DNA from: Streptomyces sp. B21-083
GTDB lineage: Bacteria; Actinomycetota; Actinomycetes; Streptomycetales; Streptomycetaceae
Length of the DNA: 64,000 nt
Direction of reading: 5' to 3'
NCBI RefSeq assembly: GCF_036898825.1
Contig: NZ_JARUND010000001.1
Span: forward strand, 2,728,001-2,792,000
The notes beneath the pieces are model-generated. The model was not told where the DNA came from. It saw nothing but the letters and a program-made list of their open reading frames with translations, and ran no database searches. The first letter of the stretch is position 1, and every line of letters begins with the position of its first letter. Positions 1 through 64,000 of this stretch are shown here, piece after piece. Position numbers and translations under genes: made by a program.

Positions 1-431
1 GCATCGACCGTGGACAGACGCAGGTTGTGCCGGAACGAGCCGTCTCCGAGAAGAAGACCGAACAGGTAGGGATCGAGAGGCAGCCCGCAGTCGTCTCCGA
101 GATCGACCGGGGTGACTGCCGGGAGATACCACTTCGACGATCCGTTGGCCTTGAACGTGTCCAGCCGAATTTCTCGAGTCGTCATGACCTTGGGAGCCTG
201 GCCACGGTGCCATCCGCAACTCGTGCCGACGATCCAGAGATGCTCGTCGTCGGACTCGACGGAACTGCCGTCCGAAAGGACCAAGCGCCAGACATCACGC
301 TCGCCTTGTGGAAAGAGGCCGTCGATCAGCGCGATCTCCCCGTTGGGCACGACGATCTCGTCACCGACCCTCAGGTCCCCCATACGGCGGAAACCAACAG
401 GGGTGAGGACGAGTGAGTCGAGAGGCTGAGC
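1..431 (-). mobile_element. Intein in the RecG Walker A motif, class 3-like, with LAGLIDADG endonuclease start (partial)
   Basis: The insertion begins at Ala315 of the recG frame, directly after GEVGSGK, at the point where a RecG would have Thr. Intein block A is visible (AQPLDSLVLTPVGFRRMGDL, then RVGDEIV). A block B follows with DDEHLW: His at the B:10 position and Trp at B:12. The first residue is Ala rather than Cys or Ser. A non-nucleophilic first residue plus the B-block Trp is the published signature of class 3 inteins (WCT motif); the Cys of block F and Thr of block G would lie beyond the window. About 143 intein residues are present. Near the edge PYLFGLLLGDGSF resembles the first LAGLIDADG (DOD) endonuclease motif, so this is probably a full-size intein able to home. 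Confidence 0.88.
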
Positions 432-1373
432 CTTGCCCGAGCCCACCTCTCCCTGCAGCAACCGATGCATCGGATGCTCCGCCGCCAGGTCGTCGAAGAT
501 CTCCTTGGAGACCTTCTGCTGGCCCTCTGTGAGGGTGAAGGGGAGTTTCGCGTCGAAGGCGGTGAGAATGCCGTCCGGGGACGGTTTGCGGGGCACCGCC
601 GGGAGTTGGGCGTCCGCGTGGCGGCGGCGGGCCAGGGCGACCTGGAGGACGAACGCCTCGTCCCACTTGAGGCGGGTGCGCGCCTCCTCGATGTCGGCCT
701 TGGTGTGCGGGCGGTGGATCTTCAGTAGGGCCTCGGGGAGGGTGGCCAGGCCCCTGCCCTCCCGAAGGGAGGGGGGCAGCGGGTCGACGGCGTCCTGGGC
801 GCTGAGCAGGACCGTCTGGACCGACTTGGCGATCTTCCAGGACTCCAGTTTCGCGGTGGCCGGGTACATCGGGATCAGGGCGCCCGCCCAGGAGTCGACG
901 GCCTCCGCCGCCTCGTCTGTGTCGCCGCGCAGCAACTCGTACGCCGGATGGGCCAGCTGGAGGCGGCGGTTGAAGACCGAGACCTTGCCGGCGAACAGGG
1001 CGCGGGTGCCGGGGAGGAGTTCCTTGTGGGGTTTGTGGACTCCGTGGCCGAAGAAGACCAGTTGGATCCGGCCGCTGCCGTCTGTGATGGTGACTTCCAG
1101 GCGCTGGCCCTTGCCCCGGGGGGCCTTGGAGGACGCGAAGGTGTGCAGGCGGGCGTCGGCCACCTGGGCGACCACGGTCACGTGCTCGTCCATGGGGAGG
1201 TCGGCCAGGTGGGTGAGCTGGCCCCGCTCCTCGTATCTGCGCGGATAGTGGTGCAGGAGGTCGCCGACGGTGTGCAGGCCGAGGTGCTCGGCCATCACCT
1301 TCGCGGTGGCGGGGCCGAGCACTGACTTCAGCTGTTGTTTCAGGGGTTCTTCCAGTGCGGGCACGAGATCCAT
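1..1373 (-). CDS. recG: RecG ATP-dependent DNA helicase, N-terminal part, interrupted by an intein (runs off left edge)
   Basis: RecG reverses and remodels replication forks and Holliday junctions. Translation from the ATG at 1373 begins MDLVPALEEP and continues through the N-terminal wedge/OB region (about residues 50-170) to the helicase P-loop. The Walker A motif GEVGSGK occupies residues 308-314. The expected Thr does not follow Lys314: from residue 315 the sequence becomes an intein (separate entry) that continues to the window edge, so the rest of the helicase lies outside. The frame is open throughout, with no frameshift. The gene is divergent from the HSP90-family gene at 1546 across 172 bp. 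Identity as RecG is secure from the N-terminal sequence and P-loop context. Confidence 0.9.
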   Translation of the reverse strand, partial: MDLVPALEEPLKQQLKSVLGPATAKVMAEHLGLHTVGDLLHHYPRRYEERGQLTHLADLPMDEHVTVVAQVADARLHTFASSKAPRGKGQRLEVTITDGSGRIQLVFFGHGVHKPHKELLPGTRALFAGKVSVFNRRLQLAHPAYELLRGDTDEAAEAVDSWAGALIPMYPATAKLESWKIAKSVQTVLLSAQDAVDPLPPSLREGRGLATLPEALLKIHRPHTKADIEEARTRLKWDEAFVLQVALARRRHADAQLPAVPRKPSPDGILTAFDAKLPFTLTEGQQKVSKEIFDDLAAEHPMHRLLQGEVGSGKAQPLDSLVLTPVGFRRMGDLRVGDEIVVPNGEIALIDGLFPQGERDVWRLVLSDGSSVESDDEHLWIVGTSCGWHRGQAPKVMTTREIRLDTFKANGSSKWYLPAVTPVDLGDDCGLPLDPYLFGLLLGDGSFRHNLRLSTVD

Positions 1374-1545
1374 TGCACACCACGCCACTGACATTGCCGT
1401 ATACGTACTCAGAATCCGCTGGTCAGACGGCTCGTTCCGGGCCTAGGATGGCGCGCCCCCGGCCATCCCCGCGGTCACCGCCTCACCGGGACCGCCCGAC
1501 CCCGCGCCGTCGCCAGAACCTGGTCCCCCCTCCGGCGCTGCGACG

Positions 1546-3399
1546 ATGGACTCCCAGACCTCACAGTCATCCCAGGCACCCCAGTCCCCGCATACGTTCC
1601 AGGTCGACCTGCGCGGCCTCGTGGACCTGCTCTCCCATCACCTCTACTCCAGCCCCAGGGTCTATCTGCGCGAGCTGCTGCAGAACGCCGTGGACGCGAT
1701 CACGGCCCGGCGCGCCGAGCAGCCCGACGCCCCTGCGCGGGTGCGGCTGTACGCGGAGGGCGGCACCCTGCGGGTCGAGGACTCCGGGGTCGGTCTCACC
1801 GAGGCGGACGTGCACAACCTCCTCGCGACCATCGGCCGCAGTTCCAAGCGGGCGGATCCGGGCGGCATCCAGGAAGCGCGTTCGGAGTTCCTCGGCCAGT
1901 TCGGCATCGGGCTGCTGGCCTGTTTCGTCGTGGCCGAGCGGATCAGGGTCGTCAGCCGCAGTGCCCGTACGCCGGACGCGCCGCCCGTGGAGTGGACGGC
2001 CGCGGACGACGGTTCGTACACCGTGCGCACGCTGCCCGACGAGGCCCGGCCGGAACCGGGCACCACCGTGCACCTGGTGGCGCGGCCCGGGGCCGGCGAG
2101 TGGCTCACCGAGGCGCGTGTGCTGGCGCTGGCGCGGGACTTCGGGTCGCTGCTGCCGTACGACGTGCGGGTGGGCGACGAGGCCGTCACCGATCTGCCGG
2201 CGCCCTGGAACCGTCCGTATCCGTCGCCCGCCACCCGAAGGGTGGCCCTTCAGCGGCACTGTCACGACCTGTTCGGGTTCACGCCGCTGGACTCGATCGA
2301 CCTGGACGTGCCGCTCGCCGGGATCCGCGGGGTGGCGTACGTCCTGCCGTCCTCCGTGAGTCCGGCGCAGCGAGCGAGTCACCGGGTGCATCTGAAGGGC
2401 ATGCTGCTCACCGAGCGGGCCGAACAGCTGCTGCCCGACTGGGCGTTCTTCGTGCGGTGCGTGCTCGACACCGACAGTCTGCGGCCGACGGCCTCACGCG
2501 AGTCGCTGTACGAGGACGAGACGCTGGCCGCCGTACGGGAGGCACTGGGCGAAAGGATTCGCTCCTGGCTGACCGGGCTCGCCGCCGGGGACCCCGAGCG
2601 GCTGGCCGCGTTCCTGTCGGTGCACCACTTGGGGGTCAAGTCCCTGGCCAGGCACGACAAGGAGATGCTGCGCACGATGCTGCCGTGGCTCCCCTTCGAG
2701 ACGACCGACGGGCAGTTGTCGCTGGAGGAGTTCGCGCAGCGCCACCCGGTGATCCACTTCACGCGGACCGTCGAGGAGTACCGGCAGGTCGCGCCGATCG
2801 CGTCCGCGCAGGGCGTCGGTGTCGTCAACGGCGGCTACACGTACGACAGTGAGCTGATCGAGGCGCTGCCGTCGGTGCGCCCGGGGACCGTGGTCGCCGA
2901 GCTGGACGCCGACACCGTGACCGCGCACCTGGACTCGGTCGACCCGGCCGAGGAGCTGGCCCTGGCGGCGTTCCTGGGGGCCGCGCGCGCCAAACTCGAC
3001 CCCCTGGGGTGCGATGTCGTTCTGCGCGCCTTCCACCCGCTGTCGGTGCCCGCGCTGCACCTGGACGACCGGGCGGCCCGGCACGAACAGGCGCGCGCGG
3101 AGGCCGAGGAGCAGGCCGACGACCTGTGGGCCGGGATCCTCGGCTCCCTGCGGGGCAGCGCCCCGCGCGCGCGGCTGGTGCTCAACCATCTCAACCCGCT
3201 GATCCGGCGGATCAGTTCGCTGGAGGACCGGGAACTGATCGGCACCGCCACGGAGTCCCTGTACGGACAGGCTCTGCTCATGGCGCAGCGCCCGCTGCGG
3301 CCCGCGGACTCCGCGCTGCTGAACCGTGCGTTCATCGGCCTCCTGGAGTGGGCCACCCACAGCGATCCCACGGAGCCCACGGAGGACGGCCGGCGATGA
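1546..3399 (+). CDS. HSP90-family (HtpG-like) molecular chaperone
   Basis: This 617-residue cytosolic GHKL ATPase is related to HtpG. The N-terminal ATP-binding Bergerat fold shows the E-x3-N box LRELLQNAVDA (Glu43, Asn47), the G1 box DSGVGL starting at Asp79 and GQFGIG at 117-122. Middle and C-terminal regions have HSP90-like order, including RESLYED-type sequence after the middle domain. The length matches actinobacterial HSP90-family proteins. Its stop overlaps the start of the downstream TPR gene (ATGA at 3396), so the two are almost certainly co-translated. The client is unknown; pairing with a TPR protein is reminiscent of eukaryotic Hsp90 co-chaperones, but that parallel is inference. 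The ATG at 1546 was chosen because the conserved domain begins about 18 residues later. Confidence 0.85.
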   Translation: MDSQTSQSSQAPQSPHTFQVDLRGLVDLLSHHLYSSPRVYLRELLQNAVDAITARRAEQPDAPARVRLYAEGGTLRVEDSGVGLTEADVHNLLATIGRSSKRADPGGIQEARSEFLGQFGIGLLACFVVAERIRVVSRSARTPDAPPVEWTAADDGSYTVRTLPDEARPEPGTTVHLVARPGAGEWLTEARVLALARDFGSLLPYDVRVGDEAVTDLPAPWNRPYPSPATRRVALQRHCHDLFGFTPLDSIDLDVPLAGIRGVAYVLPSSVSPAQRASHRVHLKGMLLTERAEQLLPDWAFFVRCVLDTDSLRPTASRESLYEDETLAAVREALGERIRSWLTGLAAGDPERLAAFLSVHHLGVKSLARHDKEMLRTMLPWLPFETTDGQLSLEEFAQRHPVIHFTRTVEEYRQVAPIASAQGVGVVNGGYTYDSELIEALPSVRPGTVVAELDADTVTAHLDSVDPAEELALAAFLGAARAKLDPLGCDVVLRAFHPLSVPALHLDDRAARHEQARAEAEEQADDLWAGILGSLRGSAPRARLVLNHLNPLIRRISSLEDRELIGTATESLYGQALLMAQRPLRPADSALLNRAFIGLLEWATHSDPTEPTEDGRR

Positions 3400-6353
3400 G
3401 TGAGATCAAGGACTTCGACGCCCTCCGCGAGGCCATGGCGCTGAACTCGGAGCAACCCGAGGGACCGGCCCGCAACGCGCGCGCGGAGCAGCTGCTGGTC
3501 GAGGCCGAGAAGCTGAGCATCCCGCTCGCCGTCATCGAGGCGCTCGGGCACCAGCTGAAGGCCTACAACTACAGCTCCGAGAAGGACAGGATGTTCGTCC
3601 CCTTCGCGCGTCTGCTGCGCATGTGGGACGAGCGGCCCGAGGACTTCGACGAGTACGAGGTCCACACGCTGCACTGGGTCTTCAAGTGGATGACCACGGG
3701 CATGCTGGACCAGCCGCACATCCCGTTGGCCTCCATCGAGAAGTGGCTCGGCGAGATGGAGCACCGCTACCGGCTCGCCGGGCACTCCGAACGGGCCGTG
3801 CGGAGCGCCGAGTTCAGTGTGGCCGCGCATGTCGGTGACCTGCCTCGTGCCGAACGGGCGTACGCCGCCTGGCTCGCCGCCGACCGCGACAGCATGGCCG
3901 ACTGCCACGCCTGCGAACTGCACAGTCAGGGCTGGTGGCAGACCGAGCGGGGCGCGGACGCCGAGGCTCTCGACCTGTGGCGGCCGGTCCTGGAGGGCGA
4001 GTTCACCTGCGCCCACGAACCGCACACCGTCCTGGCGTCCTCCCTGGGCCCGCTGCTGCGTCTGGGCCGGCTGGACGAGGCCCGCGCGCATCATCTGCGG
4101 GGCTTCCGGCTGGTGCGGCCCATGGAGAGCATGCGGGCCGCGTACGCGGACCACGTCGAGTTCTGCGCGCTGACCGGCAACGAGGCGCGCGCGCTGGAAC
4201 TGCTCGCGGAGCGTCCCGCGTACTTCACGGACTCCGGGCAGCCGCGCAGCCAGATGGACTTCCTGGCCGCCGTGACCCTCCTCATGGACCGGCTCACCGG
4301 CCTGGGTATGGGCACCCAGTCGGTGCCCGGACCGGCCGGGCGGGCCTGGACGGCCGGTGAACTCGCCGTCCACGCGCGTGCGGAGGCCCTTTCCCTGTCG
4401 GCGCGTTTCGACCTGCGCAACGGCACGTCGTCCGTGGGTGACGACATCCGCGCGCGCATGGACCAGGCTCCCCTGGTGGACCGCCTGCCGCTGGGTGTGC
4501 GCGCGGCGAGGGGTGTCCCTGCTCCCCGCAAGGCTCCCGCCGAGTCCGTGCTGTCCCCGGACACGGTGGAGAAGCAGGCCGCCGCCCCGGACGATCTGCC
4601 CGCGCTGCTCGCCGACGCGCGCCGCATGTCCCACGCGTTGCTTCCGCACGCGATGGAGGCGTGGGCGGCCGTCTGGCGGGCCGCCGAGGGTGTGGACCTA
4701 CCGGCGGCCGACAGGGCGGAGATCGTCGACCACAGGGCCATGGAAGGCGGTCCTGAGGGCATCGCGCTCTTCGAGCGGGCCGCCGAGCTGTACGCCGAGG
4801 CGGGCGACCCCGGCGAGGCCCTGGCCGCCCGCGCCCGCGCCGCGTACGCCCGCGCTCTCGACGGCGACCTCGACGCGGCCCTGGACGCCGTCTCCGAGCC
4901 GTACGAGGAGGTCCTCGCGCTCTACTCCGACGAGAGCACCGGCGTACGCCAGGCCGCGGCCGTCCTGATGGGACGCGCCCGCGTCCTCATGCGGCAGGTC
5001 GAGGAGGCCGGCACCGACCAGGCCCTGGCCGCCGCCGAGAACGCCGTACGGGAGCTGCTGGCGCTCGTCGACGGGCACGCCGGGGACGATGTGCGGCTCG
5101 CCTCACGCGGCGCGGAGGCACAGGCGATGCTCGGGGAGCTGGCGACGCGCACCGGGGACCTCGCGGGGGCGGCGGAACTGTTCACGTGGGCCACGGACGC
5201 GTTCGTCGCGGCGGGGCTGCCGTGGTTCGCGGTGGAGTACGAGGCCCGGCTGGCCGGGCTCGCCCACCACCTCGGCGACATCGCCGGGGCCGAGCGGGCG
5301 CTGCGCGGGGCCCTGGAGCACGGCGGGGCGTATCTGGAGGCGGCGGGCCAGGCCCAGCTGAACCTGCAGCTCGCCGAGATCCTCGGGACGCGCGGCGAGG
5401 TCACCGAGGCGGCGGACCGCGCGCTGGAGGCCGCGCACTGGGCCGACGAGGCGGGCGAGGGCCCGACCCTGGGCGCCTGGGCCCGGCATCTGCTCGGCGG
5501 TTTCCTGCTGCGGCAGGGCCGGTGGGCGGAGGCGGCCGAGGTGCTGGAGTCCGCGCTGCCCGACCTCAGCAGCGAAACACACGGCGACGGCGCGGTCGTA
5601 CAGACGCTGTGGTGGCTCGGCGACTGTCTGGGCGAGCTGGGCGAGCACCGGGAGTCCGCCGAACGCCGGCTGAAGGCCGCGGAGATCGCCCGGCACTGGC
5701 CCGAGCAGCAGGACCACGCGACGCTCGCCCACCTCGCCGCCGAGTCCCTCGGCCAGGCCGGGCTGCCCGCCGAGGCGGACCAGGCCTACGAACGTGCCGG
5801 CGAACTGTGGCGCTCGCTCGGCAACGTGCACGGCCTGGTGCGTGCCCTGCGCGCCCGCGCGTGGCTCGCGCTGCGCATGGACGCGGGTCTCGGCGGGGCC
5901 CGGCGACGGATGGCGGACGCGGTGCGGGAGTGCGCGCAGGCCCTGTCCGAGGCGGAGGACCTGGAGTCCCGCGAGCGGCTCGGCGCCGAACTCGCCCACA
6001 CCCACCGCCAGTTCGGCGACCTGCTGGGGCGCTCCGCCGCCGAGGACGCCGAGGACGGCGCGATCGAGGCCGCGTTCGAGGAGGCGCTGGCCCAGATGAC
6101 GAGGGCCATCGCCGTGTTCTCGTCCCTCGGCGAGGAGGGCCTGCACGGCCGCACCGGCGCCGAACTGGCCGCCGGCTGGCTGGAGGCGGACCTGAGCCGC
6201 CCGTCGGAGGCGGCGGCCCGCGCGCGCGGAGTACTGACCGCGTACGAGAAGGCCCAGGACGACTCCGACGAGGAGGAGGCCGAGACGGTACGGGCCCGGC
6301 GCGCCGAGGCGGAACAGATGCTGCAGCTCATGGAGGAACAGGAGACCGACTAG
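3396..6353 (+). CDS. Large tetratricopeptide repeat (TPR) protein coupled to HSP90-family gene
   Basis: A 985-residue protein starting at the ATG at 3396, which overlaps the preceding stop by ATGA, implying translational coupling. The frame is also open further upstream inside the HSP90 gene, but that extension is shadow sequence. The body is alpha-helical and dominated by degenerate TPR-like units, alanine- and glutamate-rich with recurring A-x3-A...L-x-A-G patterns, especially after residue 450. No signal peptide, membrane helix or catalytic motif is seen. TPR arrays bind proteins, so a scaffold or co-chaperone for the HSP90-family partner is the natural inference. Biological role unknown. 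Confidence 0.8.
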   Translation: MSEIKDFDALREAMALNSEQPEGPARNARAEQLLVEAEKLSIPLAVIEALGHQLKAYNYSSEKDRMFVPFARLLRMWDERPEDFDEYEVHTLHWVFKWMTTGMLDQPHIPLASIEKWLGEMEHRYRLAGHSERAVRSAEFSVAAHVGDLPRAERAYAAWLAADRDSMADCHACELHSQGWWQTERGADAEALDLWRPVLEGEFTCAHEPHTVLASSLGPLLRLGRLDEARAHHLRGFRLVRPMESMRAAYADHVEFCALTGNEARALELLAERPAYFTDSGQPRSQMDFLAAVTLLMDRLTGLGMGTQSVPGPAGRAWTAGELAVHARAEALSLSARFDLRNGTSSVGDDIRARMDQAPLVDRLPLGVRAARGVPAPRKAPAESVLSPDTVEKQAAAPDDLPALLADARRMSHALLPHAMEAWAAVWRAAEGVDLPAADRAEIVDHRAMEGGPEGIALFERAAELYAEAGDPGEALAARARAAYARALDGDLDAALDAVSEPYEEVLALYSDESTGVRQAAAVLMGRARVLMRQVEEAGTDQALAAAENAVRELLALVDGHAGDDVRLASRGAEAQAMLGELATRTGDLAGAAELFTWATDAFVAAGLPWFAVEYEARLAGLAHHLGDIAGAERALRGALEHGGAYLEAAGQAQLNLQLAEILGTRGEVTEAADRALEAAHWADEAGEGPTLGAWARHLLGGFLLRQGRWAEAAEVLESALPDLSSETHGDGAVVQTLWWLGDCLGELGEHRESAERRLKAAEIARHWPEQQDHATLAHLAAESLGQAGLPAEADQAYERAGELWRSLGNVHGLVRALRARAWLALRMDAGLGGARRRMADAVRECAQALSEAEDLESRERLGAELAHTHRQFGDLLGRSAAEDAEDGAIEAAFEEALAQMTRAIAVFSSLGEEGLHGRTGAELAAGWLEADLSRPSEAAARARGVLTAYEKAQDDSDEEEAETVRARRAEAEQMLQLMEEQETD

Positions 6354-6404
6354 CACCCTTTCAGCGCCGGCCCGCACCTTCAGCCCGTCCGGCGTTTGAG
6401 GACG

Positions 6405-6480
6405 AGCGCTTTCGGCGCGAAAGGGGGGTCTGGGGGCGCAGCCCCCAGGAACGGGATGGGACGGGTAGGGGCGGCGGGGG
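6405..6480 (+). repeat. Dispersed Streptomyces intergenic repeat, copy 1, with hairpin
   Basis: G-rich sequence containing CTGGGGGCGCAGCCCCCAG followed by a GGGATGGGACGGGTAGGGG-type stretch. The same sequence family recurs in the opposite orientation at 49045-49115 (CCCTTACCCGTCCCATCC, then GGGGGC...GCCCCC). Such intergenic palindromic elements are common in Streptomyces genomes. Here it sits between the convergent TPR and DAK genes. Confidence 0.7.
6430..6448. terminator. Hairpin between convergent TPR and DAK-family genes
   Basis: Perfect 8-bp stem CTGGGGGC / GCCCCCAG with a 3-base loop, without a T-run. It lies between two convergent genes, so it could end transcription from both sides. 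Confidence 0.5.
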
Positions 6481-6516
6481 CGAGAAAACCCCACGCCCGC
6501 CCCCGCGCACCCGCCC

Positions 6517-8256
6517 TCACTCCACCCCGATGAGCAGCAACGCCCCCTGCCGTCCCCCCCGGTACACGACGGTGTCAACGGCCAGGTACGCCTCCCGGAC
6601 CCGCCCTTCGAGGTGGGCCGCGATCGCCTCCGGCGCCTCGTCACCGAGCACGAGGGTGACCATCTCGCCGCCCGCCTGGAGCATCCGGTCGATGACGGCC
6701 TCCGCGGTGGCCGCGAGGTCCGAGCCGATCACGGCGACGTCGCCGTCGATGAGGCCGAGGACGTCGCCGGTCTGGCAGATGCCGGCCATCGTCCAGGACT
6801 GGCGTTCCGCGACGGCGAGTTCGGCGTAGCGGGTCGCCCCGGCCGCGGAGGTCATGGCGACGACATCCTCGTCGAACCGGCGTTCCGGTTCGTGCACGGC
6901 GAGCGCGGCGATGCCCTGGACCGCCGAGCGCGTCGGGATCAGGGCCACGCGGATGCCTTCCGTGCGGGCCTGTTCGGCCGCCGCGGCGGCGGTGTGGCGC
7001 AGGTCGGCGTCGTTGGGCAGCAGCACGACCTCGCGCGCGTGGGCGCGCCGTACCGCCTCGACGAGTTCCCCGCTGGCCGGCGGCTCCCCGGGTCGCGCGA
7101 GCACGGTGGTGGCCCCGGCCTCGCCGTACAGCCCGGCCAGCCCCTCCCCGGGCACCACGGCCACGACGGCCCGCTGCACCCGCTCCCGGGGCGGCCGTCC
7201 GACGCCACCGGTGTGGACGTCGCCGACCGCGAAGTGCGTGATCCGGATCCGGTGGGGCCGCCCCGCCTCGACACCTGCCTCCACGGCGGCGCCCGCGTCG
7301 TCGACATGGACGTGGACGTTCCACAGCCCGTCTCCCCCGACCACCACGAGCGAGTCCCCGAGCCGGTCGAGCCGCTCCCGGAGCCGCGCGACGGCCGCGT
7401 CCTCGGCCTCCAGGAGGTAGATGACCTCGAAGGCGGGCCCGGAGGCATCGTCCACACGCTCGTCGGGTCCGGCGGGAGCCGGCGCCTCGACCACCTCGGA
7501 AACCATCTCGGACCGAGCGGGCACGCGCACGCGTACCGCCCCCGCCGCTCCCGCTGTCCCCGTCGGGCCGCCTCCCGGCGCCTCCCCCGTGAACGTCTCC
7601 ACCAGCGCCCCGATGACCGCCACCAGTCCCCGCCCGCCCGCGTCCACGACGCCCGCGCGCCCCAGGACGGCCAGCTGGCCCGGGGTCGCGGCCAGCGCGG
7701 CCGAGGCACCCTCGTACGCGGCTCTGGCCACCGCCCCGCAGTCGCCCCCCGCCTCCGTCGCGGCGTCGGCGGCGGCCTCGGCGACGGTGAGGACCGTGCC
7801 CTCGACCGGGTGGGCCACGGCCTGCCGGGCGGCGTCGGCCGCGCGCCGCAGGGCCAGGCACAGGCCGGGGCCGTCGAGATGGGCGCCCGGACCGTCCGCC
7901 TCGGCGACCAGCACCTGGGACATACCGCGCAGCAGCTGCGCCAGGATCGTGCCGGAGTTGCCGCGCGCCCCAATCAGCGCCCCGTGGGCCATCGCCCGGG
8001 CCGCGTCAGCGGGTGTGGGGGCCCCAGCGGTACCGGCCGGTCCCGACCCCGTCTCGTGCCCGGCGAAGGCCGCCTCGACCGCCGCGTACGCCGATTCCAG
8101 CGTCAGATAGAGGTTGGTGCCGGTGTCGCCGTCGGCCACGGGGTAGACATTGATCGCGTCGATCTCCTCGCGCGCCCGCCCGAGCGCGGCCAGCGCGAGT
8201 CCGCACCAGGTGCGCACCGCGAGAGCATCGAAGAATGTCTGCGGCACCTGCGGCAC
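6517..8256 (-). CDS. DAK-domain (DhaL-fold) protein, FakA/YloV family
   Basis: A 579-residue protein with an N-terminal DhaL-like kinase domain. The metal/nucleotide-binding segment NVYPVADGDTGTN spans residues 36-48 with Asp42 and Asp44, followed by ARGNSGTI and VDAGGRGLV. The C-terminal half matches the FakA/YloV extension. In Firmicutes FakA phosphorylates fatty acids bound by FakB (DegV) proteins; in Streptomyces the gene sits conserved next to recG and the substrate is not established. No fakB/degV gene is visible in this window. It converges with the TPR gene and diverges from rpmB. Family assignment is firm, fatty-acid kinase activity is inference. Confidence 0.85.
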   Translation of the reverse strand: MPQVPQTFFDALAVRTWCGLALAALGRAREEIDAINVYPVADGDTGTNLYLTLESAYAAVEAAFAGHETGSGPAGTAGAPTPADAARAMAHGALIGARGNSGTILAQLLRGMSQVLVAEADGPGAHLDGPGLCLALRRAADAARQAVAHPVEGTVLTVAEAAADAATEAGGDCGAVARAAYEGASAALAATPGQLAVLGRAGVVDAGGRGLVAVIGALVETFTGEAPGGGPTGTAGAAGAVRVRVPARSEMVSEVVEAPAPAGPDERVDDASGPAFEVIYLLEAEDAAVARLRERLDRLGDSLVVVGGDGLWNVHVHVDDAGAAVEAGVEAGRPHRIRITHFAVGDVHTGGVGRPPRERVQRAVVAVVPGEGLAGLYGEAGATTVLARPGEPPASGELVEAVRRAHAREVVLLPNDADLRHTAAAAAEQARTEGIRVALIPTRSAVQGIAALAVHEPERRFDEDVVAMTSAAGATRYAELAVAERQSWTMAGICQTGDVLGLIDGDVAVIGSDLAATAEAVIDRMLQAGGEMVTLVLGDEAPEAIAAHLEGRVREAYLAVDTVVYRGGRQGALLLIGVE

Positions 8257-8533
8257 CTGCGCCTCCTTGAGCTGCTGGACGTGGCACGCAGCGTAGACCC
8301 CGGGTGAATGCCGGGTGGCCCGGGGCCGGGAGTGAAGCCCTGATCAGCCATGGTAGTTTCGTTGTACTGGCGCAGTCGTTGTATGCTGCTCCGGTTGCCC
8401 GATCGAGACAGCCATCCCAGATGGTCGTCACACATCGGGCCTTCCTCCTGGCAGCGCCACTCAGATCCTCCGATCCTGATCCCGGCGTGCCGGGATCAAC
8501 CCGTAAGAGCATCTGAAGTCTTTGGAGTGACCC

Positions 8534-8719
8534 GTGGCTGCCAACTGCGACGTCTGCGGCAAGGGGCCGGGCTTCGGCAACAGCATCTCCCACTCGCACC
8601 GCCGTACACCCCGTCGCTGGAACCCGAACATCCAGCGCGTACGTACCGTGGTCAGTGGGACGCCGAAGCGCGTGAACGCTTGCACCTCGTGCATCAAGGC
8701 CGGCAAGGTCTCGCGCTGA
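8534..8719 (+). CDS. rpmB: 50S ribosomal protein L28 (zinc-binding form)
   Basis: A 61-residue ribosomal protein of the large subunit, translated from a GTG at 8534 with GGAGTGA just upstream. It carries two CxxC pairs (Cys5/Cys8 and Cys50/Cys53), the zinc-ribbon (C+) version of L28. Actinobacteria often also carry a Cys-free paralogue induced by zinc starvation; this copy is the zinc-replete housekeeping type. It is followed by a good intrinsic terminator and is monocistronic. Upstream, 277 bp separate it from the divergent DAK gene and must hold its promoter; no convincing -35/-10 pair was found there. Confidence 0.95.
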
Positions 8720-8759
8720 CGATCAGCTAGCGCGCGGCCACTGCTGGTTCGCTGCACAG

Positions 8760-8789
8760 AGCCGGTCCACCTCGGTGGGCCGGCTTTTT
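8760..8789 (+). terminator. Rho-independent terminator of rpmB
   Basis: GCCGGTCCAC / GTGGGCCGGC stem (one G-T wobble) with loop CTCG, followed by TTTTT. It lies 40 bp after the rpmB stop and before the convergent thiD end at 8817. Confidence 0.85.
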
Positions 8790-8816
8790 GCCGTACCCGT
8801 AGGGAGCGGCTGCTCC

Positions 8817-9608
8817 CTACGCACGGAACCGCCAGCCGTGGTCCACCGGTCCGATCCCGCCGCCCAGCGCGAACCCGGCCGCGATCGCCCCGGAGACGTA
8901 CTCCTTCGCCGCCGCCACCGCCGCCGGCACCGACTCGCCCTTGGCCAGTCCCGACGCGATGGCCGACGCCAGTGTGCAGCCCGTGCCGTGCGTATGCCGG
9001 TTGTCGTGGCGCGGGGCGCGCAGCCAGTGCTCCTCGGAGCCGTCCGTGAGCAGGTCCACGGCCTCCCCGGGCAGATGGCCGCCCTTGATCAGCGCCCATT
9101 TCGGCCCGTACTCCAGCACGGCCGCCGCGGCCTCGCGCAACTGTCCCTCCGACTCGACGCGTACGCCCGTGAGCTGGGTCACTTCGTCGAGGTTCGGGGT
9201 CGCCACGGTCGCCACCGGAAGCAGCAGCGTCCGTACGGAATCCAGCGCGGACGCGGCCAGCAGCGGGTCGCCGTGCTTGGAGACGCCCACCGGGTCGACG
9301 ACCGTCGGAACGCCCGTCGCGGCGATCAACTCGGCGACCGCCTCGACCAGTTCGGCCGAGGCGAGCATTCCGGTCTTCACCGCGGTCACGCCGATGTCGT
9401 CGACGACGCTGCGGTACTGGGCCCGCACCGCCTCCACCGGCAGTTCCCAGGCGCCCTGTACGCCGAGGGAGTTCTGCGCCGTGACCGCCGTGAGCACGCT
9501 CATGCCGTGCACCCCGAGTGCCAGCATCGTCTTCAGGTCGGCCTGGATTCCGGCGCCGCCGCCGGAGTCGGAGCCCGCGACCGTCAGTACCCGTGCGGGA
9601 GCGGTCAC
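8817..9608 (-). CDS. thiD: Hydroxymethylpyrimidine (phosphate) kinase
   Basis: ThiD phosphorylates HMP and HMP-P to HMP-PP for thiamine synthesis. The 263-residue product from the GTG at 9608 begins [16 protein letters not shown]. It shows the ribokinase-fold N-motif [13 protein letters not shown], the [14 protein letters not shown] segment, KGGH, and the C-terminal anion-hole motif [13 protein letters not shown]. The start overlaps the thiL stop by GTGA, indicating a coupled thiL-thiD operon. A longer upstream frame exists but lies within thiL and was rejected. Confidence 0.93.
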
Positions 9609-10570
9609 GACTCGATGTCCGCGAAGTGGTCCCAGCCGCCCTTGCTGGTCCAGGGCGCCCCGTCGACCGTCACCTGGGGCAGCGCGGAGGGGTTGAGGAC
9701 CTCGCCGATCACCTTCCAGCGGGCGGGCAGCTTCACGTCGGGCGGGAAGGTCGCCACGATCGCGTGGTCCTCGCCGCCGGTGAGCACCCACTGCATGGCG
9801 TCGACGCCGACAGCCTGTCCGATGTCGTTCATCTGGGAGGGGATGTCGATCGCGCCCGACCGGATGTCGATACGGACCTTGCTGGCCTCCGCGATGTGCC
9901 CGAGGTCCGCGATCAGCCCATCGCTCACGTCGCACATCGCCGTCGCCCCGAGGCCGGCCGCCGCCGGGCCCGCGTGGTAGGGCGGTTCGGGACGACGATG
10001 GGCCTCCACGAAGGCGCGCGGCGAGCGGAAACCGCGCGAGAGCACCGCGTGCCCGGCCGCCGACCAGCCCAGCCAGCCCGTCACGGCGACGACGTCACCG
10101 GGCCGGGCGCCGCCCCGGATGACCGGCTCGTGGTTGCGCAGATCGCCGAGCGCGGTGATGGAGACCATGATCGTGTCCCCTCGTACGACATCGCCGCCGA
10201 CCACGGCCGCGCCCGCGACCTGGCACTCGTCACGCAGACCGTCCATCAGTTCGACGGGCCAGGTGACCGGAAGACCGGCTGGGACGACCAGGCCGAGCAG
10301 CAGCGCGGTCGGTACGGCGCCCATGGCGGCGATGTCCGCGAGGTTCTGGGCGGCTGCCTTGCGGCCCACGTCGTACGCGGTGGACCAGTCGCGGCGGAAG
10401 TGCCGCCCCTCCAGGAGGATGTCGGTGCTCGCCACGACCCTGCGGTCGGGCGCGGCGACCACGGCGGCGTCGTCGCCGGGGCCTACCCGGACCGCCGGGG
10501 TGGTGGTGAGCCGGGAGGTGAGCTCCCTGATGAGCCCGAACTCCCCCAGTTCGCCCACAGTGCCCTTCAT
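9605..10570 (-). CDS. thiL: Thiamine-monophosphate kinase
   Basis: ThiL converts thiamine monophosphate to thiamine pyrophosphate with ATP, the last step of the pathway. The 321-residue protein starts [14 protein letters not shown] at the ATG at 10570, the usual ThiL N-terminus. It contains the AIR-synthase-like metal/ATP motifs [19 protein letters not shown] and CDVSDGL. First gene of a thiL-thiD operon (GTGA overlap). It is divergent from the Lrp-domain gene at 10788; 217 bp between them should carry both promoters. No TPP riboswitch core (CTGAGA with ACC/GAA elements) was recognised upstream. Confidence 0.93.
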
Positions 10571-10787
10571 AGTCGTACGTCCCCTTCTGGTGCTGTCCCC
10601 GTTGCTGCCCTTGCCCGATCGCGAGACCGCGTGGGCCTCTGTACGGTCGAGGTGACCGTCAACCTGTGCTGCGTGTGCGCCCCGGCTCGGGTGTCCCGTC
10701 GCCGCAGGTCTCCCCGTGGTGCGCGGCGACGCGATACCGTGGCGTTCCTTTTCCCCACATGATCCTCGTGGCCGCCCTGGAGGTTCC

Positions 10788-11021
10788 GTGGTACAGGCGT
10801 ACATCCTGATCCAGACCGAGGTCGGTAAAGCGTCGACCGTCGCCGAGACGATCAGCAAGATCCCGGGGGTGACCCAGGCCGAGGACGTGACAGGACCGTA
10901 CGACGTGATTGTGCGCGCCCAGGCCGACACCGTGGACGACCTCGGCCGCATGGTGGTCGCCAAGGTCCAGCAAGTGGACGGCATCACCCGCACCCTGACC
11001 TGCCCGGTGGTGCACTTGTAG
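10788..11021 (+). CDS. Stand-alone Lrp/AsnC ligand-binding (RAM) domain protein
   Basis: A 77-residue protein read from the GTG at 10788 (VVQAYILIQTEVG) with GGAGG four bases upstream. It is a complete alpha/beta RAM domain of the Lrp/AsnC family (GPYDVIVRAQADTVDDL) lacking the helix-turn-helix. Such proteins form dimers or octamers that bind amino acids and may sense metabolites or join other Lrp proteins; the target here is unknown. Its stop is 15 bp before the DUF3515 gene, so co-transcription is likely. A frame extending to 10716 is open but lacks a comparable ribosome binding site. Confidence 0.85.
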   Translation: MVQAYILIQTEVGKASTVAETISKIPGVTQAEDVTGPYDVIVRAQADTVDDLGRMVVAKVQQVDGITRTLTCPVVHL

Positions 11022-11035
11022 CCCCCGTCTACCCT

Positions 11036-11542
11036 GTGCCGGTGAACTTGTTCCGCCACCGGCCGCTCGCTCTGCCCGCGCTTGCCCTGTTGATCATCGT
11101 CACGGGTTGCTCCTCAGCAGACGACAGCGCCACGGTCACGGTTCCCGAGCCGGACGGGAAGGCCACAAAGCTGTGCCTGAAGCTGGACGAGGCGCTGCCG
11201 GCGAAGGTGGACGGCCTGGGCCGCGACGACCCCGAGCCCCGGTCCACACTGACCGCGGGCTGGGGCAGCCCGGCGATCATACTGCGCTGCGGTGTCGTAC
11301 GACCGCCCAAGATGACCGACCCCAAGGTCGCCACCGGTGCGGATCCGGATGCGGTGGGGGGTGGGGTGAACGGGGTCGGGTGGCTGATGGAGAAGCGGGA
11401 CGACGGGTCGTCCCGCTTCACCACTTCCTCGCGGCTCGCCTATGTGGAGGTGACTGTTCCGTCGGGGCGGGACACCTCGGGGGCACTTGTCGATCTGGCT
11501 GCTTCTATTAAGAAGACGGTTCCTGAGGGGATCGCCGACTAG
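11036..11542 (+). CDS. DUF3515 family lipoprotein
   Basis: A 168-residue exported protein. It has a short basic N-terminus (NLFRHR), a hydrophobic segment and the lipobox-like IVTGC at about residue 25, followed by CSSADD, consistent with a membrane-anchored lipoprotein. The rest matches the actinobacterial DUF3515 family (LKLDEALP, GWGSPAIILRCG, GVGWLMEK). Function unknown; it is conserved near thiL and ddl in Streptomyces. Start is GTG at 11036 or 11042. The TAG stop at 11540-11542 coincides with the left end of an IS5-family element, whose TA target duplicate supplies the first two bases, so the protein end appears unaltered by insertion. Confidence 0.85.
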   Translation: MPVNLFRHRPLALPALALLIIVTGCSSADDSATVTVPEPDGKATKLCLKLDEALPAKVDGLGRDDPEPRSTLTAGWGSPAIILRCGVVRPPKMTDPKVATGADPDAVGGGVNGVGWLMEKRDDGSSRFTTSSRLAYVEVTVPSGRDTSGALVDLAASIKKTVPEGIAD

Positions 11543-11564
11543 GACTTGTCCGCCCGATCATGTG
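11542..11564 (+). repeat. Left terminal inverted repeat of the IS5-family element
   Basis: 23 bp starting GGACTTGTCCGCCCGATC, an exact inverted match of 12521-12543. Confidence 0.95.
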
Positions 11565-11586
11565 ACTGTCTGACTGTTGGCTCGTT

Positions 11587-12090
11587 GTGTCAGGCATGGG
11601 GCGGGGTGACTTGACGGATGGCGAGTGGGAACGGCTGCGGCCGTTCCTTCCGGTCAGCAACGGGCGTTGTGGCCGGTGGCGGGATCACCGGCAGGTGATC
11701 GACGGGATCCTGCACCGGGTGCGGACCGGGGTGCAGTGGCGGGATCTGCCCGAGCGGTTCGGTCCGTGGAAGACGGTCTATGAACGCCACCGGCTGTGGT
11801 CGGCCGACGGCACCTGGGAGTGTCTGCTGCAGCAGGTCCAGTCCGCGGCCGACGCGGCCGGTGAGATCGACTGGGACATCGCGGTGGACTCCACCATCGT
11901 GCGTGCGCACCAGCATGCGGCCGGTGCTCGCACCGATCCGCCGCCGGCCCCCGGCTCAAAGGGGGCCGAAGTCCCAGAACACCAGGCCGAGACGCCGTGG
12001 CAGAGCCTGCTCGCCCGCCTGGTGGAGGTGGTGCAGGAGGTGAGGGCCTGGGCCGCTCGCGCGGCGGGTTCACCAGCAAGCTCCACCTGA
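11587..12090 (+). CDS. IS5-family transposase, N-terminal frame (OrfA)
   Basis: A 167-residue frame beginning MSGMGRGDLTDGEWERL with the DUF4096-like domain (WRDLPERFGPW) and the first catalytic Asp region DIAVDSTIVRAHQHAAGA. After about residue 125 the zero frame becomes unrelated (EVPEHQAETPW...), while the -1 frame carries the rest of the DDE domain. A slippery heptamer A AAG GGG lies at 11958-11964 in the correct phase, so the full enzyme is probably made by -1 frameshifting into 11997-12527. The OrfA start is GTG. Confidence 0.88.
   Translation: MSGMGRGDLTDGEWERLRPFLPVSNGRCGRWRDHRQVIDGILHRVRTGVQWRDLPERFGPWKTVYERHRLWSADGTWECLLQQVQSAADAAGEIDWDIAVDSTIVRAHQHAAGARTDPPPAPGSKGAEVPEHQAETPWQSLLARLVEVVQEVRAWAARAAGSPASST
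11958..11964 (+). promoter_or_regulatory. Candidate -1 ribosomal frameshift site
   Basis: The heptamer AAAGGGG is read as A AAG GGG in the OrfA frame, fitting the X XXY YYZ rule. A -1 slip here leads into the frame that encodes the second half of the transposase, and that frame is open from this point onward. Confidence 0.6.
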
Positions 12091-12527
12091 GCGCCGACGG
12101 GTGCTGCCGACCGCTGTCCCTGGTCGTCACCGGCGGCCAGCGCGCGGACTGCACCCAGTTCGAGGCCGTCCTGGAGAAGATTCGTGTCCCCCGCGGCGGG
12201 CCGGGCAGGCCCCGCACCAAGCCCGACAGCCTCGCCGCGGACAAGGCCTACAGCAACGGCCCGTGCCGCCGGTACCTGCGCCGCAGGGGCATCCGGCACA
12301 CCATCCCGGAGAAGACCGACAGCCAGGCCGCCCGCCGGCGCAAAGGTTCGCGCGGCGGACGGCCACCCGGCTTCGACGAAGAGCGATACAAGAAGCGCAA
12401 CACCGTCGAGCGGGCGATCAACAGGCTCAAGCAAGCCAGGGCCGTGGCCACCCGCTACGACAAACGCAGATACGTCTTTCTCGGCACCGCCACCGTCGCA
12501 GCCCTCGTCATCTGGCTCCGCACATGA
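11997..12527 (+). CDS. IS5-family transposase, C-terminal frame (OrfB)
   Basis: The frame carries the second half of the DDE transposase: GLGRSRGGFTSKLHL, the second Asp in SLAADKAYSN, and the glutamate region YKKRNTVERAINRLKQ (the Y-(2)-R-(3)-E-(6)-K signature of IS4/IS5 enzymes), ending LVIWLRT just inside the right inverted repeat. A GTG at 11997 is available, but the protein more likely arises by -1 frameshift from OrfA at 11958-11964, because the frame is open upstream of this GTG back to that site. Confidence 0.85.
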   Translation: MAEPARPPGGGGAGGEGLGRSRGGFTSKLHLSADGCCRPLSLVVTGGQRADCTQFEAVLEKIRVPRGGPGRPRTKPDSLAADKAYSNGPCRRYLRRRGIRHTIPEKTDSQAARRRKGSRGGRPPGFDEERYKKRNTVERAINRLKQARAVATRYDKRRYVFLGTATVAALVIWLRT

Positions 12528-12543
12528 TCGGGCGGACAAGTCC
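12521..12543 (-). repeat. Right terminal inverted repeat of the IS5-family element
   Basis: 23 bp ending GATCGGGCGGACAAGTCC, the exact reverse complement of 11542-11564. Confidence 0.95.
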
Positions 12544-12591
12544 TAGGCGCCGTAGGGGCTTGGTTGCGTTGTCGAGTACCGGCCCGTCGTG

Positions 12592-12654
12592 GCTTGTCGC
12601 GCCCACGCGGCGGAGCCGCACATCAGATACAGCCCCGCGCCCCTTCAGGGCGCT
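12592..12654 (+). repeat. Streptomyces-type dispersed intergenic sequence
   Basis: CTTGTCGCG followed by CCACGCGGCGGAGCCGCA and CCCCGCGCCCC, the type of sequence found repeatedly between Streptomyces genes. Its CTTGTCGCG/CCCCGCGCCCC components also occur in the long palindrome at 38392-38476. It lies between the IS element and the end of ddl. Confidence 0.5.
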
Positions 12655-13812
12655 TCACCTGAGGCCTGTTGAGCGGCGCAGGGCCGCCTGCACCAGGCGG
12701 TCCACCAGCTCGGGGTAGTTCACGCCCGTCTCCTGCCACATCCTCGGGTACATGGAGATCGGGGTGAAGCCGGGCATCGTGTTGATCTCGTTGATGACGA
12801 ACTCGCCGTCCTCGGTGAGGAAGAAGTCCGCGCGGACGAGGCCCTCGCAGGACGCCGCGTCGAAGGCCTCGACCGCCAGGCGCCGGACCTCCGCCGTCTG
12901 CTCCTCGGTGAGCGGGGCGGGGACGATGCCGTCGGCCGAGTCGATGTACTTGGCCTCGAAGTCGTAGAAGGCGTGCGCCTGTACGGGCGGGATCTCGGCC
13001 GGTACGGAGGCACGCGGACCGTCCTCGAACTCCAGCACCCCGCACTCGATCTCACGTCCGCGCAGCGCGGCCTCGACGATGATCTTCGGGTCGTGGCGCT
13101 GGGCCTCGGCGATCGCCTCGTCTAGGCCGCTCAGCTCGTCGACCTTGGTGATGCCGAACGACGATCCCGCGCGCGCGGGCTTCACGAACAGCGGCCAGCC
13201 GTGCTCACCGGCGAAGTCGATGATCTTCTTGCGGGCCGCCGACTCGTCGCGCTCCCACTCACGCGGCCGGATCACCACGTAGGGGCCGACCTTAAGGCCG
13301 AACGAGGTGAACACCCGCTTCATGTACTCCTTGTCCTGGCCGACGGCCGAGGCGAGCACGCCCGCGCCGACGTACGGGACACCGGAGAGCTCCAGCAGGC
13401 CCTGGAGGGTGCCGTCCTCGCCGTACGGGCCGTGCAGGACGGGGAAGACGACGTCCACCTCGCCGAGGGCCTTGGGTACCGATCCCGGTTCGCTGTAGAC
13501 GACTTCGCGGTTCGCGGGGTCGACGGGGAGCACCACGCCGCCCTCGCTCGACTCGGCGAGATCGTCGACGTTCGGCGCCTTGCGGTCGACGATCGCCATG
13601 CGGTCCGGTTCGTCGGCGGTGAGCGCCCAGCGGCCGTCCTGGGTGATGCCGATCGGCAGGACGTCGTACTTCGTCCGGTCGATGGCACGCAGCACGGCGC
13701 CGGCGGTGACCACGGAGATCCCGTGTTCGGAGCTGCGACCGCCGAAGACGACGGCCACGCGCGGCTTGCGGGACGGCTGCTCGGGGCTCTGGGGCAGGTT
13801 CTCGGTGCTCAT
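12655..13812 (-). CDS. ddl: D-alanine--D-alanine ligase
   Basis: Ddl joins two D-Ala residues with ATP for peptidoglycan precursor synthesis in the cytoplasm. The 385-residue ATP-grasp protein starts MSTENLPQSPEQ at the ATG at 13812. Motifs: VVFGGRSSEHGISV, HGPYGEDGTLQG, GAGVLASAVGQDKEYMKRV, FVKPARAGSSFGITKV and the metal-binding INEINTMPGFTP. It lies downstream of gpsA on the same strand with a 59-bp gap, so it may be in one transcript with plsC and gpsA. This order (plsC, gpsA, ddl, then thiL) is conserved in Streptomyces, here broken by the IS element. Streptomyces call it ddlA. Confidence 0.95.
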   Translation of the reverse strand: MSTENLPQSPEQPSRKPRVAVVFGGRSSEHGISVVTAGAVLRAIDRTKYDVLPIGITQDGRWALTADEPDRMAIVDRKAPNVDDLAESSEGGVVLPVDPANREVVYSEPGSVPKALGEVDVVFPVLHGPYGEDGTLQGLLELSGVPYVGAGVLASAVGQDKEYMKRVFTSFGLKVGPYVVIRPREWERDESAARKKIIDFAGEHGWPLFVKPARAGSSFGITKVDELSGLDEAIAEAQRHDPKIIVEAALRGREIECGVLEFEDGPRASVPAEIPPVQAHAFYDFEAKYIDSADGIVPAPLTEEQTAEVRRLAVEAFDAASCEGLVRADFFLTEDGEFVINEINTMPGFTPISMYPRMWQETGVNYPELVDRLVQAALRRSTGLR

Positions 13813-13871
13813 ATCGGGTTGAGGGTACCCGGTGGTAGGGCGCTGAGTCAGCGCCCGCAGACCCCTGTTGC

Positions 13872-14882
13872 TCAGCGTCGTTCGGGCTTGGCGCTGCGCG
13901 ACATCAGTTCCTTGAGGGCCACGACGGGCGGCTTGCCCTCGTGCACGATGCCCACGACCGTTTCCGTGATCGGCATGTCGACGCCGTGCCTGCGGGCCAG
14001 ATCCAGCACGCTCTCGCAGGACTTGACGCCCTCGGCGGTCTGCTTGGTGACCGCGATGGTCTCCTGGAGGGTCATGCCCCGGCCGAGGTTGGTGCCGAAG
14101 GTGTGGTTGCGGGAGAGCGGCGAGGAGCAGGTCGCCACCAGGTCTCCCAGGCCCGCCAGGCCCGCGAAGGTGAGCGGGTCGGCGCCCATCGCGAGGCCGA
14201 GGCGGGCGGTCTCGGCGAGCCCGCGTGTGATGAGCGAGCCCTTCGTGTTGTCGCCGAGGCCCATGCCGTCGGCGATACCGACCGCCAGCCCGATCACGTT
14301 CTTGACCGCGCCGCCGAGTTCGCAGCCGACGACGTCGGTGTTGGTGTACGGGCGGAAGTACGGGGTGTGGCAGACGGTCTGGAGGCGCTGGGCCACGGCG
14401 TCGTCCGTACAGGCGACCACCGCTGCGGCCGGCATCCGGGCGGCGATCTCCCGGGCGAGGTTGGGTCCCGTGACGACCGCGATGCGGTCCTGGCCCACCT
14501 TGGAGACGTCGTCGATGACCTCGCTCATCCGCATCGCGGAGCCGAGTTCGACGCCCTTCATCAGGGAGACGAGGACCGTGTCGGGGGCGAGCAGCGGCGC
14601 CCACTCGGCGAGGTTCCCGCGCAGGGTCTGCGAGGGGATGCTGAGTATCGTGAAGTCGGCGTCGCGGGCGGCCTCGGCGGGGTCCGTGGTGGCGCGGAGG
14701 TTCTCCGGGAGTTCGACGCCCGGGAAGTAGTCCGGGTTCGTCCGCGTGGAGTTGATCGCCTCGGCGAGTTCGGGGCGGCGGGCCCACAGGGTCACCTCGC
14801 AGCCGGCGTCGGCGAGCACCATGCCGAAGGCGGTCCCCCATGATCCAGCGCTGAACACCGCCGCCTTGACCCGCTCGCTCAC
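13872..14882 (-). CDS. gpsA: Glycerol-3-phosphate dehydrogenase (NAD(P)+)
   Basis: GpsA reduces dihydroxyacetone phosphate to sn-glycerol 3-phosphate for phospholipid synthesis. It is 336 residues from the GTG at 14882 (MSERVKAAVFSAGSWGTAFG). The nucleotide-binding turn reads SAGSWGTAFG. Further family motifs are SLMKGVE, VTGPNLAREIA, GGAVKNVIGLAVGIADG and GLGDLVATCSSPLSRNH. The start overlaps the stop of the upstream acyltransferase gene by GTGA, coupling two steps of phosphatidic acid synthesis. Confidence 0.95.
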   Translation of the reverse strand: MSERVKAAVFSAGSWGTAFGMVLADAGCEVTLWARRPELAEAINSTRTNPDYFPGVELPENLRATTDPAEAARDADFTILSIPSQTLRGNLAEWAPLLAPDTVLVSLMKGVELGSAMRMSEVIDDVSKVGQDRIAVVTGPNLAREIAARMPAAAVVACTDDAVAQRLQTVCHTPYFRPYTNTDVVGCELGGAVKNVIGLAVGIADGMGLGDNTKGSLITRGLAETARLGLAMGADPLTFAGLAGLGDLVATCSSPLSRNHTFGTNLGRGMTLQETIAVTKQTAEGVKSCESVLDLARRHGVDMPITETVVGIVHEGKPPVVALKELMSRSAKPERR

Positions 14883-15763
14883 TTGCCCTGCCCCTCTTCC
14901 TGAACTTCCCGTGCTTCCGCTGCTTCTTGCACCGGTGCCTGTCGTACGGCTGCCGCCTGCGGCCGGGGTGCTTCACCGGCCGCCTCGGCGGCGGCTCTCG
15001 CGTGCGCGTCCAGCGCGTCCTGCGCCTCTTCCTCGGCCGTGCGGCGGCGCTGCTCGATCCGCTCCTGGCGCGGGTCGTACGGCGTCGCGGGCGCCTTCCC
15101 GCCGCGGATGACCTCCAGCTGGCGGGTGACGGCGGCCATGATGACCTCCGTCGCCTCCTTCAGGAGGTCGGGGCTCATTTCCTTGTCGTAGAACCGCGTC
15201 AGGTCCACGGGCGGGCCCGCGAGGACGTGGTGGGTCTTGCGCGGAAGGACGTTGAGCTTCTTGGAGTACGGCGGGAGCAGTTCGTTCGCGCCCCACTGGG
15301 CCACCGGGATCACCGGGCACTTGGTCTGCAGGGCGACCCGGGCGGCGCCGGTCTTGCCGGTCATGGGCCACTGGTCCGGGTCGCGGGTGATGGTGCCCTC
15401 GGGATAGAAGACGACGCATTCGCCGCTTTCCACGGCGTCGATCGCGGCGCGGAAGGCGCTCAGCGCGTCGGTGGTCTCGCGGTAGACGGGGATCTGTCCG
15501 GTGCCGCGCATCATGACACCGCTGAATCCCTTCTTGAAAAGCCCGCTCTTCGCCAGAAAACGCGGAACCCGACCGCTGTTGTACTGGTAGTGACCGTAGG
15601 CGAAGGGGTCCGCATGCGAATTGTGGTTCACCGCGGTGATAAATCCGCCCGCCGCCGGAATGTTCTCCATTCCACGCCAGTCCCGCTTGATCAGAACCAC
15701 GAGGGGCGGTTTGCAGATGACCGCAGCGAGGCGGTACCAGAAGCCGATTCTGCGGCTGGGCAC
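14879..15763 (-). CDS. plsC: 1-acyl-sn-glycerol-3-phosphate acyltransferase (PlsC-like)
   Basis: A membrane-associated lysophosphatidate acyltransferase, about 294 residues from the GTG at 15763, which has GAGGAAGG seven bases upstream. Motif I NHNSHAD (HX4D), motif III FYPEGT and the VIPVAQWG segment are present. The N-terminal stretch RLAAVICKPPLVVLI is hydrophobic. The last 60 residues are Ala/Glu/Arg-rich and probably disordered (EEEAQDALDAHARAAAEAAGE). First gene of the plsC-gpsA(-ddl) cluster. A much longer open frame upstream crosses fbiD and hupS in antisense and is spurious. Confidence 0.88.
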   Translation of the reverse strand: MPSRRIGFWYRLAAVICKPPLVVLIKRDWRGMENIPAAGGFITAVNHNSHADPFAYGHYQYNSGRVPRFLAKSGLFKKGFSGVMMRGTGQIPVYRETTDALSAFRAAIDAVESGECVVFYPEGTITRDPDQWPMTGKTGAARVALQTKCPVIPVAQWGANELLPPYSKKLNVLPRKTHHVLAGPPVDLTRFYDKEMSPDLLKEATEVIMAAVTRQLEVIRGGKAPATPYDPRQERIEQRRRTAEEEAQDALDAHARAAAEAAGEAPRPQAAAVRQAPVQEAAEAREVQEEGQGK

Positions 15764-15976
15764 GCGGACACCTTCCTCTAAGGCCTGGACCAGGACCTCT
15801 GCCGGTGACCTGGGGGCCGCACAAGTGTCGCCCCGGGCTTCCGGTCTGTCGAGAACACCGTACGCCCCGGTACCGACACCGCCGGATGGGCTTTGATGAC
15901 AGCCAGGTGACAATGGTTGCGGCGGGAAGAGCGCCGGGTGAGCAGCCGGGGTGGGCGAGGGAGGGACGGAACGCTC

Positions 15977-16615
15977 GTGCAGTGGACGGTGGTCATACCC
16001 CTCAAACCCCTGGCGCGGGCCAAGAGCAGGCTCGCGGACACCGCCCACGACGGGCTCCGCCCGGGTCTCGCCCTGGCCTTCGCGCAGGACACCGTGGCAG
16101 CGGTGCTCGCCTGCGCGGCGGTCCGCGATGTGGCGGTCGTCACGAACGACGCCCTGGCCGCCCGTGAGCTGGCGGCCCTGGGGGCCGCGATCGTCTCCGA
16201 CGAGCCCCTGGGCGGCCTGAACGCCGCTCTGGCGCACGGAGCCACGGCCGTACGGACTTGGCGGCCCGACAGCCCCGTAGCGGCCCTGAACGCCGATCTG
16301 CCGGCGTTGCGCCCCCTGGAGCTGGTCCGCGTCCTGGATGCCGCCGCCGAATTCCCGCGCGCTTTCCTCGCGGACGCGGCCACCGTCGGCACCACTCTGC
16401 TGACCGCTCGCCCCGGTCAGGAATTGCTTCCGCATTTCGGTCCGCGTTCCCGAATCCGCCACCACGAGTCCGGCGCCGTGGAACTCGGCCTCACCTCGGT
16501 GAATTCCGTACGCCAGGACGTCGACACCGGCGACGATCTGCGGGCGGCGCTCGCCCTCGGGGTGGGGACACGGACGGCGACCGCCGTCGAGGGGCTGCTG
16601 ATCACGGGCCAGTAG
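15977..16615 (+). CDS. fbiD: Phosphoenolpyruvate/2-phospho-L-lactate guanylyltransferase (coenzyme F420 synthesis)
   Basis: FbiD/CofC activates phosphoenolpyruvate (actinobacteria) or 2-phospholactate with GTP to start the F420 side chain. The 212-residue protein starts at the GTG at 15977 (VQWTVVIPLKPLARAKSRLA), with the CofC N-motif IPLKPLARAKSRL. Later motifs are VVTNDALAARELAALGA, ALNADLPAL and GTTLLTARPG. GAGGGA lies 10 bases upstream. An open extension to 15917 exists but has no family sequence. Other F420 genes are not in this window. The next gene starts 9 bp later. Confidence 0.9.
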   Translation: MQWTVVIPLKPLARAKSRLADTAHDGLRPGLALAFAQDTVAAVLACAAVRDVAVVTNDALAARELAALGAAIVSDEPLGGLNAALAHGATAVRTWRPDSPVAALNADLPALRPLELVRVLDAAAEFPRAFLADAATVGTTLLTARPGQELLPHFGPRSRIRHHESGAVELGLTSVNSVRQDVDTGDDLRAALALGVGTRTATAVEGLLITGQ

Positions 16616-16624
16616 GCTGCCGAC

Positions 16625-16846
16625 ATGCAGGCGACCGCGTACACGTACGACGCCGGGACGCGCAGCGGCAGTGTGCTGCTCGACGACGGCACCCCCGTTC
16701 CCTTCGACGCGCCGGCGTTCGACGCGGGCGGGCTGAGGCTGCTGCGGCCCGGACAACGGGTGCGCATCGAGGTCGAGGGGCCCGGGTCGGCGGACGGGAC
16801 AGGGGGCACCCCCCGGATCACGCTCATCACCTTGCAGACCTTCTGA
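16625..16846 (+). CDS. Small beta-rich protein, possibly cold-shock/OB-like
   Basis: A 73-residue protein 9 bp downstream of fbiD and probably co-transcribed. The pattern (TAYTYDAGTRSGSVLLDDG, FDAPAF, LLRPGQRVRIEVE, ITLITLQTF) looks like a five-strand OB fold with a G-x-V-x-x-D/DG turn, as in cold-shock-like proteins, but the RNA-binding aromatic motifs of true CSPs are not evident. Function unknown. Confidence 0.7.
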   Translation: MQATAYTYDAGTRSGSVLLDDGTPVPFDAPAFDAGGLRLLRPGQRVRIEVEGPGSADGTGGTPRITLITLQTF

Positions 16847-16876
16847 ACTCCTCCGGACGGCCTCCAAACGCGCCGC

Positions 16877-16905
16877 GGGCCGGACTCCCTCAGGGAGTCC
16901 GGCCC
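16877..16905. terminator. Bidirectional terminator between fbiD operon and hupS
   Basis: Perfect 13-bp stem GGGCCGGACTCCC / GGGAGTCCGGCCC with a 3-base loop, located between convergent genes ending at 16846 and 16929. Confidence 0.8.
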
Positions 16906-16928
16906 GGCGCGTGAGTGCCCTCGCACCT

Positions 16929-17576
16929 CTACTTGCTGCGAGCGGTGGCCTTCTTGGCGGTGGTGGTGCGGGCCGCCGACTTGCGGGCCGGGGCCTTTGT
17001 CGCCGTCGCCTTCTTGGCCGCCGGGGCCTTCTTCGCGGCGGTCTTCTTCGCCGTGGCCGTGGTCTTCTTGGCCGCCGCGGTCTTCGCGGTGGTCTTCTTG
17101 GCCGTGGCCTTCGTCGCCGTCGCCGTGGTCTTCTTCGCCGGCGTCGCCTTCTTCGCGACGGTCTTCTTCGCGGCCGTCGCCCTCTTGGCGGTGGTGGCCT
17201 TCTTCGCCGCGGCCTTCTTGACCGTTGCGGCAGCACCGCCGCCGGTCAGGCTGCCCTTGGGCGCCTTCTTGACCGCGACCTCGCCGCCACGCGGGAGCTT
17301 CTTCGAGCCGCTCACCAGGTCCTTGAAGCCCTGGCCCGCACGGAAGCGGGGGACGGAGGTCTTCTTGACCCGAACCCGCTCACCCGTCTGCGGGTTGCGG
17401 GCGTAACGGGCCGGACGGTCGACCTTCTCGAACGAACCGAAGCCCGTGACCGAGACCCGGTCCCCGCTGACGGTCGCGCGGACGATGGCGTCCAGGACCG
17501 CGTCGACCGCCTCGGCGGCCTGCTGACGGCCACCGACCTTGTCCGCAATGGCTTCTACGAGCTGCGCCTTGTTCAC
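16929..17576 (-). CDS. hupS: HupS: HU-family nucleoid protein with histone H1-like lysine-rich tail
   Basis: A nucleoid-associated protein of 215 residues starting at the GTG at 17576 (NKAQLVEAIADKVGGRQQA). Residues 1-95 are a complete HU fold with the DNA-binding arm (GFGSFEKVDRPARYARNPQTG). From about residue 100 to the end there is a tail of KKA/KKTTA/AKKATP-type repeats, characteristic of the actinobacterial HupS/Hlp class and absent from HupA. In Streptomyces HupS is linked to sporulation and dormant nucleoid compaction. A 138-bp AT-rich upstream region (TATATA near 17640) is the probable promoter. The repetitive tail is prone to length variation. Confidence 0.95.
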   Translation of the reverse strand: MNKAQLVEAIADKVGGRQQAAEAVDAVLDAIVRATVSGDRVSVTGFGSFEKVDRPARYARNPQTGERVRVKKTSVPRFRAGQGFKDLVSGSKKLPRGGEVAVKKAPKGSLTGGGAAATVKKAAAKKATTAKRATAAKKTVAKKATPAKKTTATATKATAKKTTAKTAAAKKTTATAKKTAAKKAPAAKKATATKAPARKSAARTTTAKKATARSK

Positions 17577-17714
17577 GTCTTCCCCTTCGGAGACATTGCC
17601 AGAACGAAAGTGTTCAAGCTTTTTCGCACGTTAGGCAGATATATACCGCAAATCAAACACGAAACGGGCTAATCACCCTTGTGCCGCAACGAACTCGGAC
17701 TGTCATGGAGTTCC
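17577..17714 (-). promoter_or_regulatory. AT-rich upstream region of hupS
   Basis: A short AT-rich island with a TATATA tract and A/T runs, in contrast to the GC-rich surroundings, directly upstream of hupS. The sigma factor cannot be assigned from sequence alone. Confidence 0.4.
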
Positions 17715-17945
17715 TCAGCTGTCCTCGTCGGGGAATCGACCCTCGTCGAGGTCCGCCGTGAAGCGTTCCAGCCGCCTTGTCGCGTCGGCGAGATCGTGCT
17801 TGGCCGCGGCCGTAATGACCAGCAGCTTCCGGGTCAGCGCCATCCGTACGCCCTCCGGGACTTGCAGTGCGCGCACTGTTGTGTGCGCTTCCTTGAGTTG
17901 GGCCGCGACCGCCGTGTAGAGCTCGAGTTGGCCGTCGTGTTCCAT
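17715..17945 (-). CDS. Small conserved hypothetical protein
   Basis: A 76-residue protein from the ATG at 17945 (MEHDGQLELYTAVAAQLKEAH). It is mostly helical with heptad-like spacing (LKEAHTTVRAL, LVITAAAKHDLADATRRLERF) and an acidic C-terminus (DEGRFPDEDS). No signal peptide or known motif. It sits between hupS and leuD on the same strand. A GTG/ATG further upstream (to 18005) gives an N-terminal extension that I do not favour. Function unknown. Confidence 0.7.
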   Translation of the reverse strand: MEHDGQLELYTAVAAQLKEAHTTVRALQVPEGVRMALTRKLLVITAAAKHDLADATRRLERFTADLDEGRFPDEDS

Positions 17946-18130
17946 GCACAGATTGTGCCATCTGGGGCGAGTTGTCGCCTGCCCAGGGGGCAACTGCTGC
18001 CTCAAACGGCCTTCCGCGACCAGTCGGGAGTTGCGGTGTCAAGACCCGGGTACCCCATCAACACCCTTTCTAACATGGGAAGTTGGGAGGCGCCGGTGCG
18101 GTGTGGGAGAGGGGCCGGAGGCAGAAACAG

Positions 18131-18163
18131 CTGTACCCCCAATCGTGGTGATCGGGGGTACAG
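18131..18163 (-). terminator. Terminator of the leuCD operon
   Basis: Perfect 10-bp stem CTGTACCCCC / GGGGGTACAG, 49 bp after the leuD stop on the minus strand. No long T-run. Confidence 0.65.
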
Positions 18164-18211
18164 ACGGGGTGTTGCAGTGGCCGAAACCCTACTTGCGAAG
18201 GGCCTGGTGCC

Positions 18212-18805
18212 TCAGACCTTGAGCGTCCACGGCTTGTGCGAGGGCCGCTTCGCCTCGTACGCCGAGATCTCGCCCTCGTTCTGCAGGGTGATGGAGATGT
18301 CGTCCAGCCCGTTCAGCAGCCGCCAACGGGCGTTCTCGTCGAGCTCGAAGGCAGCGGTGATGCCCTCGGCGCGCACCTCGCGGGCCTCCAGGTCGACCGT
18401 GATCTCGGCCTCGGGGTCGTTCTCCGTCAGCTGTTGGAGCGCGTCCACGATCTTCTGGTCCAGAACCACCGTGAGCAGGCCGTTCTTGAGCGAGTTGCCG
18501 CGGAAGATGTCGGCGAAGCGCGAGGAGATCACGGTCTTGAAGCCGTAGTTCTGCAGCGCCCAGACGGCGTGCTCGCGCGAGGAACCGGTGCCGAAGTCGG
18601 GGCCGGCGACCAGGACGCTGGCGCCCTTGCGCTCGGGGCGGTTGAGGACGAAGTTCTCGTCCTTGCGCCAGGCCTCGAACAGCCCGTCCTCGAACCCGTC
18701 CCGCGTGACCTTCTTGAGCCAGTGAGCAGGGATGATCTGGTCGGTGTCGACGTTGCTGCGACGCAGCGGGACGGCCCGGCCGGTGTGCGCGGTGAATGCT
18801 TCCAT
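18212..18805 (-). CDS. leuD: 3-isopropylmalate dehydratase small subunit
   Basis: LeuD forms the isopropylmalate isomerase with LeuC in leucine synthesis. It is 197 residues from the ATG at 18805, with the swivelling-domain motifs [15 protein letters not shown] and [17 protein letters not shown], and [18 protein letters not shown]. It begins 6 bp after the leuC stop, so the two subunits are co-transcribed. The terminator at 18131-18163 closes the operon. Confidence 0.96.
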
Positions 18806-18811
18806 GGCTGA

Positions 18812-20242
18812 TCAGACTCCAGCGGGCGTACGGGTGTCGGCGTCGGACAGGTCGGCCGGGGAGGCCAGGTGGCCCAGTACGGCCGTCGCGGCCGCGACCT
18901 GCGGCGATACCAGGTGCGTACGGCCGCCCTTGCCCTGCCTGCCCTCGAAGTTGCGGTTGGAGGTGGACGCGGAGCGCTCACCGGGGGCCAGCTGGTCGGG
19001 GTTCATGCCCAGGCACATCGAGCAGCCCGCGTGCCGCCATTCGGCGCCGGCCTCCTTGAAGACCACGTCCAGGCCCTCGGAGACGGCCTGCAGACCGACC
19101 CGCACCGAACCGGGGACGACCAGCATCCGTACGCCGTCGGCGACTTTGCGGCCCCCGACGATCTCGGCGGCGGCGCGCAGGTCCTCGATACGGCCGTTGG
19201 TGCAGGAACCTACGAAGACGGTGTCCACCTTGATGGAGCGCAGCGACTGTCCAGCCTCCAACCCCATGTACTCCAGGGCCTTTTCGGCGGCGAGGCGCTC
19301 CGAAGCGTCTTCGTACGAGGCGGGGTCGGGGACGTCCGCCGAAAGCGGCGCGCCCTGACCGGGGTTGGTGCCCCAGGTGACGAACGGCGACAGCGCGGCG
19401 CCGTCGATGACGACCTCGGCGTCGAATTCGGCGTCCTCGTCGGTGCGCAGCGTCTTCCAGTACTCCACCGCCGCGTCCCAGTCCGCGTCGGCGGGCGCGT
19501 GCGGGCGGCCCTTGAGGTACTCGAAGGTGGTCTCGTCGGGGGCGATCATGCCCGCGCGGGCGCCGGCCTCGATCGACATGTTGCAGATGGTCATCCGGGC
19601 CTCCATCGAGAGCTTCTCGATGGCGGAGCCGCGGTACTCCAGGATGTAGCCCTGGCCGCCGCCCGTACCGATCTTCGCGATGATGGCGAGGATCAGGTCC
19701 TTGGCGGTGACACCGTCGGGCAGTTCGCCCTCGACCGTGATGGCCATGGTCCTGGGGCGGGCCAGCGGCAGCGTCTGGGTGGCCAGCACATGCTCGACCT
19801 GCGAGGTGCCGATGCCGAACGCCAGCGCGCCGAAGGCGCCGTGCGTGGAGGTGTGGGAGTCGCCGCAGACGACGGTGGTGCCCGGCTGGGTCAGCCCCAG
19901 CTGCGGTCCCACCACGTGGACGACACCCTGCTCGACGTCGCCCAGCGGGTGCAGCCGCACACCGAAGTCGGCGCAGTTCTTGCGCAGCGTCTCCAGCTGG
20001 ACCCGGGAGACCGGGTCGGCGATGGGCTTGTCGATGTCGAGGGTCGGGGTGTTGTGGTCCTCGGTCGCGATGGTGAGGTCGAGGCGTCGCACCTCACGGC
20101 CGTTCTGGCGCAGACCGTCGAAGGCCTGCGGGCTGGTCACCTCGTGCAGCAGGTGCAAGTCGATGAAGAGGAGGTCGGGCTCGCCCTCGGCGCGCCGGAC
20201 GACGTGGTCGTCCCAGACCTTCTCCGCGAGTGTCCTACCCAT
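18812..20242 (-). CDS. leuC: 3-isopropylmalate dehydratase large subunit
   Basis: The [4Fe-4S] aconitase-family subunit that isomerises 2- to 3-isopropylmalate. It is 476 residues from the ATG giving [15 protein letters not shown]. Cluster ligands lie in VGSCTNGRI and [36 protein letters not shown] is also typical (read in two parts). An in-frame ATG 13 codons upstream gives an Arg/Pro-rich extension not seen in the family, so the shorter start is used. Divergent from ndgR with 194 bp between, where a near-palindromic operator is seen. Confidence 0.96.
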
Positions 20243-20403
20243 CGCTTTCCCTCCAGCCGGCCGGTGCGGGCGCCGGCCCATCTAGATAGAGATCTTGTGG
20301 AGGCGACCGCCCGTACCCCTTGTCCGGGCATCCGCCGCCGGGCCCGTTGGTCGGCGGGCCGCTGTGTCTTCCAGAGTGGCGCGTTCCACCGGAAAATGAA
20401 CTT

Positions 20404-20424
20404 GCGTTTCACAGAGTGAGACGC
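20404..20424. promoter_or_regulatory. Probable NdgR (IclR) operator between leuC and ndgR
   Basis: The inverted repeat GCGTTTCAC-AGA-GTGAGACGC (one mismatch in 9-bp arms) lies 13 bp before the ndgR start, in the leuC-ndgR divergent region. A further CGTTTCA follows at 20431-20437. NdgR-type regulators are known to bind the leuC promoter in Streptomyces; assignment of this exact site is inference. Confidence 0.6.
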
Positions 20425-20436
20425 GAGTATCGTTTC

Positions 20437-21153
20437 ATGGACAACAGTAGCGGCGTCGGCGTTCTGGACAAGGCAGCCCTTGTCCTGAGCGCTCTGGAGT
20501 CCGGTCCGGCCACCCTCGCGGGTCTGGTCGCGGCGACCGGACTGGCACGACCCACGGCACATCGTCTCGCCGTGGCCCTGGAACACCACCGACTGGTGGC
20601 ACGCGACATGCAGGGCCGTTTCATTCTCGGCCCCCGCCTGGCGGAACTGGCCGCGGCTGCCGGTGAGGACCGCCTCCTGGCGACCGCCGGCCCGGTGCTC
20701 ACCCATGTACGCGATCTGACGGGCGAGAGCGCGCAGCTCTACCGCCGCCAGGGCGACATGCGTATCTGTGTCGCGGCGGCCGAGCGCCTCTCGGGCCTCA
20801 GGGACACGGTCCCGGTCGGCTCGACGCTCACGATGAAGGCGGGCTCGTCGGCCCAGATCCTGATGGCGTGGGAGGAGCCGGAGCGTCTGCACCGCGGTCT
20901 CCAGGGCGCCCGTTTCACGGCGACAGCGCTGTCGGGCGTACGACGCCGGGGCTGGGCCCAGTCGATCGGCGAGCGTGAACCGGGCGTCGCCTCGGTCTCC
21001 GCGCCGGTCCGGGGCCCGTCGAACCGGGTGGTGGCCGCCGTCTCGGTCTCCGGACCCATCGAGCGCCTGACCCGTCACCCCGGCCGGATGCACGCCCAGG
21101 CGGTCATCGACGCGGCCGGCCGCCTCTCGGAGGCCCTGCGCCGCACGGGCTGA
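20437..21153 (+). CDS. ndgR: IclR-family regulator NdgR (amino acid metabolism)
   Basis: A 238-residue DNA-binding regulator starting at the ATG at 20437 (MDNSSGVGVLDKAALVLSAL), the length and N-terminus of Streptomyces NdgR. It has a winged HTH at residues 10-70 (LAGLVAATGLARPTAHRLAVAL) and an IclR effector domain (GSTLTMKAGSSAQILMAW). NdgR controls leucine and other amino acid genes and antibiotic production in S. coelicolor. Its position divergent to leuCD supports orthology. An upstream open extension to 20320 crosses the operator and was rejected. Confidence 0.92.
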   Translation: MDNSSGVGVLDKAALVLSALESGPATLAGLVAATGLARPTAHRLAVALEHHRLVARDMQGRFILGPRLAELAAAAGEDRLLATAGPVLTHVRDLTGESAQLYRRQGDMRICVAAAERLSGLRDTVPVGSTLTMKAGSSAQILMAWEEPERLHRGLQGARFTATALSGVRRRGWAQSIGEREPGVASVSAPVRGPSNRVVAAVSVSGPIERLTRHPGRMHAQAVIDAAGRLSEALRRTG

Positions 21154-21254
21154 CCTGAAAGACGTACGCCCTCGGGAATCCGGCAGGCCTCAACGCCGCG
21201 GCAGGCCGCTTCCCCGAGGGCACTTCCATGTCAGGGGCTCCTCCGGCAGGACCC

Positions 21255-21755
21255 CTACCGCGCCGACCTGTGCCGGAACCGCGCCTCGGCGGAGCGACCC
21301 CGCTTCTCCACGGGTAGCACTCCGTGCGCCGCCGCCAGCCCGAACGCCGGCATGTCCGCGTAGATCGACTCGTACGACCCCTCGGGCACGACATAGGTCT
21401 CGTGCCACAGTCCCACGTGCTGCCGCACCTTCCCCTCCCGCTCCTTGCGGTTGAGGGCGCCCCACGCCTTGTGGTGGAACATGTCGGGCGCCGCGGCGTA
21501 CGCGTACAGCTTCTCCTTGGACTCCCAGTACTGGACGACGTAGTACGTCCGTGGCGACGCCGTCAGCAGCACGTGCTTGAGCAGCCCGCGCGCGGGATCC
21601 TTCGCCAGCTCCCGCAGCATCCGCGGCATGGCCGTGAGCACCGGGAACCAGTGGTGCACGGCCCAGAAGTGGTTGATGCGCATCCCGATGAGCAGAACGA
21701 CGACATCTCCTTCGGCGGCCGCTGTCGTACGCCCGGCGTTGGGTTTCGCGAACAT
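21255..21755 (-). CDS. DUF4188 family protein (monooxygenase-like)
   Basis: A 166-residue protein starting MFAKPNAGRTTAAAEGDVVV. Family features are the segments IGMRINHFWAVHHWFPV, YYVVQYWESKEKLYAYA and HHKAWGALNR, and the C-terminal W-HETYVVPEGSYESIYADMP region. It resembles phenylacetaldoxime-dehydratase/heme-monooxygenase-like ferredoxin folds. Function is not established. It is divergent from a MerR gene 98 bp away, which is probably its regulator. Confidence 0.85.
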   Translation of the reverse strand: MFAKPNAGRTTAAAEGDVVVLLIGMRINHFWAVHHWFPVLTAMPRMLRELAKDPARGLLKHVLLTASPRTYYVVQYWESKEKLYAYAAAPDMFHHKAWGALNRKEREGKVRQHVGLWHETYVVPEGSYESIYADMPAFGLAAAHGVLPVEKRGRSAEARFRHRSAR

Positions 21756-21787
21756 GACGCCTCCCCGTGGAACGGCGAATCCCCATT

Positions 21788-21804
21788 GGGTAGCGGCGCT
21801 ATCC
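21788..21804. promoter_or_regulatory. Dyad in the DUF4188/MerR intergenic region
   Basis: GGGTAGC-GGC-GCTATCC (6 of 7 arm positions pair) lies between the divergent genes. MerR regulators bind such dyads within elongated promoter spacers. The promoter hexamers themselves are not clear. Confidence 0.4.
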
Positions 21805-21853
21805 GACCACCGCGTGCTTGGATCGTGCCGTTGTCCGAGGAAAGGCGCAAGGC

Positions 21854-22495
21854 ATGCGGCTGGCGGAGCTGAGCGAGCGCAGCGGTGTGGCCACCGCGAC
21901 CATCAAGTACTACCTGCGCGAAGGCCTGTTGGCGCCCGGTCGGCAGCTCAACACGACGACCGCGGAGTACGACGAAAATCATCTGCGCCGGCTGCGACTG
22001 GTGCGCGCGATGATCCAGGTGGGCCGCATCCCGGTGGCCACCGCCCGTGAGGTGCTCGGCCACGTCGACGACGACTCCCTGGGCCGTACGATCCGCCTGG
22101 GCGCGGCCCTGTGGGCGTTGCCGCAGGGCGCCGAGCCGGACGAGGAGGACCCCGCCGTGGTCGCCGCCCGCCGGGAGGTGGACCGGCTGCTGGCGAGCCT
22201 CGGCTGGGAGACCGCGCGCCAGCTGAGCCCCCTCTCCCCCGTGCACCGCTCACTGGTGGTGGCGGTGGCCGCGCTGATCCGGCTGGGGTATTCCTGGGAC
22301 GCCGAACTGATGGCGCCGTACGCGGAGTTGATGCACCAGGTGGCGAGACGGGACCTGGACTATCTGGAGACGCACGCGTCGGACGCGGAGCGGGTCGAGA
22401 CGGCGGTCGCGGCGACCGTGCTCTTCGAACCGGTGCTCACGGCACTGCACCGGCTGGCGCAGGAGGAGGAGTCGGCGCGGCGGTACGGGTTGTAG
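21854..22495 (+). CDS. MerR-family transcriptional regulator
   Basis: A 213-residue regulator starting at the ATG at 21854 (MRLAELSERSGVATATIKYYLREGLL), a textbook MerR HTH with the wing at TAEYDENHLRRL. The C-terminal effector domain is all-helical with no metal-binding cysteines (ARREVDRLLASLGW, LIRLGYSWDAELMAPYAELM), suggesting an organic ligand or multidrug type. Divergent to the DUF4188 gene. A longer open frame from 21818 adds 12 residues without support. Confidence 0.88.
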   Translation: MRLAELSERSGVATATIKYYLREGLLAPGRQLNTTTAEYDENHLRRLRLVRAMIQVGRIPVATAREVLGHVDDDSLGRTIRLGAALWALPQGAEPDEEDPAVVAARREVDRLLASLGWETARQLSPLSPVHRSLVVAVAALIRLGYSWDAELMAPYAELMHQVARRDLDYLETHASDAERVETAVAATVLFEPVLTALHRLAQEEESARRYGL

Positions 22496-22553
22496 GGCAC
22501 GGCCGACCGGGCACCTGGCCGGACGTGACCTGACGTGGCCGTATATGCGAAAT

Positions 22554-22577
22554 GGCCCCCCGCCGAAGCGGAGGGCC
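22554..22577 (-). terminator. Terminator of the tRNA cluster
   Basis: Stem GCGGAGGGCC / GGCCCCCCGC (one mismatch) with loop CGAA on the plus strand (TTCG read on the minus strand), 15 bp beyond the last tRNA-Glu, followed on the minus strand by ATTT. Confidence 0.75.
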
Positions 22578-22591
22578 ACCTTGCACTGACG

Positions 22592-22664
22592 TACCCCCGA
22601 CCGGATTCGAACCGGCGCTACTGCCGTGAGAGGGCAGCGTGCTAGGCCGCTACACAACGGGGGC
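22592..22664 (-). tRNA. tRNA-Glu (CTC), copy 1
   Basis: 73 nt, cloverleaf complete: acceptor GCCCCCG / CGGGGGT, anticodon loop CCCTCTCAC with CTC, T-arm GGTTCGAATCC. No CCA encoded. Identical in sequence to the two other copies here. Confidence 0.97.
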
Positions 22665-22708
22665 GAGGATCTTGCACGCGGTCGAAACCACACCGGCGCA
22701 GATCCGAG

Positions 22709-22780
22709 CTGGTCTACCTGGACTCGAACCAAGAATGACGGTACCAGAAACCGTAGTGTTGCCAATTACACCATAGACCA
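22709..22780 (-). tRNA. tRNA-Gln (CTG), copy 1
   Basis: 72 nt, acceptor TGGTCTA / TAGACCA, anticodon stem ACGGT / ACCGT around TTCTGGT (anticodon CTG), T-arm TGGTTCGAGTCCA. It differs from copy 2 in the acceptor and anticodon-flanking bases. Confidence 0.96.
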
Positions 22781-22800
22781 AGGTGATTCAAGGTAAAGCG

Positions 22801-22873
22801 TACCCCCGACCGGATTCGAACCGGCGCTACTGCCGTGAGAGGGCAGCGTGCTAGGCCGCTACACAACGGGGGC
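22801..22873 (-). tRNA. tRNA-Glu (CTC), copy 2
   Basis: 73 nt, same sequence as 22592-22664, anticodon CTC. Confidence 0.97.
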
Positions 22874-22935
22874 CCTAGCGATCCTGCGTGAGAGTCAGAG
22901 GGTGCGACCCGAACTGACCCTCCGGGAAGGATCTG

Positions 22936-23008
22936 TACCCCCGACCGGATTCGAACCGGCGCTACTGCCGTGAGAGGGCAGCGTGCTAGGCCGCTACACA
23001 ACGGGGGC
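22936..23008 (-). tRNA. tRNA-Glu (CTC), copy 3
   Basis: 73 nt, same sequence as the other two Glu copies, anticodon CTC. Confidence 0.97.
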
Positions 23009-23056
23009 TTGTGTGGAGCTGGTCTCCACGAGTGCAGATTTGAAGCAATCTGCGAG

Positions 23057-23128
23057 CTGGCCTACCTGGACTCGAACCAAGACTAACGGAACCAGAAACC
23101 GTCGTGCTGCCAATTACACCATAGGCCA
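23057..23128 (-). tRNA. tRNA-Gln (CTG), copy 2
   Basis: 72 nt, acceptor TGGCCTA / TAGGCCA, anticodon CTG in TTCTGGT. First tRNA of the cluster in the direction of transcription (Gln-Glu-Glu-Gln-Glu). Confidence 0.96.
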
Positions 23129-23219
23129 CTGGAACGCGAGCCCCTGCGGAGCTTCTGTTCTAGCTTGCGCCTCCGGTTCCCGGCCTTTCGGCCCGCTCTC
23201 CGGCGGCGCAGGAAGAACA

Positions 23220-23951
23220 TTACCCGAAGGTGGACGGCGCTCCAAAACGGGTATCGGCGCCGAGGATCGCGGGCAGTTCGGCGAGGGAGGCGATCCGGTG
23301 CGGGCCCTCGGTTGCCTGCTCGACGACGGCGAGGCCGCCGCGGTCGATCCACACCGACAGCATTCCGGCGTCGACCGCGCCCCGCCCGTCGATCTCCGGA
23401 TGATCACCGACGTACGCCACCTGCTCCGGAGGCAGGCCCAGGGCGTCGCAGGCGGCGTGGAAGGCCTGGGCGTCCGGCTTGTGGACGCCCAGCTCGGCCG
23501 CGCACAGGACGGTCTCGAAGCGGTCTCGTACGCCGAGGACACGCAGCTTGCGGTCCTGCACGAGGAGGCTGGAGTTGGAGAGCACCCCGTGCCGGTGGCT
23601 GACGGCGAGGAGGTCGAGGACGGGCAGCACGTCCGGGAAGAGCGCCCAGGCTGCCTCGTAGTGCCCGACGTAGCGGTCGAACCAGGCGTCGGCCTCGGCG
23701 TCGGTCAGCGCCTCGTCCAGGAACATCCGCACCCGATCCCGGCGCTGCCCCAGGAAGTCGGTCTCCCCCGCCGCGAACCGCGCCCACTGCCGGTCGGTTG
23801 CCTCCTGCCAGCGCGCGAGGGCCTCCTCGACGGTCGCGTACCCGTCGCGCAGGCCCTCGACTGCGAGCTGCTCCCGCATGCCGGCGCGGTTCGCCGTGGT
23901 GTAGTCGAAGAGGGTGTCGTCGATGTCCCAGACCACAGCCCGAATACTCAT
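23220..23951 (-). CDS. HAD-family hydrolase (phosphatase)
   Basis: A 243-residue haloacid-dehalogenase-like hydrolase from the ATG at 23951. Motif I is DIDDT with nucleophile Asp9 and Asp11; motif II is VLSNSS; motif III Lys lies in GVHKPD; motif IV is YVGDHPEID. The helical C1 cap sits between motifs I and II (FAAGETDFLGQRRDRV). The substrate cannot be told from sequence. It lies upstream of the tRNA cluster on the same strand and is divergent from the small RelE-like gene 36 bp away. Confidence 0.88.
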   Translation of the reverse strand: MSIRAVVWDIDDTLFDYTTANRAGMREQLAVEGLRDGYATVEEALARWQEATDRQWARFAAGETDFLGQRRDRVRMFLDEALTDAEADAWFDRYVGHYEAAWALFPDVLPVLDLLAVSHRHGVLSNSSLLVQDRKLRVLGVRDRFETVLCAAELGVHKPDAQAFHAACDALGLPPEQVAYVGDHPEIDGRGAVDAGMLSVWIDRGGLAVVEQATEGPHRIASLAELPAILGADTRFGAPSTFG

Positions 23952-23987
23952 GTCCCCGACGGTATCGCGGGCTGCCACACTGAAGAC

Positions 23988-24272
23988 ATGAGCGAGTATC
24001 GCGTCCAGTTCACTGTCGAGGCCCGTGCGGCCTACGACGGCCTGCCCGGCGAGCGTCAAACCCAGCTGGACAGGGCGGTGCGGATACTGGCGCGTGACCC
24101 CTTCCGCAAGGCCGCGACAGCGCAACTCGGCCCCGACGAACATCTGCGGAAGGCATACGTGGCCCCCGGCATGATGCTGGAGTACATGGTGGCGGGGGCC
24201 GTCATGGTCATCGTCGTACTGGAGATCTTCGACGAGTTCACGTACCTGATCGACGAGATCGACGCGGTGTGA
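23988..24272 (+). CDS. RelE/ParE-fold small protein (orphan toxin-like)
   Basis: A 94-residue protein from the ATG at 23988 (MSEYRVQFTVEARAAYDGLPGERQTQL). The opening beta strand and two helices (ARAAYDGLPGERQTQLDRAVRILARDPF), then a C-terminal sheet (MMLEYMVAGAVMVIVVLEIFDEF), fit the RelE/ParE superfamily. No antitoxin gene is adjacent: the neighbours are a HAD gene and gltX. The usual catalytic basic residues are sparse, so toxicity is doubtful. A longer open frame from 22983 runs antisense through a tRNA and the HAD gene and is spurious. Confidence 0.7.
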   Translation: MSEYRVQFTVEARAAYDGLPGERQTQLDRAVRILARDPFRKAATAQLGPDEHLRKAYVAPGMMLEYMVAGAVMVIVVLEIFDEFTYLIDEIDAV

Positions 24273-24276
24273 ACCG

Positions 24277-24327
24277 CACGTGTGAGGGGCGGCACCCGGG
24301 ACCATCGGGTGCCGCCCCTCACACGTG
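24277..24327. terminator. Strong bidirectional terminator between RelE-like gene and gltX
   Basis: Perfect 22-bp inverted repeat (left arm 24277-24298 starting CACGTGTGAGGGG, right arm 24306-24327) with a 7-base loop, between the convergent genes ending at 24272 and 24336. Confidence 0.85.
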
Positions 24328-24335
24328 TTCCGGTG

Positions 24336-25820
24336 TTACGCCGCCAGTCGCGCCAGTGCCGCGTCGATGCGGGCCAGCGTCGTCTCCTTGCCCAGGATTT
24401 CCAGGGACTCGAAGAGCGGCAGGCCGATCGTGCGGCCGGTGACGGCCACGCGGACCGGGGCCTGGGCCTTGCCGAGCTTGAGGCCGTGGGCCTCGCCGGC
24501 GGCCAGAACGGCCTCCTTGAGGGACTCGGCGGAGGACCAGTCGGCGGCCTCCAGCTTCTCCCTCGCGGTGATCAGCAGCGCGTCGCTGCCCTCCTTCATC
24601 GCCTTCGCCCAGGACGCCTCGTCGGAGGCCGGCTCGGGCAGGAAGAGGAAGTCGACGTTGTCCGTGATCTCGGAGAGGACCTTGAGGCGGGTCTGGGCGT
24701 GCGGGGCGATCGCCTGCCACTTCGACTCGTCGAAGTCCTCCGGCGCCCAGGGCGCGAAGGGCGCCCGGAGCCAGGGCGCGCAGCGCTCGGTGAAGTCCTT
24801 CACGTCCAGCAGCCGGATGTGGTCGGCGTTGATCGCCTCGCACTTCTTCAGGTCGAAGCGGGCCGGGTTGGGGTTCACGTCCGACACGTCGAACGCGGCG
24901 ACCATCTCGTCGATCGTGAAGATGTCCTGGTCCGCCGAGAGCGACCAGCCCAGGAGGGAGAGGTAGTTGAGCAGGCCCTCGGGGAGGAAGCCGCGCTCCC
25001 GGTAGAGGTTCAGCGACGACTCCGGGTCGCGCTTGGAGAGCTTCTTGTTGCCCTCGCCCATCACGTACGGCAGGTGGCCGAAGGCGGGGACGGACTTGGC
25101 GACGCCCAGTTCGATCAGCGCCTTGTACAGGGCGATCTGCCGCGGCGTCGACGACAGGAGGTCCTCGCCGCGCAGGACGTGCGTGATCTCCATCAGCGCG
25201 TCGTCGACCGGGTTGACCAGCGTGTACAGGGGGGCGCCGTTGGCTCGTACGATCCCGAAGTCCGGGACGTTCTCCGGCGTGAAGGTCAGTTCGCCGCGGA
25301 CCAGGTCCGTGAAGGTGATCGTCTCGTCGGGCATCCGGAAGCGGACGATCGGCGTACGGCCCTCGGCGGTGTACGCCGACACCTGCTCGGCGGTCAGATC
25401 GCGGCAGTGGCCGTCGTAGCCGGAGGGCCGGCCGGCGGCGCGGGCTGCGTCGCGGCGGGTGTCCAGCTCCTCCGTGGAGCAGTAGCAGTGGTAGGCGTGG
25501 CCGGCCTCCTGGAGCCTGGCCGCGACGTCCTTGTAGAGGTCCATGCGCTGCGACTGGCGGTACGGAGCGTGCGGGCCGCCGATCTCGGGGCCCTCGTCCC
25601 AGTCGAAGCCCAGCCAGCGCAGCGAGGCCAGCAGCTGCTCGTACGACTCCTCGGAGTCGCGGGCCGCGTCGGTGTCCTCGATGCGGAAGACGAACGTGCC
25701 GCCGGTGTGGCGGGCGTACGCCCAGTTGAACAGCGCCGTGCGGACCAGGCCCACGTGGGGGTTACCGGTGGGCGACGGGCAGAACCGTACTCGGACGGCG
25801 GGGTCGGATGCGCTAGCCAC
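24336..25820 (-). CDS. gltX: Glutamyl-tRNA synthetase
   Basis: GltX charges tRNA-Glu. About 494 residues from the GTG at 25820 ([19 protein letters not shown]). Class I signatures are the HIGH variant in [10 protein letters not shown] (residues 15-24) and KLSKR at 260-264. The middle sequence and length fit a discriminating or non-discriminating bacterial GluRS; which one cannot be said, but two tRNA-Gln genes lie close by. The start overlaps the end of the upstream FAH-family gene by 8 bp. A TTG nine bases earlier is also in frame. Confidence 0.95.
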
Positions 25821-26589
25821 GCTTGACAACCTTGTTGGTGAGAGTGCCGATGCCTTCGATGGTGACGGCGACCTCGTCGCCGACGGTGAGCGGTCCGACG
25901 CCTGCCGGGGTGCCCGTGAGGATCACGTCGCCGGGGAGCAGCGTCATGGCCTCGGTGATGTTGACGATCAGGTCCTCGATGGAGTGGATCATCTCGCTGG
26001 TGCGGCCCAGCTGGCGTTGCTCGCCGTTGACCGTGAGCTGGATCGTCAGGTCGGACGGGTCGAGGTCCGTCTCCACCCAGGGGCCGAGCGGGCAGCTGGT
26101 GTCGAAGCCCTTGGCCCGCGCCCACTGCTTCTCGCGCTTCTGGACGTCTCGCGCGGTGATGTCGTTGGCGCAGGTGTAGCCGAGGATGACGTCCTTGACG
26201 CGCTCGCGCGGGACCTCGCGGCACATCCGGCCGATGACCACGGCGAGTTCGGCCTCGTGGTGCAGTTCCTCGGTGAAGGAGGGGTACTGGATGTCGTCGC
26301 CGGAGCCGATCACCGAGGTGGACGGCTTGAAGAAGGCGAACGGTACGTCGGGCACCTCGTTGCCGAGTTCCCGTGCGTGTTCCGCGTAGTTGCGGCCGTA
26401 GGCGACGACCTTGTTGGGGAGCACCGGCGGCAGCAGGCGGACCTTGTCGAGGGGGACCTTCGTGCCGGAGAGCTCGAAGTCGGCGAACGGGATGCCCTTG
26501 ATGATGTCGAGGACTAGTTCGTCCGGCTTGTCGCCCTCGACAGCGCCGAAGGCGACGTTCCCGTCGATGGAGAATCTGGCGATGCGCAC
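25813..26589 (-). CDS. Fumarylacetoacetate hydrolase family protein
   Basis: A 258-residue FAH-fold enzyme. The metal-binding glutamates lie in [11 protein letters not shown], and [26 protein letters not shown] and [11 protein letters not shown] are family motifs. FAH-family members hydrolyse or decarboxylate 3-oxo-acids such as acylpyruvates or oxaloacetate; the substrate here is unknown. The stop overlaps the gltX start, an arrangement shared with other Streptomyces, so the pair is probably one operon with this gene first. Confidence 0.9.
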
Positions 26590-26788
26590 GGGATTCCTGC
26601 GCCCCTTCGCTGGTCCGGCTGGAGTCTGACGGTCCAGGCTAACGCGCCGCGGGCGGGCGCCTGGCGCAAAAAGCGAGGGCGCCCATGACCTTCGTACGGC
26701 CGGGAACCGGGTACGAGGGGCAGAGGCGCCCTTGACAGGCTGACATTCGTGGCGTCCGCCCTGAGTGACCGGGCGGTGCTCGCGCGTA

Positions 26789-26977
26789 CTACTCCGCGAC
26801 GGAGGCCGCGACCGGGGCGTCCATGAGAATGGTGCGACGGGGGTTGGCGGTCTGCGTGGGGAGGTCTACGGAGTGCTCAGGCTGCTCGACGGGCGTGAGT
26901 TCGTCGGCGTCCGTCAGGTGCGCCAGCGTCGTGCGCCGCGGGTTTGCGATGTTGCGGAACATCGTCGTCGTCTTCAC
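26789..26977 (-). CDS. Small protein with duplicated ANPRRTxL motif
   Basis: A 62-residue frame from the GTG at 26977 (VKTTTMFRNIANPRRTTLAH), with GAGGA eight bases upstream; ATG starts at 26962 and 27061 are alternatives. Its main feature is two copies of a motif: IANPRRTTLAHL near the N-terminus and TANPRRTILMDAP near the C-terminus, separated by an acidic linker (DADELTPVEQPEHSVD). No signal peptide, membrane helix or cysteine. The repeated motif and plausible translation signals make it more likely real than a shadow, but I do not recognise a family. It lies upstream of the FAH gene and divergent to cvnA. Confidence 0.55.
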   Translation of the reverse strand: MKTTTMFRNIANPRRTTLAHLTDADELTPVEQPEHSVDLPTQTANPRRTILMDAPVAASVAE

Positions 26978-27585
26978 TGTTGTGGTCCTCGACCCTGTCG
27001 TGTCCGGGCGCTCGGCGGGGCGGGAAGCCGCGTTCCGCGCGCGGGTTGTCGGATTTGCCATCTCTGTAAAGCGTCAGGCTAAACATGCGATTCCCCGGGG
27101 AAGTCACGGGGACCCCTTGAACAGCGTGTGAGTTTGCTCACGAATCCATGGGCAAACCGGTCAATTCCGGCCCCCAACCCCCCTCCACGAAACGGACATT
27201 GCTTTACTGAAGCCCTCATTCCGCTCCTGATCATGGCGACCTGGACACCGCGACTATCCATCTGACTCGTGGATTTTCATCCGGTATGTACCGAATCGCT
27301 TTCTACGCCTCGTGACGCAGCGCTCACGAGGCGTCATCGTCGTCACACCGTGACCCATTGGCCTTGTTGGAGATCCGGCACTGTGCTGGAATTCCACGGA
27401 CCGCCGCGGGACACGAGCCGGCGCACAGGGGGCGCTGAGCAGCGCCGAGCGGCGGCACGTGAGAGGGGAACCGCGCCAGGTCACTCACGACCACCATGGG
27501 GGGCGTTTTTCAGGGCGCCCCTTATACGCCGACACCGTCCGTCCGTTCACGCGGAAGGGCGCCTGGTCCAGAGGTTGCGACGCTA
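26978..27585. other. Intergenic region upstream of the first conservon
   Basis: About 600 bp without a supported gene. It holds the 12-bp palindrome TTCCCCGGGGAA (27091-27102), a 9-bp hairpin GCCTCGTGA / TCACGAGGC (27307-27332) and lower GC between 27050 and 27300. It must contain the promoters for the small protein and for cvnA. No promoter hexamers are called. Confidence 0.5.
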
Positions 27586-30500
27586 GTGCAGGGACGTTTC
27601 AAGAGGGATGGCAGCGCTTCGGCGGAGCCGGAGCCACACAACGGAGCCGGTAACGGTTCCTCCCCCCAGCACGCCCAGAACGCGGGCCAGGCAGCTCTGA
27701 CCGGCGACAACGGCGAGCGCTCGGCACGCCTTGGCAGTGCTGCGCCCGGCGGCAAGGGCGCGGTGAACGGCGGTTCCGCCGCCGCACCGCCCGTGAAGCC
27801 CGCCAAGGGCCCGAGCGGCCCCGGAGCGCGAATAGCTCTGCGGAACTGGCGCATCTCGACCCGTCTGGTCTCGCTGCTCGCGCTCCCGGTGGTCGCGGCG
27901 ACCTCGCTGGGCGCGCTGCGCATCAGCGACAGCATGGACGACATCCAGCAGCTCGACAACATGCGGCTGCTGACCGACATCACCAAGCAGGCGACCGAGC
28001 TCTCCGCCGCGCTCCAGGAGGAGCGCGACCAGTCGGCCGGCCCCCTCGCGCACGGCCAGTCGGCGAACGACTACAGCGTCAAGGGCGTCCGCGACAAGAC
28101 CGACCGCGCGAGGGCCAACTTCATCGACGGCTCGGAGGAGATCGACTCCGCCAGCCGCAACGGCAACCTCGAGGGTGTTCGCGAGAGCCTCGTGGGTCTC
28201 GTCGCTCAACTGAGCAACCTCGACGAGATCCGCAAGAGCGCCTACGAGGACAAGCGCAACTCGACACAGACGGTCGAGGCCTACCACCGGCTCGTCACCC
28301 AGCTGCTCGAACTCTCCCAGGACATGGCCGAGGCGACCAGCAACCCCGAGATGATCACGCGCACCCGCGCCCTGGCCGCCTTCTCCTCGGCCAAGGAGTA
28401 CGCGTCCGTCCAGCGCGCGGTCATCGCCGCGGCGCTGCCCGAGGACAACAAGTCGGTCGGTCAGCTGTCGGAGAACGACCGGCTCTACGCCGAGTCGGCG
28501 CTGAGCAGCCAGGACTCCGACCTCAAGAGCTTCAGCAGCATCTACGGCAACGGCGCCGAGGAACTCCTCAAGCCGATCGACGACGGCAGCCCGACGATCA
28601 CGGCGGCCGACCTCTACGCCAAGCGCATCCTGAACAACAAGGACGGCATCCAGGGGCTGCAGCGGCGCTCCTACAAGGACTGGGTCGACGCCGACTCGTC
28701 GAAGATCCAGCAGATGAAGACCATCGAGATCACGCTGCTCAGCGAGATGGAGCAGAAGGCTCGTGAGCTGCGCAACGCCGCCGAGCGGGAAGCGATCATC
28801 TCGGGTGCGCTGATCCTTCTCGTGCTCGGTGTCTCGCTGGTCGGCGCCTTCGTCGTCGCCCGGTCCATGATCCGCTCGCTGCGCCGGCTGCAGGACACGG
28901 CGACCAAGGTCGCCCAGGACCGGCTGCCCGAGCTGGTCAAGCAGCTGTCCGAGTCCGACCCGCAGGACGTCGACACGTCCGTCGAGTCGGTCGGTGTGCA
29001 CTCCCGGGACGAGATCGGCCAGGTGGCCGCGGCCTTCGACGACGTGCACCGCGAGGCCGTCCGGCTCGCCGCCGAGCAGGCCCTCCTGCGAGGCAACGTC
29101 AACGCGATGTTCACCAACCTCTCGCGCCGCTCCCAGGGCCTCATCCAGCGTCAGCTGTCGCTCATCTCCGAACTGGAGTCCCGCGAGGCCGACCCGGACC
29201 AACTGTCCTCCCTCTTCAAGCTCGACCACCTCGCGACCCGTATGCGCCGGAACGGCGAGAACCTTCTCGTCCTCGCCGGTGAGGAGCCCGGCCGCCGCTG
29301 GACCCGCCCGGTCCCGCTGGTCGACGTGCTGCGTGCCGCCGCCTCCGAGGTGGAGCAGTACGAGCGCATCGAGCTCTCGTCGGTCCCGACCACCGAGGTC
29401 GCCGGCCGAGTGGTCAACGACCTCGTGCACCTGCTCGCCGAGCTGCTGGAGAACGCCACGTCGTTCTCCTCCCCGCAGACCAAGGTCAAGGTCACCGGTC
29501 ACGCGCTGCCCGACGGCCGCGTCCTGATCGAGATCCACGACACCGGCATCGGCCTCTCGCCCGAGGACCTCGCGGCGATCAACGAGCGGCTCGCCGCGCC
29601 GCCCACCGTGGACGTGTCGGTCTCCCGCCGCATGGGTCTGTTCGTGGTCGGCCGCCTCTCGCAGCGTCACGGCATCCGAATCCAGCTGCGCCCGTCCGAC
29701 TCCGGTGGGACGACCGCGCTGGTCATGCTCCCCGTCGATGTCGCCCAGGGCGGCAAGCAGCCCGCTCCGGGCAAGGCCGGTCAGGGCGGTGCCCCCGCGG
29801 GCGGTCCCGCCGCGCAGGCCGCCGCCGGTGTGGCCGCGGCCCGCCGCGGTGGTGGCCAGGGTGCTCCCGCCGGTGGCGGACTCCTCGGCGCCGGTGCCGC
29901 TCCGCGCAGTCAGGTCGGCTCCGGCCAGGGTGCGCGCGCCGCGCTGCCCGGCCGGGACGCGGGCGGTCGCCCGGGTGGGTCGGGCGGAGCGCCGCGAGGA
30001 CCGCAGGGTCCGGGTGCTCCCCAGCAGAACAGCAGGCCGACTTCGTCGGGCGTGGGCAGCTTCGGCGGCCAGGCGCCGGGTGCTCCGCAGGGCCTCCAGG
30101 CCGCGGGTGGCTTCGGTGACGGCTCCGGTGCGCGTCAGGGCCAGGACGCCTTCGGCAACAGCACCGGACAGCAGGACGCGTTCGGCGGCTCGCGTGGCCC
30201 CGTACCCCCGCAGCGCGCGGAGGGACAGGGCGGCGGGCGCCGTCCGCAGCTCCCGCCGCGTGGCGGTGCGCGTCCGGAACTGCCCGGTGGCAACACCCCG
30301 TCGCGTCCGAGCTGGAGCGACGAGAACGCTCAGCCTCCGGTGCCGCGTGCCTCGCTGGACACCCCGCGCGGTCACGAGGAGCCCGCCACCTCACGGATGC
30401 CGCGCGTCGACGACCGGCACGGCCCGGCCGCGACGTCGGAGATGCCCGCGGTTCCGCGCCTGGACAGTCTGCAGAACCCGGCCGCCACCTCCGAGTTCGC

Positions 30501-31446
30501 CCGCCCCGACTACAACGCCCCGCGTCCCGGCGGCCCTTCGGACACCGGCCAGTTCCCGCTGCCCGGCTACAACGGCTCCGGTGACACCAACGGCCAGCAG
30601 AGCAACGGCTCGTACGTCCGCTCGGACGTCTTCGGCACCCCGCCCGCCGGGCAGCAGGGCACGCAGAACCCGCAGAGCGACGGACAGTTCACGCCGTCGT
30701 CCTACGACAACGGCTCCACGGGCCAGTTCCCCGCGCCGACCGGGTACGACTCCGGCTCGACCGGCCAGTTCCCCGCGCCCTCCGGCTTCGACGGCCGGGG
30801 TCCGGTGCCGCGCCATCAGCAGGACGCCTCGTCGACCGGCCAGTTCGAGCGCCCGCAGCCGGGCGCCGGGCGTGGTCCCGCCGACTTCGGCGGCTCCCGC
30901 CCGCCGGCCCCGCCGCAGCCGGAGGCATTGCCGCCGGCCAGCGGTCCCGGTGACGGACGGACGCCGCTGTACGACACCCTGGAGACCAACTGGTTCCATG
31001 GGCAGGGTCAGCAGGGGCAGCCTCAGGGCGGCCGGCCGCAGACCAACGGCACCAGCAGCAACGGCAACGGCAACAACGGTTCGGCGCTCTCGCAGCCGTC
31101 CTCCGTGCCGGCTCCGCCGCGACCGGCGACCGCGCCGGCCACGACCGGCTCCTGGCGCACCTCGCCGAACGACGAGCTGGTCAGGCAGGCCGAGCGGGTC
31201 CGCCAGCCGGCCGCCGGTGGCGTCACGACTTCCGGCCTTCCGCGCCGGGTCCCGCGTGCGAACCTCGTACCGGGTACGGCTCAGCAGCAACAGCACCAAA
31301 GCGGTCCGGCGGTCTCGCGTGCGCCCGATGACGTGCGCGGCCGGCTGACCAATCTCCGTAGGGGCATCGCCCAGGGTCGGCAGGCCGGTACCGGCTCCGA
31401 CCAGACCGGCAGCTTCCCCAGCCCCACTCACCAGCAGGAGCGTTAG
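27586..31446 (+). CDS. cvnA: Conservon sensor-like histidine kinase CvnA (first conservon)
   Basis: A 1286-residue membrane protein from the GTG at 27586 (VQGRFKRDGSASAEPE); the frame is open 30 codons upstream, but family sequence starts here. Transmembrane helix 1 is at about 93-112, then an extracellular nitrate/nitrite-sensing (NIT-like) domain, transmembrane helix 2 at about 403-427, HAMP-like linker, and an ATPase domain with HLLAELLENATSFSSPQ (N box) and DTGIGLSPEDL. The classical phosphoacceptor H-box is not obvious. From about residue 725 the tail is Gly/Pro/Gln-rich and disordered, with repeated STGQFPAP units. In Streptomyces CvnA couples to CvnB, C and D as a membrane complex resembling a G-protein system. 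First of four genes. Confidence 0.9.
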   Translation: MQGRFKRDGSASAEPEPHNGAGNGSSPQHAQNAGQAALTGDNGERSARLGSAAPGGKGAVNGGSAAAPPVKPAKGPSGPGARIALRNWRISTRLVSLLALPVVAATSLGALRISDSMDDIQQLDNMRLLTDITKQATELSAALQEERDQSAGPLAHGQSANDYSVKGVRDKTDRARANFIDGSEEIDSASRNGNLEGVRESLVGLVAQLSNLDEIRKSAYEDKRNSTQTVEAYHRLVTQLLELSQDMAEATSNPEMITRTRALAAFSSAKEYASVQRAVIAAALPEDNKSVGQLSENDRLYAESALSSQDSDLKSFSSIYGNGAEELLKPIDDGSPTITAADLYAKRILNNKDGIQGLQRRSYKDWVDADSSKIQQMKTIEITLLSEMEQKARELRNAAEREAIISGALILLVLGVSLVGAFVVARSMIRSLRRLQDTATKVAQDRLPELVKQLSESDPQDVDTSVESVGVHSRDEIGQVAAAFDDVHREAVRLAAEQALLRGNVNAMFTNLSRRSQGLIQRQLSLISELESREADPDQLSSLFKLDHLATRMRRNGENLLVLAGEEPGRRWTRPVPLVDVLRAAASEVEQYERIELSSVPTTEVAGRVVNDLVHLLAELLENATSFSSPQTKVKVTGHALPDGRVLIEIHDTGIGLSPEDLAAINERLAAPPTVDVSVSRRMGLFVVGRLSQRHGIRIQLRPSDSGGTTALVMLPVDVAQGGKQPAPGKAGQGGAPAGGPAAQAAAGVAAARRGGGQGAPAGGGLLGAGAAPRSQVGSGQGARAALPGRDAGGRPGGSGGAPRGPQGPGAPQQNSRPTSSGVGSFGGQAPGAPQGLQAAGGFGDGSGARQGQDAFGNSTGQQDAFGGSRGPVPPQRAEGQGGGRRPQLPPRGGARPELPGGNTPSRPSWSDENAQPPVPRASLDTPRGHEEPATSRMPRVDDRHGPAATSEMPAVPRLDSLQNPAATSEFARPDYNAPRPGGPSDTGQFPLPGYNGSGDTNGQQSNGSYVRSDVFGTPPAGQQGTQNPQSDGQFTPSSYDNGSTGQFPAPTGYDSGSTGQFPAPSGFDGRGPVPRHQQDASSTGQFERPQPGAGRGPADFGGSRPPAPPQPEALPPASGPGDGRTPLYDTLETNWFHGQGQQGQPQGGRPQTNGTSSNGNGNNGSALSQPSSVPAPPRPATAPATTGSWRTSPNDELVRQAERVRQPAAGGVTTSGLPRRVPRANLVPGTAQQQQHQSGPAVSRAPDDVRGRLTNLRRGIAQGRQAGTGSDQTGSFPSPTHQQER

Positions 31447-31455
31447 TTGAGCCAG

Positions 31456-31869
31456 ATGAGCCAGGCGGCACAGAACCTCAACTGGTTGATAACCAACTTC
31501 GTGGACAACACCCCAGGTGTGTCCCACACAGTCGTCGTGTCCGCCGACGGCCTCCTTCTGGCCATGTCGGAGGGCTTCCCACGGGACCGCGCCGATCAGC
31601 TCGCCGCCGTCGCCTCCGGGCTCACGTCGCTCACCGCGGGTGCCTCGCGCATCTTCGAGGGCGGCACGGTGGCTCAGACGGTCGTCGAGATGGAGCGGGG
31701 CTTCCTCTTCCTCATGTCCGTCTCGGACGGATCGTCGTTGGCGGTCCTCTCCCACCCGGACTGCGACATCGGCCTTGTCGGCTACGAGATGGCGCTCCTG
31801 GTCGACCGGGCGGGCGCAGTGCTCACCCCGGACCTACGTGCCGAACTACAGGGCAGTCTGCTCCACTGA
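31456..31869 (+). CDS. cvnB: Conservon Roadblock/LC7 protein CvnB (first conservon)
   Basis: A 137-residue Roadblock/LC7 domain protein from the ATG at 31456 (MSQAAQNLNWLITNFVDNTPG); a TTG nine bases earlier directly after the cvnA stop is possible. Motifs are VSHTVVVSADGLLLAMSEGFPRD (two segments) and SRIFEGGTV. Roadblock proteins act as GTPase-activating or regulatory partners of small GTPases, here of CvnD. It follows cvnA by 9 bp. Nearly identical to the CvnB of the second conservon (36669-37082). Confidence 0.93.
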   Translation: MSQAAQNLNWLITNFVDNTPGVSHTVVVSADGLLLAMSEGFPRDRADQLAAVASGLTSLTAGASRIFEGGTVAQTVVEMERGFLFLMSVSDGSSLAVLSHPDCDIGLVGYEMALLVDRAGAVLTPDLRAELQGSLLH

Positions 31870-31977
31870 CCGCCCCGGATCCACCCGTCTCACCAAAACA
31901 CCGTCCGGCCGCCACATCTCCCCCACCGGCCCTGTCAGACGGCACGACTGACCGACGCTGTCCCGCCCGGAGGATTC

Positions 31978-32376
31978 ATGACCCCGCCCACCGCCTCTCA
32001 TGATCCGTACGCTCACACGTACGAGGATGAGGGCGACCAGCCGCTGGTAAGGCCGTACGCCATGACCGGCGGCCGGACCCGGCCGCGCTACCAGCTCGCC
32101 ATCGAGGCGCTGATCAGCACGACGGCCGATCCGGCCCAGCTGATGGGACTGCTGCCCGAGCACCAGCGCATCTGCCACCTGTGCCGTGAGGTCAAGTCGG
32201 TGGCAGAGGTGTCGGCGCTTCTGGCCATGCCCCTCGGTGTGGCCCGCATCCTCGTCGCGGACCTCGCCGAGGCCGGACTGGTCGCCATCCACCAGCCGGG
32301 CGGCGACGAGAACAACGGCGGTGCACCAGCGGTGACACTGCTCGAAAGGGTGCTCAGTGGACTTCGCAAGCTCTGA
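31978..32376 (+). CDS. cvnC: Conservon DUF742 protein CvnC (first conservon)
   Basis: A 132-residue DUF742 protein from the ATG at 31978 with GGAGGATTC upstream. The core shows RPYAMTGGRTRPRYQLAIEAL, the LPEHQRICHLCR zinc-finger-like cysteine pair region, and a winged-helix-like ISALLAMPLGVARILVADL pattern with LVAIHQPG. Its end overlaps the start of cvnD (GTG at 32357) by 20 bp. It probably links the Roadblock and GTPase components; the biochemical role is unproven. Lacks the Pro/Gln-rich N-terminal extension of the second conservon copy. Confidence 0.92.
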   Translation: MTPPTASHDPYAHTYEDEGDQPLVRPYAMTGGRTRPRYQLAIEALISTTADPAQLMGLLPEHQRICHLCREVKSVAEVSALLAMPLGVARILVADLAEAGLVAIHQPGGDENNGGAPAVTLLERVLSGLRKL

Positions 32377-32932
32377 CGGGGGCCGGGCGACCACCTCCGC
32401 GAAGATCGTGGTCGCGGGTGGCTTCGGCGTCGGCAAGACCACGTTCGTGGGCGCTGTCTCGGAGATCAACCCGCTGCGTACCGAGGCCGTCATGACGTCG
32501 GCCTCGGCGGGTATCGACGACCTCACCCACACCGGGGACAAGACCACCACCACGGTGGCCATGGACTTCGGCCGTATCACCCTGGACCAGGACCTGATCC
32601 TGTACCTCTTCGGTACGCCGGGTCAGGACCGTTTCTGGTTCATGTGGGACGACCTGGTGCGCGGCGCGATCGGTGCCGTTGTTCTGGTCGACACCCGCCG
32701 GCTCGCGGACTGTTTTCCCGCGGTCGACTACTTCGAGAACAGCGGCCTGCCCTTCGTCATCGCCCTCAACGGCTTCGACGGGCACCAGCCGTACAACCCC
32801 GAAGAGGTGCGCGAGGCGCTCCAGATCGGCCCCGACGCCCCGATCATCACGACGGACGCCCGGCACCGCTCGGATGCGAAGAGTGCGCTGATCACGCTGG
32901 TCGAACACGCGCTCATGGCACGCCTTCGGTAA
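32357..32932 (+). CDS. cvnD: Conservon small GTPase-like protein CvnD (first conservon)
   Basis: A 191-residue P-loop protein from the GTG at 32357 (MDFASSDGGRATTSAKIVVAG). Walker A is GGFGVGKTT (about residues 21-29); switch/G3-like FGTPGQDRFWFMWDDL and the NGFDG base-recognition region are in the usual order of the RarD/MglA-like family. CvnD binds GTP and is thought to be the output element of the conservon. Overlaps cvnC, showing tight coupling. Nearly identical to the second copy at 37747-38328. Confidence 0.93.
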   Translation: MDFASSDGGRATTSAKIVVAGGFGVGKTTFVGAVSEINPLRTEAVMTSASAGIDDLTHTGDKTTTTVAMDFGRITLDQDLILYLFGTPGQDRFWFMWDDLVRGAIGAVVLVDTRRLADCFPAVDYFENSGLPFVIALNGFDGHQPYNPEEVREALQIGPDAPIITTDARHRSDAKSALITLVEHALMARLR

Positions 32933-33310
32933 CCAAGTCAACGATGCCCTACGGCACTTGTCGTAGATACACCGGAGCCGACTGTGGTCTTTGACACGGT
33001 CGGCCCCGGCGTTCATAACGTTTCGACAGAGATATCTGGTGGTATGGCCACGCGTCGCGGTCACGTGGTCTCACTGCGCTCACCTTGGCCCCGCCTTTTG
33101 GCGGGGCTCGTTCTTTATGACCGTTTTATCTGGGGCTTACATCGCTATGGATCTTCGCATTCCGGTGTTTGGAAGAGCGAAGGCTGACGTGCTGGAATGC
33201 CTGAACTGCCTAATAGTCAAAGACGTACACCTGTAGAGGGTCTTTGGCTTACCGGCTCTGAGAGACTGCGGCACAACGTTGGTGCCTTCCGCCGAGAGGT
33301 TGTTGGTCGA
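32933..33310 (+). other. Inter-conservon region
   Basis: About 380 bp separating the two conservons. It contains the terminator at 33088-33107 and then an AT-richer stretch (33110-33240) that probably holds the promoter of the second conservon. No small gene is supported. Confidence 0.5.
33088..33107 (+). terminator. Terminator after the first conservon
   Basis: Perfect 8-bp stem GCCCCGCC / GGCGGGGC with TTTT loop, followed by TCGTTCTTTAT, 156 bp after the cvnD stop. Confidence 0.8.
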
Positions 33311-36300
33311 GTGAGGCGAAGCAAGAACGGTCCCGAGCCGTCGGCCCGGGGCAACTTCACCCCGCCGCCGCGCGGAGCGGCGGCCGCCGCTGTGCCCGGC
33401 TCGGAGCCGATGGCACCACCCGCCCCGAGCGGCAGCCGTTTCTCCCCGCGCAACTGGCGCGTGCCGACCAGGCTGAACGCGATTCTGCTCATACCCGTGG
33501 TGGTCGGCCTGGTCATGGGCGGCTTCCAGGTGAAGAGCTCGATCGACACCTGGCAGGAGGCCAAGGACGCGGAAGAGACCGCGCGCCTCGTGCAGGCCGC
33601 CCTGGTCTACGGCGACGCCATCTTCCAGGAGCGCGATATCACCGCCGCCCCCCTGCTCCAGGGCAAGGGCGAGGACGACGAGACGGTGGTCAAGGCCCGC
33701 GCGGCCACCGACAAGGCGGCTGACGCCTTTGACGCCGCCGCGCGGACCGTCCCGAACAAGCCGAGCGTCGAGCGCCGCCTGAAGCTGTTCCGCGAGGTCG
33801 AGCCGCAGCTGGCGTCGGTCCGTGCGGCCGCGTACACCTCCAAGCTCACCGGTGTGCAGTCCGAGGAGAGCTACACCGCCCTCACGCACACCCTGATGGA
33901 GTTCTCCAACGAGCTGGGCCTGGGCACCGGCAACATCACCAGCTACGGTCGGACCGTCTACGCCATCTCGCTCACCAAGGCCTCCGTGTCGCTGGAGCGT
34001 GCCATCGGCATGCACCTGCTGATCAAGCCCGGCCCCGGCGCGAGCAACTTCCAGAGCCAGCGCATCGCCCTCTCCTCGTACGCGTACCTGGAGCGGATCG
34101 CCATCGCGGAGTACATCGCGGGCGGTACCGAGGCGGACGCCAAGAAGCTTCAGGACGCCTCGGTCAAGGTAACGGCCGACGGCAAGGCGATGGCCGAGCA
34201 GGCCGCCCAGAGTGCCGCGTCCAAGGGCGAGACCTATGTCCCGCCGCCGTCCGACCCCAGCCAGATGATCGCGCGGCTGGCCTCACTCGACTCGACCGAG
34301 CCCAGTGCGCGCGCGGCGCTCGCCGCGGAAGGCATCACGCCCCAGAACTGGTGGGCGGTCAACACGCTGAAGTACAACGCGTACCTCAAGCTGGAGTCCG
34401 ACCTCTCCAAGACGGCCGTGAACGAGGCGTCCACCATCTCGGACAACGCCAAGCGCGACGCCATCATCGTGGGTGCCGCGGTCCTGGTGGCCCTGCTCGC
34501 CGCGTTCATCCTGGCCGGCATGGTGGCCCGCCAGATGAGCCGCGCGATGCGCCAGCTGCGCAACGCGGCCTTCGGTATCGCCGAGCAGCGTCTGCCGATG
34601 CTGGTCGACCAGCTCTCGCGTACCGATCCCGGTCGCGTCGACACCCGTGTCGCCGCGATCCCCATCAACACCACGGACGAGATCGGTGAGGTCGCCCGCG
34701 CCTTCGACCAGGTCCACCGCGAGGCGGTGCGACTGGCCGCCGAGCAGGCGCTGCTCCGGGGCAACATCAACGCGATCTTCACCAACCTGTCGCGCCGCAA
34801 CCAGTCCCTGATCGAGGGCCAGCTGACCCTGATCACGGACCTGGAGAACAACGAGGCCGACCCGGACCAGCTGGAGAACCTCTTCCGTCTGGACCACCTC
34901 GCGACCCGTATGCGCCGCAACGGCGAGAACCTCCTCGTCCTCGCCGGCGAGGAGCCGGGCCGCCGCTGGGACCAGCCGGTCCCGCTGGTCGACGTTCTGC
35001 GCGCCGCCTCCTCCGAGGTGGAGCAGTACGAGCGCGTCGAGCTGTCGGGCGTACCGGAGGCCGAGATCCACGGCCGCGCGGTCACCGACCTCGTGCACCT
35101 GCTCGCCGAGCTGCTGGAGAACGCGACGACGTTCTCGTCCCCGCAGACGAAGGTCCGGGTGACGGCGACCCGGCTGCCCGACGGCCGCATCATGGTCGAG
35201 ATCCACGACAAGGGCATCGGCCTCACCGCCGAGGACTTCGCGGACATCAACCACAAGCTGGCCAACCCGCCGACGGTGGACGCCGCGATCTCCCAGCGCA
35301 TGGGCCTGTTCGTGGTCGGCCGGCTGTCCGACCGGCACGGCATCCGCGTCCAGCTCCGCCCCTCGGGCGAGCAGGCCGGTACGACGTCGCTGGTCATGCT
35401 CCCGGACGCCATCACCCACGGTGGCGGTGGCGAGCAGCAGATGCAGCGCGACGAGTTCACCGTCTCGCAGATCATCCCCGAGCAGCAGCAGCAACAACAG
35501 CAACAGCAGCCGCAGCAGTACGTGGGCGAGAACTTCCAGTCCGCCCAGATGCAGCCGATGCGTACGGCGGCCGAGCTCGGCTTCGACGACAGCCGCTACA
35601 CCGAGGTCCCGGACGACATCCGCGAGCTGGACCCGGTGGGCCGCTCCCTGATGCGTGAGGAGCGCCGCGCGCAGCTGGAGGCGCAGGCGCACCCCGAGCC
35701 GGGCCAGCAGGAGGCCATCGAGGCCCCCGCGTACGGCGACGACTTCAGCGCGCCGAACGGCCAGGCCCCGGCTCTGAACGAGCCCTTCGCGAGCTACGAC
35801 CAGCAGACCGCGTACGAGGAGCGGCAGCAGCCGTCGTACGAGGAGCCGTACTTCAACGGGAACAACGGTTTCCCTCAGACGGACGACTTCCCGTCGACCG
35901 GCAGCGAGTACCCGTCGACCAACGGCGGCTACCCCTCCCCGAACGGCAACGGCGGCTACCCGGAGCCCACGTACACGGAGCCCGTCCAGGAAGAGCCCGC
36001 CCCGGCCCACGCCGCGGCCCCGGAAAGCTTCTCGGCCTTCGAGGAGCGGCGTTACCAGGATGACTGGCCGCAGCCGGACGGTTACCAGAACGGGCACCGC
36101 TCCGAGTACGCTCCGGAGACGGAATCCACGCAGGCCGCTGACGTGAGTGAGCGGAACCACGTAGGCTTCGAGCGTCCGGGACCGGCGCCCTCCGCCGCCC
36201 ACGCGCTGACCGATGCCGGGCTTCCCCGCCGTGGATCCACCACGAGCGGCACCAGCAACGGCACCTCCCGGCAGCACGTGGACCAGGAGACCCCGGCCCC

Positions 36301-36658
36301 GGCGGAGCAGAACGGTAACGCGAACGGGAACGGGAACGGCAAGGGTCCCGACGACTGGCGCTCGGCCAACGACGAGCGCTGGCAGCAGGCCGCACAGCTC
36401 CGCAAGCCCAAGGCGGGCGGGGTGACCTCCTCCGGTCTGCCGCGCCGGGTACCGAAGGCCAACCTGATCGAGGGTGCCGCGGAAGCGACTCTCCAGGGCG
36501 GCCCGTCGGTGTCCCGCGCTCCCGAGGACATCCGGGGCAGGTTGAGCAACCTGCGCCGGGGCGTCCAGCGGGGACGCACCGCAGGTAGTGAGACGAACGG
36601 CCAGGCCACCAGGAATCACCACGGTGGGCCCGACAGCACCTACAACCAGGAGCGTTAG
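33311..36658 (+). CDS. cvnA: Conservon sensor-like histidine kinase CvnA (second conservon)
   Basis: About 1115 residues from the GTG at 33311 (VRRSKNGPEPSARGNFTPPP); an ATG at 33197 is in frame but the added sequence is unlike the family. Transmembrane helices lie at about 50-68 and 385-405, bracketing the extracellular sensor domain. The cytoplasmic part has HAMP, the HLLAELLENATTFSSPQ N-box region and HDKGIGLTAEDF. The core closely parallels the first CvnA, but the tail differs: a run of about nine Gln, then an acidic Gln/Tyr/Pro-rich stretch (SYEEPYFNGNNGF), and the shared end segment KPKAGGVTSSGLPRRVPKAN before a short Arg-rich terminus. Confidence 0.9.
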   Translation: MRRSKNGPEPSARGNFTPPPRGAAAAAVPGSEPMAPPAPSGSRFSPRNWRVPTRLNAILLIPVVVGLVMGGFQVKSSIDTWQEAKDAEETARLVQAALVYGDAIFQERDITAAPLLQGKGEDDETVVKARAATDKAADAFDAAARTVPNKPSVERRLKLFREVEPQLASVRAAAYTSKLTGVQSEESYTALTHTLMEFSNELGLGTGNITSYGRTVYAISLTKASVSLERAIGMHLLIKPGPGASNFQSQRIALSSYAYLERIAIAEYIAGGTEADAKKLQDASVKVTADGKAMAEQAAQSAASKGETYVPPPSDPSQMIARLASLDSTEPSARAALAAEGITPQNWWAVNTLKYNAYLKLESDLSKTAVNEASTISDNAKRDAIIVGAAVLVALLAAFILAGMVARQMSRAMRQLRNAAFGIAEQRLPMLVDQLSRTDPGRVDTRVAAIPINTTDEIGEVARAFDQVHREAVRLAAEQALLRGNINAIFTNLSRRNQSLIEGQLTLITDLENNEADPDQLENLFRLDHLATRMRRNGENLLVLAGEEPGRRWDQPVPLVDVLRAASSEVEQYERVELSGVPEAEIHGRAVTDLVHLLAELLENATTFSSPQTKVRVTATRLPDGRIMVEIHDKGIGLTAEDFADINHKLANPPTVDAAISQRMGLFVVGRLSDRHGIRVQLRPSGEQAGTTSLVMLPDAITHGGGGEQQMQRDEFTVSQIIPEQQQQQQQQQPQQYVGENFQSAQMQPMRTAAELGFDDSRYTEVPDDIRELDPVGRSLMREERRAQLEAQAHPEPGQQEAIEAPAYGDDFSAPNGQAPALNEPFASYDQQTAYEERQQPSYEEPYFNGNNGFPQTDDFPSTGSEYPSTNGGYPSPNGNGGYPEPTYTEPVQEEPAPAHAAAPESFSAFEERRYQDDWPQPDGYQNGHRSEYAPETESTQAADVSERNHVGFERPGPAPSAAHALTDAGLPRRGSTTSGTSNGTSRQHVDQETPAPAEQNGNANGNGNGKGPDDWRSANDERWQQAAQLRKPKAGGVTSSGLPRRVPKANLIEGAAEATLQGGPSVSRAPEDIRGRLSNLRRGVQRGRTAGSETNGQATRNHHGGPDSTYNQER

Positions 36659-36668
36659 TGTGAGTCCG

Positions 36669-37082
36669 ATGAGCCAGGCGGCGCAGAACCTGAACTGGTT
36701 GATCACCAATTTCGTGGACAACACCCCCGGGGTGTCGCACACGGTGGTGGTCTCCGCCGACGGACTCCTTCTGGCGATGTCCGAAGGCTTCCCGCGAGAC
36801 CGCGCGGACCAGCTCGCCGCTGTCGCCTCCGGTCTGACCTCGCTCACCGCGGGTGCCTCGCGCATCTTCGAGGGCGGCAGCGTGAATCAGACGGTTGTGG
36901 AGATGGAGCGGGGATTCCTGTTCATCATGTCCGTTTCCGACGGTTCCTCGCTCGCGGTGCTCGCACATCCGGAGGCCGACATCGGTCTCATTGGGTACGA
37001 GATGGCACTTCTGGTCGACCGGGCCGGCACGGTCCTGACACCCGATCTGCGTGCGGAGCTCCAAGGGAGCCTTCTCAACTAA
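36669..37082 (+). CDS. cvnB: Conservon Roadblock/LC7 protein CvnB (second conservon)
   Basis: A 137-residue Roadblock/LC7 protein from the ATG at 36669; a GTG at 36660 is also available. Differs from the first CvnB at only a few positions (for example SVNQTVVEMERGF for TVAQTVVEMERGF). It is 10 bp after the cvnA stop. It is expected to pair with the GTPase-like CvnD; the near identity of the two copies means cross-talk between conservons is possible. Confidence 0.93.
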   Translation: MSQAAQNLNWLITNFVDNTPGVSHTVVVSADGLLLAMSEGFPRDRADQLAAVASGLTSLTAGASRIFEGGSVNQTVVEMERGFLFIMSVSDGSSLAVLAHPEADIGLIGYEMALLVDRAGTVLTPDLRAELQGSLLN

Positions 37083-37178
37083 CAGTCAGACGGTGCGTTT
37101 TGGCGTCTCGGGGCGGTAGGTTTCGGACGCGGCTCCACAGTGATGCGGTGCCCGGCACAGTCGGAGGAGGAGAAGAAA

Positions 37179-37766
37179 GTGGCAACACCCCCAGGCGGTT
37201 CACCCTCGGGTAATTGGTCGTACGGTCCCGGCCAGGGTCAGGGCCAGGGCGACCAGAACCGGTACAACTTCCCCTCCGCACCGAGCCACCGTCGGCAGCA
37301 GCCGTACGCACCCCAGAACCCGCAGGGTCCCGGGCCGTCGCCGTACGACCAGCCTGCGGCGCCCCGTATCCAGCCCGTGCAACCGCAGCGCCGCTCTCCG
37401 GAGCCGTCGCCCGCCGGGGGCGCAAGCAATCCCCTGGTGCGTCCTTACGCCATGACCGGTGGCCGGACGCGCCCGCGATACCAGCTCGCCATCGAGGCGC
37501 TGGTGCACACCACTGCGCAGCCGCACCAGATGCAGGGCCAGTTGCCCGAGCATCAGCGGATCTGCAACCTCTGCCGAGAGATCAAGTCGGTGGCCGAAAT
37601 CTCGGCGTTGCTGACCATCCCCCTCGGCGTGGCCAGGATCCTCGTCGCCGACTTGGCGGAGGCAGGCCTGGTCGCCATTCATCAGCCCGGCGGCGACGAG
37701 AGCGTCGGCGGGCAGCCAGCCGTGACTTTGCTCGAAAGGGTGCTCAGTGGACTTCGCAAGCTCTAG
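37179..37766 (+). CDS. cvnC: Conservon DUF742 protein CvnC (second conservon)
   Basis: A 195-residue DUF742 protein from the GTG at 37179, preceded by a strong GGAGGAGGAGAAGAAA purine stretch. It has a disordered N-terminus of about 85 residues (Gly/Gln/Pro-rich, QGQGQGDQNRYNFPS) absent from the first copy, then the conserved core RPYAMTGGRTRPRYQLAIEAL, PEHQRICNLCREIKS and GVARILVADLAEAGLVAIHQ. Overlaps cvnD by 20 bp. Confidence 0.92.
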   Translation: MATPPGGSPSGNWSYGPGQGQGQGDQNRYNFPSAPSHRRQQPYAPQNPQGPGPSPYDQPAAPRIQPVQPQRRSPEPSPAGGASNPLVRPYAMTGGRTRPRYQLAIEALVHTTAQPHQMQGQLPEHQRICNLCREIKSVAEISALLTIPLGVARILVADLAEAGLVAIHQPGGDESVGGQPAVTLLERVLSGLRKL

Positions 37767-38328
37767 CGGAGGGCCTTCCCGCTCCACCACGTCCGCGAAA
37801 ATCGTGGTGGCGGGCGGCTTCGGCGTGGGCAAGACCACGTTCGTCGGGGCCGTCTCGGAGATCAATCCGCTGCGTACCGAGGCCGTGATGACGTCCGCGT
37901 CCGCGGGCATCGACGACCTTACGCACACCGGGGACAAGACGACGACGACCGTCGCCATGGACTTCGGCCGCATCACCCTGGACCAGGACCTGATCCTGTA
38001 CCTCTTCGGTACGCCCGGCCAGGACCGCTTCTGGTTCATGTGGGACGACCTGGTGCGTGGCGCGATCGGCGCGATCGTCCTGGTCGACACGAGGCGTCTC
38101 GCCGACTGCTTCCCGGCGGTCGACTACTTCGAGAACTCGGGTCTTCCCTTCGTGATCGCCCTGAACGGGTTCGACGGCAGCCAGCCGTACAACCCGGACG
38201 AGGTGCGGGAGGCTCTGCAGATCGGCCCGGACACGCCGATCATCACGACGGACGCGCGGCATCGCGCTGACGCGAAGAGTGCGTTGATCACTCTCGTGGA
38301 GCACGCGTTGATGGCTCGCCTGCGGTAG
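37747..38328 (+). CDS. cvnD: Conservon small GTPase-like protein CvnD (second conservon)
   Basis: A 193-residue P-loop GTPase-like protein from the GTG at 37747, two residues longer than the first copy at the N-terminus. Walker A GGFGVGKTT, the FGTPGQDRFWFMW switch region and NGFDGSQPYNPDEV are conserved. Last gene of the conservon; followed by hairpins at 38343-38476. Confidence 0.93.
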   Translation: MDFASSSGGPSRSTTSAKIVVAGGFGVGKTTFVGAVSEINPLRTEAVMTSASAGIDDLTHTGDKTTTTVAMDFGRITLDQDLILYLFGTPGQDRFWFMWDDLVRGAIGAIVLVDTRRLADCFPAVDYFENSGLPFVIALNGFDGSQPYNPDEVREALQIGPDTPIITTDARHRADAKSALITLVEHALMARLR

Positions 38329-38342
38329 GCAGACGGTTTCGG

Positions 38343-38391
38343 CCACGGGGCTGCCACGGACGGTTGTAGACCGTCTGCGGCAGCCCCGTGG
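38343..38391 (+). terminator. Hairpin after the second conservon
   Basis: Perfect 13-bp outer stem CCACGGGGCTGCC / GGCAGCCCCGTGG with a further inner GACGG / CCGTC pairing, 15 bp after the cvnD stop. No T-run. Confidence 0.7.
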
Positions 38392-38476
38392 CTTGTCGCG
38401 CAGTTCCCCGCGCCCCTAGAGACGGGGCCGCGCCCCTGTCTTTGTCTTTTAGGGGCGCGGGGAACTGCGCGACAAG
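38392..38476. repeat. Long palindromic Streptomyces repeat (26-bp arms)
   Basis: Perfect 26-bp inverted arms (left 38392-38417 starting CTTGTCGCGCAGTTCCCCG, right 38451-38476) around a 33-base centre. The arm sequence is a type of intergenic element common in Streptomyces, and a related piece is seen at 12592-12654. Placed directly after the conservon hairpin, between convergent transcription units. Confidence 0.75.
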
Positions 38477-38509
38477 CCCCCGCGGGCCCGCGGCCGAGTT
38501 GCGCACATG

Positions 38510-38544
38510 CTGAAGGGCCCCTCTCTCAGAGAGGGACCCTTCAG
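38510..38544. terminator. Terminator shared by the conservon end and accE
   Basis: Stem CTGAAGGGCCCCTCTC / GAGAGGGACCCTTCAG (one mismatch in 16), 14 bp beyond the accE stop on the minus strand. Confidence 0.7.
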
Positions 38545-38558
38545 TCGTCCTACAAGGC

Positions 38559-38750
38559 TCAGTGCCAGCTGTGCGGGGCGCGGAAGCCGCCCTCGCGCTC
38601 CAGGCGGCGCCAGCCGGCCTTCGGGCGTCCGCGGTGGGTCGGGGCCGCTGCCGGTGCCGCTGCCGCACGGGCCAGCAGGATCGCCGTGATGGCGGCGACC
38701 TCCTCGGGCTCGGCATGGCCCTTCTCGACGCGAATGTCAGAGGTGTTCAT
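38559..38750 (-). CDS. accE: Acyl-CoA carboxylase epsilon subunit
   Basis: A 63-residue protein starting MNTSDIRVEKGHAEPEEVAAI. It has the actinobacterial AccE/PccE signature: I-x-KG-x-x-EEVAAITA(I/V)L near the start and a C-terminal tail with W near the end (GWRRLEREGGFRAPHSWH). The epsilon subunit stabilises the alpha-beta carboxylase complex and raises its activity. The gene lies 70 bp downstream of the beta subunit, as in S. coelicolor accBE. Confidence 0.9.
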   Translation of the reverse strand: MNTSDIRVEKGHAEPEEVAAITAILLARAAAAPAAAPTHRGRPKAGWRRLEREGGFRAPHSWH

Positions 38751-38820
38751 AGGTCACAGTCTCCGTGAGAGAGGTTTCCGCGGATGGACCGCGAAGGATC
38801 CGCTGGGTTACCGAGCGGGA

Positions 38821-40428
38821 TCACTGAGGGGGGTTGCCGTGCTTTCGCGAGGGCAGGTCGGCGTGCTTGGTGTGCAGCATCGCGAGTGACCTGATGAGCA
38901 CCGAGCGGGTCTCGGCCGGGTCGATGACGTCGTCGACCAGACCGCGCTCGGCGGCGTAGTAGGGGTGCATCAGCTCGGACTTGTACTCCTTGACCATCCG
39001 AGCCCTCATCGCCTCGGAGTCTTCGGCATCCGCGATCTGACGGCGGAAGATGACGTTGGCGGCACCTTCCGCGCCCATCACGGCGATCTCGTTCGTCGGC
39101 CAGGCGTAGGTGAGGTCGGCGCCGATGGACTGGCTGTCCATGACGATGTACGCGCCTCCGTACGCCTTGCGCAGGATCAGCGAGATCCTCGGAACGGTCG
39201 CGTTGCAGTAGGCGTACAGCAGCTTCGCGCCGTGCCGGATGATTCCGCCGTGCTCCTGGTCGACGCCCGGCAGGAAGCCGGGGACATCCAGCAGCGTGAC
39301 GATCGGGATGTTAAAAGCGTCACACATCTGGACAAAGCGCGCAGCTTTTTCGGATGCCTCGATGTCCAGGACGCCTGCGAGGCTCTGCGGCTGGTTGGCG
39401 ACGATGCCCACGACCTGGCCGTCCAGCCGACCGAGCGCGCAGATGATGTTGCGGGCCCAACGCTCGTGAATCTCAAGGAAGTCACCGTCGTCGACGAGCT
39501 CCTCGATGACCTTGGTCATGTCGTACGGCCGGTTGCCGTCGGCGGGTACGAGGTCGAGCAGAACGTCGCTCCGCCTGTCGGCGGGGTCCTCGCACTCGAC
39601 GCGCGGCGGGTTCTCGCGGTTGTTCTGCGGGAGCATCGCGAGGAGGTAGCGGACCTCGGCGATGCAGGTCTCCTCGTCGTCGTACGCGAAGTGCGCCACG
39701 CCGCTGGTCTCGGCGTGCACATCGGCACCCCCGAGGCCGTTCTGGGTGATCTCCTCACCGGTGACCGCCTTGACGACGTCCGGGCCGGTGATGAACATCT
39801 GCGAGGTCTCACGGACCATGAACACGAAGTCGGTGAGAGCGGGCGAGTAGGCGGCCCCGCCCGCGCACGGGCCGAGCATCACGCTGATCTGCGGGATGAC
39901 ACCGGACGCCTTGGTGTTGCGCTGGAAGATGCCGCCGTACCCGGCCAGAGCCGAGACACCCTCCTGGATACGGGCACCGGCGCCGTCGTTGAGCGACACC
40001 AGCGGAGCACCGGCCGCGATGGCCATGTCCATGATCTTGTGGATCTTCGTGGCGTGGGCCTCACCCAAAGCACCGCCGAAGATCCGGAAGTCGTGGGCGT
40101 ACACGAAGACCGTACGGCCCTCCACCGTGCCCCAACCGGTGATCACGCCGTCCGTGAACGGCCGCTTCGCCTCCAGACCGAACCCGGTGGCCCGGTGTCG
40201 GCGCAGCTGCTCGACCTCGTTGAAGGAGTCCGGGTCGAGGAGCAGGTCGATGCGCTCCCGGGCGGTCAGCTTGCCCTTGGCGTGCTGCGCCTCGGTGGCC
40301 TTCTCGCTGGGGCCGGCCAGGGCCTGCGCACGGATCTCGTGCAGCTCGGCCACGCGCCCGCGTGCGTCCGTCGGCTCCCCCGTCGGCTCGCCCGCGAACC
40401 CACCCTGCGCCTCATCCAAAACGGTCAT
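38821..40428 (-). CDS. accB: Acyl-CoA carboxylase carboxyltransferase (beta) subunit
   Basis: The 535-residue carboxyltransferase beta subunit of the acetyl/propionyl-CoA carboxylase that makes malonyl- or methylmalonyl-CoA for fatty acid and polyketide synthesis. Family motifs are LLDPDSFNEVEQLRRHRATGFG, GGALGEAHATKIHKIMDMA, GPCAGGAAYSPALTDFVFMV and the C-terminal GAEGAANVIFRR. Streptomyces nomenclature uses accB (others pccB). The biotinylated alpha subunit is not in this window. Followed by accE. Confidence 0.94.
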   Translation of the reverse strand: MTVLDEAQGGFAGEPTGEPTDARGRVAELHEIRAQALAGPSEKATEAQHAKGKLTARERIDLLLDPDSFNEVEQLRRHRATGFGLEAKRPFTDGVITGWGTVEGRTVFVYAHDFRIFGGALGEAHATKIHKIMDMAIAAGAPLVSLNDGAGARIQEGVSALAGYGGIFQRNTKASGVIPQISVMLGPCAGGAAYSPALTDFVFMVRETSQMFITGPDVVKAVTGEEITQNGLGGADVHAETSGVAHFAYDDEETCIAEVRYLLAMLPQNNRENPPRVECEDPADRRSDVLLDLVPADGNRPYDMTKVIEELVDDGDFLEIHERWARNIICALGRLDGQVVGIVANQPQSLAGVLDIEASEKAARFVQMCDAFNIPIVTLLDVPGFLPGVDQEHGGIIRHGAKLLYAYCNATVPRISLILRKAYGGAYIVMDSQSIGADLTYAWPTNEIAVMGAEGAANVIFRRQIADAEDSEAMRARMVKEYKSELMHPYYAAERGLVDDVIDPAETRSVLIRSLAMLHTKHADLPSRKHGNPPQ

Positions 40429-40739
40429 GTAGCGACCATACGAAGCCGAGCAAGAAAACCGGCCCGTCGACTCCGTACAGTCTCCGGCGAGTTTTCCTGG
40501 TACCCCTGAACAGAACCGCGTCGCCGTGCAGCCGACCCGACTGCTCAGAGGGCATGCGAGTTGTAGGGGTCACACAAAGCCGTCACGGCGAGACCCCTGT
40601 CACGCCGGGCGAGAGTACGGCACACAGAGTAATGGCATGAGCACTCTCGCGGCATGGTTGAACATTGAACAGAATGGAGTTATGGTTGCCCTCGTTGAAC
40701 TGTTCAAGCTTCAACAATCCATCTCCAGGGAGTCACGCC
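40429..40739. other. Divergent intergenic region between accB and the YceI gene
   Basis: 311 bp. The first 200 bp show no gene or clear motif; 40658-40707 holds the YceI promoter and operators described separately. The accB promoter must also lie here but is not called. Confidence 0.5.
40658..40707 (+). promoter_or_regulatory. Promoter with repressor operators upstream of the YceI gene
   Basis: A -35 TTGAAC (40658-40663) and -10 TATGGT (40681-40686) are separated by 17 bp. TTGAAC is repeated directly (TTGAACATTGAAC, 40658-40670), and a perfect palindrome TTGAACTGTTCAA lies at 40695-40707, near the expected start site. This looks like repression by a MarR- or TetR-type protein binding TTGAA/TTCAA half-sites; the repressor gene is not in the window. 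Confidence 0.6.
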
Positions 40740-41354
40740 ATGAGCATCTTCGGCCGCAAGAACACCGCTGACAGCGACGCCACCTCGTCCGTGGCGACCG
40801 CGGAGACCCCCGGGCTCGCCGCGCTGACCGGCGAGTACACGATCGACCCGTCCCACACGACGATCGGCTTCGTCGCCCGGCACGCCATGGTGACGAACGT
40901 GAAGGGCAGCTTCCAGGAGTTCGAGGGCACCCTGCACCTCGACGGCACCAGCCCGGCCAACTCGACGGCGTCCCTCGACATCAAGATGGACAGCCTCGAC
41001 ACGGGCTCGGCCGACCGTGACGGCCACCTGAAGAGCGCGGACTTCTTCCGGACGGACGAGTTCCCGACGATGACGTTCCGCTCGACCAAGGCGGAGTCCC
41101 TGGGCGGCGACGACTACCGCATCACCGGTGACCTGGAGATCCTCGGCACCACCAGGCCGATCACCATCGACATGGAGTTCAACGGCTCGGCGAAGGACCC
41201 GTTCGGCAACGAGCGCGTGGGCTTCGAGGGCAAGGCGGAGATCCTGCGCTCGGACTGGGGCCTGACGTGGAACGCGGCGCTGGAGACGGGCGGGGTGCTC
41301 GTGTCCGACAAGATCAAGCTCAACTTCGACATCTCGGCCATCAGGAACGCGTGA
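40740..41354 (+). CDS. YceI family protein
   Basis: A 204-residue protein from the ATG at 40740 (MSIFGRKNTADSDATSS) with CAGGGAG upstream. The YceI lipocalin-like barrel is evident from LTGEYTIDPSHTTIGFVARH, the KVKG-like region NVKGSFQEFEGT, SADFFRTDEFPTMTFRS and SDWGLTWN. It lacks a signal peptide. YceI proteins bind isoprenoid-like lipids and are often induced by stress; the operator region upstream supports tight regulation. Monocistronic. Confidence 0.92.
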   Translation: MSIFGRKNTADSDATSSVATAETPGLAALTGEYTIDPSHTTIGFVARHAMVTNVKGSFQEFEGTLHLDGTSPANSTASLDIKMDSLDTGSADRDGHLKSADFFRTDEFPTMTFRSTKAESLGGDDYRITGDLEILGTTRPITIDMEFNGSAKDPFGNERVGFEGKAEILRSDWGLTWNAALETGGVLVSDKIKLNFDISAIRNA

Positions 41355-41653
41355 CGCGACGCGCGCCGCTCGGGTCGCCGCTCCAGATGCGGCGACATCG
41401 GCTTCGCCGTCGGCATCCACGGCGCGTACGAAGCGGAAACGAAACCGCCCGCCTGGTCAGGGGAGTCACTCCCCGACCGGGCGGGCGGACGTGTCTCCCG
41501 AGCCTGTCGCTCCGTCCACCAGTCCGGCGACGGCTGCCGCGAGGCGAGCTGCCCGGCTGTCGGGCGGGCGGGCCTTGAGCAGGGGCAGTACGACCTGATA
41601 GGCCAGAAACTGTCCTAGAGGTTGCTCCCGGGCCCGTCTCGACTCGCTCCGAC
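41355..41653. other. Region between YceI and DUF234 ATPase
   Basis: Contains the YceI terminator (41445-41488). A 63-codon minus-strand frame (41466-41657) overlaps the ATPase stop by GTGA but extends into the terminator and resembles no family I know; it is not counted as a gene. Confidence 0.5.
41445..41488 (+). terminator. Terminator of the YceI gene
   Basis: Stem CCGCCCGCCTGGTC / GACCGGGCGGGCGG with further GGGGA / TCCCC pairing (one mismatch, one bulge), 90 bp after the YceI stop. Confidence 0.65.
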
Positions 41654-43138
41654 TCACTCACCCGTGTACAGCCGCCCCAGGTCCACCAGGACCACCTCAC
41701 CCCGCTTTTCCACGGCCCGCAGATCGTCGGTGAACCCGGCCCCGCTGTAACAGGCGAGCCGTACGGCGGATGTGTCGACCCCGCGCTCCGCAAGCAGCCG
41801 TTCGGCCTGCCGCAGGCGCTCAAGGTGCCCCATACCCATCGTCTGGTCCCACTTGGCCTCGCCCAGGGACAGCAGTACGCCGTTGTCCTGGCCCACCGCG
41901 CCGCGTACGACCACGTCGATCTCGTGGCTGGTACGGGCCGTCCGGTCGGGGACCGTCCCGTACGAGACGTCGATCGGCATGCCGCCGAAGGTGTCCGGCG
42001 CCGCGAAATGGGCGACCCACTCACGGCAGACCTGTTCGAAGTGCGGGCCGACGACAGCGGAGAGGAAACGGGGCCGGGCGGTTTCCCAGACGTGCTCGGC
42101 CATTCCCCGGTCCAGCAGGGCGAGCTTCGGACGGGAGATGGCATGGTCGAAGGCGATGAGCGGCTCGCCCACCCGGTAGACGCTGCGGTTTCCCCGGAAC
42201 GCGTCCGTCTCCCTCCGTACGAGTCCGCAGTCCTGGAGGACGGTCAGGGGGTGCGTGATGTCGCTGATCGGCCGCTCCAGGCAGCCGGCGATGCGCCCCG
42301 CCGTGGCGTTTCCGGAGGCGAGCGCGGCGAGCACGGAGTGGTAGAGGGCCCGGTCCCGCAGGTCCGACTCGTCGGCGAGGAGATAGCGGGCCTCGCGGTA
42401 GAGCGGCGAGCGCGGGGACAGTGCCGTTCGGCAGACCCACGCATCGAAGTCGGCGAGGTCGACGGGGACGTCGTCGCGTACGAACTCCCTTCGGTAGGCG
42501 GGAGTTCCGCCGACGACGCTGTGCACGAGGAGCGCGAGTCGGTGGTCGTCGATGCCCCAGAAGGCGGCTGCCTGTCTGAAGTCGAGGGGATGGACGACGA
42601 GTTCGAGCCCGGCCCGGCCGCGCAGGGGTGACGTACCGCTGAGGAGCTTCCCCATGAACGAGAGCGAACTGCCGCAGAGGAGGAGGCGCGTACGGGAGTT
42701 CAGTCGCTCCGGTCGGCGTGGTCCGTAGGCGACCTGGATGATGGAGGGGAGGGCGGGGGTGGCCCGGGCCAGGTACGGGAACTCGTCGATGACAACGGGG
42801 AGAGGATCGTCTCGGCCGAGGACGAGGAGAGCGTCGATCGCCTGCTCCCACCGGTCGAAGCGCATGGGGGCGACGCTGCCGGTGTGCTGGCCCAGTTCCT
42901 CACCGAACCGGCGCAGCGACTCCGCCTCGGTCGCTTCGTACGCGCAGAAGTAGAAGCCGCCTGCGGCGCGGGCGAGCGAGTCGAGGAGGAAGGACTTGCC
43001 CTGGCGTCGGCGGCCGGAGACGACGGCAAGGGTGGCTTCCGGACCGGTGTCGGACGCGAAGGCCGTCAGTTCGCTCCACTCCCAGTCGCGGTCGAACATG
43101 TCGGTGGGTTTGGGCAGTTCACGGGTCGGGCGGGGCAT
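41654..43138 (-). CDS. AAA ATPase with C-terminal DUF234/PD-(D/E)xK nuclease-like domain
   Basis: A 494-residue protein from the ATG at 43138 (MPRPTRELPKPTDMFDRDWE) with GGAGG upstream. STAND-like P-loop GRRRQGKS (42-49), Walker B VVIDEF (Asp118, Glu119), sensor LLLCGSS. A winged-helix region (RIAGCLERPISDITHPLTVLQDCGLV) follows, then a C-terminal nuclease-like DUF234 domain with EIDVVV and GEAKW (D...E-x-K). This matches the archaeal-type ATPase/DUF234 family, sporadic in Streptomyces. Role unknown; mobile or defence-related functions have been suggested for relatives, which is inference here. Two tandem palindromes lie just upstream. Confidence 0.82.
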   Translation of the reverse strand: MPRPTRELPKPTDMFDRDWEWSELTAFASDTGPEATLAVVSGRRRQGKSFLLDSLARAAGGFYFCAYEATEAESLRRFGEELGQHTGSVAPMRFDRWEQAIDALLVLGRDDPLPVVIDEFPYLARATPALPSIIQVAYGPRRPERLNSRTRLLLCGSSLSFMGKLLSGTSPLRGRAGLELVVHPLDFRQAAAFWGIDDHRLALLVHSVVGGTPAYRREFVRDDVPVDLADFDAWVCRTALSPRSPLYREARYLLADESDLRDRALYHSVLAALASGNATAGRIAGCLERPISDITHPLTVLQDCGLVRRETDAFRGNRSVYRVGEPLIAFDHAISRPKLALLDRGMAEHVWETARPRFLSAVVGPHFEQVCREWVAHFAAPDTFGGMPIDVSYGTVPDRTARTSHEIDVVVRGAVGQDNGVLLSLGEAKWDQTMGMGHLERLRQAERLLAERGVDTSAVRLACYSGAGFTDDLRAVEKRGEVVLVDLGRLYTGE

Positions 43139-43160
43139 GGTGGCCTCCAGCAGGCGCTTA

Positions 43161-43190
43161 GGGAAATACGTTTCCCGGAAGTACGTTTCC
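43161..43190. promoter_or_regulatory. Tandem palindromes upstream of the DUF234 ATPase
   Basis: A perfect 16-bp palindrome GGGAAATACGTTTCCC (43161-43176), immediately followed by a near copy GGAAGTACGTTTCC (43177-43190), within 23-52 bp of the ATPase start and in the divergent region to the STAND gene. This looks like a double operator site. Confidence 0.55.
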
Positions 43191-43324
43191 CTTAACGTCC
43201 TCGACACGGGATCGGTCACGCGGTCGGCGGGACAGCGACTGGTCTCGCCCCCCTGGATCTGCTTCCTCCTCGCGCGACGGCAAGCCATGATGAGGCGGGG
43301 GCTGCGGTGGGAACGGGCGGACCG

Positions 43325-45628
43325 GTGAGCGACAGAGACCACTACGACTTTCGGTACAGCACCTTCAACGGCCCCGTCATCGCACGAGCCGAGCACGATC
43401 GCGGCCCTGTTTTCACGGCCATGTCCGCCCTCCCTGCCCCTCCAACGGCCTTCACCGGCCGTGAACAGCACGTCAGGGCTCTGTTGGACGTACTCGATCC
43501 CGGCACGGAGACCAGTGCGGACGCCGTGTTGATCTCAGCGGTGGGCGGCCTCGGCGGCGTGGGCAAGACCGCGCTGGCTCTGCATGTCGCTCACGCCGCG
43601 CGCGCTCGCTTTCCCGGAGGAACCCTCTTCGTCAATATGCGCGGCTACGACGACTCTCCTACGGAGCCCGAGCAGGCAGTGACGTCTTTTCTCACCGCCC
43701 TTGGCATCGGGCGTGAGAACCTCCCCTCCGCACCCGAGGAGTTGTACGCGCTGTACCGGTCGGCTCTGAACAGCCGGGGTGCGGTACTTATCGTGCTGGA
43801 CAACGTCTCGGCTGCCGCACAGGTCGTACCGCTGCTCCCTGGCGATACACGGCATCGCGTACTGGTGACTTCCAGGGACTCTTTCGACTCACTGACAGCG
43901 CGATCGATCACCCTCGACTCCCTTTCGCAGGACGAGGCGGTCGCTCTGATCGAGCGGTCCCTGACTATCAGCGATCCGGACGACTCCCGGGCCAGTGACG
44001 AACCCGATGCCGTACGGATCCTCGTCGACCTGTGCGGCCGTCTTCCGCTGGCGCTTCAGATCGCGGCAGCTCAGCTCCGCCGGCGCAAAACTCGCCCTGT
44101 TTCCACGCTCGTCGCCGATCTGCGAGCAGCGGTCGATCGCGTGAGCGCGTTGCGGGCACCGGGCAAAGACCAGTACGAAAGGGATCTGTTACTACGCCCG
44201 GTATTCGACGTCACGTACGGGCGACTCGACGCGGACCAGGCCAGACTGTTCCGGCTCCTGGCCCATGCCCCGGCGGCAGACTTCGGGCATCCCACAGCCG
44301 TCGCCCTCTCTGGAATATCTCCGGCCGACATCATGGAGAGACTCGAGGACCTGGCAGCCGTCTATTTGATCAGCTCCTCGCCCGACGGCGATCGTTGGGT
44401 GATGCACGACCTGCTGCGCGCTTACGCCTCCACGTTGAGCGCATCCGAGCCTGTTCTCGCCCGCGAAGCTACGGATGCCAAGAACAGCTTGCTCCAGGAC
44501 TTCTGTCTGCGAACCGTCTCTGCCGACAAGCACCTGCACGGCCAGCTGCTTGCAGACGTGCCGGACCTCTTCCCCGACCGTCATGCCGCACTTGCCTGGC
44601 TGGACTCCGAACATACTTCCCTCATACGGGCAATCCAGTGGGCAGAGAATGCAGAGCACAGCAATTTCGCAACCGCGCTGGGCGTCTGCGTCGATCGATA
44701 TCTACAGCTTCAGCGGCATTTCACTGATGGGATACTGGTCTCCGAAACGCTACTGACGGCAGCCAGGCGGGACGAGGACCGGTTCCTGGAGATGATCGCG
44801 CTGACGACCTTGGGACATTCTCAGCACCAGTTGCGCCTATACCGCGAAACTGCCATTACTCATACCAAGGCACTACGTCTTGCATATTCCCTCAACGATC
44901 ACAGCGCTCAGGCAACCGGCTGGAGCAATCTGGGCTACTGCATGCACGATTGGGGGCAACACGATATTGCAGCCGAGATGCTCGGACGCGCACAGGAGAT
45001 GTTCTCCCAACTGGGCGACGAGCACCGAGAAGCGATGGCTTGGAACACGCTGGGTATGCCGCTTCTGGAACTTCGCAGGTTCGGTGAGGACGCGCAGGCC
45101 CACAGGAATGCTCAGAAAGCATTTCACCAGACAGGAGACCGGCAACGTGATGCAACTGCTTGGATCAATCTGGGCACAGCCCTGAGAGCGGTATCCGAAT
45201 TCGAAGACGCCGTCAATGCATACATGAATGCCGCCGACCTCTTCGCCGAGCAACACGACCGGTATGGAGAAGCCTCGGCCTGGAACAACGTCGGCAGCCT
45301 CCTGATCAAACTTCGAGAATTCGAAACGGCATCAGAGATACTCCACAAGTGTGAAGCGGTATTTGTCTCCTTGCGCGAGTGGCACAGAGTGGGAGCTGCT
45401 CGATGGAATATCGCGCAGCTCCATGAATCACAAGGCCGAGTCCTCGACGCGAGAGCTGCGTGGAAATCTGCCGCAGATGCCTATGCCCTCGCTGGCGATG
45501 AAGAGCTGGCCACTTCGGCTCGCCAGAACGCCGAACAGCTCACCCCTACATCCCGAACTCGCACCACACCGACTTACCGGGGCACCGCTCCCCCGCCCCC
45601 CACCTGTCCGCCAGCCCCGCCACGATGA
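43325..45628 (+). CDS. STAND NTPase (NB-ARC) with C-terminal TPR repeats
   Basis: A 767-residue protein from the GTG at 43325 (VSDRDHYDFRYSTFNG); a start 18 bp upstream is possible. A short N-terminal segment of about 30 residues (FNGPVIARAEH) precedes TAFTGREQHV and the P-loop GGLGGVGKTA (74-83), Walker B IVLDN, the VTSR sensor and GRLPLALQIAA (NB-ARC). After a winged-helix-like region come TPR units from about 490 to 730 (GWSNLGYCMHDWGQHDIA, AWINLGTALRAVSEFEDA, AWNNVGSLLIKLREFETA). No SARP DNA-binding domain. Codon 289 is TTA (44189-44191), so expression may depend on bldA. GC falls visibly from about 44600 to 45500, suggesting horizontal acquisition. Its 3' end overlaps the convergent gene by 83 bp and the last 30 residues are Pro/Thr-rich, perhaps a run-on past an older end. 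Confidence 0.85.
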   Translation: MSDRDHYDFRYSTFNGPVIARAEHDRGPVFTAMSALPAPPTAFTGREQHVRALLDVLDPGTETSADAVLISAVGGLGGVGKTALALHVAHAARARFPGGTLFVNMRGYDDSPTEPEQAVTSFLTALGIGRENLPSAPEELYALYRSALNSRGAVLIVLDNVSAAAQVVPLLPGDTRHRVLVTSRDSFDSLTARSITLDSLSQDEAVALIERSLTISDPDDSRASDEPDAVRILVDLCGRLPLALQIAAAQLRRRKTRPVSTLVADLRAAVDRVSALRAPGKDQYERDLLLRPVFDVTYGRLDADQARLFRLLAHAPAADFGHPTAVALSGISPADIMERLEDLAAVYLISSSPDGDRWVMHDLLRAYASTLSASEPVLAREATDAKNSLLQDFCLRTVSADKHLHGQLLADVPDLFPDRHAALAWLDSEHTSLIRAIQWAENAEHSNFATALGVCVDRYLQLQRHFTDGILVSETLLTAARRDEDRFLEMIALTTLGHSQHQLRLYRETAITHTKALRLAYSLNDHSAQATGWSNLGYCMHDWGQHDIAAEMLGRAQEMFSQLGDEHREAMAWNTLGMPLLELRRFGEDAQAHRNAQKAFHQTGDRQRDATAWINLGTALRAVSEFEDAVNAYMNAADLFAEQHDRYGEASAWNNVGSLLIKLREFETASEILHKCEAVFVSLREWHRVGAARWNIAQLHESQGRVLDARAAWKSAADAYALAGDEELATSARQNAEQLTPTSRTRTTPTYRGTAPPPPTCPPAPPR

Positions 45629-45947
45629 GCAGCCCCCGCCCCTCCTCGGCCTCCGGGTCGGGGTTCGGTGTGTGGATCTCGCCCGGCCCGCTGTCGTGGA
45701 CCTCGACACGGAGTACGCGGTCGGTGGCCAGGGCCAGTTGGAGGAGGAAGCCCCTGCCCGGGGGTACGCCGTGCAGGAGGGCGTTCGTCGCCAGTTCGCT
45801 CACGCAGAGCAGCACGTCGTCGGTGCGCTCGGGTGTGCCCCAGTCGGCGAGGGCCTCGCGGGTGAAGCCGCGGGCCAGGCGTACCGACCTGCGGTCGCGG
45901 CGGTAGAACGCCTCGCGGGTGTGGAGGAGTTGGGGTTGTGCGTTCAT
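45546..45947 (-). CDS. RsbW-like ATP-binding regulatory protein
   Basis: A 133-residue GHKL ATPase domain of the RsbW/SpoIIAB-like (HATPase_c_2) class, starting MNAQPQLLHTREAFYRRDRR. N box SELATNALLHG, G1 HDSGPG and G2 GRGLLIVAGLADRWG are present. Such single-domain proteins are abundant in Streptomyces and act as anti-sigma factors or partners of XRE/DUF397 modules, one of which lies 112 bp away divergently. Convergent with the STAND gene, with 83 bp of 3' overlap. Confidence 0.87.
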   Translation of the reverse strand: MNAQPQLLHTREAFYRRDRRSVRLARGFTREALADWGTPERTDDVLLCVSELATNALLHGVPPGRGFLLQLALATDRVLRVEVHDSGPGEIHTPNPDPEAEEGRGLLIVAGLADRWGAGERCPGKSVWCEFGM

Positions 45948-45992
45948 GAGGCCACTGTCACAGGGAGTGACTAGTGTGGGGCAGTACGTGAG

Positions 45993-46015
45993 GTCGTAGT
46001 TCCGATTACTACGAC
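45993..46015. promoter_or_regulatory. Inverted repeat upstream of the XRE regulator
   Basis: A perfect 8-bp inverted repeat GTCGTAGT-N7-ACTACGAC in the divergent region between the RsbW-like gene and the XRE gene, about 45 bp before the XRE start. A likely autoregulatory operator. Confidence 0.5.
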
Positions 46016-46059
46016 TCCACTACGAGGAGTCCGGGTGGCGACGGGGGAAAGGGACGGGC

Positions 46060-46881
46060 ATGCATTCGGCGAAGAGGCCCAGGCGGGGTAGTTCATGGCA
46101 GGCGATCGGGGCGGGGGTCGCCCACTTCCGGCGGCGGGCGGGGCTGACGCAGGAACAGTTGGCCGAGCGCGCGAACATCCACGTCGACACCGTGCGCTCC
46201 ATCGAGCAGGGGCGCCTGGCGCTGCAACCCGACCGGGCCGAGCAGTTCGATGAACTGCTGGACACGGGTGGGGTGTTGGCCGTCATGGCGGCCAAGGTGC
46301 CGGTGCGGGAGCGGGTCGTGCAGTTCGCGCAGGGGCTGGTCGAGCACGAGCAGGAGGCGCTCAGTCTTCTGTCGTACGAGACCCAGGCGATTCCGGGGTT
46401 GCTTCAGACTCCGGAGTACTGCCGTGCCGTCTTCGACTACCGATACCCGGCGCTCGGGTCCGAGACGGCCGAACAGTGGGTGAACGCCCGCATGGAACGG
46501 CAGTTGGTCTGGCAACGGGAACAGCCCCCGGTCGGGCACTTCGTCCTGGATGAGAGCATCCTGCGGCGGGAAGTCGGCGGCCGGGAAACGATGCGCGGGC
46601 AGATCCGCACGATCCTCGAAGCGTGCGAGCCCGTCCACATGAGCGTCCAGGTCATGCCCATGAACCGCGCCCCACACGCCTGTCTCGACGGCCCCATGGT
46701 GCTCCTCGAAACCCCTGACCACGAGCGGCTCGTGTACCTGGAGGTGCAGCGTGCCAGCTTCCTCGTCGACGATCCCGACGAGGTCAGTAACTACCATCTG
46801 AAGTATGGAATGCTGCGTTCACAGGCCCTCTCTCCCGACGAGAGCGTGCGCCTCCTGGACGGACTGCTAGGAGAGTCATGA
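46060..46881 (+). CDS. XRE-family regulator with DUF5753 (Scr1-type)
   Basis: A 273-residue regulator from the ATG at 46060. The XRE helix-turn-helix lies at about 20-70 (RRRAGLTQEQLAERANIHVDTVRSIEQG split over the recognition helix). The DUF5753 domain follows, with SLLSYETQAIPGLLQTPEYCRAV and the VQVMPMNRAPHACLDGPMV region. Its end overlaps the DUF397 start by ATGA. XRE/DUF397 pairs are present in many copies per Streptomyces genome and include the WhiJ-like developmental modules and the Scr1/Scr2 pair described as toxin-antitoxin-like. Confidence 0.92.
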   Translation: MHSAKRPRRGSSWQAIGAGVAHFRRRAGLTQEQLAERANIHVDTVRSIEQGRLALQPDRAEQFDELLDTGGVLAVMAAKVPVRERVVQFAQGLVEHEQEALSLLSYETQAIPGLLQTPEYCRAVFDYRYPALGSETAEQWVNARMERQLVWQREQPPVGHFVLDESILRREVGGRETMRGQIRTILEACEPVHMSVQVMPMNRAPHACLDGPMVLLETPDHERLVYLEVQRASFLVDDPDEVSNYHLKYGMLRSQALSPDESVRLLDGLLGES

Positions 46882-47078
46882 CCACCGCAGTACGGCAGCA
46901 GGACCGAACGGACGACACGGCGTGGTTCAAGTCCAGCTACAGCGGCAGTGAAGGCGGCAACTGCCTCGAAGTCGCCGCCCACACCTCCGCCGTCCACATC
47001 CGGGACTCCAAGAACCCCTCCGGCCCCGTCCTCACCGTCGCCCCCGGTACCTGGGCCGCGTTCCTGGATCGGGCGTAG
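46878..47078 (+). CDS. DUF397 small protein
   Basis: A 66-residue DUF397 protein from the ATG at 46878 (ATGA overlap with the XRE stop). The family signature is WFKSSYSGSEGGNCLEVA, then HIRDSKNPSGPVL and a C-terminal WAAFLD. It is the usual partner of the XRE/DUF5753 regulator; it binds the regulator or acts as the toxin-like member in characterised pairs. Function in this organism unknown. Confidence 0.92.
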   Translation: MTTAVRQQDRTDDTAWFKSSYSGSEGGNCLEVAAHTSAVHIRDSKNPSGPVLTVAPGTWAAFLDRA

Positions 47079-47083
47079 CCGGT

Positions 47084-47446
47084 ATGGACGACACCGAGTG
47101 GGTCATCATCACCTCGTACGCGAACGCTCCCGGGCGACCCGACCCCCTTGCCGCCGTGCGGGCTTGACTGCGGGAGCGCGGTATCGACTGGATGCCGTTC
47201 GGGCCGGACGAGGTGCGGTTCGACCTCGCCTGCGGGCCGGGAGGCGATGGGCGCTGGCACGGATGGTTCACCGTGTACGTGGCCGCGGACGCGCTCCGCA
47301 GGCTCGGGCTTCATCCCGCGCGGTCGGCCTCGCCCCATGACGGATTCTCGCCGCCCGCCTGGTGGCACGCCGCCGGGGAGCGGTACGGCCGTCGGTGGCC
47401 CGTCCCGCCGGGATATCCCGGTGCGGGGTCCCCGTTCGAGAGTTAG
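47084..47446 (+). pseudogene. Small conserved-type gene interrupted by an in-frame stop
   Basis: The frame starting at the ATG at 47084 (MDDTEWVIITSYANAPGRPD) is open for 27 codons and hits TGA at 47165-47167. It then stays open in the same frame to 47446 (LRERGIDWMPFGPDEVRFDL...PGAGSPFES). Sequence character is continuous across the stop, so this reads as one 121-codon gene with a nonsense mutation; a TGG to TGA change is the simplest explanation. Reinitiation at the ATG at 47192 could still yield an 84-residue product. Family not recognised. Confidence 0.6.
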
Positions 47447-47455
47447 CCTCCGTCC

Positions 47456-47953
47456 ATGACCTGGCTCCCCCGCGACTTCGCACACCCGCCGCACGTCGAC
47501 GTACCCGGCGGGTATCACCTGCGGCCGATTCGCGGGACCGACGCCGCCATCGACTACCCCACCGTCATGGGTTCGCGCGAGCGGCTGTGGAGCATCTTCG
47601 GGGAGGCCTGGGGATGGCCGGCCGCGACCATCACGTACGAGGCCAATCTCGCCGATCTGGAGCGGCACGCCGCCGAGGCCGACGCCCACGAGTCGTTCAA
47701 CTACGTGCTGCTCAACGAGGACGAGACCGTCGAACTCGGGTGCGTCTACATCGATCCGCCCGAGAAGGCCGAGGCCGACGCCGAGATCTCCTGGTGGGTC
47801 GTGGACAGTGCCGTGGGGAGTGCGGTCGAGCAGGACCTCGACGCTCTCGTACCTCGGTGGATCGCCGACGACTGGCCCTTCGTCAAGCCTCGGTTCATCG
47901 GACGGGATCTGTCCTGGGCGGAGTGGCTGCGGCTGCCTGACGCGTCCGCGTGA
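47456..47953 (+). CDS. GNAT-like N-acetyltransferase (small)
   Basis: A 165-residue protein from the ATG at 47456 (MTWLPRDFAHPPHVDVPGGY). It starts with an HLRPIRGTDAAIDYPTVMGS strand-helix segment typical of GNATs and continues with FNYVLLNEDETVELGCVYIDPPEKAEADAEISWWV (strands 2-5, in pieces), but the usual acetyl-CoA loop (R/Q-x-x-G-x-G/A) is not evident, so catalysis is uncertain. Nine bp downstream of the interrupted gene. Confidence 0.7.
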   Translation: MTWLPRDFAHPPHVDVPGGYHLRPIRGTDAAIDYPTVMGSRERLWSIFGEAWGWPAATITYEANLADLERHAAEADAHESFNYVLLNEDETVELGCVYIDPPEKAEADAEISWWVVDSAVGSAVEQDLDALVPRWIADDWPFVKPRFIGRDLSWAEWLRLPDASA

Positions 47954-48116
47954 CCCCGACGTGTTCGGTCCGGGCGAACCGGCTGGCCTGATAGGCGTGG
48001 CCGGTTTTCGCCCCTTGTGGGTGTGCTCACGGCGTTCCCATAATCCTTCAACAGATTTTGACCAGCTCATGCCAGCAAAAGCACGAGCTCTTTCCGTTCG
48101 CTTGGCATGGCCCTGA

Positions 48117-48941
<825 letters not shown>

Positions 48942-48972
48942 CGCGGGTCTGCAGCATCTTCCGTACGACGTT

Positions 48973-49006
48973 CACGGGTCCGGCGCTTATCGGCGCCGGG
49001 CCCGTG
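48973..49006 (+). terminator. Terminator of the trypsin gene
   Basis: Stem CACGGGTCCGGCGC / GCGCCGGGCCCGTG (one wobble) with loop TTATCG, 32 bp after the stop. Confidence 0.7.
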
Positions 49007-49044
49007 CCCGTGTCTGTACCCGTAGCGGATTGCGTTGCCAGAGT

Positions 49045-49115
49045 GCGTCGCCCCCGCCGCCCTTACCCGTCCCATCCTCGGGGGCGCTGCCCCCGAACCC
49101 CCGCTCCTCAAGCTC
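49045..49115 (-). repeat. Dispersed Streptomyces intergenic repeat, copy 2
   Basis: GCCCCCGCCGCCC, TTACCCGTCCCATCC and a GGGGGCGCTGCCCCC hairpin; reverse orientation of the element at 6405-6480. Lies between convergent genes. Confidence 0.65.
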
Positions 49116-49159
49116 CCCCAAGCACTCCACAAGCGGCCCCCTGGGGCCAGGCCGGTGAA

Positions 49160-50527
49160 TCAGAACCCCCCGACGAAGTCGCCGCCGCCCCCGAAGTCGC
49201 CGCCGCCGCCGAAGTCCCCTCCGCCGAATCCGCCGCCGAAGTCGCCGGGGTCGAAGTCCGCGCCGGACATGTCGCCGCCGTCGTAGCCGGCGAAGTCTCC
49301 GTATCCGGCGCCGTAGTCGGCCGCGTAGGACGGGGTTGCCATCATGCTGCCGAGCATCGTGCCGACGAGGAGGCCGGGGAGGATGCCGCCGCCGAAGTAG
49401 CCGCCCGCCCAGGGGCCGTACGCCGGGCCCGCGTCCCAGTAGGGGCGGGGGCCTGACACGGTCTCCACCTCGCGGAACGCGGGGTCCAGGCCGTCGGCCA
49501 GGCGGGCGCGGTCGGCGGCGCAGACCGGGACCTCGCGGGGTGCGCCGCCCGCCGGTGTCCAGGTCGCGTCGGCCACCGAGGGGCCGTGCCGCGGGTCGAA
49601 GAAGCAGGGGCCCCGGCGCTCGGGCAGCGGACGGCCCTCGCGGCGGGCGGCCAGTTGTGCGAGCGAGAACCGGCCGTCCTCCAGTGCCTGCGTCACCGCC
49701 CGCACCTCTTCCGGCCGCCGGGTCGCCGCCATCAGCGATTTCGCCTGCTCGTACGCGTCCAGCGCCCGCTCGTAGTCCGCGCGCATCGCGTCGTCGGCGC
49801 CCGCTTCGGCCGGATGGAAGTCGAGTCGGTCCAGTTCCTCGCCGAACGCGGTGATGTCCTCGTCGACGACGACCGTCAGCTGGGCGAGCGCGGCCCGCCG
49901 CTCGTCCTCGCGCCGCGCGCGGTTGCGCCGGACCAGTGCGTACGCGCCGGCACCGCCGGCCGCCAGCACCGCGCCGACGGTGATCAGCGCCCCCGTGTTC
50001 ACCCCACCGCCAGCGCCCGAGCCGCTCCAGGTGGCCGGCGCCGAACCGCCGACGTCGCCGCGCAGGGCCGCGTCGACGAAGTCGTTGAGCTGGGCCTTCG
50101 TGTCGCCCGCACTCCGGACCGCCGTCACGAGGTTGCGGACCCCCGCCCGGCTGAGCACACTGCTGTCGGCCCGCGCGTCGAAGCGGTCGCCGAGCCGAAC
50201 GGCGTACAGGCCGGTGACGCCTGTTTCCGTGCGGAGGTTCGTCCAGAAATTCTGGGTCGGATAGCCGGCCGGGAGGACGGCCACGAACACGGGTTTGTCC
50301 GCGTCCTTGATCTTGGCGGCGAGCGCGTCGGCGTCCGACGCGGACAGCAGGCCGGAGGCGGCCGGGTCCACGTACACCGGGCCCGCCCGCAGCGCCTCAG
50401 CGACCTTGGAGAGGCCGGTGGCCGCGTGCGCGCCGGAGGCGGCCGTGAGTAGGGCGAGTACCGCGAGTGTCACGACGAAGGGCACCAGCAGCAGGCGTAC
50501 GAAAGGGCGGACCACTACGGCCTTCAT
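49160..50527 (-). CDS. Membrane-anchored protein with glycine-rich C-terminus
   Basis: A 455-residue protein with an N-terminal signal/anchor (RPFVRLLLVPFVVTLAVLALL, AHA at about 35), an extracellular alpha/beta domain (PVFVAVLPAGYPTQNFWTNL, GLYAVRLGDRFDARADSS) and a second membrane helix at about 180-200 (TGALITVGAVLAAGGAGAYALV). A charged helical cytoplasmic region follows, with a CFFDPRHGP and VPVCAADRARL cysteine pair, and a Gly/Asp/Phe-rich tail (GGGFGGGDFGGGGDFGGGG). Resembles actinobacterial hypothetical membrane proteins; no function assigned. Confidence 0.75.
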   Translation of the reverse strand: MKAVVVRPFVRLLLVPFVVTLAVLALLTAASGAHAATGLSKVAEALRAGPVYVDPAASGLLSASDADALAAKIKDADKPVFVAVLPAGYPTQNFWTNLRTETGVTGLYAVRLGDRFDARADSSVLSRAGVRNLVTAVRSAGDTKAQLNDFVDAALRGDVGGSAPATWSGSGAGGGVNTGALITVGAVLAAGGAGAYALVRRNRARREDERRAALAQLTVVVDEDITAFGEELDRLDFHPAEAGADDAMRADYERALDAYEQAKSLMAATRRPEEVRAVTQALEDGRFSLAQLAARREGRPLPERRGPCFFDPRHGPSVADATWTPAGGAPREVPVCAADRARLADGLDPAFREVETVSGPRPYWDAGPAYGPWAGGYFGGGILPGLLVGTMLGSMMATPSYAADYGAGYGDFAGYDGGDMSGADFDPGDFGGGFGGGDFGGGGDFGGGGDFVGGF

Positions 50528-50655
50528 ATCTTCGAAGCTACCTGACGAAGGGGGGAAATGGGCATGAAACAGACATTGGTCCTGGTGGGGCCCCCGCTTA
50601 CCTCGCCACTCCTTCTCTTCCTTCCCTCCCCACCAGAACCGCAGTCATACCCCGC

Positions 50656-53600
50656 TCAGGCCGCCCGGTACGCGGCCCTCAGCTTCCCCACGGCCGCGGC
50701 GTACCGACCGGTCAGCAGCAGATGGTCGGCGTCGGCGAACGGCTTGGCGGCGGCCGAGGTGATGTGCTGCCCGATCTTCGCCTGCGCGATCAGCCGCGCC
50801 TCGGTGACGACCGCGCGTCCCGCCTTCCCGTCGTGGGACCGCTCGGCCACGCTCGCCGCTGCCGCCAGCGCCTTAAGGGTCCTGTCCCCACCCTCCGCGA
50901 CCCTGATCTTGGTCGTGAGTCCCCAGCCGTACGGGAACTGCGGATCGTACGTCGCGTCACCCACGTTGATCGGCAGCTGAGCCTCCGACTTCGGCCAGGT
51001 GAGCGGGAGTTGGCCGGTGAACGCGCGCCTGCCGTAGAGCACGTCGGCGACGCCGTCGCCCTCGGTGCCCGGCAGCCAGGAGGCGACCAGGGCGTCGATG
51101 TCACCGAGCCGGTCGCCGATGAGCTGGGGGCGCCCGGCGACCACCAGCACCGCGCACCTCATCGCCGCGCACACCTTGTCGACCGCTGCCTTGTCTGCGG
51201 CGCCCAGCTCCAGGTCGTTGCCGTTGCCGACGTCTCCGACGCCCTCGGCGTACGGGGTCTCGCCGACGACCACCACACCCACGTCATAGCCGGTGGTCGG
51301 GGCGGAGGCGTCCTTGGAGTAGGTGATGTCGCCGCCCGCTTTCCGCATGCCCTCCAGGACGGTCGTGCCCTCGGTAATGTGCCCGGAGGAGCCCTGCCAG
51401 GTGACGGTCCAGCCTCCGGCCTGGTTGCCGATGTCATCGGCGTTGGACCCGGCGACGTACACCTTCTGGGACTTGCTCAGCGGCAACAGGCCGTGCTCGT
51501 TCTTCAGCAGCACCTGGGACTTCGCCGCCAACTGCCTTGCCACCGACCGGTGTTCGACCGAACCGATGTCCGCCGCCCCGCTCGTGTCGGCGTACGGCTT
51601 CTCGAAGAGGCCGAGCTTGAACTTCTGGGTGAGGATGCGGGACACGGCGTCGTCGATCCGTTTGACGCTGATCCGGCCGGCGTTCACCTCGGCGACGAGG
51701 GTGGTGTGGAAGTCCTGGTAGGCGTTCGGGACCATGATCATGTCGAGGCCCGCGTTGACGGACGTACGGACGTCGGAGGCGTAGTCGCCGGGGATCTGGT
51801 CGATGGCCTGCCAGTCACTGATGACGAAGCCGTCGAAGCCCATACGGCCCTTCAGCACGCCGTTGATCATGTCGGCGCGGGCGTGCATCTTCACCGGTCC
51901 CTGGCCGTCCCCCGCGATGTCGAGGGAGGAGTAGGACGGCATGACCGAGCCGACCCCCCGGTCGATGGCGTCCTGGTACGGGGCCAGGTGCACCGCCTCC
52001 AACTGCTGCCGGGTGACCTGGGTGACGCCCTGGTCGATGGTGTACGAACCGGTGGTGGAGGAGCCGTATGTCGTGCCGCCGTCGCCTACGAAGTGCTTGG
52101 CGGTGGCGAGGACCTTGTCGTTGTCCTTCAACTGCGTGCCGTTCGCGCGTCCTTGGAGGCCCTGGATCACCGTCTCCATCGACTCGACGAGCGCCGGGTC
52201 CTCACCGAACGACTCGTACGTCCGCCCCCATCGTTCGTCACGGGCCACGCAGAGACAGGGCGCGAAGTCCCAGGGGATGCCGGTGGCGCGGACCTCGGCC
52301 GCCGTCACCTTCCCTGCTCTGTAGGCGAGTTGGGGGTCGCGGGCAGCCCCGATGCCGATGTTGTGCGGCAGGATCGTCGCGCCGACCAGGTTGTTGTGAC
52401 CGTGCACCGCGTCCACCCCGTAGATCAACGGGATCTGGAACCGCGTTGCCTGCGCCCGGAGTTGGAAGTCGTCGATCATCTTCGCCCAGGCCGCCGGGGT
52501 GTTGGGCGTGGGCGTCGAACCGCCGCCCGAGAGCAGCGAACCCAGGTCGTAGGAGGCGATGTCACCGGGTGTCGCCGCGACAGCGCCACGCTCGGCCTGG
52601 GTCATCTGACCCGCCTTCTCCGCCAGGGACATCCGGGAGAGGAGGTCGGCGACGCGCTGCTTCACCGGCAACTTGCCGTTCAGATACGGGAGTCCGTGGG
52701 CGTCGATGACGATCTGCGGGGTCTCCGTAGGGCCCTTGGCTCCGGTCACCGTGAGCTTGAGGGGGATCGTCTCCGCCGGCTCCGCCGACCTGTCCTTCCG
52801 GGTCGGGACCTGGATCGTGCGGGAGGCGCCGGAGGCGGTGCCCGCCGGGAAGGTGAACTCGCCGCGGACGGGCGTGTAGTCGGTGCCGTCCGATGCCGTG
52901 CCGCCGGTCGCCGTCTCGTACGTGACCGTCACGGAGTCGGTGAGCGGGGCGGAACCGGTCGTGCCGAGGGTGACGCGGACCTTCGCCGTGCCGCCCTCCT
53001 TCACCGGGTACACGGCTGAGTCGGTGGTGACGGACGCGCGCAGCGACTGGTCCGCCTTGCCGTACAACTCGACGCCGTCCATGGCGAATCGGCCGCTGAT
53101 CCCGACGGGGAGGGTGAGCGCGTATCCCCAGGTCGCGGTGAGGCCGAGGATCTGGTCGATGCCGCCGACAGGCTGGTAGTCCGTGCGGTAGACGAAGTCG
53201 GTGAAGGGGAGCTCGATCCGCTTCCAGCCGGTGAAGTCGTCGGTGAAGGAGGTCGTCCAGAGTTCGGAGGCCTCGCCGTTGGCGCCGCCGTCCTTCAGCT
53301 CGAAGTTGACCTTCTTGCCGTTGCTGCGGCCCTCCCACCAGAAGCGGATGCCCTTGCTCGCCGACCAGTCGTGGGCCGGTTCGGCGAAGGCGAAGTCGTG
53401 GGTGAAGCCCCCGTAGCCGCTGATGTCGTAGGTGCCGGTGAGGACCTTGGCGCCCTCGGGGGCGTCCGCCCTTTCGGTGAGGGCGAGTTGGGGCGGATCG
53501 TCGCTGTCGCCGCCCCAGGTGAAGATGCCGTCGGCGGGCGGGGACGCGAAGGGGACCTCACCCTCGAAGCGGTCCACCGGGACGGGGGCGGGAGCGGGAT

Positions 53601-53688
53601 CGTCCGCCCCGGCCGCCGTGCCCGCGGCGGTCAGGGGCAGCAATCCGGTCAGCAAAGTGGCGCAGACGAGCAGGGCGGTTCGTCGCAT
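50656..53688 (-). CDS. Secreted glycoside hydrolase family 3 (beta-glucosidase/exo-glucanase type)
   Basis: A 1010-residue exported enzyme from the ATG at 53688 (MRRTALLVCATLLTGLLPLTAAGTAAGADD), signal peptide about 26 residues. In order: an N-terminal carbohydrate-binding jelly roll (EGEVPFASPPADGIFTWGGD, about 40-200), a Calx-beta domain (DSVTVTYETATGGTASDGTDY, about 215-310), the GH3 (beta/alpha)8 domain (LYGVDAVHGHNN, KHFVGDGGTTYGS, GFVISDW with predicted nucleophile Asp625) and the C-terminal GH3 alpha/beta sandwich (LLKNEHGLLPLSK). It should release glucose from beta-glucans. The upstream open extension to 53790 is non-family and was rejected. Confidence 0.92.
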   Translation of the reverse strand: MRRTALLVCATLLTGLLPLTAAGTAAGADDPAPAPVPVDRFEGEVPFASPPADGIFTWGGDSDDPPQLALTERADAPEGAKVLTGTYDISGYGGFTHDFAFAEPAHDWSASKGIRFWWEGRSNGKKVNFELKDGGANGEASELWTTSFTDDFTGWKRIELPFTDFVYRTDYQPVGGIDQILGLTATWGYALTLPVGISGRFAMDGVELYGKADQSLRASVTTDSAVYPVKEGGTAKVRVTLGTTGSAPLTDSVTVTYETATGGTASDGTDYTPVRGEFTFPAGTASGASRTIQVPTRKDRSAEPAETIPLKLTVTGAKGPTETPQIVIDAHGLPYLNGKLPVKQRVADLLSRMSLAEKAGQMTQAERGAVAATPGDIASYDLGSLLSGGGSTPTPNTPAAWAKMIDDFQLRAQATRFQIPLIYGVDAVHGHNNLVGATILPHNIGIGAARDPQLAYRAGKVTAAEVRATGIPWDFAPCLCVARDERWGRTYESFGEDPALVESMETVIQGLQGRANGTQLKDNDKVLATAKHFVGDGGTTYGSSTTGSYTIDQGVTQVTRQQLEAVHLAPYQDAIDRGVGSVMPSYSSLDIAGDGQGPVKMHARADMINGVLKGRMGFDGFVISDWQAIDQIPGDYASDVRTSVNAGLDMIMVPNAYQDFHTTLVAEVNAGRISVKRIDDAVSRILTQKFKLGLFEKPYADTSGAADIGSVEHRSVARQLAAKSQVLLKNEHGLLPLSKSQKVYVAGSNADDIGNQAGGWTVTWQGSSGHITEGTTVLEGMRKAGGDITYSKDASAPTTGYDVGVVVVGETPYAEGVGDVGNGNDLELGAADKAAVDKVCAAMRCAVLVVAGRPQLIGDRLGDIDALVASWLPGTEGDGVADVLYGRRAFTGQLPLTWPKSEAQLPINVGDATYDPQFPYGWGLTTKIRVAEGGDRTLKALAAAASVAERSHDGKAGRAVVTEARLIAQAKIGQHITSAAAKPFADADHLLLTGRYAAAVGKLRAAYRAA

Positions 53689-53712
53689 GGACCTTCCCTC
53701 GGCTCTCGGGAT

Positions 53713-53736
53713 CCTTGAGTCCTTGAGTCCTTGAGT
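53713..53736. repeat. Triple 8-bp tandem repeat upstream of GH3
   Basis: CCTTGAGT occurs three times in direct succession, 25-48 bp upstream of the GH3 start. It may be a regulator-binding array or a simple slippage repeat. Confidence 0.6.
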
Positions 53737-53854
53737 CCACTTGAACACCTTGCGTGTACTCACGGCTTGGAACACGCCGCGAGTCAACAAGTGCCCCTCG
53801 GGGCCGTCAAGGTGCCGAACCGGCCGCGCGCCACTTTGCCCGGATCGAGTCGCC

Positions 53855-55459
53855 CTACTTCGCGGGCTCCACTCCCGCCCGCAGCAGCCCGTACGTGTAG
53901 GCGTCCGCCAGTGCCTCCCAGGACGCGGCGATCACGTTGTCGGCGACGCCCACCGTGGACCACTCGCCCTTGCCGTCCGAGGTGGAGATGAGGACGCGGG
54001 TCGTGGACTGCGTGCCGTGCTTCCCCTCCAGGATGCGGACCTTGTAATCGACCAGTTCCAGCTTGGCGAGCGGCGGGTAGATCTTCTCCAGGGCCACCTT
54101 CAGGGCGCGGTCGAGAGCGTTCACCGGGCCGTTGCCCTCCGCGGTGGCGACGATGCGCTCGCCCTTGGCGAAGAGCTTTACGGTGGCCTCGTTCGCGTGG
54201 CTGCCGTCGGGGCGGTCCTCGACGATCGCGCGCCAGGACTCGACCTCGAAGTACGTACGGGCCCTGCCCTCGGCCTCCGCGCGCAGCAGCAGCTCGAAGG
54301 ACGCGTCGGCCGCCTCGAACGTGTAGCCCTGCAGCTCGCGCTCCTTCACCCGCGCGACGACCCGGCCGACCAGCTCGCGGTCGTCGCCCAGGTCGACGCC
54401 GAGTTCCTTGCCCTTGAGTTCGATCGAGGCGCGGCCCGCCATGTCGGAGACCAGCATCCGCATGGTGTTACCAACCTGCTCGGGGTCGATGTGCTGGTAG
54501 AGGTCGGGGTCGACCTTGATCGCCGAGGCGTGCAGGCCGGCCTTGTGGGCGAAGGCCGAGACACCCACATACGGCTGATGCGTGGACGGTGTCAGGTTGA
54601 CGACCTCGGCGATGGCGTGGGAGATGCGGGTCATCTCGCGCAGCATGCCGTCGGGGAGGACCTTCTTGCCGTACTTCAGCTCCAGGGCCGCCACGACCGG
54701 GAACAGGTTGGCGTTGCCGACGCGCTCGCCGTAGCCGTTCGCCGTGCACTGGACGTGGGTCGCGCCCGCGTCGACGGCGGCGAGGGTGTTGGCGACCGCG
54801 CAGCCCGTGTCGTCCTGGGCGTGGATGCCGAGACGGGCGCCGGTGTCGGCGAGGACCGTGGCGACGACCGCCTGGACCTGGGCCGGGAGCATGCCGCCGT
54901 TGGTGTCGCAGAGGATGACGACATCGGCGCCGGCCTCGGACGCGGCCCGGACGACGGCCTTGGCGTACTCGGGGTTCGCGCGGTAGCCGTCGAAGAAGTG
55001 CTCGCAGTCGACGAAGACGCGGCGGCCCTGGGAGCGCAGGTGGGCGACGGTGTCGCGGACCATCTCCAGGTTCTCGTCGAGGGTCGTGCGCAGCGCCAGT
55101 TCGACGTGCCGGTCGTGGGATTTGGCGACCAGGGTGACGACGGGTGCGCCGGAGTCCAGGAGGGCCTTGACCTGCGGGTCCTCGCTCGCTTTGGCGCCGG
55201 CTCGGCGGGTGGCGCCGAAGGCCACCAGCTGGGCGTGCCGGAAGTCGATCTCCTGCTGGGCACGGGCGAAGAACTCGGTGTCGCGCGGGTTGGCGCCCGG
55301 CCAGCCGCCCTCGATGAAGCCGACGCCGAAGTCGTCCAGGTGCCGTGCGATGGCCAGCTTGTCGGCGACGGTGAGGTTGATGCCCTCGCGCTGGGCGCCG
55401 TCGCGCAGGGTGGTGTCGAAGACGTGGAACGAGTCGTCGAGTTCGCTGGGTTCCGTCAT
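53855..55459 (-). CDS. cimA: Citramalate synthase
   Basis: CimA condenses pyruvate with acetyl-CoA to citramalate, a route to 2-ketobutyrate and isoleucine. The 534-residue protein starts at the ATG at 55459 (MTEPSELDDSFHVFDTTLRDGAQREG). The catalytic TIM barrel shows DTTLRDGAQREG, the FIEGGWPGANPRD signature, HAQDDTGCAVANTLAAVDAG and CTANGYGERVGNANL. A LeuA-type C-terminal regulatory domain follows (TVKLFAKGERIVATAEGNGPVNALD). EGGWPG rather than the LeuA E-x-G-x-P pattern favours CimA. An upstream terminator at 55573-55597 suggests attenuation. Confidence 0.93.
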   Translation of the reverse strand: MTEPSELDDSFHVFDTTLRDGAQREGINLTVADKLAIARHLDDFGVGFIEGGWPGANPRDTEFFARAQQEIDFRHAQLVAFGATRRAGAKASEDPQVKALLDSGAPVVTLVAKSHDRHVELALRTTLDENLEMVRDTVAHLRSQGRRVFVDCEHFFDGYRANPEYAKAVVRAASEAGADVVILCDTNGGMLPAQVQAVVATVLADTGARLGIHAQDDTGCAVANTLAAVDAGATHVQCTANGYGERVGNANLFPVVAALELKYGKKVLPDGMLREMTRISHAIAEVVNLTPSTHQPYVGVSAFAHKAGLHASAIKVDPDLYQHIDPEQVGNTMRMLVSDMAGRASIELKGKELGVDLGDDRELVGRVVARVKERELQGYTFEAADASFELLLRAEAEGRARTYFEVESWRAIVEDRPDGSHANEATVKLFAKGERIVATAEGNGPVNALDRALKVALEKIYPPLAKLELVDYKVRILEGKHGTQSTTRVLISTSDGKGEWSTVGVADNVIAASWEALADAYTYGLLRAGVEPAK

Positions 55460-56029
55460 GATCTCAAGGCTCCTGAGGATGTCGATCTCGGTCTGTACCG
55501 GAATGACCGGCTCCACCGTCCCCCAATGATCCCTCGCGCTTCTTCTCCGGCTGAAGGTGGGCCAGAAAAGCGAAAAACCCCTCGCGGGTGCGAGAGGTCT
55601 GCGCGCGGGTCGAAGACGACGATGGCCGCCCGTACCGGGTAGTACGAGGCGGTCACTGCGGACCGGCGCGCCTGCTGCCAATAATCGTGGCGAACGAGAG
55701 CACGGACGCAGTCTGGCACAGACCGCGCCCGCGCTCACCCTCCGTCTCAGGATGCGAGCACTGGGCTGATCACTGGACTGATCACCGCAGGTGCCGTACG
55801 AACGCGTCGGCGCCGTCGTCAGGTTTCGTGGTTCTGAGCAGTGAGCGGCTCGCCACGCCTCTCTCCGACGTGGACACCTCAGTGCTTGCACAGAACGAAT
55901 GGCGCCAGGTCCACTCGTACGGCATCACCACGTTGGGCGGACTGCTCTTCAACGCATGGGACTGATCACCAAGCGAAGCCGTTGAACGACAAGCTGAGCT
56001 TGTGTCTTTTGACCTCGGCTGCGTCCCCA
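55460..56029. other. Intergenic region upstream of cimA
   Basis: About 570 bp without a supported gene. It contains a terminator-like hairpin facing cimA (55573-55597) and, on the plus strand, an open stretch ending at 55965 whose last 40 codons look protein-like (ATPLSDVDTSVLAQNEWRQV, then SYGITTLGGLLFNAW) but have no recognisable start or family. It could be a gene remnant. Confidence 0.45.
55573..55597 (-). terminator. Candidate attenuator in the cimA leader
   Basis: On the minus strand, stem CCTCTCGC / GCGAGGGG with loop ACCC, followed by TTTTT. It lies 114 bp before the cimA start. Just upstream an open frame contains the run AAIVVF, a possible branched-chain leader peptide. Alternatively this simply terminates transcription from genes upstream. 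Confidence 0.5.
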
Positions 56030-56467
56030 TCACGTGGAACGGGAGAGTTGCTCGCGCACCCAGGCAGGAGCGGGGTTGGTGTGCGGCCGGCCCGCGACGA
56101 TGACAGTCGGCACGGTCTCGTTGCCGCCGTTGGCTGCCCTCACCACTGCGGCCGCAGCCGGGTCCCGCCAGATGTCGACCCAGTGCATCTGGCGGGCGCT
56201 GCGGCCCAGCCGGATGCGCAACCGCATGCAGTACGTGCAGCCGGGGCGCCAGAAGACGACCGGCCGGCCGTCGACAGAGCTGCGGAGTTGTGCCTCCTGC
56301 GCGCTGATCGACCTCGGGAAGAGCAGAGGCGAGTTCACGCCTGCGAGCAGCACAAAGAACAGCAGGGGGGCGACGGCTGCACCCGGGCTCCCGTCGGCGA
56401 TCCGCCCAGCCGCAAGGAGTGAGCCGACGAGAACCAGCAGCATCGGCAAGAGCCAGGCGCGCATCAT
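56030..56467 (-). CDS. Membrane protein with glutaredoxin/thioredoxin-like domain
   Basis: A 145-residue protein from the ATG at 56467 (MMRAWLLPMLLVLVGSLLAAG). Two membrane helices lie at about 5-20 and 30-45, then a glutaredoxin-like fold with VVFWRPGCTYCMRL (Cys77-x-x-Cys80) and the cis-Pro segment ETVPTVIV. Resembles actinobacterial mycoredoxin-like redox proteins anchored at the membrane. A longer open frame to 56575 adds residues unlike the family. Confidence 0.82.
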   Translation of the reverse strand: MMRAWLLPMLLVLVGSLLAAGRIADGSPGAAVAPLLFFVLLAGVNSPLLFPRSISAQEAQLRSSVDGRPVVFWRPGCTYCMRLRIRLGRSARQMHWVDIWRDPAAAAVVRAANGGNETVPTVIVAGRPHTNPAPAWVREQLSRST

Positions 56468-56596
56468 GAGGATGAAGGCTACCGACGAGTCGAACTGGCC
56501 CTCGGAGTGGGCCACTTTCCGGCGAATCCGCAGGTGAAGAACCGAGTTCGACGGACGATCCGAGGACAGCGGCACAGCGGCATACCTGCGGGACGT

Positions 56597-56959
56597 CTAT
56601 GCGTCGGGCTCAGGCGTGGCCCTCAGATAACGACCCCAGATCTGGGCCTTGCGATAGGGGCCCTCCCCGCTGCTGTCGTACTGCGGCGTGTCAAAGGCGA
56701 CCCAGTACAGCAGCTCCCCCTTGAGTGCCTGGGCATGCTCGTTGGGTTCGGGTGCGCTCATCGCATCGATCGTTCCAGCGGACTCGACCTGCCAAGGACC
56801 GTCCCAGTCCTGAGCGCGAACGACCCTGACCCGACTGCCCGGTGCCAGTGCTCCCGTCGGCCATGTCTGGCTCAAGGGACGGCCGAGGATGTGCTCGATC
56901 GCCTGGCGGTCGTCCACGTCTGAGGGAAGCGGGCCATAACCGTCTGTCATGTCGCTCAC
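56597..56959 (-). CDS. Hypothetical protein, SH3/nitrile-hydratase-beta-like barrel
   Basis: A 120-residue protein starting MSDMTDGYGPLPSDVDDRQA (an internal ATG at residue 4 is possible). The middle reads like a small beta barrel: LAPGSRVRVVRAQDWDGPWQV, then LLYWVAFDTPQYDSSGEGPY and AQIWGRYLR. This R-V-R-V...W-V-x-F-D...A-x-I-W-x-R-Y pattern recalls the SH3-like barrel of nitrile hydratase beta subunits, but no active-site partner is nearby. Function unknown. Confidence 0.6.
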   Translation of the reverse strand: MSDMTDGYGPLPSDVDDRQAIEHILGRPLSQTWPTGALAPGSRVRVVRAQDWDGPWQVESAGTIDAMSAPEPNEHAQALKGELLYWVAFDTPQYDSSGEGPYRKAQIWGRYLRATPEPDA

Positions 56960-57002
56960 TCTGCCCGCACCACCTCCAGGATCGCCAGAAGATAAACCAC
57001 AC

Positions 57003-58568
57003 TCAGCGGATGTCCCAGAACGCGCAGTGGTGCCGGGGCTGCCCCGTCGGGGTGGGCACGACGTGGTCCGGTGCCAGGGTCTGGACCGTGTTCCGGGGCC
57101 AGTGCGGTGTTGACGGGCCGTTCGGGTCGGCCGTGCGCGCGAAGCCGGTCCAGTAGTCGATCATGGTGTCGGCCAGCCGGTGCTGTGCGGCTGTCATGTC
57201 GCGGGGGCGTCCGCCCAGGTCGAAGAGGTAGGGCAGTTCACTCGCGTGCGGTGCGCCGAGCGGGAACGGCGGCTTGCCCGGGGTGAGGGGCGGGGCGTGC
57301 TCGTCGGCGAACTCGTAGCGCCAGACGGGTACTTGGGCGGAGAGCAGGCTGTCGGTGCGTGCCGTCGGGCAGGCGAAGTCGGCGTCGCCGATGACTGCGC
57401 CGAACACCGGACCCCCGTCCGTACGGTGCACCGGGTACTCGCGCACGATCGACTGCGCCTGCCCCGGGGACGGGAAGAAGGTCGCCGCCACGTCGGGCCA
57501 GGTGTCGGGGGTTACGGGATAGCCGGCCTGAATGATCCCGGCGGCCCAGCCGTTGCCCTCGTCGTGGTTGTTGCCGATGAGGACGGGGACGTGGTGGAAT
57601 CGGCCGGTGGCGATCGCCTCCCCGGGGTCGCCGGGCAGCAACGGGGTGGTGTGAGCGGGCTGTTGGTCGGCTTCCTGGGCCGCCAGGAGACGGGAGACGT
57701 CCACGCGCCGCAGACAGGACAGGGCGTCGCGGGCGGATCCGCAGCCGACCTTCGCCGCGAGGTCCGCGCCCGTGGCCCGCGCCGTGGACAGGGGAACGGA
57801 GGACGGCGCGAACAACCGGTCGGGGCGGCCTGTGCACGGGCCGCTCTCGATGATCGCCCGGTCGAAGAGCCCCGCCGCCGAGGGTGAGGTGAGCTGGGCG
57901 CAGACGCTGTAGCCGCCCGCCGACTCGCCGGCCAGCGTCACGTTGTGCGGGTCGCCGCCGAAGGCACCGATCCCGGCGCGGACCCAGCGCAGCGCCGCCT
58001 GCTGGTCGGCGAGGCCGAAGGTGCCCGACCCGGGCAGCCCGGAGTGCGCGAGGAAACCGAGGGCCCCGAGACGGTAGTTCACGGTGACCACCACGACGCC
58101 GCCCCGGGTCGCCATGCGGTGGGCGTCGTACGAGCTGCCCGCTCCGGTGGTGAAGCCGCCGCCGTGCAGCCAGACGATCACCGGCCGGGGGTGTGCCGGT
58201 TCCGCGCCGTCGGGTGTCGTGACGTTCAGGTGGAGACAGTCCTCGTCGGTGCTGCCGCCGGGCACCTCGCCGGCCGGCTGCGGGCAGGCGCCCGCAGGCC
58301 GGGTCGCGTCCCGAACCCCGGGCCACGGGGGCGGGCGGTGTGGCGGCGCCCACCGCAGGCCGCCGACCGGGGGCGCCGCGTAGGGGATGCCCTCGAAGGT
58401 GCGGTAGCCGTCATGGGCGGCGCCGCGCACGAGGCCGTCGTGGGTGCGTACCGTCGTGGCGGCGACAGATGTGGCGGGCGTGGTCGGTGGCGCCGCGGAC
58501 CAGGCCGTCGCGAGCACGGCGGTCACGGCGCAGCCCAGCATGGTCAGGACACGGTGCATGGTCGTCAT
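57003..58568 (-). CDS. Secreted type B carboxylesterase
   Basis: A 521-residue alpha/beta hydrolase with an N-terminal signal peptide (MHRVLTMLGCAVTAVLATAW). The oxyanion region is WLHGGGFTTG and the nucleophile elbow is GESAGG with Ser216. EDCLHLNV is the type B signature 2. The catalytic acid and His lie toward the C-terminus (HASELPYLF region). It should hydrolyse esters outside the cell; substrate unknown. It lies 16 bp downstream of the GPP34 gene and may share its transcript. Confidence 0.92.
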   Translation of the reverse strand: MTTMHRVLTMLGCAVTAVLATAWSAAPPTTPATSVAATTVRTHDGLVRGAAHDGYRTFEGIPYAAPPVGGLRWAPPHRPPPWPGVRDATRPAGACPQPAGEVPGGSTDEDCLHLNVTTPDGAEPAHPRPVIVWLHGGGFTTGAGSSYDAHRMATRGGVVVVTVNYRLGALGFLAHSGLPGSGTFGLADQQAALRWVRAGIGAFGGDPHNVTLAGESAGGYSVCAQLTSPSAAGLFDRAIIESGPCTGRPDRLFAPSSVPLSTARATGADLAAKVGCGSARDALSCLRRVDVSRLLAAQEADQQPAHTTPLLPGDPGEAIATGRFHHVPVLIGNNHDEGNGWAAGIIQAGYPVTPDTWPDVAATFFPSPGQAQSIVREYPVHRTDGGPVFGAVIGDADFACPTARTDSLLSAQVPVWRYEFADEHAPPLTPGKPPFPLGAPHASELPYLFDLGGRPRDMTAAQHRLADTMIDYWTGFARTADPNGPSTPHWPRNTVQTLAPDHVVPTPTGQPRHHCAFWDIR

Positions 58569-58584
58569 CTCCCCGTCGGGTCGG

Positions 58585-59223
58585 TCAGCTGCCGCCCATG
58601 CCGCCCTGTGCGGCGATCATGGTCGTCGGCAGAGCTCGTACGGCTTTCTCCAGGCCGGGTGCGAGGTCGGTGAGACGCCTCGTGCAGGCGTCGATGCGCG
58701 CCCGGAAGGTCTTCTGGTCCTGCCGGGACACGACCGTGCGGACGGCGCCGGCCGCCGCCAGCGCCAGCAGCACGGCGTCCGCGACGGGGATCTCCCGTAC
58801 CGGCCCGTCCCCGTGCAGCGCCATGGACACGCGGGCCCGGAGGGCGGCGGGCACGGCAGGGTCCGTCACGGTCAGCCGCCGGGTGCCGAAGCGGGTGCGG
58901 GGCGCCTTCACGGTGAGGAGTCCCGCCTCGGCGAGCGGGTCCTCCACCTCCGTCAGCGTTCGCCTGCGGTGGCGGCGTATGAGGTGCTTCCAGCTGTGCC
59001 CGTCGGCGGCGTCATGAAGAACGCCGTCCAAAACGGGGTCGCCGACCGGCTCCGTGCCGGCCACGGTGACCGTGTCGCCCGACTCCCCCAGCCGCCCGCG
59101 CGACGCGAGGTCGGCCAGGGCGGCGGCACGGACCAGCAGCTCCGTCCGGGAACGGTCGTAGGGGCCCTCGGCCGAGTCGTCGTGGGCGAGCAGATACATG
59201 AGGCAGGGCAGGTCGTCGGTCAC
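58585..59223 (-). CDS. GPP34 (GOLPH3/Vps74-like) family protein
   Basis: A 212-residue protein starting MTDDLPCLMYLLAHDDSAEG. It matches the bacterial GPP34 phosphoprotein family: LLVRAAALADLASRGRL, a HSWKHLIRRHRRRTLTEVEDPL region, GLLTVK and the Leu-rich helical core (DAVLLALAAAGAVRTVV). The eukaryotic homologue binds phosphatidylinositol-4-phosphate at the Golgi; in Streptomyces the role is unknown. Confidence 0.88.
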   Translation of the reverse strand: MTDDLPCLMYLLAHDDSAEGPYDRSRTELLVRAAALADLASRGRLGESGDTVTVAGTEPVGDPVLDGVLHDAADGHSWKHLIRRHRRRTLTEVEDPLAEAGLLTVKAPRTRFGTRRLTVTDPAVPAALRARVSMALHGDGPVREIPVADAVLLALAAAGAVRTVVSRQDQKTFRARIDACTRRLTDLAPGLEKAVRALPTTMIAAQGGMGGS

Positions 59224-59336
59224 ACCTCGACGCTACGGCCGGCGGCCCCGGCCACGGATCGGCCGAAAGAACGGACCGCCGTTGGGAACGCGGGGGGATG
59301 GCCGCCCCTGCCTCCTCCTTGAGGATGAGGCGCCTG

Positions 59337-59996
59337 TCAGGTTCCGTGTGCCCGCACGAGGCCGTGATCGTAGGCGGCGACGACGGCCTGGACGCGGTCC
59401 CGCAGGCCCAGTTTGCGCAGCACGGCGGAGACATGGTTCTTGATGGTGGCCTCCGACAGCCGCAGTCGCTCGGCGATCTCCGCGTTCGACAGCGCCTGCC
59501 CGATCAGGGTGAGCACCTCCCTCTCGCGACCGGAGAGGCCCTGCAGCGGGGGCGGGGGAGCCGGATCGGGCGTGGTGCGCAGGAACCGGTCGAGAACACG
59601 GCTCAGCACGGCCGGCGCCAGCAGTGCGTCGCCGCGCGCGGTGAGGCGGATGGCTTCGACGAGTTCGGCGGGCCTGATGTCCTTGAGCAGGAAGCCGCTC
59701 GCCCCGGCCCGCAGGGCGGCGACCACATGCGCGTCCACGTCCCAGGTGGTCAGCACGAGTACCCGGGCCCCGCTGCCCGACTCCGCGATCCGCCGGGTCG
59801 CCTCGATGCCGTCGAGGACGGGCATGCGTACGTCCATCAGCACCACGTCGGGCGCCAGTTCCCGTGTCAGCCGCACCGCCTCCTGGCCGTCGGACGCCTC
59901 ACCGACCACCTCCAGGTCGTCCCGGGCGTCGATGATCATGCGGAATCCGGTACGGACGAGGACCTGGTCGTCCGCCACCACCACGCGCGTCGTCAC
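59337..59996 (-). CDS. NarL/LuxR-type response regulator
   Basis: A 219-residue regulator from the GTG at 59996 (VTTRVVVADDQVLVRTGFRM). Receiver domain with acidic Asp9/Asp10, phosphoacceptor Asp55 (VVLMDVRMP), Thr in LTTWD and Lys in LLKDI. The LuxR-type HTH (LSGREREVLTLIGQALSNAEIA split by linker) occupies the C-terminal 65 residues. Its GTG overlaps the stop of the sensor kinase by GTGA, a coupled kinase-regulator pair. Confidence 0.93.
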   Translation of the reverse strand: MTTRVVVADDQVLVRTGFRMIIDARDDLEVVGEASDGQEAVRLTRELAPDVVLMDVRMPVLDGIEATRRIAESGSGARVLVLTTWDVDAHVVAALRAGASGFLLKDIRPAELVEAIRLTARGDALLAPAVLSRVLDRFLRTTPDPAPPPPLQGLSGREREVLTLIGQALSNAEIAERLRLSEATIKNHVSAVLRKLGLRDRVQAVVAAYDHGLVRAHGT

Positions 59997-61162
59997 AGCA
60001 CGCCCTCCACCGGCAGCCGCGCCGCCACCTCGAAGCCGCCTCCGGTCAGCGGACCGGCACGCAGGCTGCCGCCCACCAGCCGTGCGCGCTCCTTCATCCC
60101 CACCAGGCCTCGCCCCTCTCCCGTCGTGGCCGAACGGCCCTGCGGCGCCCGCCCGTTGTCCACCACCGTGACCCGCACACACTCCGCTTCGACCGTCACG
60201 CGCACACTCACCTCGTCCGCGCCGGCCGCATGGCGCAGCGTGTTGGTGAGGGCCTCCTGGACGATTCGGTACGCCGCCAGATCCACCGCGGCCGGCAGCC
60301 CGTCAGCAGTGCCCTCGCGCCGCACGTGCACGCTCATCCCGGTCGCGCGTACCGAGTCGGCCAGTTCGTCCAGGCGTGCGAGCGAGGGCCCCGGCTCCCG
60401 CTGTTCCCCCGCCCCGTCGAGTTCCTCGTCGGGCCGGAAGGCGCGCAGCAGCAGGCGCAGTTCGCCCAGTGCCGAGCGGGCGCCCGTCTCGATGGCCCGC
60501 AGCGACTGACGGGCCTGTTCGGGCTGTTCGGTGAACACGTCGTCGGCGGCGCCCGCCTGTACGACCATCACCGACAGGCTGTGCGCCACGATGTCGTGCA
60601 CCTCGCGTGCGATCCGCGCGCGCTCCTCCACCACGGCCCGGCGGGTCTCCGCCCTGGTCCGTTCCTGCTGCGTCCTGCGCCACTGACCCGCGGTCCACGC
60701 GAGGACGACCGTCAGCAGAAAGATGACCAGACCCGGGGCGCCACCCGCCCCGAACGCCAGCGAGGCGGGCAGGCACATCGCCGCGAGCGCCCGTACCGAC
60801 ACCCGGCGTGGCCTGGTGGCCGACAGCACGCACAGCGTGACCTGCGCGGCGAGCAGCGCTCCCGTCAAGGTCACCGCGGGCAGCAGCGCCCAGACCGCGA
60901 GCCCCGTCACCGCGTTCGCGGCCAGGACGGCGGCCGGGGCCCGCGTCTGCCACTTCAGGGCGCAGACCTGGGCGAGTACCAATACCACGGCCAGGGGCAG
61001 CCGGAGACCGTGCTCCACGCCGACGACGATCACCGGGGTGCCCAGGACGGCGAGCACCGCACCGGCCGACCCCCGCCACAGCGCCCGCGCGGCCCGGGGC
61101 GACAGTTCGTTCGGGGCTACCCCCACGAACACGGCGCCGGGCTGTCCACTGCTGTGATCCAC
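59993..61162 (-). CDS. Two-component sensor histidine kinase (HisKA_3 type)
   Basis: A 389-residue membrane kinase. About four to six N-terminal hydrophobic segments lie between residues 34 and 160, with little extracellular sequence, then the DHp helix with EVHDIVAH (His189 as the phosphoacceptor) and the HATPase domain (VQEALTNTLRHA, VVDNG, GLVGMKERARLVGG). It belongs to the DesK/NarX-like group. Stimulus unknown, possibly membrane state. Partner regulator at 59337-59996. Confidence 0.92.
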   Translation of the reverse strand: MDHSSGQPGAVFVGVAPNELSPRAARALWRGSAGAVLAVLGTPVIVVGVEHGLRLPLAVVLVLAQVCALKWQTRAPAAVLAANAVTGLAVWALLPAVTLTGALLAAQVTLCVLSATRPRRVSVRALAAMCLPASLAFGAGGAPGLVIFLLTVVLAWTAGQWRRTQQERTRAETRRAVVEERARIAREVHDIVAHSLSVMVVQAGAADDVFTEQPEQARQSLRAIETGARSALGELRLLLRAFRPDEELDGAGEQREPGPSLARLDELADSVRATGMSVHVRREGTADGLPAAVDLAAYRIVQEALTNTLRHAAGADEVSVRVTVEAECVRVTVVDNGRAPQGRSATTGEGRGLVGMKERARLVGGSLRAGPLTGGGFEVAARLPVEGVL

Positions 61163-61266
61163 GCCCCGAGCCTAGAGCCTGTCGTGCGGCGCGGGGCGGG
61201 ACCGTTCAGGAGACGCCGCCCGGCAGATCGATCGCCCGGACAGGTAGGCAAAAAGGAGGGCAGGTC

Positions 61267-62355
61267 CTAGCCGAGCTGGTGCATCCAGCCGTGCGTGTCC
61301 TCGGCCGTGCCGCGCTGGATGTCGAGGAGTGCCTCGCGCAGCCGCAGGGTGACCTTGCCGGGCTCGCCGCCGCCCTGCTGCCACTCGGCGCCGGTGCGCT
61401 TGACTGTGCCGACGGGGGTGATGACGGCCGCCGTACCGCAGGCGAAGACCTCGGTCAGCGTGCCGTTCTCGGCGTCGCGCTGCCACTGGTCGACGGAGAT
61501 ACGGCCCTCCTCGGCGGTGTAGCCGAGGTCGCGGGCGACGGTGAGAAGGGAGTCGCGGGTGACGCCCTCCAGGATGGAGCCGGTGAGGGAGGGGGTGACG
61601 ATCCGGTCCCCGTACACGAAGTACAGGTTCATCCCGCCGAGTTCCTCGATCCACTTGTGCTCGACCGCGTCGACGTAGCAGACCTGGGCGCAGCCCTGCT
61701 CGGCGGCCTCGGCCTGGGCGAGGAGGGAGGCCGCGTAGTTGCCGCCGGTCTTGGCGTCGCCCATGCCGCCGGGGACGGCGCGGACGCGGTCCTCGGAGAG
61801 CCAGATGGAGACGGGCTTGACGCCACCGGGGAAGTACGCGCCGGCGGGGGACGCGATGACCAGGAACAGGTACTCGTTGGCCGGCTTCACGCCGAGGCCG
61901 ACCTCTGTGGCGATCATGAAGGGACGCAGGTAGAGGGACTCCTCGCCACCGTGCGCGGGCACCCAGTCGGTGTCCTGCCGCACGAGCGCGTCGATGGCGT
62001 CGATGAACGTCTCGACGGGCAGCTCGGGCATCGCGAGACGGCGCGCGGAGTGCTGGAAGCGCAGGGCGTTCTTCTCCGGGCGGAAGGTGGCGACGGAGCC
62101 GTCGGGCCGACGGTAGGCCTTGAGGCCCTCGAAGATCTCCTGCGCGTAGTGCAGGGTCATGTTCGCGGGGTCGATGGAGAGCGGGCCGTACGGGACGAGC
62201 TGGCCGTCGTGCCAGCCGCGGCCCTCGGTCCACCGGATCGTCACCATGTGGTCGGTGAAGTGGCGGCCGAAGCCGGGGCTGGCCAGGATCGCCTCGCGCT
62301 CCGCGCCGGAAAGTGGCGAGGCCGAGGGCTTGAGCTCGATCGTGGGCGTCGTCAT
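61267..62355 (-). CDS. ilvE: Branched-chain amino acid aminotransferase
   Basis: IlvE transaminates the keto acids of Leu, Ile and Val with glutamate, using PLP. It is 362 residues, with the PLP lysine Lys202 in [15 protein letters not shown], the [14 protein letters not shown] region and the C-terminal [15 protein letters not shown] phosphate-binding motif. Fold type IV, subgroup like M. tuberculosis IlvE. Separated from leuB by 256 bp that contain a terminator, so it is likely a separate transcript. Confidence 0.95.
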
Positions 62356-62550
62356 GAGTGGGTGTCCTTCACCGGTTTCGTGTGTGACGGGCCGCGCGCC
62401 CCACGCCCGTCACCAGTGATGGTGTTAGGACGTCCGAGCATTCCCTCGGTCCGTGGCTCCGCGTTCGATTATCGCGCGAAGGGGGCCATGGACGAAAAGG
62501 GCGTGAATGCGACCCAGGGGATGATGGTGACACCCGGCGGGGACATAAGA

Positions 62551-62586
62551 GAAGCCGCCGGGTGCGGTATGCGACCCGGCGGCTTC
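62551..62586 (-). terminator. Terminator of leuB
   Basis: Perfect 13-bp stem GAAGCCGCCGGGT / ACCCGGCGGCTTC with a 10-base loop, 25 bp beyond the leuB stop. Confidence 0.8.
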
Positions 62587-62611
62587 GAAACTTTTCGAGT
62601 GAGCCCGCGGG

Positions 62612-63652
62612 TCAGCCGGCTACTCGTACGGCGAGGGCGTCGCCGATCTCTTCGGTCGTACGGGTCGTGGTGCCGCGCTCGGCCAGGTCGGCGGTGACGG
62701 CGTCCTCGATGCGGACGGCCTCCGTCTCGTAGCCGAGGTGGCGCAGCAGAAGGGCGACGGACAGCACGGTGGCGCTGGGGTCGGCCTTGCCCTGACCGGC
62801 GATGTCCGGGGCCGAACCGTGGACGGGCTCGAACATCGAGGGGTACTCACCGGACGGGTTGATGTTCCCGCTCGCGGCGACGCCGATGCCGCCGGAGACG
62901 GCCGCGGCGAGGTCGGTGATGATGTCGCCGAACAGGTTGTCGGTGACGATCACGTCGAAGCGCTCGGGCTGCGTGACGAGGTAGATCGTCGCCGCGTCCA
63001 CGTGCATGTACTCGGTGGTGACGTCGGGGAACTCCTGGCCCACCGTGTTGAAGATGTCCGTCCACAGGTGACCGGCGTGCACAAGCACGTTGTTCTTGTG
63101 GACGAGCGCCAGCTTCTTGCGGGGGCGGGCCTGGGCGCGGGCGTAGGCGTCGCGGACGACTCGCTCGATGCCGAAGGCGGTGTTCAGGGACACCTCGGTG
63201 GCGACCGCGTGCGGGGTGCCCTGGCGGATGGTGCCGCCATTGCCGGTGTACGGGCCCTCGGTGCCCTCGCGGACGACCACGAAGTCGATCGCGGGCTGTC
63301 CGGCCAGCGGGGTGGCGACACCCGGGAGGAGCTTCGACGGACGCAGGTTGACGTGGTGGTCGAAGGCGAAGCGGAGCTTCAGCAGGAAGCCGCGCTCCAG
63401 GACGCCGGAGGGCACGCTCGGGTCACCGATCGCGCCGAGCAGGATGGCGTCGTGCTTCTTGAGGGCGTCCAGGTCGGCGGCGGTGAGGGTCTCACCGGTG
63501 GCGTGGTAGCGCCGGGCGCCGAAGTCGAACTCCTTGGTCTCCAGCTTCACATCCTGCGGAAGGACGGCGGAGAGCACCTTCAGCCCCTGGGCCACGACCT
63601 CCTGGCCGATGCCGTCACCGGGAATCACTGCGAGATTGAGGCTGCGAGACAT
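62612..63652 (-). CDS. leuB: 3-isopropylmalate dehydrogenase
   Basis: LeuB oxidises 3-isopropylmalate to ketoisocaproate with NAD+. It is 346 residues from the ATG at 63652 ([20 protein letters not shown]). Motifs: IPGDGIG, the [10 protein letters not shown] substrate loop, KNNVLVH, and the metal/NAD region [29 protein letters not shown] with [14 protein letters not shown]. Actinobacterial short type. Divergent from the lipobox/Tat protein across 152 bp. Confidence 0.95.
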
Positions 63653-63804
63653 ACCCGCACCGTACCCCTGGTCCCATGGGATGACATGCCTTGTCCGCGA
63701 TACGGACAGTGCCGGGACAGGGCACGCACGGCACCGTCCGCTCTTCGACCGGCGTTCACCTGCACGTATGGCGGACGTTGGGAATTACTGGGAAGTTCCC
63801 ACCC

Positions 63805-64000
63805 ATGGACAGTCCTCCGGACACCCCCGACGTCGGCATTCCGCCTCAGCTGGCCCGCCGGATGAGCATGGCGGAGCAGTACGAGTATCTGCGGACGAGG
63901 CTCATCCGGCGCCGCGCGCTGGTGACGGCGGGCGCGCTGGCCGGCGGCGGCCTGCTGACCGGGTGTTCGTCGAGCACGGGTACGGCGAATCCCGCGACCA
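63805..64000 (+). CDS. Tat/lipobox-containing exported protein, N-terminal fragment (runs off right edge)
   Basis: The frame from the ATG at 63805 reads MDSPPDTPDVGIPPQLARRM, then LRTRLIRRRALVTAGALAGGG and LLTGCSSSTGT. A twin-arginine stretch (RRRALVTAGAL) followed by a hydrophobic segment and lipobox LLTGC indicates a Tat-exported lipoprotein. Only about 65 residues are present. In syntenic Streptomyces this position is occupied by a metallophosphoesterase, as far as I recall; this cannot be shown from the fragment. Confidence 0.6.
   Translation, partial: MDSPPDTPDVGIPPQLARRMSMAEQYEYLRTRLIRRRALVTAGALAGGGLLTGCSSSTGTANPAT

Follow-up and report, generated by a model that had tools for sequence, protein, structure and literature searches.

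The mycobacterial class 3 DnaB inteins, Msm DnaBi1 (PDB 6bs8) and Mch DnaB-1 (PDB 6rix and 6riy), are the nearest known systems to the element described here. DnaBi1 is reported to lack an endonuclease and to be followed by Ser at position +1 (PMC6195587). By contrast, the intein in the RecG helicase of Streptomyces sp. B21-083 includes a LAGLIDADG domain and is followed by Thr. A survey has recorded 1701 class 3 inteins, 82.5% of which have LAGLIDADG motifs (PMC7891396). Insertion into a P-loop between its Lys and Thr has been reported earlier, and some class 3 inteins of phages and bacteria have been described as sharing an ancestor (PMC5050341). It is highly probable that the RecG insert, which lies at the Lys/Thr junction of the Walker A motif, is a class 3 intein of full length that splices in cis and contains a LAGLIDADG homing endonuclease, and that such inteins invade, reside and decay asynchronously in the genus.

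The window, which is the whole stretch of 64,000 nucleotides that was analysed, begins within recG. Six kilobases of left flank (locus L005) were added to it, and positions left of base 1 continue the window numbering, with base 0 being the base just left of base 1 (Table 1). Bases 1–431 of the minus strand continue the RecG frame immediately 3' of GEVGSGK and encode block A, block B, and the first LAGLIDADG motif. With the flank included, the minus-strand frame from base 1394 comprises 1087 codons without a stop. The intein forms residues 322–659 of the encoded protein, and its C-terminal end, ...PVQCISVAHPSHAYVTDNFTVTHN, is followed by the RecG sequence TMVALRAML. Excision of the intein in silico yields a 749-residue RecG with the junction GEVGSGK^TMVAL. 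The first-pass annotation had equated the intein with bases 1–431; these bases hold its N-terminal 143 residues, but not the rest, because the insert runs off base 1. The gene is flanked by rsmD and coaD on one side and by an HSP90 family gene and a yloV-type gene on the other, which is an ordinary chromosomal setting. A search of the host genome with the full-length protein gave a single match at E ≤ 1e-50 and no second recG at this threshold.

Table 1 Features of the window and its left flank (window numbering)
Feature	Position	Strand	Details
Window, Streptomyces sp. B21-083, GCF_036898825.1	contig NZ_JARUND010000001.1, 2,728,001-2,792,000 (G000:C1:2728001-2792000)	forward	64,000 nt
N-terminal 143 residues of the 338-residue RecG intein	1..431	minus	whole intein at -582..431 (L005 5418-6431)
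RecG N-extein, residues 1-321	432..1394	minus	NCBIfam NF008167 RecG equivalog, matched in two stretches with 1120 bits (cut-off 995)
Remainder of recG, C-extein last	beyond the left edge of the window to -1869	minus	
Walker A motif GEVGSGK	432..452	minus	insertion between the motif Lys (432-434) and the +1 Thr, the latter left of the window
Block A AQPLDSLVLTP	399..431	minus	residue 1 is Ala, without an N-terminal nucleophile
Block B DDEHLW	234..251	minus	Asp61, His64 (B:10, 240-242), Trp66 (B:12, 234-236)
LAGLIDADG motif 1 YLFGLLLGDGSF	33..68	minus	acidic residue Asp130 (42-44)
LAGLIDADG motif 2 LQGLMDTDG	left of the window	minus	part of the RecG intein
IS5 family transposase	11587-12527	plus	two overlapping frames, N half 11587-12090 and C half 11997-12527; possibly expressed by frameshifting

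The 338-residue intein contains Ala1, His64 (B:10), Trp66 (B:12), Cys318 (F:4), Thr336 (G:5), His337 (G:6), and Asn338 (G:7), and is followed by Thr at +1. It is an in-frame insert, its removal restores conserved RecG sequence, and relatives have an empty site. The absence of Cys, Ser, or Thr from residue 1 is a reported criterion of class 3 (PMC5222942), and Trp at B:12, Cys at F:4, and Thr at G:5, together with the +1 Thr, His64, His337, and Asn338, complete the class 3 signature. The proposal of the first-pass annotation, a class 3-like intein in the Walker A motif that starts with Ala rather than Cys or Ser, is thus borne out, and so are the His and Trp that it placed in DDEHLW, its early LAGLIDADG-type motif GLLLGDG (with a second motif, QGLMDTDG, further on), and its insertion point at the Lys/Thr junction of the P-loop. 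It had also suggested looking left of base 1 for an intein C-terminus and in related strains for an empty site; the extension contains Cys318 in block F, T-H-N in block G with the terminal Asn338, and the +1 Thr, and 40 distinct empty recG sites were read. The complete C-terminus and the empty relatives rule out that the insert is normal RecG sequence or a chance motif.

The structure of the intein was predicted with a pLDDT of 95.4 from an alignment of 75 rows, which replaced an alignment of 11 rows that had given 49.7. Structural alignment of the predicted model with PI-SceI extends over 314 residues, and the splicing half of the model also aligns with a class 3 DnaB intein; by this match to solved inteins, a HINT fold is predicted. 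Inteins of class 2 also lack the nucleophile at residue 1 (PMC5222942), and the insert could be a class 1 or class 2 intein that only resembles class 3. However, Trp B:12, Cys F:4, and Thr G:5 are all present, classes 1 and 2 are reported to have a conserved Asp where the RecG intein has Cys F:4 (PMC6195587), and the best structural matches of the predicted model among solved mini-inteins are the class 3 DnaB inteins, so that a class 1 or class 2 assignment is extremely improbable. On the evidence of its residues and of the predicted fold, the insert is a class 3 intein with all its parts, and splicing through a block F branched intermediate is predicted for it.

The anatomy, signature, predicted fold, distribution, decay series, and tree conflict are documented; we infer that the intein splices, that its nuclease cuts, and that homing is its route of transfer. 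Translation of recG would produce a 1087-residue precursor, whose split P-loop should not use ATP. Unspliced RecG is therefore likely to be inactive. In the predicted reaction, Cys318 would attack the bond between RecG Lys321 and intein Ala1, the N-extein would be handed to the +1 Thr, and cyclization of intein Asn338 would release the 749-residue RecG with an uninterrupted GEVGSGKTMVAL. Homing probably starts with the endonuclease cutting the junction of an empty recG allele, after which repair would copy the intein in. Across the genus, invasion, residence, and decay would proceed asynchronously, leaving the endonuclease intact, point-mutated, or largely deleted depending on the lineage, and many sites empty.

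A search of predicted proteins identified 5246 relatives at E ≤ 1e-5 among 7989 candidates scored. All 120 relatives listed have Pfam hits to the helicase domain and to RecG domain 3 and contain inteins with 83–94% identity, and those with a named source are from Streptomyces or are called RecG. The genus sample comprised 392 Streptomyces genomes, three of which lacked a recG match (G001, G050, and G099). At least 71 of the remaining 389 genomes carry an intein at the RecG site: in 45 the match covers all 338 residues, and in 26 it is split into two pieces, with the endonuclease shortened or diverged. The count of 71 is a minimum, as few candidates were scored per genome; junctions were read in the retrieved loci. 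Up to 318 of the 389 genomes are empty, a number that combines the 40 distinct sites read with sites deduced from the lack of a RecG-site match and from match boundaries; seven genomes whose best intein match was weak all proved on inspection to have empty recG sites. The expectation of the first-pass annotation that such an intein would be uncommon in Streptomyces does not hold, and RecG is named as an intein host in a table of a 2018 review (PMC5874633).

A scan of named species, from which 80 loci of 467 relatives were kept, returned Streptomyces and one Actinacidiphila, all with an occupied RecG junction; the nearest intein among them is that of S. turgidiscabies Car8, with 94% identity. 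Among 19 loci read outside the genus, from a sample of 296 genomes of the class, none contains a RecG intein: 14 hosts are PhoH-like, two DnaB-like, and three others. Host identity was checked for L066 (PhoH, by Pfam), L077 (DnaB), and L202 (RecG-like), and the other non-RecG hosts were named from their flanking motifs. The last of the checked loci, L202, lies on a plasmid of Rhodococcus rhodochrous (NZ_CP120357.1, 2603-6280) and encodes a RecG-like helicase with a 353-residue relative of the intein at the same junction. This relative shows 45–48% identity and has both endonuclease motifs, and the best NCBIfam hits of its host protein are RecG models, below their cut-offs (648 versus 718 bits). 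Two tyrosine recombinase genes follow the plasmid gene, and two R. pyridinivorans plasmids give matches at the same identity.

The distinct recG loci comprise 92 with full-length inteins (336–353 residues), 28 with short inteins (247–327 residues), and 40 without an intein. The 120 occupied copies, which combine the 71 of the genus sample with a best-hit scan of named species and one plasmid, are not a random sample. Ala1, Asp61, His64, Trp66, Cys318, Thr336, His337, Asn338, Lys −1, and Thr +1 are invariant in all 120, including the 28 short copies with a reduced endonuclease. By contrast, the endonuclease is decaying. In Streptomyces sp. B21-083 both LAGLIDADG motifs retain their acidic residues (Asp130 in GLLLGDG; Asp225 and Asp227 in QGLMDTDG), which presumably include the catalytic positions, and the domain scores 32.2 bits against PF14528 (cut-off 22.5), so this copy's endonuclease is apparently intact. 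Among the 92 full-length copies, Asp225 is present in all, position 130 is Asp in 78 and Glu in one, and position 227 is Asp in 86 and Glu in one. Acids occupy both positions 130 and 227 in 38 of 45 full-length and 7 of 26 short copies of the genus sample; the other seven full-length copies are without an acid at a catalytic position, so being full-length is no proof of activity. Among full-length copies the endonuclease nevertheless remains under selective constraint: over 155 overlapping pairs its dN/dS is 0.196, compared with about 0.12 for the splicing halves and 0.110 for the exteins.

The same values bear on whether the insertion has stopped splicing, leaving recG in effect a null allele. 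Sequence by itself proves no splicing; however, the catalytic residues are intact in this copy as in all the others, the dN/dS of the splicing halves is comparable to that of the exteins, and the genome provides no second recG match, which makes a null allele very improbable. The clearest pattern is that of an element that moves, keeps its splicing residues unchanged, and is losing its endonuclease, and not that of a dedicated switch.

Movement of the intein was assessed from quick trees, with empty genomes under-sampled in the extein tree, which contains 156 loci after four of the 160 distinct loci were dropped (L159, L167, L202, and L263). One alternative is that the Streptomyces ancestor already had the intein, that descent was vertical, and that the empty sites arose through many independent losses. 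The distribution on the extein tree requires at least 29 changes between occupied and empty, 18 of them forced by starred branches, and is more clustered than for shuffled labels (mean 34.1; as low in 7 of 500 shuffles). Intein and extein distances are correlated (Spearman 0.57), and among 90 full-length copies 14 of 41 starred intein branches are common to the extein tree, so part of the descent is vertical. However, 24 of the 41 conflict with starred extein branches, which implies that the intein moves horizontally. Twelve short copies form one starred extein clade (100*) with no empty or full-length member; the intein tree of this clade shares only two of nine splits, and one of its three starred branches is contradicted by a starred branch of the exteins, which leaves strictly vertical descent unproven.

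For the strain studied here, L204 is the nearest intein-bearing relative by extein and also the nearest by intein. The exteins group the strain with S. turgidiscabies, three empty genomes, and L007, the intein of which is distant, and the inteins group it with S. turgidiscabies, S. lincolnensis (L208), and five others. Approximately unbiased (AU) tests on a chosen subset of 28 of the 30 named rows rejected the swapped groupings (p = 1e-6 and 7e-4, for groups named after the trees had been seen), and the test of the exteins against grouping L017 with L235 reached only p = 0.03. The four-fold-site distance of L017 and L235 is 0.05 in the intein and 0.25 in the exteins. Together with the relative at the same site on the Rhodococcus plasmid, these tree conflicts disfavour vertical inheritance with losses, which we regard as improbable.

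The junction flanks of L017 and L235 are clearly conserved, as co-conversion would leave them: none of 30 four-fold sites differs within 25 codons on either side. Among ten chosen pairs, this one is clear, L212/L216 and L026/L236 lean towards co-conversion, and seven do not. The GC4 of the flanks does not differ significantly between full-length and empty genomes (p = 0.067), and the support for homing from junction flanks is weak. Over all loci, pairs that are full-full (0.349), full-short (0.357), empty-full (0.341), or empty-short (0.367) show raised four-fold divergence within 25 codons of the junction, and empty-empty (0.309) and short-short (0.287) pairs do not. Site-specific cutting of the empty recG allele is predicted, with the tree conflict as indirect evidence only.

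The composition of the intein differs from that of its host gene. GC3 is lower in the intein than in its own exteins in all 92 full-length copies (mean 0.808 versus 0.947) and in 16 of 28 short copies (0.894 versus 0.936); GC at four-fold sites is lower in 91 of 91 full-length and 22 of 28 short copies, with the plasmid copy left out. The values for the Rhodococcus plasmid copy are 0.637 and 0.850 for GC3, and PhoH inteins have a GC3 below that of the host gene in 29 of 29 copies. The host-like composition of the shortest copies speaks against relaxed constraint as a simple cause, and a recent supply of the other RecG inteins from a lower-GC pool fits the data. In independent pairs, the GC4 deficit did not differ between full-length and short inteins (seven pairs on starred branches, median p = 0.5); with so few informative pairs, the strong unpaired difference is not shown to be independent of ancestry. 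We tentatively propose, as a possibility rather than an expectation, that all stages of the homing cycle coexist at one codon junction of recG in one cultivable genus, as alleles that are empty, apparently active, altered by point mutation, shortened, or free of the endonuclease. Active copies would be held below the GC3 of the host by repeated re-supply from a lower-GC mobile pool, with plasmid RecG-like genes of the Rhodococcus type as carriers between genera, and the endonuclease-free copies would be residents of host-like composition. Whether endonuclease-bearing inteins persist through an asynchronous homing cycle or balancing selection is debated (PMC1654191). The recG site offers a test system: within one cultivable genus, a single element is found as apparently active, shortened, and dead alleles alongside empty ones, and loss of recG can be assayed. 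The value of the element lies mainly in this natural experiment in homing.

In M. smegmatis, splicing of the class 3 intein DnaBi1 is reported to be blocked when its catalytic Cys is oxidized, with redox control involving catalytic Cys118 and Cys48 (PMC6195587). By analogy, the RecG intein could be kept as a putative regulatory switch, in which oxidation of Cys318, perhaps together with a Cys at B:6, would stall splicing and withhold active RecG under stress. Position B:6, four residues before the catalytic His, is Cys in 115 of the 120 distinct RecG-site inteins, and copies shortened in the endonuclease have survived without losing any splicing residue, twelve of them as a single clade. However, the intein is missing from most sampled genomes, this copy has Ser at B:6 (intein residue 60, window 252–254), the partner in DnaBi1 is Cys48, and strict conservation of splicing residues is expected anyway if RecG is needed. 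Nor is Cys at B:6 specific to RecG, being the most frequent residue there in viral sequences from other host proteins as well (32 of 58; 63 of the 80 viral loci were inspected, one of which had a stop, and four more were omitted because they were redundant or their end was shifted). A switch is unlikely; the most probable situation is prompt splicing at little or no cost to the host, with the need for RecG keeping the splicing residues fixed. Should Cys at B:6 be important, this strain and a few similar ones would serve as natural controls, and the coexistence of intein-bearing and empty close relatives provides a natural test of splicing control over a repair helicase.

Phage class 3-type inteins resemble the RecG intein in their AQPLD-like start, HLW, and YVTD..VTHN end, with identity of up to 42%, and are often inserted after GK and before Thr or Ser in many phage proteins; some of the matched phage records are annotated as terminase, helicase, or under other names. 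This pattern agrees with the reports on P-loop inteins (PMC5050341). A phage RecG as a near donor was rejected: a motif scan detected the RecG motif in none of the 80 viral loci kept, and all 731 phage records matched at below 60% identity, the best 40 of them at below 40%. PhoH inteins (L066-L085, L168-L200) constitute a second class 3-type family in many Streptomyces and other actinobacteria. They share with the RecG intein HLW, Cys F:4, THN, and a LAGLIDADG motif, begin with Ala (Ser in a few), and are mostly followed by Thr (Ser in L194). They are 33–43% identical to it and occupy the site AYMRGR^TL, whereas the RecG intein lies at the GK^T of a helicase. PI-SceI, the yeast VMA1 intein, splices by the class 1 pathway and is 17% identical to the RecG intein. 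The phrase 'RecG intein' was not found in the open-access main texts searched, and the class 3 survey may include RecG copies (PMC7891396). In the review, the passages listing RecG name no class, species, or site for it (PMC5874633), and the intein described here is of class 3, in Streptomyces, between Lys and Thr. Given the known class 3 inteins, the P-loop sites, and the listing of RecG, neither the class, nor the type of site, nor the architecture is new. By its sequence, the RecG intein is a widespread and mobile representative in Streptomyces of an already known type of element.
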